A stretch of 23,780 bases of DNA. Origin: a virus. The translations under genes were made by a program, and so were the position numbers. The stretch is taken from positions 1 through 23,780 of the IMG/VR virus record IMGVR_UViG_3300018067_000028. One strand, given 5' to 3'. Below the pieces are notes generated by a model, which saw only the letters and a program-made list of their open reading frames with translations, was not told where the DNA came from and did not search any database. Of the stretch, positions 1 through 23,780 are shown piece by piece (position 1 is the first letter of the stretch; each line of letters begins with the position of its first letter).

Positions 1-113
1 AGGCCAACGCGAACGCCGTGAAATATCTCACCGCGACGGCATGGCCCGCGCCCACGGGCGCGAGCGCGATGGGCGAGGCCGCGGCGCCGCCGCTCCGTAA
101 CGGCGGAAAGTAG
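1..113 (+). CDS. C-terminal fragment of the protease-major capsid protein (repeat copy)
   Basis: This is the last 36 codons and the TAG stop (111-113) of the capsid ORF whose full copy ends at 23770. It appears here only because the contig ends overlap. It is not a separate gene. The reading frame starts at base 3. Confidence 0.9.
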   Translation, partial: ANANAVKYLTATAWPAPTGASAMGEAAAPPLRNGGK

Positions 114-123
114 GGCGCGCCCG
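1..123. repeat. 123-bp terminal direct repeat (circular closure)
   Basis: Bases 1-123 are identical to 23658-23780. The repeat holds the last codons of the capsid gene and ends on the first base of the portal start codon, so joining the ends restores continuous coding. This is what a circular or circularly permuted genome looks like after assembly. A genuine short terminal repeat cannot be excluded from sequence alone. Confidence 0.95.
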
Positions 124-1412
124 TGCGCGTGCTCGGCTACGAGCTGTCGCTCTCGAAGGTGGCGAGCGCCGCGCCGGTGTCGACGGGGCGTGACGGCTGG
201 TGGCCGATCATCCGCGAGCCGTATACCGGCGCGTGGCAGCGCAACGAGTCGATCACGGCGCAAGCGGCGTTGGGTAATCCCAGCGTCTTCGGCTGCGTCT
301 CGGCGATCAGCGCCGACATCGCCAAGATCGCGCCGCCGCTGCTGCTCGAGGCGGACGACGACGGGTTCTGGACCGAGACGACGAACTCGGCCTATACGCC
401 CGTGTTGCGGACGCCGAACCGCTACCAGACCGCGCAACAATTCCATGAGCAAGTCGTGCTCGGGCTGCTGCTCCACGGCAACGCCTACCTGCTGAAAACC
501 CGCGACGCGCGCGGCGTGGTTGATGCGCTCTACGCGCTCGACCCCGCGCGCGTCAAGGTGCTGGTCGCGCCCGACGGGAGCGTCTATTACGAGCTGCAAC
601 CCAACGACCTGGCGGGCATCGTCCCGGCCGACACGCCGATGATTGCGCCCGCGCGGGAGATCATCCACGTTCGTATCAACTGCTTTTTTCATCAACTGAT
701 GGGCGTCTCGCCGCTCTACGCCGTGGCGGGCGCGGTGTCGCAAGCGCAGGCCATCGAGTCGAGTAGTACCGGGTTTTTCGCGAATGGTGGCCGCTCGCCG
801 TTTGCGCTCGTCGCGCCGACCAAGCTGGACCCGCTCTCAGCGGAACGGGTGAAAGACCAAGCGATCAAGTTCAAGTCGAGCGGCACGATGATCCTCGAAC
901 TCGGGATGCAAATCGTGCCGATGCCGACGTCGGCCGCCGACACGCAGTTGATCGCGCAACTCGGGTGGACCGAGGAAACGATCGCGAAGTGTTTCCGGTA
1001 TCCGATCTCGTTGCTGAACTCGGCGAAGCAGCCGCCCTATGCGAATGCCGAGGCCTCGCAACTGCAATACAAGTCCTGCCTCGAGCCGTACATGGTCAGC
1101 ATCGCGAACGGGCTGACCGCGGGCCTCGAGCTGCCGCTCTATCTGAAGGTCGAATTCGACGACACGCTCCTGAGTTGGATGGATACCGCGACCCGCACCA
1201 AGGCAGCGCAAACCGCGATCGTGTCCGGCATGTCGCCCAACGAAGTCCGGTACACGTACTACGGCCTCGGGCCGGTGCCGGGCGGCGAGCTGCCGTACTT
1301 GCAGCAACAGAATTGGCCGGTGTCGCAGCTCGCGGATCGCACCCCGTCGCCGGTCCCGCCGACCGAGGAAGCCATCGCCGCGACGGTCGGCGACCTGGCC
1401 GAGGAATCATGA
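123..1412 (+). CDS. Phage portal protein, HK97 family
   Basis: This 429-aa protein would form the dodecameric ring at the capsid vertex through which DNA enters and leaves and on which the head-tail connectors assemble. Family features seen: an N-terminal NPSVFGCVSAIS segment (about residues 52-63), GNAYLL (119-124), the HVRINCFFHQLMGVSPLYA segment (182-200), and a later region rich in Gln, Ala and Asn leading to a Pro/Glu tail. Length is normal for HK97-type portals. The start is GTG, 9 bases after the capsid stop; a second in-frame GTG lies at 129. The stop overlaps the next start by ATGA. Its position after the capsid gene instead of before the protease is unusual. Confidence 0.93.
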   Translation: MRVLGYELSLSKVASAAPVSTGRDGWWPIIREPYTGAWQRNESITAQAALGNPSVFGCVSAISADIAKIAPPLLLEADDDGFWTETTNSAYTPVLRTPNRYQTAQQFHEQVVLGLLLHGNAYLLKTRDARGVVDALYALDPARVKVLVAPDGSVYYELQPNDLAGIVPADTPMIAPAREIIHVRINCFFHQLMGVSPLYAVAGAVSQAQAIESSSTGFFANGGRSPFALVAPTKLDPLSAERVKDQAIKFKSSGTMILELGMQIVPMPTSAADTQLIAQLGWTEETIAKCFRYPISLLNSAKQPPYANAEASQLQYKSCLEPYMVSIANGLTAGLELPLYLKVEFDDTLLSWMDTATRTKAAQTAIVSGMSPNEVRYTYYGLGPVPGGELPYLQQQNWPVSQLADRTPSPVPPTEEAIAATVGDLAEES

Positions 1413-1744
1413 CGCTCGAGTTTTCGCGCGTCGTCATTACGACGCCCTTGGTGACGCTGGTCGAGGCGAAGCTACAGTTGCACATCACCGATGCCCTGCA
1501 CGACACGGACGTGACGGCGCAGCGCGACGCCGCGCAGGATGCGATCGTCGCCTACCTGACGACGGCCGCCGACGCGACGTGGACCGACGTCACGGCGCCG
1601 CGGCCGGTCAAGCAGGCGATTAAGCTGCTGATGACGCACTACTACGAACATCGCGGCGACGCGATGGATCAGACCGACCCGGCCATCTGGCAGGCCGTCT
1701 ATGCGCTGCTGTCGATGTACCGCGATCCGACGGTGGTGGCGTGA
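1409..1744 (+). CDS. Head-tail connector protein (gp6-like)
   Basis: A 111-aa protein with an LVTLVEAKLQLHI segment near the N-terminus, a helical middle, and a VKQAIKLLMTHYYEHRG helix. This is the usual pattern of HK97 gp6-like connectors, which form a ring under the portal. ATG at 1409 overlaps the portal stop (ATGA), indicating translational coupling. The assignment rests on pattern plus position directly after portal; sequence conservation in this family is low. Confidence 0.85.
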   Translation: MTLEFSRVVITTPLVTLVEAKLQLHITDALHDTDVTAQRDAAQDAIVAYLTTAADATWTDVTAPRPVKQAIKLLMTHYYEHRGDAMDQTDPAIWQAVYALLSMYRDPTVVA

Positions 1745-1745
1745 C

Positions 1746-2090
1746 ATGCGCGAGATTGGGCAGCTTCGGCACGCGTTGACGCTGCAAAGCCCCGGCGTCG
1801 AAGTCCCGGACGGCCGGGGCGGGTGGACGGCGACCCCGGTGCCGATCGCGGACGTGCCCGGCGAAGTCGTGCCCGCGACGGCGGGCCGCATGGAACAAGC
1901 CATCGGCGCCGCGATGCAAGCGTCGGCCTCGCACATCGTCACGATCCGGCATCTCGCTGGCGTCACCGTCAAGTCGACGATCGTGTTTCACGACAGCGGC
2001 CGCGATCGCCGCTTCACGGTGAGCGGCGTCAGCGACCCCGACGAGCGGCACCAGTACCTCGTGCTGGCGTGCGAGGAGGTGCTCGCGTGA
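1746..2090 (+). CDS. Head closure / head-tail adaptor protein
   Basis: A 114-aa protein beginning MREIGQLRHALTLQSP and continuing through a DGRGGWT turn and a beta-rich body (HIVTIRHLAGVTVKSTIVF, RFTVSGVSDPDERHQYLVLACEE). This is typical of the SPP1 gp16 / head-tail adaptor family, which plugs the connector channel after packaging. The ATG lies one base after the preceding stop. Product and order match the standard connector - closure - gp10-like - terminator series. Confidence 0.87.
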   Translation: MREIGQLRHALTLQSPGVEVPDGRGGWTATPVPIADVPGEVVPATAGRMEQAIGAAMQASASHIVTIRHLAGVTVKSTIVFHDSGRDRRFTVSGVSDPDERHQYLVLACEEVLA

Positions 2091-2503
2091 GCATGCGCGT
2101 GCTCTTACACGGGACCGACGAGCTGCGGAACGCGCTCGCGCAACTCCCGGCCGCGCTCAACCGCGACGCCCGCGCGATTGTCCAGCAGGCGGCGCACGAG
2201 ACGGCCCGCCAGGCGCGGTCGGCGAATCACGACCGGAGCGGGGCGCTCGACAAAGGCATCAGCGTGCGGGTCACGAACACGTCGACGACGGTCACCGCGA
2301 AAGTCCGCAGTGCCGCGAAGCACGCGGCGATGTGGGAATACGGCAGCCGTCCGCACCGGCGTACCAACAAGAACGCCAACCGCGGCCGGATGCCGGATCA
2401 CGGCGGGGCGGGCCTCATCAATGCGTCGATCCGCGAACGCGCGATCATGACCGCGCAGCTCATCGCGCTCGTGCGCAACGCGGGCTTCACGGTGTCGGGA
2501 TGA
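2087..2503 (+). CDS. HK97 gp10-like minor structural protein
   Basis: A 138-aa basic protein containing the family's core: a DARAIVQQAAHETARQAR helix, then SGALDKGISVRV, then a KHAAMWEYGSRPHR segment that matches the usual 'a..vEfGt..hr' signature. Proteins of this family sit at the head-tail joining region. I chose GTG at 2087 because AGGAGG (2074-2079) lies 7 bases upstream and the GTGA overlap matches neighbouring junctions. An ATG at 2093 is the alternative and would remove two residues. Confidence 0.87.
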   Translation: MSMRVLLHGTDELRNALAQLPAALNRDARAIVQQAAHETARQARSANHDRSGALDKGISVRVTNTSTTVTAKVRSAAKHAAMWEYGSRPHRRTNKNANRGRMPDHGGAGLINASIRERAIMTAQLIALVRNAGFTVSG

Positions 2504-2913
2504 GCGACTCCAGTGCCCTGGACATGGCCCTCGTGACCGCGCTCACCGACGCCACGCTGCAGACGCTGCTCCCGGACGGTATCTGGTGGAGTGTCGCGCC
2601 GCAAGGCCGCACCAAGTTTGTCGCGATCGAGCTGGCGAGCGCAGTCGACACCTACGAGGAAAACCGGGCGGCGTTCGAGCATCCGATTTACCGCATCGAG
2701 GCGGTCGCGAAAGAGTCGACGCCCGCGACCGTCGACGCCGCCGCGGATCGGATTCGTGTCGTGATGGGCGGCGCCCTGACCGCGGTCGGCTATCACCTGG
2801 TGCGCGTGCAACGGCTGGAGCGCGTCAAACACGGCGAACCCGATCCGAACGATGCCGCGGTCGTGTGGCAGCACCACGGCGGCCTCTACGAAGTCCTGGC
2901 GGAGCCGGTCTGA
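2500..2913 (+). CDS. Tail terminator / tail completion protein (DUF3168-like)
   Basis: A 137-aa protein with the pattern of tail terminators: an N-terminal helix (ALDMALVTALTDATLQTLL), then IWWSVAPQGRTKFVAIE, a central YRIEAVAKESTPATVDAAADRIRVVM segment, and a C-terminal WQHHGGLYEVLAEPV strand. Such proteins cap the growing tail tube and join it to the head. ATG overlaps the upstream stop (ATGA). The family call is inferred from pattern and from its place between the gp10-like gene and the tail genes. Confidence 0.78.
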   Translation: MSDSSALDMALVTALTDATLQTLLPDGIWWSVAPQGRTKFVAIELASAVDTYEENRAAFEHPIYRIEAVAKESTPATVDAAADRIRVVMGGALTAVGYHLVRVQRLERVKHGEPDPNDAAVVWQHHGGLYEVLAEPV

Positions 2914-3407
2914 TGCATCCCGCCGCGTATCGCTTTGTCGCGTCGATCGTCAGCGCCGGACAGGTGCCGCCTGGGCCGGTCGTCGAACTCGGCGGCCGCG
3001 ACGTCAACGGCTCGATCCGGTCGCTGTTCTGGTCGCCCTATGTCAGCGTCGACGTCGAGCCGGGACCGGGCGTCGATGTCGTCGCCGATGCCGCCGAGTA
3101 TCAACCGCCGGTCGCGCCCGCGTGCGTCGTCTGCTGCGAAGTGCTGGAGCACGCCGTGACGGCGCCCGTCATCGTCTCGAATGCGGGCGCGATGCTCCAG
3201 CCGGGCGGCCTGCTGATCGTCACCGCGGCGGGCGCGGGCCGGGCGCCACACTCCGCCGTCGATGGCGGCCCGCTGCGGCCCGGCGAGTACTACCGCAACG
3301 TCGAGGCGAACGATCTGCTCTGTTGGCTGGCCGGATTCGATCAGGTGCGGGTCACGACGAACCCGTCGGCAGGCGATATCTACGCGACCGCGAGGAAGCC
3401 GCGGTGA
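2913..3407 (+). CDS. Class I SAM-dependent methyltransferase
   Basis: A 164-aa compact Rossmann methyltransferase. Motif I is VVELGGRDVNGS (residues 23-34), the acidic end of strand 2 is SVDVEPG (45-51), a VVADAAEY segment (57-63) marks motif III, then CCEVLEHA (74-81) and LQPGGLLIVTAAG (95-107). This layout is common in UbiE-type methyltransferases, with EVLEH at the usual motif IV position. The substrate cannot be told; neither a nucleic-acid nor a protein target domain is visible. It overlaps the gene before by one base and the glycosyltransferase after by GTGA, so the two enzymes are probably co-translated. It lies inside the tail operon, where it is not required for virion assembly. Confidence 0.85.
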   Translation: MHPAAYRFVASIVSAGQVPPGPVVELGGRDVNGSIRSLFWSPYVSVDVEPGPGVDVVADAAEYQPPVAPACVVCCEVLEHAVTAPVIVSNAGAMLQPGGLLIVTAAGAGRAPHSAVDGGPLRPGEYYRNVEANDLLCWLAGFDQVRVTTNPSAGDIYATARKPR

Positions 3408-4567
3408 AGATCCTGCTCGTCCATCCCGGCGCGTCGTGGTCGACGGCCGACGTCGAGGCGGGCCTTCGTGACGGGCTCGAGGAACACGGCGTCGAGGTGA
3501 TCCGCTACCGGCTCGACGGCCGCATCGAGCGCGCGGCGAGCTGGCTGAAGGCCGCCTGGCGCAAGGCGGCGAAAGCCGACCCGGCGATCAGCCGCCCGAC
3601 CCCGGCGGATATCTGTTACCTCGCCTCGACCGACGCGCTGGCGATGGCGCTGCGGCACCAGGTCGATCTCGTGCTCGTCGTCTCGGCGATGTTCTTCCAT
3701 CCCGACGTCGTCATCCTGCTCCAGCGGGCCGGGCTGCGGGTCGCCGCGCTCTTCACTGAATCGCCCTACGACCTCGCCAACGAAGTCGCTTTGGCGCGAC
3801 ACGTCGACCGGTGCTGGACGAATGAACGGGCGACGGTCGGCGCGTTCGCCAACGGGTCGTACCTCCCGCACGGCTGGCATCCGCGGCACCATCGGCCCGG
3901 CCTGCAGCCCGGCGATATAGATCAGCCCGCGCATGACGTCGTGTTCGTCGGGTCGGCGTTTCCTGAGCGCGTCGCGTGGCTGGAGGCGGTGGACTGGACC
4001 GGGATCGATCTCGGCCTGTACGGCCACTGGGAGGCCTTAGCGAGGCGTTCACCGCTCCGCCCGTTCGTCAAGGGCGGCACGGTGCCGAACCCGGTCGCCG
4101 CGGCGCTCTACCGGCGCGCGGCGATCGGGCTCAACCTCTACCGCCAGGCGGGCGGGGCCGAGTCGCTCAACCCGCGGGCGTACGAGCTGGCGGCGTGCGG
4201 CGTCTTTCACCTGAGCGACGCCCGCGCCGAAGTCCGCGAAATCTTTGGGCCGCTGGTGCCGATCGTCGACAACCCCGACGAGGCCGGGCGCGTGATCCGG
4301 TACTGGCTGGCGGAGCCCACCCTGCGCGCCCAGGTCGCGGCGCAACTACCGGCGTGTGTCGCGTCGTCCACCTGGACGGCCCGCGCGGCCACTGTGCTCG
4401 CAGACTGTCGAGCCTTTCTTCAGGAGTCAGACCATGCCGAAGTACGCCGGAAAAGACGGAGTCGTGTACATGTCGACGAGCGCCTCAGGCACCGCGACGG
4501 TGATTTGCCTGAGCAAGTGGTCGCTGGATATGGCGACAGAAAAAATCGAGACGACCTCGTTTTGTGA
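3404..4567 (+). CDS. Glycosyltransferase, GT-B fold, CgeB-like
   Basis: A 387-aa protein with two Rossmann halves. The N-half opens with VKILLVHPGASWSTADVEAG and has AALFTESPYDL (residues 114-124). The C-half has HDVVFVGSAFPERVAWLEA (177-195) and the signature RAYELAACGVFHLSDARAEV (258-277), typical of Glyco_trans_1_2 / CgeB-type enzymes. It would transfer a sugar from a nucleotide donor to an unknown acceptor; virion protein or cell surface are the likely options. GTG start overlaps the methyltransferase stop. The last 44 codons (4434-4567) overlap the tail tube gene in another frame and are rich in Arg and Asp, as expected for an out-of-frame reading, so the natural stop may have been lost. 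Confidence 0.83.
   Translation: MKILLVHPGASWSTADVEAGLRDGLEEHGVEVIRYRLDGRIERAASWLKAAWRKAAKADPAISRPTPADICYLASTDALAMALRHQVDLVLVVSAMFFHPDVVILLQRAGLRVAALFTESPYDLANEVALARHVDRCWTNERATVGAFANGSYLPHGWHPRHHRPGLQPGDIDQPAHDVVFVGSAFPERVAWLEAVDWTGIDLGLYGHWEALARRSPLRPFVKGGTVPNPVAAALYRRAAIGLNLYRQAGGAESLNPRAYELAACGVFHLSDARAEVREIFGPLVPIVDNPDEAGRVIRYWLAEPTLRAQVAAQLPACVASSTWTARAATVLADCRAFLQESDHAEVRRKRRSRVHVDERLRHRDGDLPEQVVAGYGDRKNRDDLVL
4421..4426 (+). promoter_or_regulatory. Ribosome binding site of the tail tube gene
   Basis: CAGGAG lies 7 bases before ATG 4434, inside the glycosyltransferase reading frame. Most neighbouring genes rely on stop/start overlap instead. The same CAGGAG element precedes the internal capsid start at 22376, so the two most abundant virion proteins share a strong, dedicated initiation signal. 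Confidence 0.7.
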
Positions 4568-4826
4568 TTCCAACCGCACCTACGTCGCCTCGATGAAGGA
4601 TCTGACCGGAACGCTCTCCGGCTTTTGGGATGCGGCCGACGATAAGCTCTTTCTCGCGGCCGACTCCGTCGACGGCTGCAAGCTGTACCTCTACCCAACG
4701 AAGAACGTGCCGACTAAGTACTGGTACGGCCCGGCCTGGCTCGATGCCTCGATCGAAGTCGACATCGCGGGCGCGATCACGATCGAGGGGAACTTCAACG
4801 CGAACGGGAGCTGGGGTCGGTTGTGA
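4434..4826 (+). CDS. Major tail tube protein
   Basis: A 130-aa protein starting MPKYAGKDGVVYMSTSASG, with a KWSLDMATEKIETTSFCDSN segment, a TGTLSGFWDAADDKLFLAA stretch and a C-terminal EVDIAGAITIEGNFNANGSW strand pair. These are typical of short siphovirus tail tube proteins (Ig-like/beta-barrel subunits that stack as rings). ATG is set by CAGGAG at 4421-4426. Position before the chaperone and tape measure supports the call. Confidence 0.85.
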   Translation: MPKYAGKDGVVYMSTSASGTATVICLSKWSLDMATEKIETTSFCDSNRTYVASMKDLTGTLSGFWDAADDKLFLAADSVDGCKLYLYPTKNVPTKYWYGPAWLDASIEVDIAGAITIEGNFNANGSWGRL

Positions 4827-5077
4827 AGTACGGCGGGCTAGTGGCCGAGGTGCGCTGGGTGTATTACACCGCGGCGACCCTCGGCCGTTGGACGCTCGAA
4901 GGCGACGTCTTCTCCGGGCGCGTCGTCGCGGCGGATAGCTATCGCCTGCAGCAACGCCCGCTCACCGTGCGCATTCCGAAACAGGGGCGGCCGTGGGAGT
5001 GGCCGATCGCCGACGTCGCGATCGTCGGCGATCACCTCACCGGCCACGTCACCGTCACCGATCAGGTGCCCGTATGA
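4823..5077 (+). CDS. Small conserved-position tail protein, function unknown
   Basis: An 84-aa protein with no family I recognise. It is beta-rich, with aromatic strands at the N-terminus (VRWVYYTAATLGRWTLEG), then RPLTVRIPKQGRPWEWP and a DHLTGHVTVTD end. No signal peptide or membrane segment. GTG overlaps the tail tube stop (GTGA) and the stop overlaps the chaperone ATG (ATGA), so it is a true member of the tail operon. It could be an accessory tube or assembly protein. Confidence 0.72.
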   Translation: MKYGGLVAEVRWVYYTAATLGRWTLEGDVFSGRVVAADSYRLQQRPLTVRIPKQGRPWEWPIADVAIVGDHLTGHVTVTDQVPV

Positions 5078-5448
5078 GTCGCTGTCGCTTCGTCCAACCG
5101 AAGATCGTCCGCCTGCCGCTGACCGACGGCGAGTGGATCGACGTCAAACGTGAATTGTCGTACGGCGAACAGACCGACATGTACGCGGCGATGCGGAAAC
5201 AGTTCGGCGCCGGGACCGTGCCGGTGCTCGACCTGACGCTGATCGGCCGGGCGCGGATGGGCGCGTACCTGCTCGCCTGGTCGCTGGTCGACGCCGAGGG
5301 GACACCCGTCCCGGTGAGTCCGGCCGCCATCAACAACCTCGACGCCGACACCGCCCGTGAAATCGCCGCCGCGCTGGAAGCGCACGACGAGGCGTTAGCC
5401 GAGGAAAAAAAACAGTTGACCGCACCCGTCTCCGCAACGAACTCGTGA
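5074..5448 (+). CDS. Tail assembly chaperone, short form (gpG-like)
   Basis: A 124-aa acidic protein with an N-terminal beta segment (KIVRLPLTDGEWIDVKREL), a central helical part (YGEQTDMYAAMRKQFG, RMGAYLLAWSLVDAEG) and a helical C-terminus (DADTAREIAAALEAHDEALAEEKK). Size, charge and position between the tube and tape measure genes match lambda gpG / HK97-type chaperones, which coat the tape measure during tail assembly. Eight A residues (5405-5412) near its 3' end allow -1 frameshifting into the next frame to make the extended form. Confidence 0.85.
   Translation: MSRCRFVQPKIVRLPLTDGEWIDVKRELSYGEQTDMYAAMRKQFGAGTVPVLDLTLIGRARMGAYLLAWSLVDAEGTPVPVSPAAINNLDADTAREIAAALEAHDEALAEEKKQLTAPVSATNS
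5406..5412 (+). promoter_or_regulatory. Programmed -1 ribosomal frameshift site
   Basis: The heptamer A AAA AAA is in phase with the chaperone codons (GAG GAA AAA AAA CAG). Slipping back one base at the two Lys codons re-pairs perfectly and continues with ACA GTT GAC and 42 more sense codons to TAA at 5547-5549. This is the classic arrangement of tail chaperone G/GT genes. No downstream RNA structure was modelled. Confidence 0.85.
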
Positions 5449-5549
5449 TGTGTCGCTATATGGGCGGCTGGACGCTCGACGAGCTGCGCGGCCTGGCCCC
5501 CGAGGAAGTCGACGAACTGTTCCAGATGATCCAGACCGATGCCCGTTAA
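5412..5549 (+). CDS. Tail assembly chaperone frameshift extension (T part of gpGT)
   Basis: In the -1 frame, 45 codons follow the slippery site, giving a fusion of about 158 aa with residues 1-113 of the short form. The extension contains RNELVMCRYMGGWTLDELRG and ends EVDELFQMIQTDAR. This short, helical, aromatic-containing end is what the T part of siphovirus chaperones looks like. It recruits tail tube subunits to the tape measure complex in lambda. An independent ATG at 5448 overlaps the upstream stop but has no clear ribosome binding site. The end overlaps the tape measure start by 11 bases. Confidence 0.8.
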   Translation, partial: TVDRTRLRNELVMCRYMGGWTLDELRGLAPEEVDELFQMIQTDAR

Positions 5550-7635
5550 CGCCACGTTCACCGCGGACTTCTCCAGCTTCCTGAAAGCCATTGACCAGGC
5601 CGAAGTCGCGCTCGTCGACTTTGGCAAGGGCGCGTCGACCGTCGAGAAAAAACTCAACAGCATGGTCGACAACTTCAGCGGCCGCAAGGTGATTCAGGAA
5701 GCGATGCTGCTGGAGAAGGCGCTCGGCGGCGTCGAGGGCGTCGCCAAGCTGACCGACAAAGAGATCGCCAAGCTGGGCGCCACATCGAATGAAGCCGCCG
5801 AGAAGATGCGGAAGCTCGGGATCGATGTTCCGCCCGGCATCCAGGCGATTGCCGACGCGACCAAGCAAGCCGATCAGGCGACGGTCAGCTTCGAGGATGC
5901 GATCGGCTTGGCGACGACCGCGCTCAGCGCGTTCGGCGTCAGCCTCAGCGTTGAGGCCGTGATCGGGTTCGTCAAGGGCCTGGCCGACGGGGCCGCCGCG
6001 CTGGGCGATCTCTCGACCGCGTCCGGCATCTCGACCGACGACTTACAGAAGTTGGGCTATGTCGGCGCGGGCGTCGGCGCGACGACGGAGCAGATGGCCA
6101 AGGGCGTCAGCGAATTTTCGCAGGCGTTGATGAGCGGCAAACTCGATCAGCAGATTGCCGGGATCGGCCTCAGCGTCGAGAACCTCAAAGCCGCCGGACC
6201 CGCGGAAGCCTTCCTGCAATGGGGCGAAGCCGTCGCCACGGTGCAAGACCCGATGTTGCGTACGACCCTGGAATCGCAGGCGCTCGGCGACAAGCTCGCG
6301 AACACCTTGTCACCGTCCCTCAAGAATCTGCGCACCGACATGAACAACGTTCCGAAGGATGCGCTGATTTCCAAAGACGCGATCCAGTCCGTCAATGATC
6401 TGGAAGGCGCGCTCGGCAAAGCCGAGATCCGCCTGAAGGGCATGGTCACGCAGGCGATCTTTGAGAAGCTGGTCAAAGAGGGCGCGCCGGTGGTCGCGCT
6501 CTGGGGGCTGCTGACCGGCGCGACCAAGGCGCACGCCGAGGCCATCGACATCGTGTTGCCGAAGGAAGAGAAACAGATCGACAACGCGACCTACATGAAA
6601 AAGATTCTCAACGATCTGCGGACCCAGGCCTTGGAGCCGCTGACCGACACGCAGAAAGCGCAGATCCGCGAACTCGACGCCTTTAATCAGTTGACCGACG
6701 AGAACATCAAGTTGACCGGCGCGAGTGTCGCCGCGGCGAAGCTGTTGATCGAAGCCGACAAGGCGCAGATCGAAGAGATGAAACGGCGCAACACCGAGGC
6801 GGAAAAGTACGCCGACATCATCAACAACATCGTGTTGAAGGCGACCGGCGACACGATCAAACTGGAAAAGCAACGCGCCGTCGAACGCGAAGCCGACGCG
6901 GCGAAGATGACCGCGGCCGTCCTGGCGGAACTCGCCGCCGAAACGTCGCTCAACGCGCAGTACGGCCTCAACGCGATGGGCGTCCAGCAGATGACCGGCG
7001 CGTACGAGGCCTACACCGTCGCCATCGAAGCCCTGAACAAGGAAAAGGAAAAAGGCTTGCCCACGGCGGACCGGGAAGCCCTGCTCAATAAGACGCTGAC
7101 CGACGACCTGCTCAAGGAAGCCGAAGCGACCGACAAGGCGACCCAAGCCTTTTGGAAAGCCCGCGACGCCGTGAAAGCCAAAGGCGACGAAATCGAGCAG
7201 ACCACGCAGAAGGTCGGCGTCTATAAACAGCAACTTCACGACCTGGTGTCGGACCCGTCGCTGGCGGCGTTCTTCGGCGGCACCGCGCAAGGCGCGGCCG
7301 CCAACACCTTGTACAGCGGCGGCCAGGCGGGCATCACGCCGCAGATGGCGGCGGCGATGGCCGCGGGCCAATTCATCCAGATGGCTGGCGTGGGTGCCGT
7401 GGGTCTGCAGAAACGCGCGGCCGGTGGCCCGGTCAGCGCGGGGCAGCCGTACCTCGTCGGCGAGAAAGGCCCGGAACTCTTCGTGCCCGGCCAGAGCGGC
7501 ACCGTCGCCGCGAATGGTGCAGGCGTCACCGTCAATAACGTGTTCCACATCGTCGACACCGAAGCCAACATTGCGCGTCGCGTCAGTGACCAGATCACCA
7601 AGGCCGTCCTGCAGGGGCGGCAGATGGCGAGCTGA
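5539..7635 (+). CDS. Tape measure protein
   Basis: A 698-aa mostly helical protein, the longest helical protein in the late operon. It sets tail length and is ejected during infection. Seen: a long N-terminal helical region, a hydrophobic Ala/Gly/Val-rich stretch (about residues 125-165) as found in tape measures, extended charged coiled-coil-like segments (about 370-560), and the C-terminal hallmark YLVGEKGPELFVPGQSGTV (about 638-656). At usual tape measure spacing, this length predicts a tail of roughly 100 nm. ATG at 5539 lies inside the chaperone extension, which couples the two genes. Confidence 0.93.
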   Translation: MPVNATFTADFSSFLKAIDQAEVALVDFGKGASTVEKKLNSMVDNFSGRKVIQEAMLLEKALGGVEGVAKLTDKEIAKLGATSNEAAEKMRKLGIDVPPGIQAIADATKQADQATVSFEDAIGLATTALSAFGVSLSVEAVIGFVKGLADGAAALGDLSTASGISTDDLQKLGYVGAGVGATTEQMAKGVSEFSQALMSGKLDQQIAGIGLSVENLKAAGPAEAFLQWGEAVATVQDPMLRTTLESQALGDKLANTLSPSLKNLRTDMNNVPKDALISKDAIQSVNDLEGALGKAEIRLKGMVTQAIFEKLVKEGAPVVALWGLLTGATKAHAEAIDIVLPKEEKQIDNATYMKKILNDLRTQALEPLTDTQKAQIRELDAFNQLTDENIKLTGASVAAAKLLIEADKAQIEEMKRRNTEAEKYADIINNIVLKATGDTIKLEKQRAVEREADAAKMTAAVLAELAAETSLNAQYGLNAMGVQQMTGAYEAYTVAIEALNKEKEKGLPTADREALLNKTLTDDLLKEAEATDKATQAFWKARDAVKAKGDEIEQTTQKVGVYKQQLHDLVSDPSLAAFFGGTAQGAAANTLYSGGQAGITPQMAAAMAAGQFIQMAGVGAVGLQKRAAGGPVSAGQPYLVGEKGPELFVPGQSGTVAANGAGVTVNNVFHIVDTEANIARRVSDQITKAVLQGRQMAS

Positions 7636-10016
7636 TGGCGACGACCGCGGCCGTCCTCGGCAACGCCCGCCTGAATAACTTCCGGCTGAACTATCTGCCC
7701 GCGCCGGTCAAGCCGCTGCGCAAGACGCGCGTCTTCCTGTGGATCAACGGCGTCCCGGTGTGCTATCGCCGCGGCTCCATGACGATTCGCGATGCGCTCA
7801 ACGACGTGCCCAATACCTGCAGCTTCGAGCTGTTTGCCCCGACCCCGGTCCCGCAGAGTGGCGCCCGGGTCCGCGTGACGATCGACAGCGACGTCCAGCG
7901 GCAGATTTTCGTCGGCGCGATCCAGACCGACCGCGTCACCTTTGCCGGGCAGGCGCAACACGACGTCCATCCGTACACGGCGATCGACGACACCTGGCTC
8001 GCGAATCGGCGGCGGCCGTTTGGCGTCTGGCCGAACGTGTCAGCGTCCACCATCGTGACCGACCTCGTCCAGCTCTGGGCCGCGCCGTTCACGGCGACGC
8101 ATGTTCAACCCGGGTTACCGCCCGTGTCGCTGGCGCTCGATGGGACGTCGACGCTCAACGATGCGCTCCGACAAGTGGCGCGACTCGTCGGCGCGTATTT
8201 CTACTGGGAAGATTACGATCTGCATTTCTTCCAGGAAGACCAGACCGACCCGCCCGGCCCCGTGACGACCGGCACCTTCCTGCACGAGCCGCCGATCACC
8301 CGCACCAGCGACGACAGCCAGATCCGGACACGCATCCTCGGCCTCGGCGGGGGCGCGGCGGTCGTCACCGATATCGCGGCCGGGGAAACGATCCTGCCGC
8401 TCGAGCGTGTCGAAGATGCGGCGTACTTTGCCCCGGGCGGCGGCACCGCGCTGATCGCGCAGCGGCCCGACTTGCCGCCGACCGACCCGCTCCCGTATAC
8501 CGGGACGTTCATTCCGCCCCGCGGCGGCGCCGTGGTCGGGCCGGGGATCGCCCCGACGACCGCGCCGACGATCTTCGCGATTGTCGGCGCCGGGTTGGCG
8601 TTGGGCAGCTATAAGTACGCGTACAGTTGGGGCACCGGCACGGGCGAAACGGTGCCCAGTCCGCTCACGACGCTGACGCTATCGCCGGGCGGCGTGCCCA
8701 ATCCGACCGCGCCGTTGACGCTGCGCAATGAAGCGACCGGGAGTCCGCTCGCGCCGTACATCAGCGGCAATCAGCCGATCGGGCAACTCCAAAGCTATAC
8801 GTATTCCTACAGTACCAAGACCAGCTACGTCGACAATTCCGAGACGACGCTGCTCTGTCCGAATACCGTAAACATCACGACCGTCAGCAATAACGATCCG
8901 CTGAATCCCTCGGCGTCGGCGAATGTGATCGTAACCGTGCCGTGCTCGACCGATGGGCGCGTGCGGACGATCTGGATTTGGCAGTGGACGGTTGCGGGCG
9001 GGAGTGTCTTCCACTCCCTGTCCATTGTTGACAACAAACCCGGCCAGCCGACCGTCAGTTACCGCAATGCGAGTTACGCCACGACCGGCACGCAGCCGGG
9101 GAGCAACACGACGCCCGTCGCCAATGCCGCGGCGATTGCGAACGTGCCGCTCGGCCCGGCCGGGACGACCGTGCGCTATGTCTATCGGACGGCGGTCAAT
9201 GGCTCGGCGCTGAAACGGCAGCAAACGATCAGCAATAACACGACGGTGACGGGGGCCAACGACACGACGCCCGATGCCGCATTGGGCGTGCCGCCGGTCG
9301 GGGCCGACACGTCAGGGCTCAACACGACGATCGGCCAGGTCAACGCGGGGTCGACGTCGATCCCGACGTCGGGCGTCGTGGCGTTCGCGCCGGGCGGCGG
9401 CTGGCTGCATGCGGCGGGGGACCAGTGGATCCGCTATACCGGCCTGAGTGGCAACCTGATCACCGGCATCCCGGCGACCGGCCAGGGATCGATCACGGTC
9501 ACGTTGCCGTTCGGCGCGCTGCTCGTGCCGTCGCCAGCGCTGCTCGGCGTCTTGGCGGGGTTGGGCGGCTTGCAGGCGGCCGTGCTCGCCGGGACGCCGC
9601 TGCGCGTCTACCTCGTCCGCGAGGACTGGGAAGCGATTGCTGCGCTGGCCGCCCGGCAGACGACGGCGGGTCTGGTCAGCGACGGCATTTATGAATACGT
9701 CATCAGTGACAGCCAGGCCGACGATCAGCGGCTGTTCGTGCTCTGCGAAGCCGATCTGCTGTTGCATGCGTGGCCCGCGGTGACGGTCACCTACGACACG
9801 CGCGACCCCCGAACCCGGAGCGGCAAGTTCGTCACGATTGCCGTGACCGATCCGGTGATCGACGAGTGGCTGATGATTCAGGACGTGACGATCTCAGAGA
9901 TCGACGTCGCGCCCGGACTGGCGCCGCGTTACAGCGTCACCGCGTCGAATCTGCGCTACAGCCTCGACGACATTCTGCGGCGGCTGACGCGGCCGCTTGA
10001 TGGGAGCGCAGGCTAA
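7635..10016 (+). CDS. Tail hub / baseplate protein with inserted beta-rich domain
   Basis: A 793-aa protein directly after the tape measure. The N-terminal part (about residues 30-235) resembles tail hub proteins of the gpD/gp27-like kind: CSFELFAPTPVPQSGARVRV, IFVGAIQTDRV, LNDALRQVARLVGAYFYWED and LHFFQEDQ. The C-terminal part (about 655-785) returns to a conserved-looking hub or receptor-end fold (YDTRDPRTRSGKFVTIAV, IDEWLMIQDVTI). Between them, about residues 305-600 form a Thr/Ser/Asn/Gly-rich beta region with repeated YxYxW and RTIWIW-type strands, like inserted fibronectin/Ig-type domains. It starts with TGATG overlap. No separate distal tail protein is seen, so this protein may fill that role too. 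Confidence 0.78.
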   Translation: MATTAAVLGNARLNNFRLNYLPAPVKPLRKTRVFLWINGVPVCYRRGSMTIRDALNDVPNTCSFELFAPTPVPQSGARVRVTIDSDVQRQIFVGAIQTDRVTFAGQAQHDVHPYTAIDDTWLANRRRPFGVWPNVSASTIVTDLVQLWAAPFTATHVQPGLPPVSLALDGTSTLNDALRQVARLVGAYFYWEDYDLHFFQEDQTDPPGPVTTGTFLHEPPITRTSDDSQIRTRILGLGGGAAVVTDIAAGETILPLERVEDAAYFAPGGGTALIAQRPDLPPTDPLPYTGTFIPPRGGAVVGPGIAPTTAPTIFAIVGAGLALGSYKYAYSWGTGTGETVPSPLTTLTLSPGGVPNPTAPLTLRNEATGSPLAPYISGNQPIGQLQSYTYSYSTKTSYVDNSETTLLCPNTVNITTVSNNDPLNPSASANVIVTVPCSTDGRVRTIWIWQWTVAGGSVFHSLSIVDNKPGQPTVSYRNASYATTGTQPGSNTTPVANAAAIANVPLGPAGTTVRYVYRTAVNGSALKRQQTISNNTTVTGANDTTPDAALGVPPVGADTSGLNTTIGQVNAGSTSIPTSGVVAFAPGGGWLHAAGDQWIRYTGLSGNLITGIPATGQGSITVTLPFGALLVPSPALLGVLAGLGGLQAAVLAGTPLRVYLVREDWEAIAALAARQTTAGLVSDGIYEYVISDSQADDQRLFVLCEADLLLHAWPAVTVTYDTRDPRTRSGKFVTIAVTDPVIDEWLMIQDVTISEIDVAPGLAPRYSVTASNLRYSLDDILRRLTRPLDGSAG

Positions 10017-10852
10017 TGCCGATCAATCGCGGCCCGTTCAATGCGCTGGTCGATGACGATGGGTCGAACACCATCGGCACGGTCTGGAATAAGGCGCAGA
10101 TCCAGGGCGTGATCCTCGACCCGGCGGATGCGGCGTACATGGATCGGCCCGCCGTGCTGCTGGTCACGACCACGGGCACGATTCCGATCCTCCCGACCGC
10201 GACGGGGAGCGGCGACCTGCTCGTGGTCTTAAATCCCAGCGGCCCGGTGACCATCCAAGGGATCGCGTCGACCAGTAAGAACGGCCAACGGGTGACGATC
10301 TACAACGCCAGTACGTTTAAGGTCGATCTCACGCAGGATGTCGGCGGCGCTCCGGTACAGCTCCTGAATTGGACGCATTCGGCGCCAACCTCGTTGATGC
10401 AGGGCGGCTCGGCCAGCTACGTTTGGGATGGCGTGCTGTTTGGGATTTGGCGCATGACCGCGCATGAGCAAGGCTCGTGGATTATGTCGGCGTTCAATGC
10501 GGCCAACTTCACGGCGCCCGGCGGCGCCTACTGGCAAGTCGAGGCTGGGGATGTGCTGACGCTCCATTATCGCGTGACGGGCTGTCAAGTGACGGTCGCG
10601 TGGTATCTCGTGGCGACGTCGCTGAGCACGATCACCGCACAACTATCGATACTGAGCGCCGCCTATGGCGGGTATGCCGCGGCTCGGGCGATGTTCAACC
10701 CGATCGTCGCGGCGCAGGGCGGCGTGGTTATGAATGCGTATGCACGATCAGAAACCGCGCTGATTGCGATCCAGCGCGCCGATAGCTCCACGTGGGCAAC
10801 GTCGACGAATGGCAGCTATTTCTTCGGCCAACTCACGTTCGAGGTGATCTGA
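10016..10852 (+). CDS. Tail fibre-like protein
   Basis: A 278-aa protein starting at a TAATG overlap with the hub gene. The first 130 residues are beta-rich and contain TTTGTIPILPTATGSGDLLVV and a GQRVTIYNASTFKVDL strand set. The end (about residues 165-278) has the pattern YWQVEAGDVLTLHYRVTGCQ followed by strands and FFGQLTFEVI, which resembles small beta-sandwich domains at the tips of phage fibres. Role in host contact is inferred from position and composition. Confidence 0.65.
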   Translation: MPINRGPFNALVDDDGSNTIGTVWNKAQIQGVILDPADAAYMDRPAVLLVTTTGTIPILPTATGSGDLLVVLNPSGPVTIQGIASTSKNGQRVTIYNASTFKVDLTQDVGGAPVQLLNWTHSAPTSLMQGGSASYVWDGVLFGIWRMTAHEQGSWIMSAFNAANFTAPGGAYWQVEAGDVLTLHYRVTGCQVTVAWYLVATSLSTITAQLSILSAAYGGYAAARAMFNPIVAAQGGVVMNAYARSETALIAIQRADSSTWATSTNGSYFFGQLTFEVI

Positions 10853-11136
10853 TGGCGCCCCGGCAATACGTCGCCAAGCCGCTCAAGGTCTTTGCCGAAC
10901 AATACTTCGTCGCCACGCAGCCCCCGATTGCTGGCGTCTGCACCGACGTCCACGACATGCTCCCCGAGGGCGTGCCACACGCGCACGTCGTCAACCGCGG
11001 GCCGTACGTGCTGGCCGATACGGATGTCATTGTCTGGAGCCATTACGTGCCGGACCAAATCGACGCGGTCTATCCGTTGGCGGAATTCGAAGATCGGTTC
11101 GGCAATGTGGCGACCATCGCGGAGGGCACCGAATGA
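10852..11136 (+). CDS. Small phage protein, function unknown
   Basis: A 94-aa protein starting at a TGATG overlap. It has an N-terminal KPLKVFAEQYF strand and a C-terminal YVLADTDVIVWSHYVPDQ segment followed by YPLAEFEDRFG. The 'intent to be displayed ... F...' ending resembles short phage proteins with a WI/VxP...eeFe..F end, but no family is certain. No membrane segment. It is coupled to the next gene by ATGA. Confidence 0.65.
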   Translation: MAPRQYVAKPLKVFAEQYFVATQPPIAGVCTDVHDMLPEGVPHAHVVNRGPYVLADTDVIVWSHYVPDQIDAVYPLAEFEDRFGNVATIAEGTE

Positions 11137-11261
11137 CACCGAAAACGATTCTGCTGGTGATTGCGGCCGTGTGCTTCCTGCTGGCGTCGCTGCCGCTGCC
11201 GCTCGGCGTCCGCGTCGAATGGCTCGGCGCCGCCTTCGTCGTGCTGAGTCTGCTGGTATGA
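11133..11261 (+). CDS. Small two-helix membrane protein (holin-like size)
   Basis: A 42-aa protein made almost entirely of two hydrophobic segments: TILLVIAAVCFLLASLPLPL near the N-terminus and WLGAAFVVLSLLV at the end, joined by a short GVRVE turn. ATG overlaps the upstream stop (ATGA) and its own stop overlaps the next ATG (ATGA), so translation is well supported by context. Small hydrophobic proteins at this place in phages are sometimes holins, but this one is short and has no charged tail, so a lysis role is only a possibility. Confidence 0.7.
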   Translation: MTPKTILLVIAAVCFLLASLPLPLGVRVEWLGAAFVVLSLLV

Positions 11262-11902
11262 CGAACTACAGCCAGGTGTTCGCCGACACGCTCGCGCTGT
11301 ATGAGTCCAACTACGTGCCCGGGGATCAAGGCGACGCGGGCAAGGGGCAAGTGTGCGTGCGTGCCGGTTATACCATCCACACGACGCTGGATGCGTCGGT
11401 CGGCTACATCGCGAAGAACCCCGGGCAGACGCAATTCTACGGCGTCGCCGTCGATGCGCTGCAAGACAAGTCCGATGGGTTCGGCGCGGACTACTTGACC
11501 GACGAGCTCCAGCCGGACGGCCGCCGCCTGATCAAGCTGGCGTATACGCCGTACCCGACGCCCGCGGTACCGCCGACGACCGGCTGGGTCGCGCCGACCG
11601 CGGCGATGCTCGAGCATCCCGGCCCGCTGAAGCTGAAGGCCACGACGCCGCCGCCCGAACCCACGCCGCCCGCGCCCAGCAAGGACGACGAGATCCTCTC
11701 GCGGCTCGATGACATCCAGGCGCAGCAGGCGGCCGACACGACGACCATCCTCCAGCGCGGCGACGCGAATACGGCGACCATCCGCGCAGAAGTGGCGGGT
11801 GTGCTCGACTACATCAAGCACCTGGAACACAGCCTAGAAGAGTCGGCGAAGAAGGCGGCGCTGCTGAAAGTAGCGAAGCGGAGAGGCGACGAAACCCCAT
11901 GA
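11258..11902 (+). CDS. Virion-associated protein of unknown function with proline hinge and coiled coil
   Basis: A 214-aa protein with three visible parts: a globular N-terminal domain (about residues 1-105, with CVRAGYTIHTTLDASVGYIA and FYGVAVDALQDKSDGFGADY), a Pro-rich hinge (TPPPEPTPPAPSKDD, about 131-145), and a helical, coiled-coil-like end (DEILSRLDDIQAQQAADTT onward) with a Lys-rich tail. No catalytic motif for an endolysin was found. The hinge-plus-coil design and the place before the tailspike suggest a fibre adaptor or accessory protein. Confidence 0.68.
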   Translation: MTNYSQVFADTLALYESNYVPGDQGDAGKGQVCVRAGYTIHTTLDASVGYIAKNPGQTQFYGVAVDALQDKSDGFGADYLTDELQPDGRRLIKLAYTPYPTPAVPPTTGWVAPTAAMLEHPGPLKLKATTPPPEPTPPAPSKDDEILSRLDDIQAQQAADTTTILQRGDANTATIRAEVAGVLDYIKHLEHSLEESAKKAALLKVAKRRGDETP

Positions 11903-13203
11903 GCCAGGAACAGCTTGACCTTGTCGCGCAGATGGAAGCGCAGCTCGCCGCCGTCGACGAGACACTCGCCGCGCTGAAGGAGACGCTGACCGACACCGAA
12001 CCAGAACCGCCCGACCCGCCGGGGATGATCTTCATCGACAGCGAAGCCGACCTCGACGCCGCCATCGCCGAGGCGTTGCCGGGCGATAACCTCGTGCTGG
12101 CGAATGAGCTGGTCTACTCGAAAGCCCTGACGATCAGCAAGCCGCTCACGCTGACGGCCGAGACGGTCCCGGACGGCCGGATGACGCGCGAGCCCACGCT
12201 ACCGCTGTTCACGGGCGGCCTCAAGGTTACGGCCAACGACGTCACGCTGATCGGCCTCGAGGTCAGCCACACGAACCATACGACCGACATCGTCATCGTC
12301 AGCGGCGCCAACGTGGTTCTCGACCGGTGCCGCATCCTCGGCGACCCCAGCGAAGGCGCGAAGCGCGGCGTCGGCGCCAATGCCGCCAACCTCACGATCC
12401 GGCAGTGCTATATCGCCGATTGTTTCGGCCCGTACCCGGGGAACGACACGCAAGCCGTGTGCGCGTGGGATACGCCCGGCCCGCTGATGATCGAGGATAA
12501 CTATCTGGAGGCCGGGAGCGAGACGATCATGCTCGGCGGCAGCGACCCATCAAGCGAGGCGAACGTCCCGGCCGACGTCACCATCCGCGGCAACACGATC
12601 ACCGCGAACCCGGCATGGCAGCAGCAAGCCGTGAACGTGAAAAGCCGGTTGGAGCTGAAAAACGCCAAGCACGTCCTCATCGAAGACAACGAAATTAGCT
12701 ATTGCTGGGGCGGGCACGGGCAGGACGGCTACTTACTGACGTTGACCGTGCGCAATCAGGAAGGCGATGCGCCGTACAGCACCATCGAGAACGTGATCAT
12801 CCGGCGCAACCACTTTGCGCACGGCGCGGCCGCGATCAACATCCTGGCCGAGGACAACAACCACCCGAGCGGGCGGCTGACGAACGTCGAGATCGTGGAC
12901 AACCTGTTCGAGGACGTGAACCATACGACCTACACGGGCAGTCCGAAGCTGATGCTGATCGGGCGCGGGCCAAAGACGATGACCATCGGCGGGAACACGT
13001 TCAGCGGCGGGGCCCATACCTCGACGATTTACTTTCACGGCCCCGAGCCCAAGTGCGAAGACTTCAACGTCGTCGACAACACCTGGCCGGAATCGAAGTA
13101 CGGGATCTTCGGCGACGGCACGCCGGGCGGCATGACGGCGTGGGACTACTACGTCGCGTCGGGGAGCTGTGAGGGCAACGTCACCGTGCCTAAAGAGGAC
13201 TAG
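11899..13203 (+). CDS. Tailspike / receptor-binding protein with right-handed beta-helix
   Basis: A 434-aa protein. Residues 1-35 form an acidic helical, probably trimerising segment, followed by a TEPEPPDPPG hinge. The rest repeats the parallel beta-helix pattern of pectate-lyase-like folds: KPLTLTAETV, GLKVTANDVTLIGLEVSHTN, GANVVLDRCRILG, NLTIRQCYIADC, MIEDNYLEAGSETIML, VTIRGNTITANP, VLIEDNEISYCWGG, VIIRRNHFAHG, VEIVDNLFEDVNH and MTIGGNTFSGG. Asn ladders (NxF/NxI) are clear. Such proteins bind or cleave host surface polysaccharide; no catalytic residues can be named from sequence alone. It is the last gene of the rightward late operon. Confidence 0.86.
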   Translation: MSQEQLDLVAQMEAQLAAVDETLAALKETLTDTEPEPPDPPGMIFIDSEADLDAAIAEALPGDNLVLANELVYSKALTISKPLTLTAETVPDGRMTREPTLPLFTGGLKVTANDVTLIGLEVSHTNHTTDIVIVSGANVVLDRCRILGDPSEGAKRGVGANAANLTIRQCYIADCFGPYPGNDTQAVCAWDTPGPLMIEDNYLEAGSETIMLGGSDPSSEANVPADVTIRGNTITANPAWQQQAVNVKSRLELKNAKHVLIEDNEISYCWGGHGQDGYLLTLTVRNQEGDAPYSTIENVIIRRNHFAHGAAAINILAEDNNHPSGRLTNVEIVDNLFEDVNHTTYTGSPKLMLIGRGPKTMTIGGNTFSGGAHTSTIYFHGPEPKCEDFNVVDNTWPESKYGIFGDGTPGGMTAWDYYVASGSCEGNVTVPKED

Positions 13204-13260
13204 GCGCCCCGCTTAGGAGGCGAGGGCTTCAAAGTGAATTACTTAGGAAAAGTGCTTGAT

Positions 13261-13283
13261 GGTAATTTGGGGTCGAAGTTACC
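13261..13283 (+). terminator. Possible hairpin between the convergent operons
   Basis: GGTAATTT and AAGTTACC form an 8-bp stem (one G-U pair in the + strand RNA) around a 7-base loop. It lies between the tailspike stop and the 3' end of the leftward block, where terminators for both directions are expected. No U-tract follows, so an intrinsic terminator is not proven. Confidence 0.35.
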
Positions 13284-13287
13284 ACCC

Positions 13288-13494
13288 CTACTTTCGCCTC
13301 GGATCTTCGTAGGACAGGCGCTTCCTCATCTCGCGTTTCCATGCGTCAAGTGCGATGGCGGGGCTGACCTCGCCGATGGCGGTGGCGAGGCTGTTGGCGA
13401 GCTTCTGTGCGTCGTGGAGGATCTCTGCGACCTCGGCGTGAAAGCTGCCGCGTGCATCACTGATCATCGTCTGCATTTCTTCGAGCGGGTCCAT
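13288..13494 (-). CDS. Small helical protein, function unknown
   Basis: A 68-aa protein, entirely helical by appearance, with acidic and Ala-rich first half (DPLEEMQTMISDARGSFHAEVAEIL) and a basic end (WKREMRKRLSYEDPRRK). No membrane segment or known motif. An AAGGA-like ribosome binding site sits 7 bases before its ATG. It is the last gene of the leftward chain, and its start lies inside the preceding small gene in another frame. Confidence 0.6.
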   Translation of the reverse strand: MDPLEEMQTMISDARGSFHAEVAEILHDAQKLANSLATAIGEVSPAIALDAWKREMRKRLSYEDPRRK

Positions 13495-13615
13495 ACAGGT
13501 GTCCTTTCAGTCTGGCGATCCAGAACGCAGGCGGTGACCAGTAGCAGAGCCAGAAGACCCAACCGCCGACCGTTCGCGGACGAAACCCTAGCGCGATGCG
13601 CTGTTGCTCTGTCAT
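13457..13615 (-). CDS. Small membrane protein, nested cassette
   Basis: A 52-aa ORF whose ATG (13615-13613) overlaps the TAA of the preceding gene as TAATG, the strongest reason to believe it. It has one hydrophobic, Trp-rich segment (GGWVFWLCYWSPPAFWIARL) and a charged end (ARRNADDDQ). It overlaps the next gene by 38 bases. A competing frame across the same DNA (13464-13652) encodes a lipobox-like LLALLLVTAC, so which frame is used is not settled. Function unknown; a lysis accessory role is possible. Confidence 0.5.
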   Translation of the reverse strand: MTEQQRIALGFRPRTVGGWVFWLCYWSPPAFWIARLKGHLYGPARRNADDDQ

Positions 13616-13782
13616 TATTCGGGGTTCGCTTTCTCGCGAATGGCGCTGGCAATGTCGCGTAAGCGGTCGTCCAGCGGATGCACCGCGGGCACCTTGGGCC
13701 AGAGCTTCTCGCGGATGTTCAAGACGGTCAGCACCAGTCCAGCCAGCGCGGCGGCGACGGCGACCAGGCTTAGCGGGTCCAC
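13615..13782 (-). CDS. Small single-pass membrane protein
   Basis: A 55-aa protein from GTG at 13782. After DPLS comes one hydrophobic segment (LVAVAAALAGLVLTVLNI), then REKLWPKV and an amphipathic end (DDRLRDIASAIREK). The frame is open further upstream, but GTG placement just inside the end of the 33-codon gene (13-base overlap) fits the tight packing here. Topology is N-out or N-in single pass with a short charged tail; holin or spanin-like roles are both conceivable and unproven. Confidence 0.62.
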   Translation of the reverse strand: MDPLSLVAVAAALAGLVLTVLNIREKLWPKVPAVHPLDDRLRDIASAIREKANPE

Positions 13783-13871
13783 AGATAGGCCGTCAGGTAG
13801 AACAGCACGGCCACGATAAACACTTGCATCGCGATGCCGGTCCAGCTCTGGGCGAAGGGTTCGTGCTTCAT
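13770..13871 (-). CDS. Very small single-pass membrane protein
   Basis: A 33-aa ORF: a short polar start (MKHEPFAQSWTG), one membrane helix (AMQVFIVAVLFYLTAYLW) and TR at the end. ATG overlaps the TGA of the HTH gene (ATGA) and its stop lies within the next gene, so it sits in a coupled chain. No family is recognised. Its size and hydrophobicity make random occurrence less likely than for a soluble ORF of this length in high-GC DNA. Confidence 0.62.
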   Translation of the reverse strand: MKHEPFAQSWTGIAMQVFIVAVLFYLTAYLWTR

Positions 13872-14080
13872 CGGGTTTTCCTTCCGAACACCAGCCGGGG
13901 CTGGCCCCATTGCCCGGCGAGGTAGCGGTCAATCGGCTCAGCCTTGTAGCGGCGAGGCTTGGTCCGCGGGTGCAGTTCCTCGAGAAAGGGCAGCGACCCA
14001 TTCACGAGCGCCCGCGCGAACGTTCGCGCGGGCATCTTCAGCAGGGCGCGGACCTCTGGGCTGGTGTAGAGGCGGTTCAT
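13868..14080 (-). CDS. Helix-turn-helix protein, excisionase/AlpA-like
   Basis: A 70-aa basic protein. LYTSPEVRALLKMPARTFARAL followed by GSLPFLEEL, PRRYKAEPIDRYLAG is the usual MerR-like winged HTH pattern of excisionase/AlpA proteins: helix-turn-helix, a strand pair, then 'R.R...ID.YL'. Such proteins act as small DNA-bending regulators or recombination directionality factors. No integrase is present, so a regulatory role is more likely. It is the first gene after a terminator hairpin and begins a chain of coupled small genes. Confidence 0.78.
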   Translation of the reverse strand: MNRLYTSPEVRALLKMPARTFARALVNGSLPFLEELHPRTKPRRYKAEPIDRYLAGQWGQPRLVFGRKTR

Positions 14081-14098
14081 TGTTCTTCATTGAAAATG

Positions 14099-14130
14099 GC
14101 AGACCCGACCGGGAGAGCGGCCGGGTCTGC
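14099..14130 (-). terminator. Terminator hairpin within the leftward block
   Basis: GCAGACCCG and CGGGTCTGC are exact inverted arms; the stem extends to about 13 bp with one G-U pair in the leftward transcript. In the leftward direction it is followed by CATTTTC, a weak T-rich run. It lies between the ParB-like gene stop and the HTH gene start, so the small-gene cassette may be a separate transcription unit or be reached only by read-through. Confidence 0.72.
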
Positions 14131-14142
14131 AAACGATGGGGT

Positions 14143-15009
14143 TTAGGCCGGGACGAGCAGGCTTTGCCCAGCGCGGAACTGCCGCCAAGCTCGCTGTGTC
14201 TTCCGACGGAAGACGCTCTGATCCAGCTTCGGCCGTGACGCGACGGCCAGGAGTTCCCGGAAGGCTTCCGCGAGCACGCGGGTTTCGTGATCCGGGTCTG
14301 CGTGCGTCTCAGTGTAGACGAGCGGCCAAAAGACATCCGCCACGGTCGGCGCGGCCATGCGATGCGCCAGCATCTCCGAGACGATGACGGGCCGGTGTAA
14401 GAACATCGCGTTCTTCAGTTCGCGGAACGCGGCCAGCCACTCAAGCATGGTCACGAACTCCGGGCGGTTGGGGTAGAGGAAATACAGTCCGCGGTCACGC
14501 GGTCCCAACAGCACGGCATCTTTGGCACCCCGGCGCTTCCGCTGCGCCTCGAACTCGTACAGGCCGTTGCTGACATCCACGAGGAATTCGCGCGAGAACG
14601 TTTCCAGACCCGGCACCCGCGCCGCATAGACGCCCATCATGTCGGCGTTGTTGCGCACCGACCGCGGATTGTTGAACAGGTTGAAGACGTCGGCGGCATC
14701 CTCCATCGAGTCGAACTCGTAGTGGGTGATGGTCGCCAACAGGTCGGCGGGGAACTCGGCGCCGGTGGGCAGATTCGCCAACAGGTCGCTGGAGTGCTGA
14801 CCATCGAGCCGGTAGGTGATGCCGTCGGTCTTGCACGTCCCGTCGGCCCAATCCGGGCCGCTGAATTTCCGGCGCAGCAACTGCGCGGCGAGATAGGCGC
14901 GGCGGGTGGGACGGAGACACCGTTCACCGGGGAGCGGGACCATCCTCGCAAATTGCGCGGCGAGTTCCGGCGTGAGCGGCACACTTTCGACTGTCACTTT
15001 GCGATACAT
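14143..15009 (-). CDS. ParB-like DGQH-motif protein
   Basis: A 288-aa protein. After an N-terminal LTPELAAQF helix and a LRPTRRAYLAAQLLRRKF helix it has YRLDGQHSSDLL (residues 66-77), which resembles the DGQHRL motif of ParB/sulfiredoxin-like domain proteins found in phages and plasmids. The remaining helical part contains FNLFNNPRSVRNNADMMGVY, where such proteins carry an 'Nt.a..R...D.l' motif, and a long C-terminal helical domain. Nucleotide or DNA binding is inferred from the family; the usual Arg after QH is Ser here. An AGGAGAAGGA-type ribosome binding site precedes ATG 15009. The target is unknown. Confidence 0.6.
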   Translation of the reverse strand: MYRKVTVESVPLTPELAAQFARMVPLPGERCLRPTRRAYLAAQLLRRKFSGPDWADGTCKTDGITYRLDGQHSSDLLANLPTGAEFPADLLATITHYEFDSMEDAADVFNLFNNPRSVRNNADMMGVYAARVPGLETFSREFLVDVSNGLYEFEAQRKRRGAKDAVLLGPRDRGLYFLYPNRPEFVTMLEWLAAFRELKNAMFLHRPVIVSEMLAHRMAAPTVADVFWPLVYTETHADPDHETRVLAEAFRELLAVASRPKLDQSVFRRKTQRAWRQFRAGQSLLVPA

Positions 15010-15042
15010 ACAACACGTTCCTTCTCCTGCACTACAGCAGGA

Positions 15043-15939
15043 TTACGCCTTCGCGCCCTTGGCGGGCCTCAGGCACAATTCATCTTCGAGCCAGTCCAGC
15101 AAGGCTGACTGGTTGAGCGTATGGACATTGTCCGGACGCCACGCGTGATACCCGTCTCGCGCCTCCTTTCTCCGCCGCACAATCTCGGCGTGAATCTGCC
15201 GTTTGAACACCTCCAGCGTCAGCGTCTCCTGCGTGGGCGTGATCGTGTAGCGCCCCGCCGTTTCCGTCACGTGACCCCACAGCGCGCACTCACGCAGATA
15301 CCGCCGCACCAACGTGGGATGAAGCGCTTTCTTCTCGCCCCATTTCTTCGCCAGTTCGCCCATCGTGCAGGACTGATCGCGCACGAGGTCGATGCGCTTG
15401 CGAACTTCGACGCGGACGGCGTCGGCGTAGGGCAGGGCGGTGGGTGTGGCCGCCTTCGGCTTGACGGTGCCGATGCGAGCCGCCTGGGCGATCCGAATCG
15501 CCCCGCGTTTGCTGGGCACGCGTCCCGCCTTCGCTTCGCGCTGGACGTAGGCATCCACGGCTTTCGGATGGGCGGCGATCACGCGGTCGCGTTGTCGTTG
15601 AACGCGAGCCGGGTTTGAGGAAATAGGCACACGCTGTGTGCCTTTTTCTGGACGCCCTCGTTGTTCGCCTTCTTCGGCGATGCGTTCACCGCGTCGGCGT
15701 GCCAGTTCGATCTCCATCGCGCCCGCAAGAATCTTGATGTCGCGCACGTCGGGGATCGTCGCGTCATACCACGCGAGGAAGCTGGCGGCGTCGAGATCAT
15801 CATCGCGCTCGTCGAGCGCATGCGCGGCGCGCAACGTCTGCAACGCTTCGCTGATGAGCGCGGCTTTCTGCTCGGACGGCGACGGTGTGGCCTCCGGCGA
15901 CAACATCAGGCGCGCTTCAGCGAAGTGGGCGACGGTCAT
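15043..15939 (-). CDS. Unknown protein with winged-helix-like region
   Basis: A 298-aa protein I do not recognise. Residues 1-95 are helical and acidic (ALDERDDDLDAASFLAWYDA), followed by a basic linker (RGRPEKGTQRVP, then PARVQRQRDRVIAAHPKAV). The region around residues 185-230 (TMGELAKKWGEKKALHPTLV, RRYLRECALWGHV, TAGRYTIT) looks like a winged helix with its wing. The end is basic, then WLEDEL. ATG overlaps the zinc-ribbon stop (TGATG). A role with the ParB-like protein downstream, in DNA binding or regulation, is inferred from operon position. Confidence 0.65.
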   Translation of the reverse strand: MTVAHFAEARLMLSPEATPSPSEQKAALISEALQTLRAAHALDERDDDLDAASFLAWYDATIPDVRDIKILAGAMEIELARRRGERIAEEGEQRGRPEKGTQRVPISSNPARVQRQRDRVIAAHPKAVDAYVQREAKAGRVPSKRGAIRIAQAARIGTVKPKAATPTALPYADAVRVEVRKRIDLVRDQSCTMGELAKKWGEKKALHPTLVRRYLRECALWGHVTETAGRYTITPTQETLTLEVFKRQIHAEIVRRRKEARDGYHAWRPDNVHTLNQSALLDWLEDELCLRPAKGAKA

Positions 15940-16076
15940 CAGGCCTTCTCTTTTTCTGCTGTCCTACGCGGGCGATCCCAGTACGGGCTCTTACAGGCCG
16001 CACAGGTGCGCGGCTTTCCAGTTTTCTTGCGTGGCATCCAGACGTACCCGCAGCGCAGGCATTTCCAGCCACGCAT
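15939..16076 (-). CDS. Small zinc-ribbon protein
   Basis: A 45-aa protein from the internal ATG at 16076. It has WKCLRCGYVWMPRKKTGKPR then TCAACKSPYWDRPR: two CxxC knuckles around a basic loop, with the SPYWDRPR ending common to small zinc ribbons in archaea and bacteria. The open frame extends to an ATG at 16220, but the extra 48 residues have no clear ribosome binding site and look unrelated, so I prefer the short form. It heads the leftward operon, whose promoter should lie in 16077-16363. Likely nucleic-acid binding. Confidence 0.7.
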   Translation of the reverse strand: MRGWKCLRCGYVWMPRKKTGKPRTCAACKSPYWDRPRRTAEKEKA

Positions 16077-16363
16077 GGTCACCGTGAAGGGTTTCGTCTT
16101 GGAGGACACCTGCCGAAAGTCTGTCACGGTGCCCTGTCCTTTGTGCGGATACCATCCAATCCATATCTTACTCTCAACAGTGGCAACCGTGCAAATCGGC
16201 GCGATTGCTGGCAATTTCACGTAAGTCTTTCGGTGCGTGTGAGTTACTTGTGTTTGCTTTATCCCCTTCGGGATATCGCCGCAAATGGAGTGTCTATCCC
16301 CTCAAATCATTAGGAGATTCGCGCGTACTTGACTCGGTACTTTCACAGGTGCACTTTCGGCGG
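16077..16363. promoter_or_regulatory. Divergent control region between leftward and rightward operons
   Basis: About 290 bp without a convincing gene. It lies between the zinc-ribbon start (leftward) and the first XRE regulator (rightward) and is less GC-rich than its surroundings. It holds ATCCC-CTTC-GGGAT (16261-16274), a short stem with a stable UUCG-type loop, a TTGACT box at 16329, and ACTCGGTA (16332-16339), an 8-mer also found in the inverted repeat downstream of the second regulator. Both operon promoters are expected here; I could not fix -10 elements. Confidence 0.5.
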
Positions 16364-16603
16364 ATGCGTGGTTTTCATCTTCGCACGCTGAGAGTCCGAC
16401 GGCGGCTGACGCAGGAAGACTTGGAAGCGAAAAGCGGGATTTCGCAGAACCAGATCTCCAAGCTCGAAAACGGCACCGCCCGCAACCCGGCCTACTCGAC
16501 GGTCCTCGCGCTCGCCAAGGCGCTCGACGTCGATGTCTCAATGATTCGCTTCGGCCCGGCGCCCGGCGCCAAAGCGCGACGGAAGCGAGGGGTGGCGGCA
16601 TGA
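16364..16603 (+). CDS. XRE-family helix-turn-helix regulator 1
   Basis: A 79-aa protein consisting of one Cro/C1-type domain: LRTLRVRRRLTQEDLEAKSG, ISQNQISKLENGTARNPAYS, then VLALAKALDVDVSMI and a basic tail (AKARRKRG). The LTQ..L....GIS...IS..E.G pattern is complete. No dimerisation or peptidase domain is present, so it is Cro-like rather than a full CI repressor. ATG 16364 is chosen from the domain boundary; GTG at 16349 is an alternative. It is coupled to the second regulator (ATGA). Confidence 0.85.
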   Translation: MRGFHLRTLRVRRRLTQEDLEAKSGISQNQISKLENGTARNPAYSTVLALAKALDVDVSMIRFGPAPGAKARRKRGVAA

Positions 16604-16938
16604 GAGACGAACGGATCAAGCCGAAGGGACCGCAGCCCTCGGCGCGGCGGCTGTTGGCCCGCTGGATTGTCCGCGGGCGGCTGACGCAGGCGGAAGCGGC
16701 GGCGCAGATCGGCATCAGCCGCGTGAAGCTGAATCAGTATCTGAATGCCGAAGCGCGGCCCAGCCTCGACACCGCGATCCGCATCGAGGATGCGACGGGG
16801 ATCAGCATCCGCACGTGGCTGGTCGAGCCCCCGTCGCGCGCGGCCGAGCTGGTGGCCGCCGGGTTGCAAGAGCCAACGGCTACAGAGGAAGATACCGAAG
16901 TTAACATAACTAATCTGCATTGTGGAAAACTCGGGTAA
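16600..16938 (+). CDS. XRE-family helix-turn-helix regulator 2
   Basis: A 112-aa protein. Residues about 14-75 carry a second Cro-like domain: LLARWIVRGRLTQAEAAAQI, GISRVKLNQYLNAEARPSLD, TAIRIEDATGISIRTWL. The recognition helix reads SRVKLNQYLN, different from regulator 1, so it likely binds a different site. The C-terminal 30 residues are acidic and low in GC. Its final codons (16891-16910) contain the first copy of a direct repeat whose second copy lies just downstream, suggesting autoregulation. It follows regulator 1 with ATGA overlap. Confidence 0.85.
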   Translation: MRDERIKPKGPQPSARRLLARWIVRGRLTQAEAAAQIGISRVKLNQYLNAEARPSLDTAIRIEDATGISIRTWLVEPPSRAAELVAAGLQEPTATEEDTEVNITNLHCGKLG

Positions 16939-17090
16939 AACGATGGAATTCACCAACGTTTACCGAGTGATACCGCAGGTTAACATAAGACACAGTATCA
17001 GGCATACAGAGTCGTATGCAGTCGTAACACCGTCCCCTTTTCTATACACAATTCCGCGAAATCTGTCTACGGGCAGACGTTTTATCTGCC
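16891..17090. promoter_or_regulatory. Repeat-rich operator/leader region upstream of the early genes
   Basis: Direct repeats GATACCGAAGTTAACATAA (16891-16909) and GATACCGCAGGTTAACATAA (16969-16988) differ by one base and one insertion. Between them, ACTCGGGTAAAACG (16929-16942) faces CGTTTACCGAGT (16957-16968) as an imperfect inverted repeat. Further on, GCATAC/GTATGC (17002-17019) and GGCAGA/TCTGCC (17072-17090) form two small dyads. The area is AT-rich for this genome and separates the two regulators from the recombination genes. Operators for the XRE proteins are the likely function. Confidence 0.6.
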
Positions 17091-17103
17091 TCTGGCGGTA
17101 GCT

Positions 17104-17244
17104 GTGCCGTGGCGCTGCTGGCTGCGTGGTCACACCTGGGTGCTGCACTTGGAGCATGGCCGGATTTTTTTGGCGTGCGCCCGTTGCGCCTTCCGTACGG
17201 CCGGATGGGACATCAGCGTCTACGACGACTCTGAACCGCAGTAG
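17104..17244 (+). CDS. Small putative zinc-binding protein
   Basis: A 46-aa ORF from GTG 17104: PWRCWLRGHTWVLHLEHGRI then FLACARCAFRTAGWDISVYD. The order C-RGHxW - GR - LxCxxC - GWD is that of small phage/bacterial proteins with a 'C..fGH.W......g...C..Cg....GW' pattern, likely binding one zinc. Its stop lies 12 bases before the next ATG, and the GGGGAGG ribosome binding site of that gene overlaps its end. No strong ribosome binding site of its own is seen. Function unknown. Confidence 0.6.
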   Translation: MPWRCWLRGHTWVLHLEHGRIFLACARCAFRTAGWDISVYDDSEPQ

Positions 17245-17256
17245 GGGAGGGCTGAG

Positions 17257-18129
17257 ATGGCGACCGACCTCGCACCCATCGTTGATGCCGATACCGTCGC
17301 CCGCGTGCTGTTGCACGGCGACCTGAAGCAACTGACGCCGTCGCAGAAGATCAGCTATTACAAGTCCGTCTGCGAATCGGTCGGCCTCAATCCACTGACG
17401 CAGCCGTTTCAGTACCTCGTGCTGAACGGGAAAGAGATCCTCTACGCCCGCCGGGAAGCGACCGAGCAACTCCGAAAACTGCACCGGGTGTCGATCACCA
17501 TCGTCGCTCGTGAAGTGAACGAGGACTGCTACATCGTCACCGCGCGAGCGACGCTCCCCGATGGCCGCAGCGACGAGAACATCGGCGCCGTGCCGCTCGG
17601 CGGCCTCAAGGGTGAGGCGCGCGCCAATGCGATGATGAAAAGCGAAACGAAAGCGAAACGACGCGTCACGCTCGCGATCTGCGGGCTTGGGATGCTCGAT
17701 GAAACCGAAGTCGAGTCGATCCCGCTACCACAACCCCATGACAGGGTAGGTCCGGCACTGAAGAAAATCGACCCGGCGAAGTATCCGCCGCCGCCGGACC
17801 CGACGCCGGAGCACGTCGCCGCGGTCGAGGAGGCGATGGTGCTGCATGCCGACCTGCCGCCCGGCTTCGTGCGCGTGATGCACATCAACACCGGGCCGAC
17901 GAAGAACCCCAGCGTGACGAAGTACTTCATCACCTTCAGCAACGGCGAGGAGGTGACGACGATCAACTCGTGGCTGGCATCGTTAGCTGAAAACTACAAA
18001 GACGCCAACACGCCGGTCCGCATCAAGACGCGGACGGGGCGCTACGGGACTGACCTGATGGCGCTGATGACCGGCGCCGAAGGGGACCCGCCAGAACCCG
18101 CACCGCCCGATAAAGACCTGCCGTTTTGA
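17257..18129 (+). CDS. Putative ssDNA-annealing recombinase (RecT/Rad52-like)
   Basis: A 290-aa protein. Residues 26-60 read LTPSQKISYYKSVCESVGLN followed by PLTQPFQYLVLNGK and LYARREATEQLRK; residues 101-155 include GAVPLGGLKGEARANAMMKS, ETKAKRRVTLAICGLGMLDE. This resembles a phage family of annealing-type proteins, with the 'A..A..K.ETKAKRR..L...GLG.LDE' segment as its hallmark. The rest is a Pro-rich linker and a small C-terminal beta domain (VMHINTGPTKNPSVTKYFIT) and an acidic PPDKDLPF end, like the tail of SSB proteins. A strong GGGGAGG site sets the start. The recombination role is inferred. Confidence 0.6.
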   Translation: MATDLAPIVDADTVARVLLHGDLKQLTPSQKISYYKSVCESVGLNPLTQPFQYLVLNGKEILYARREATEQLRKLHRVSITIVAREVNEDCYIVTARATLPDGRSDENIGAVPLGGLKGEARANAMMKSETKAKRRVTLAICGLGMLDETEVESIPLPQPHDRVGPALKKIDPAKYPPPPDPTPEHVAAVEEAMVLHADLPPGFVRVMHINTGPTKNPSVTKYFITFSNGEEVTTINSWLASLAENYKDANTPVRIKTRTGRYGTDLMALMTGAEGDPPEPAPPDKDLPF

Positions 18130-18140
18130 GGAGGCTGCAA

Positions 18141-18368
18141 ATGGAGGACGACGACTATGCACCGCCCCTCGGCGGGCGCGTGAACGACACCGAGCTGGCG
18201 GAAATGGAACGCGACCGCCAGGCGCACGAGCGGCCGAACGACCCGCCCGATCCGACGTTCGACGTCTGCGCGATGGGGCCGGATCGCTTTCACAGTTTCT
18301 CGGTGGCCGACCCGGCCGGGCACCGTTGCCGCTATTGCAATCGCCGCTGGCGCGATTGCCTCAGGTGA
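18141..18368 (+). CDS. Small CxxC protein, function unknown
   Basis: A 75-aa acidic protein with a C-terminal zinc-finger-like end: FHSFSVADPAGHRCRYCNRR WRDCLR, i.e. H-x-C-x2-C and a further Cys. ATG 18141 is chosen because AGGAGG (18129-18134) lies 6 bases before it; an upstream TTG at 18126 overlaps the preceding stop but has no such site. It is in line with the recombination/replication genes and may bind nucleic acid. Confidence 0.7.
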   Translation: MEDDDYAPPLGGRVNDTELAEMERDRQAHERPNDPPDPTFDVCAMGPDRFHSFSVADPAGHRCRYCNRRWRDCLR

Positions 18369-18371
18369 CCA

Positions 18372-18881
18372 ATGGGGATGACGGCGTTGTGGTGGTGGAT
18401 CGACCGCTGGCGGAAATCCACTGCGTTTATGGATATGACGGCGGCGGAACAGGGCATCTATCGCAATCTGTTGGACGAGGCGGCGCTCCGTGGCGGCGCA
18501 TTACCGGATGACCCGAAAATGCTAGAAAAAGCCTCGGGTGATCGCAAAGCGTGGGCAAAATCGAAGCGGAAAGTGATGCAGAAATTCATCAAAAACAGTG
18601 ATGGATGTTGGCACAATTCCACGCTCGATTCCGTCCTCCATGAATCGGCCCGTCGGGCCGAAAAACAACGGCAATATCGCTTACGACTCGGTAACGGTCA
18701 CGGTAACGGAGTTGGTAACAAGGCCGGTAATAAGGGCGGTTCTCCGTCTCCGTCTCCGTCTCTATCAAGAAAGAAGAAGAGTCGGAATCGCATCTGTCCG
18801 CATACGCCCCGCTGTGCGACCTGGACCGAATGTACCTCCCTGATTCTCGAAGAAGGTCGACGAACGAAAGCGCACTCGTGA
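18372..18881 (+). CDS. DUF1376-type replication initiator-like protein
   Basis: A 169-aa protein. Its N-terminal 95 residues (WWWIDRWRKSTAFMDMTAAE, QGIYRNLLDEAALRGGALPD, then KVMQKFIKNSDG) match the winged-helix pattern of DUF1376 / YdaU-like proteins, which take the place of replication initiators in many phages. A low-complexity middle (GNGHGNGVGNKAGNKGG, then SPSPSPS) follows, encoded by the 12-bp repeats annotated separately. The end is basic with two Cys-containing patches (CPHTPRCATWTEC). The family often has a longer C-terminus that recruits helicase loaders, so this one is short. Base composition is lower in GC than its neighbours, suggesting separate origin. Confidence 0.72.
   Translation: MGMTALWWWIDRWRKSTAFMDMTAAEQGIYRNLLDEAALRGGALPDDPKMLEKASGDRKAWAKSKRKVMQKFIKNSDGCWHNSTLDSVLHESARRAEKQRQYRLRLGNGHGNGVGNKAGNKGGSPSPSPSLSRKKKSRNRICPHTPRCATWTECTSLILEEGRRTKAHS
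18690..18737 (+). repeat. Four 12-bp iterons inside the replication gene (putative origin)
   Basis: GGTAAY recurs at 18690, 18702, 18714 and 18726, exactly 12 bases apart, and a fifth GGT sits at 18738. Each unit encodes Gly-Asn plus two variable residues. Directly after come 6-bp CT-rich repeats (TCTCCG, about 18741-18762) and then an A-rich purine stretch (18765-18781). This order resembles the lambda origin, where iterons lie inside the O gene. Confidence 0.65.
18741..18762 (+). repeat. Short TCTCCG tandem repeats
   Basis: TCTCCG is repeated three times, with a partial fourth, encoding Ser-Pro repeats in the replication protein. Strand asymmetry is strong, with pyrimidines here and purines just after. 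It may be part of the origin or only a linker. Confidence 0.7.
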
Positions 18882-18888
18882 GGTCCGC

Positions 18889-19137
18889 ATGGCGATCCTG
18901 ATGCCCCAACCGATCCCCGCCCGTCATCGGGCGACGTGCGCCTTCTGTCACGGCGAACTCGACGTGCGGGACAACGGCCATTACCAATACACGCGCGGCT
19001 GGGTGATGAACCGCGCAGGCGGCGGCGGCCACGGCGTCTCCCTCGCCGAACGGGAGAACCGCTGGGCGCATGGGTTGTGCGTCGAACGGATGAGTAAGGG
19101 CACGTTTGCGCAAACCAGCATGTTCGAGACGCCATGA
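18889..19137 (+). CDS. Putative zinc-finger phage protein
   Basis: An 82-aa protein with ATCAFCHGELDVRDNGHY (CxxC), then YTRGWVMNRAGGGGHGVSLA and ENRWAHGLCVERM. The order CxxC - GWV..R..GG - RWAH..C is characteristic of a small phage family with one zinc site built from the CxxC pair and the later His/Cys. Role unknown, likely nucleic-acid or protein binding. The stop overlaps the nuclease start (ATGA). Confidence 0.72.
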   Translation: MAILMPQPIPARHRATCAFCHGELDVRDNGHYQYTRGWVMNRAGGGGHGVSLAERENRWAHGLCVERMSKGTFAQTSMFETP

Positions 19138-19415
19138 CGCTGAAACGCTATTCAGCGAAGCGCGACGGCAACGAAGCGCCCATCGTCCAGTGCTTGCGCA
19201 AGTGCGGCGCCCTGGTGCAACCGCTCAGCCTGCCCGGTATGCCCGACCTGCTGATCGCCTACCGCGGCAAGGTGCTGTTGCTGGAAGTGAAACAACCCAA
19301 GGGCGGCAAGCTCACCGCGGCGCAACGCAAGGCGGCGCTGCTCGGCTGGCCCGTCGTCACCGTCTACAGCATCGCCGAAGCCCTCGCGCTGATCGGCGCC
19401 GAGAACAGCCGATGA
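19134..19415 (+). CDS. VRR-NUC domain nuclease
   Basis: A 93-aa single-domain PD-(D/E)xK nuclease. Seen: E14 in RDGNEAPIVQCLRKCGALV, the LSLPGMPDLLIAYRGKVLLL strand pair with D38, E51 and K53 in LEVKQPKGGKLTAAQ, and Q64. All catalytic positions of the VRR-NUC family are present. Phage members act as structure-specific or Holliday-junction-type nucleases in recombination and packaging. ATG overlaps the upstream stop, placing it in the replication/recombination operon. Confidence 0.87.
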   Translation: MTLKRYSAKRDGNEAPIVQCLRKCGALVQPLSLPGMPDLLIAYRGKVLLLEVKQPKGGKLTAAQRKAALLGWPVVTVYSIAEALALIGAENSR

Positions 19416-19612
19416 TGCCCGACACGGTGTATCTGATCTGGTCCATCGAGCACGGCGCCTGGTGGCGGGCGGATCGCCGTGGCTATACCCGCCATCTTGA
19501 CGAAGCCGGTCGCTACCCGCACGCCGACGCGCTCGAGATCCTCGACGACGCCAACGGACAAGGCCGCCTCTGCCACGAATGCCTGATTCCCGTGTTCTGT
19601 GTGGAACCCTGA
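19412..19612 (+). CDS. Small conserved phage protein, function unknown
   Basis: A 66-aa protein with YLIWSIEHGAWWRADRRGYT followed by LDEAGRYPHADALEILDDAN. This WSxEHxAWWR...GYT...EAGRY..A.A motif is recurrent among phage-encoded small proteins, with no known function. A CHEC element is near the end. Two ATG codons are available (19412, 19415); the first overlaps the nuclease stop. The stop overlaps the HNH start (TGATG). Confidence 0.75.
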   Translation: MMPDTVYLIWSIEHGAWWRADRRGYTRHLDEAGRYPHADALEILDDANGQGRLCHECLIPVFCVEP

Positions 19613-19974
19613 TGCCGAACTACCCGCCTCGGGCCTGCCACTGTGGCCGCGTCGGCTGCGCTGGGCACCGGACCCCACGCCCCGCCTGGCAGGGTGCCCA
19701 TCCGCCCCGCATCCGTGGATGGAAACTGCAACAACTCCGCGCCCGCTTACGCCAACGTCAACCCTTGTGTGTCGTGTGTGAATCGCACGGCCTCGTTCGC
19801 GCCTCGACCATTCGCGATCACATCGTCCCACTCGCCGAAGGCGGACGCGACGACGACGCCAACACACAAGCGCTCTGCAAAACTTGTCACGATGCGAAAA
19901 CACAACGCGAATCGCAACGCGGACGATGGGGGGGCGGATCAAGGTTCGCGCCAACTCGCCCGAAACTGGCTTAG
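19612..19974 (+). CDS. HNH endonuclease
   Basis: A 120-aa protein. The HNH core is LCVVCESHGLVRASTIRDHI, with C53xxC56, D69-H70, then EGGRDDDANTQALCKTCHD with N84, C89xxC92 and H93. An additional Cys/His cluster lies at the N-terminus (ACHCGRVGCAGH). Phage HNH proteins of this size placed next to terminase take part in DNA packaging, for example HK97 gp74. The terminase starts 32 bases downstream. The ORF is open further upstream but ATG 19612 overlaps the previous stop. Confidence 0.88.
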   Translation: MPNYPPRACHCGRVGCAGHRTPRPAWQGAHPPRIRGWKLQQLRARLRQRQPLCVVCESHGLVRASTIRDHIVPLAEGGRDDDANTQALCKTCHDAKTQRESQRGRWGGGSRFAPTRPKLA

Positions 19975-20000
19975 GCAGTGACGTGCGGCTGATGCCTAGC
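19969..20000 (+). other. Hairpin between HNH gene and terminase
   Basis: TAGGCA (19972-19977) and TGCCTA (19993-19998), extended by GC on both sides with one bulged base, form a stem around a 15-base loop. It starts at the HNH stop codon and ends just before the terminase start. No T-run follows. A packaging signal, translational control or weak terminator are all possible. Confidence 0.4.
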
Positions 20001-20006
20001 TGACCC

Positions 20007-21620
20007 ATGCCACAAGGACCATTCATCCCGAAGAAACTGGACGGGCGCGGGGGCTGGAACCGGAAGGCCCCCACCCGGCTCCAGGGGGCGACCGGAAAAG
20101 CGGCGCCGCCGGAAGATGCGCTGCGGTTCATCAACCGGCTGACGCACACGAAAGGCGCGGCGGCGGGGGAGACGTTCCAGTTGCGCCCGTGGCAGACGCG
20201 GATCGTCAAACAGATTTTCAAAAAGCGGAAGGATGGGTTGCGGCAGTACCGCACGGTGTTGCTGATGTTGCCGCGGAAGAACGGGAAAACGGAGCTGGCG
20301 GCGGCGATTGCGTTGTACGGGCTGGTGGCGGATGGCGAGACGGGCGCCGAGGTGTACGCGGCGGCGGCGGATCGGGACCAGGCGTCGTTAGTGTTCGGGG
20401 TGTCGGCGCAGATGATTCGGAACGACCCGCAGCTCGACGGGGACTGTTACATCGTCGATTCGTACAAGCGGATCGTGCATCGGCCGAGCGGGAGTTTCTA
20501 CCGCGCCATCTCGGCCGAGGCGTATTCCAAATTTGGGTTTAACGCGTCGGTCGTGGTGTATGACGAGCTGCACGCGGCGCAGAGTCGCGAGTTGTTCGAT
20601 GTGCTGGCGACGTCGATGGGCGCGCGGCGGCAACCGCTGATGATCATCATCACGACCGCGGGCTACGACCGGCACTCCATTCTGTGGGAGCTGTACTCGC
20701 ATGCGTTGAAGGTGCGCGAGAACCCGTCAATGGACCCGACGTTCCTCCCGCTGATTTTCGAGGCGCCGGAGGGCGCGGACTGGACGAGCGAAGCGGTCTG
20801 GAAGAAAGCGAATCCCGCGTTAGGGGATTTTCGCTCGATCGAAGAGATGCGGATCGCGTGTCAGCGCGCGAAAGAGATCCCGGCGCAAGAGAATAACTTT
20901 CGGCGTATGTATTTGAACCAGTGGACGGAGCAAGCCTCGCGCTGGATCGCGCTGGCGGACTGGGATGCGTGCCTGAAGCCGTGTGCGCTCGAGACGTTGC
21001 GCGGCCGCCGCTGCTATGTCGGGATGGATCTCAGCTCGACGAAAGACTTGTCGGCGCTGGTCGCGGTGTTTCCCGACGAGCACGGCGGGTTCGACGTGCG
21101 GCCGCAATTCTTCATTCCGCAGGACAACCTCGTCGAACGGGTCCGGCGCGACCGGGTGCCGTACGACCAATGGTTGCGCGACGAGTCGCTGATCGCGACG
21201 CCGGGGAACGTCATCGACTATGAACGGATTCGCGTGACGCTGCGCGAGTGGGCGGCGACCTACGACTTGCGCGAACTGGCGTTCGACCCGTGGAATGCGA
21301 CCGACCTGGTCACGCGGCTGATGGAGCAGGACGGGATTCCCTGCGTGGCGATGCGGCAGGGATTCGCGGCGCTGTCGGCGCCGACCAAGTCGCTGGAGCA
21401 GATGATCTTGTCGAAACGGTTGCGCCACGACGGCCATCCGGTGCTGCGCTGGAACATCTCGAATATCGCCGTCGAGACGGACGCGACCGGCAACCTGCGC
21501 CTCTCGAAAAAAGTCTCCACCGAACGCATTGACGGGGCGGCCGCGCTGGTGATGGCGATCGCGCGGCTCGACGCCAACGCGGGCGTCGCGGTGCCGGAGT
21601 ATTCCGTAACGGTCGTGTGA
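20007..21620 (+). CDS. terL: Terminase large subunit
   Basis: A 537-aa packaging motor. The ATPase half has an adenine-contacting LRPWQTRIVKQIF segment, Walker A PRKNGKT (residues 89-95), Walker B VVVYDE (182-187) and a coupling motif IIITTAGYDRHS (213-224). The RNase H-like nuclease half shows GMDLSSTKDL (D341), AFDPWNATD (D427) and IDGAAALVMAI (D509). Length and motifs match HK97/P335-type large terminases. No small terminase is recognisable upstream; an HNH gene is there instead. It has no strong ribosome binding site and the start follows a hairpin. Confidence 0.95.
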   Translation: MPQGPFIPKKLDGRGGWNRKAPTRLQGATGKAAPPEDALRFINRLTHTKGAAAGETFQLRPWQTRIVKQIFKKRKDGLRQYRTVLLMLPRKNGKTELAAAIALYGLVADGETGAEVYAAAADRDQASLVFGVSAQMIRNDPQLDGDCYIVDSYKRIVHRPSGSFYRAISAEAYSKFGFNASVVVYDELHAAQSRELFDVLATSMGARRQPLMIIITTAGYDRHSILWELYSHALKVRENPSMDPTFLPLIFEAPEGADWTSEAVWKKANPALGDFRSIEEMRIACQRAKEIPAQENNFRRMYLNQWTEQASRWIALADWDACLKPCALETLRGRRCYVGMDLSSTKDLSALVAVFPDEHGGFDVRPQFFIPQDNLVERVRRDRVPYDQWLRDESLIATPGNVIDYERIRVTLREWAATYDLRELAFDPWNATDLVTRLMEQDGIPCVAMRQGFAALSAPTKSLEQMILSKRLRHDGHPVLRWNISNIAVETDATGNLRLSKKVSTERIDGAAALVMAIARLDANAGVAVPEYSVTVV

Positions 21621-21640
21621 CGTTCGGAGGCTCCGAACGT
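21620..21640. promoter_or_regulatory. 21-bp perfect dyad between terminase and RHH gene
   Basis: ACGTTCGGAG and CTCCGAACGT are perfect 10-bp arms around a single G, starting at the last base of the terminase stop codon. It precedes a gene for a ribbon-helix-helix protein, and such proteins bind palindromic operators in front of their own genes. No T-run follows, so an intrinsic terminator is less likely. Confidence 0.6.
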
Positions 21641-21661
21641 TCGGTTGCCAGGAGGCGGGGC

Positions 21662-21835
21662 ATGGAGACTCCGAAGCGTCGCGTCGGCCGCCCGTACGTC
21701 GACGGCGAAGAACCGGCCGTGCAAGTCCAGTTATCGCTCTCGGCGAAACGGCTGGAGGAGCTGCGCATTGAGGCGCAGACGCAGCGCGTCACGCTCTCGG
21801 ACTGGCTGCGCCGGTTGCTCGCCCGGCGCGACTGA
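21662..21835 (+). CDS. Small ribbon-helix-helix-like protein
   Basis: A 57-aa basic protein. An N-terminal TPKRRVGRPYVDGEEPAV arm is followed by a strand (VQVQLSLSAK) and two helices (RLEELRIEAQTQRVTL, SDWLRRLLAR), the pattern of Arc/CopG-type DNA-binding proteins. ATG 21662 is set by AGGAGG (21650-21655); the frame upstream is open to 21617 but contains the dyad. It could autoregulate the capsid operon, or be a divergent small terminase partner, though it is much shorter than known small terminases. Confidence 0.72.
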   Translation: METPKRRVGRPYVDGEEPAVQVQLSLSAKRLEELRIEAQTQRVTLSDWLRRLLARRD

Positions 21836-21895
21836 CCCGAATATTTAATTAAAAAATCGACATCTCGGCCATTCCCCCGTACGGTTAACGGCCAC
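21836..21895 (+). promoter_or_regulatory. AT-rich leader before the capsid operon
   Basis: The first half of this 60-bp gap is strikingly AT-rich (TATTTAATTAAAAAAT at about 21842-21857) in a GC-rich genome, followed by CGTACGGTTAACGG directly before ATG 21896. No good Shine-Dalgarno element precedes that ATG. A promoter or UP-type element for the structural genes is possible; I could not assign -35 and -10 boxes. Confidence 0.4.
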
Positions 21896-23770
21896 ATGGC
21901 CGACGTCCTGCACGCGACCGCGACCCTCGACATCAAGGCGGATGCGACGTGCCGCACGTTGAGCGGCATCGCGGCGACGCCCACCCTCGACCGGCAAAAC
22001 AGCATCTACGACGTCGACGGCGCCGTGTTCACCAACCCGGTGCCGCTGCTGTTGCATCACGACCAGGAGCGGCCGATTGGCTCGGCCATCCTCACCAAGG
22101 TCGGCAACGCGATCCACTTCGAGGCGACACTCGCCGATGTCGACGAGCCGTACCTCACCAAAGCGAAGCAGCACATTCGCAGCGGCCTGCTGAAAGCCGT
22201 GTCGATTGGCTTTCATCCGCTCGCCGACGGCCTGGAATACCTCAAGGGCGGCATCCTCAAAATCGTCAAAAGCGAAATCTGCGAACTGTCCTTGGTGACG
22301 GTTCCCGCGAATCGCGACGCGACCATTCTGCGCATCAAGTCGGCCGACGTCGTCGGCCATTCAGGAGCAAAGCCGATGAAACCGACGACTGCCGAACACA
22401 TTCAGAATCTCGAGAACAAGCGCGCCGCCCTCGCCGCCCGGATGACCGGCATCATGGAAGCCGCCGCCGGTGAGGGGCAGACCCTCGAAACGGAGCAGGC
22501 GACGGAACACGACGGCCTGACCGTGCAGGTCAAGAGCATCGACGCCGACCTCCAACGCTGGCGCGATCACGAGAAGCTGCAAATCTCGACGGCGACGCCG
22601 GTACCGACCGTCGTGACGCCGACCACGACATCGCCGTACGCGACCGTCTCGGTGCGCGCGAACGTGCCGATCGGGACGCAGTTCGTGCGCGCCGCGTGTG
22701 CGCGCCTGATGGATCGCAGCGGCATGCTGCCGACTGGCGTCAATGCGATCACCTACGCGCAGGATCGGTGGAAGGACACGCCGGAAGTCGCGCTGTATCT
22801 CAAGGCCGCCATCGCACCGGGCACCGTCACCGATGCGACCTGGGCGCAACCGTTGGTGAATCAGAACATCGCGAACGACTTCATCGCCCTGTTGCGGCCC
22901 GCGACCATTCTCGGCAAGGTGCCCGGCCTGCGTGAAGTCCCGTTCAATACCAAAGTTCCGGCGCAGAGTGCGGGCGGGACGTACGGATGGGTGGGGGAGG
23001 CCAAGCCGAAGCCGGTCACCAAGCTGGCATTTACCTCGACCTCGCTCGGCGTCTCGAAAGCCGCGGGCATCATCGTCCTGACGAAGGAACTGATCATGCT
23101 CTCGAATCCCTCAGCCGAGGCGCTCGTCCGCCAGGACATGGTCGCGGGCATTGCGCAGTTCCTCGATGCGCAGTTCATCGATCCCGCCGTCGCCGCCGTG
23201 GCTGGTGTGAACCCGGCGTCGATCACGAACGGGGCGCCGACCGCGGCGGCGACCACCAACCCCATGGCCGACATCATGGGCCTGATCTCCCACTTCGCGA
23301 CGAACAACATCGCGGTCGACGGCGTCACGTTCATCATGTCCGCGGCGAACGCGCTGTCGCTGTCGTTCCGCAGCAATCTCGACGGCTCGCCGCAGTATCC
23401 CGGCGTGACGGTCGCGGGCGGGAACTACAAAGGCTTGACGTTCATCACCAGCCAGGCCGCAGGCGGCAACGTCATCGCGCTCCAGCCGTCGCTAGTGCTC
23501 TACGCGGATGGCGGCATCGAGATCGACGCCTCGCAGGAAGCGTCATTGCAGATGGACAGCGCGCCCGCGTCCCCGGCCGACGCCACGACCGTGTACGTCT
23601 CGCTGTGGCAGACCAACAGCGTCGGCCTGCGCGCGGAACGGTTCGTCAACTGGGCGAAGGCCAACGCGAACGCCGTGAAATATCTCACCGCGACGGCATG
23701 GCCCGCGCCCACGGGCGCGAGCGCGATGGGCGAGGCCGCGGCGCCGCCGCTCCGTAACGGCGGAAAGTAG
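21896..23770 (+). CDS. Prohead protease-major capsid protein fusion
   Basis: A 624-aa ORF with two parts. Residues 1-150 are an HK97-type (U35) prohead protease: LLLHHDQERPIGSA with His55, AVSIGFHP with Ser103, and ICELSLVTVPANRDATI with Glu130, the expected H-S-E set. Residues 161-240 are helical (HIQNLENKRAALAARMTGIM, VKSIDADLQRWRDHEKL), like the scaffolding delta domain. From about 250 an HK97-fold capsid protein follows (GTYGWVGEAKPKPVTKLAFT, GIIVLTKELIMLS, AQFLDAQFIDP). An internal ATG with CAGGAG can also give the capsid precursor alone. ATG 21896 has a weak site, so fusion levels may be low. Confidence 0.93.
   Translation: MADVLHATATLDIKADATCRTLSGIAATPTLDRQNSIYDVDGAVFTNPVPLLLHHDQERPIGSAILTKVGNAIHFEATLADVDEPYLTKAKQHIRSGLLKAVSIGFHPLADGLEYLKGGILKIVKSEICELSLVTVPANRDATILRIKSADVVGHSGAKPMKPTTAEHIQNLENKRAALAARMTGIMEAAAGEGQTLETEQATEHDGLTVQVKSIDADLQRWRDHEKLQISTATPVPTVVTPTTTSPYATVSVRANVPIGTQFVRAACARLMDRSGMLPTGVNAITYAQDRWKDTPEVALYLKAAIAPGTVTDATWAQPLVNQNIANDFIALLRPATILGKVPGLREVPFNTKVPAQSAGGTYGWVGEAKPKPVTKLAFTSTSLGVSKAAGIIVLTKELIMLSNPSAEALVRQDMVAGIAQFLDAQFIDPAVAAVAGVNPASITNGAPTAAATTNPMADIMGLISHFATNNIAVDGVTFIMSAANALSLSFRSNLDGSPQYPGVTVAGGNYKGLTFITSQAAGGNVIALQPSLVLYADGGIEIDASQEASLQMDSAPASPADATTVYVSLWQTNSVGLRAERFVNWAKANANAVKYLTATAWPAPTGASAMGEAAAPPLRNGGK
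22362..22378 (+). promoter_or_regulatory. Internal ribosome binding site and start codon for the capsid precursor
   Basis: CAGGAG (22362-22367) lies 8 bases before an in-frame ATG (22376), at the exact junction between the protease domain and the helical delta-like region. The resulting product (residues 161-624, 464 aa) has the size of an ordinary HK97-type capsid precursor. The same CAGGAG element precedes the tail tube gene. Confidence 0.72.
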
Positions 23771-23780
23771 GGCGCGCCCG
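23658..23780. repeat. Second copy of the 123-bp terminal repeat
   Basis: Identical to bases 1-123; see the first copy. It covers the end of the capsid gene and the first base of the portal gene. Confidence 0.95.

Follow-up and report, generated by a model that had tools for sequence, protein, structure and literature searches.

In the viral DNA analysed here (IMG/VR record IMGVR_UViG_3300018067_000028, positions 1 to 23,780, the whole of this 23,780-nt stretch being called the window), a single open reading frame probably encodes two co-terminal proteins: a protease-scaffold-capsid fusion begun at a weak start codon, 21896, and a free capsid protein begun at an internal ATG, 22376, that is led by a Shine-Dalgarno (SD) element. 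The internal start is the firmest part of this reading; judged by the persistence of its ATG and its SD in relatives, it very probably makes free capsid protein.

Layout of the fusion gene

The ORF at 21896..23770 (+ strand, 624 aa) is a protease-capsid fusion of the PHROG 617 type (E 2.5e-111, residues 15-602), with an S78 protease and an HK97-type capsid protein in a single open frame. By Pfam, Peptidase_S78 covers residues 48-145 and Phage_capsid residues 320-598; by NCBIfam, TIGR01543 covers residues 48-150 and TIGR01554 residues 173-488. Since the protease profile stops at residue 150 and the free-capsid profile begins at 173, ATG 22376, which is residue 161, lies between the two domains. 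With the narrow fusion model NF045541, named “prohead protease/major capsid protein fusion protein” in NCBIfam, the ORF scores 31 bits against a curated cut-off of 525, below membership.

Profiles, alignment and structure prediction place the protease part, with a disordered linker from residue 137, at 21896..22375 (+ strand). Its end holds the SD CAGGAG (22362..22367, + strand), identified from the sequence, the relatives and duplex energy, and an 8-nt spacer (22368-22375). The in-frame ATG (22376..22378, + strand) follows, and from it a free major capsid protein of 464 aa (22376..23770, + strand) is predicted, consisting of scaffold (delta-like) helices and then an HK97-type capsid domain. 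The sequence-only reading of this DNA had placed CAGGAG 8 nt before an in-frame ATG at the domain junction, and both the coordinates and the Pfam and NCBIfam domains agree with it. In the AlphaFold model, usable for protease and scaffold and poor for the capsid domain (mean pLDDT 51), residue 161 ends the disordered linker (137-161) directly before scaffold-like helices, the long ones being predicted at fusion residues 165-192 and 199-231. H55 and S132 of the protease, the putative catalytic residues by analogy with the family, are invariant in an alignment of 13 diverse members. The features of HK97-type head maturation, namely N-terminal scaffold helices before the capsid domain and the protease His and Ser, appear from the model and the alignment to be present.

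Adjoining the fusion gene is a gene for a 57-aa protein (21662..21835, + strand) with an AGGAGG ribosome site, probably, on weak similarity, of the ribbon-helix-helix type; its only match is to CopG_antitoxin, at a weak E of 0.09. In many relatives the fusion gene is immediately preceded by a homologous small ORF (GRPR..D..., ribbon-helix-helix-like), and one of these homologues matches RHH_1 with an E of 5e-4. A ribbon-helix-helix-like protein could regulate the head promoter. Elsewhere in the window, a 434-aa ORF that follows the tail genes (11899-13203) has a repetitive beta-helix look by eye and is perhaps a candidate tail spike or fibre. A 123-bp direct repeat common to the window's ends (1-123 and 23658-23780) would fit a complete genome of ~23.7 kb that is closed into a circle.

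Conservation of the internal start

In the window, the energy of the anti-SD duplex is -6.6 kcal/mol at 22376 versus -2.4 at 21896. From the viewpoint of a single sequence, an SD this strong is not rare, as 7.7% of positions in these genes are at or below the clade's junction median. Eighty viral contigs with the fusion gene were fetched (58-100% identity), and every one has a junction ATG no more than 3 codons away from the aligned site; at the level of loci, 47 of 53 have it in the exact alignment column. The linker before this ATG varies in both sequence and length, the commonest residue averaging 52% of rows. Over 53 loci at <90% identity, the mean junction SD energy is -6.16 kcal/mol, versus -2.34 for in-frame codons generally. 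Synonymous recodings of the junction average -3.19 +/- 0.26 and permuted codons are similar, with 0 of 2000 reaching the observed value in either case, and in a scan over all in-frame offsets only the overlapping neighbouring offset equals the junction score. Moreover, the spelling of the element differs by lineage, CAGGAG being found in S-G-A, CGGAG in T-E, AAGGGGG in K-G and CGAGG in T-R, with R-P also among the encoding amino acids in some lineages. That the SD has been rebuilt from different codons and amino acids means that it is the RNA, not the protein, that is conserved here, and this points to selection acting on the RNA at the junction SD. A conserved internal start codon with a ribosome site of its own, the signature of a nested in-frame pair of the C/Nu3 kind, is thus in place. 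No peak of synonymous-site conservation was found at or just upstream of the junction. A dip in RNA structure at the internal start was also considered and rejected as weak (-6.9 versus a mean of -10.6, sd 2.3, with other positions lower).

The same arrangement extends to cultured phages that carry a fused gene at ~37-39% identity: Rhizobium phage X2_26, PAJU2 (whose record is labelled “prohead protease fused capsid protein”) and E. coli phage JLK-2012, with junction SDs of AAAGGAG, AGGAGG and AAGGA, respectively. Among non-redundant fused loci, the junction ATG is present in 40/40 of the PAJU2 group, 8/8 of the Rhizobium group and 9/9 of the JLK group (57/57 in total), and the junction SD energies average -9.5, -4.4 and -5.7 where background values run from about -2.1 to -2.5, the Rhizobium group being the weakest of these three distant groups. 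The alignment of homologues had been set beforehand as the test that could refute the internal start, and the proposal came through it: the junction ATG was present in all the fused homologues examined, and in most, those of the PAJU2, Rhizobium and JLK groups included, a suitably spaced purine-rich SD precedes it.

There are also relatives in which the two genes are split. A stop codon precedes the capsid start in eight of them, mostly by 1-13 codons, with a TTG start in one; in Moraxella phage Mcat7, also split, protease and capsid overlap by 4 nt. Since split and fused relatives begin the capsid at the same site, the capsid start signal is the same with or without the stop codon. In the PAJU2 and Rhizobium groups, parsimony gives 6 changes between the fused and split forms, and this interchange indicates that fusion is dispensable there; split loci are scattered among fused ones in both groups, and fusion and splitting look easily interchanged. 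In the window clade, the frame is open from protease to capsid in every locus but L031, and at least 11 parsimony changes in linker length, all of them in frame, are counted on the capsid tree (29 scorable loci). Hence, with frame breaks tolerated in the other groups and none seen in this clade, the fusion is apparently kept, and both products appear to be under selection. This bears out the part of the sequence-only reading that assigned the fusion a role of its own as the source of protease, a product apparently wanted, given a fused frame that survives changes in linker length. As for L031, a TGA stands at a conserved Trp inside the protease domain (~3274-3276), and the remaining frame is intact. 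Regardless of whether the stop is genuine or a sequencing error, an internal start is the only possible source of the capsid part as read there.

Codon bias points, independently, to unequal output. When the weights are trained on the distal part of the capsid, leave-one-out, codon adaptation is 0.679 in the protease, 0.757 in the scaffold and 0.736 in the proximal capsid (n = 28, <80% identity; p 7e-7), and a stricter set retains the step (12 loci, <72% identity; p 0.005), both p-values treating related loci as independent; the terminase stands at 0.637. The PAJU2 group shows a larger step (0.560 protease, 0.709 scaffold, 0.689 capsid), and the window alone is uneven and noisy (0.704, 0.769 and 0.666 in the same order). 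A rise at the internal ATG is seen in every group tested, including PAJU2, JLK and the split loci; in the split loci the step must come from separate expression. Such a rise would follow from overproduction of the capsid part, and it supports the earlier suggestion of a little fusion and much internal product.

The fusion start and its promoter-like elements

The fusion start has no SD, as had been noticed from the window's sequence (-2.4 kcal/mol), and the whole clade is alike in this. The mean SD energy at the clade's fusion starts is -1.47, weaker than the shuffled value of -2.33, with 8% at -4 or below; the internal start of the same loci averages -6.12. What stands upstream instead resembles a promoter. 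A position-blind EM motif search of the 60 nt upstream of the fusion start in 52 loci returned AAAAAT[AC]G[AG]C (log-likelihood 134 versus ~31 shuffled), most sites of which begin 40-46 nt before the start codon, a placement that puts a TNGNC hexamer near -37. The best match to this motif anywhere in the window is the element at 21852, where an A-tract and the -35-like TCGACA (21857-21862) are predicted to form the upstream half of a promoter (21852..21862, + strand). The motif was also considered as a reverse-strand terminator (stem plus T-run), a notion that we rejected because the motif keeps almost the same distance from the start codon, as would better suit a promoter. A -10-like TACGGT (21880..21885, + strand) follows TCGACA at 17 nt, with another 10 nt between it and the ATG. 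TANNNT with its first T at -16 to -12 is found in 17 of 52 relatives versus 1.3 expected, and the combined -35/-10 pattern in 15 loci, again versus 1.3 expected; the best register makes transcription begin either on the start codon or ~3 nt earlier. A scan with the standard sigma-70 consensus called no promoter at 21896, so the promoter case for the window rests on the clade.

A fusion start that coincides with the predicted transcription start would give the reason for its missing SD, the message being leaderless or having a leader of a few nt at most. The clade resembles the leaderless genes of bacteria, which have a -10-like signal ~12 bp upstream, no SD and GTG or ATG starts (PMC3160421, PMC3898074). 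TANNNT ~12 bp before the start marks such genes especially in high-GC groups (PMC3160421), and in M. tuberculosis GTG starts are equally frequent in leaderless and other genes (PMC3898074). The absence of an SD at the start codon applies to clade and window alike; a -10 spaced for transcription to begin at the codon is indicated at the clade level and more weakly in the window, where the gap of 10 nt from the -10 to the start exceeds the clade mode. We put the chances of a leaderless fusion mRNA at about even. The same balance of belief and doubt attaches to the compound proposal, in which one mRNA would be read in two modes on one frame, from a leaderless 5' start for the fusion and an SD-led internal start for free capsid. 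In the PAJU2, Rhizobium and JLK groups, the fusion start mostly has an SD, with start choice there automatic and clearly wrong for some loci.

Long dyads, with arms up to 16 bp, lie over the -10 region in seven relatives, and these are possible operators; in the last 40 nt before the fusion start, the enrichment of dyads is modest overall (5.06 versus 4.22 shuffled), though a few are striking. Two scans of genome contigs for a prophage relative that would assign a host found none.

Probably two proteins from one frame

From these elements we infer the following scheme. Transcription from the predicted promoter at 21852-21885 would begin at ATG 21896 or very slightly before it. Initiation there, at low efficiency and without an SD, would yield the smaller amount of the 624-aa protease-scaffold-capsid protein, and strong SD-led initiation at ATG 22376 would account for the bulk of the output, in the form of the 464-aa scaffold-capsid protein. 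Protease dosage would then be set by initiation strength. The fusion would co-assemble through its capsid part, so that the protease is built into the procapsid and the problem of protease packaging is solved; once packaged, the protease would cleave the scaffold and release itself. E. coli ribosomes are known to translate leaderless messages less efficiently (PMC3898074).

The scheme has to be weighed against a single product. All capsid subunits might be made as the 624-aa fusion, with the internal ATG left over from a capsid gene that was separate in an ancestor and the protease later cutting itself near the junction and after the scaffold. An open frame across the clade and a junction inside a predicted disordered linker, cleavable by the protease, would suit this, as would MD8, in which protease, scaffold and capsid are described as one gene (PMC8508860), and a tripartite capsid gene of Gifsy-2, named in a title cited in PMC8538268. 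A relic should decay, however, and here ATG and SD persist in a fast-changing linker, with the SD rebuilt from different codons, and persist again over three further groups; nor would a codon-bias step at the ATG be expected if both halves were made equally. We consider a single product quite improbable. The fusion might also be spurious, a stop codon having been lost through faulty assembly or sequencing, given that the ATGA at 22376-22379 looks like the 4-nt overlap seen in split relatives. The same fusion in independent contigs from many metagenomes, and in cultured phages too, refutes an artefact of assembly and makes error of any kind vanishingly unlikely.

If there are two products, each could be begun differently from our scheme. 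The fusion could arise by re-initiation after the small ribbon-helix-helix-like gene on a longer polycistronic mRNA, since in most loci where that gene is found it ends 9-75 nt before the fusion start, and in the window it has a strong SD itself. The gaps vary, though, and are often long for coupling (60 nt in the window), and the -35/-10-like elements hold a near-fixed distance from the start codon; this route is possible, at a lowish probability. Free capsid could come from a shorter transcript of its own, begun at a promoter within the protease-coding part. There is precedent for nested transcripts with a common 3' end in herpesvirus UL26/UL26.5, with its nested scaffold gene. Against this, the -35/-10 spacing test, which would miss a promoter with a normal leader, gives 0/52 at the internal start, and the codons immediately before the junction show no elevated synonymous conservation; we judge a separate capsid transcript unlikely.

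Both ingredients of the two-start scheme have precedents. Fusion genes are already known (PHROG 617, NF045541, PAJU2, MD8, Gifsy-2), and so are nested starts: in lambda C/Nu3, an in-frame internal start gives an abundant shorter product of the protease gene, although the nested product there is scaffold alone and the lambda capsid protein has a separate gene. Gifsy-2 is said to have a tripartite capsid gene with protease, scaffold and capsid together; both it and MD8 gp5 have a ClpP-like protease, unlike the S78 protease of the window. A close likeness is to PAJU2 gp03 and its relatives (PHROG 617; NF045541), which share the domain order, the junction ATG with an AGGAGG SD and the codon-bias step; PAJU2 gp03 has ~38% identity to the window protein and differs from the window clade in the ordinary SD of its fusion start. 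MD8 gp5 likewise joins protease, scaffold and capsid in one gene, with no internal start discussed in the passages covered (PMC8508860). HK97 and D3 share a maturation protease at low copy and a capsid protein with an N-terminal scaffold (PMC12749128), with protease and capsid as two separate genes. Leaderless genes have been described for bacterial chromosomes; the one proposed here is a head gene of a phage and comes together with an SD-led internal start. In the largely open-access literature covered, we found nothing that describes an internal capsid start within a fused protease-capsid gene and no prior report of a leaderless-like fusion start such as that of the window clade.

Protease-capsid fusion genes are annotated in many phages. 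A protease on every shell subunit would be a sharp departure from HK97 and D3, whose proheads contain ~60 and ~90 copies of the protease, respectively, far fewer than those of the capsid protein (PMC12749128). A conserved internal start would resolve this imbalance, and many “fusion” capsid entries are predicted to encode two proteins; in a soil phage such as this one, the arrangement would explain the balance of little protease and much shell. If the pairing of a leaderless start with an SD-led one is true, it would be a simple way to fix the ratio of two proteins from one frame, and the protease-to-shell ratio would depend on how the host handles leaderless messages and could shift with the growth state of the host.
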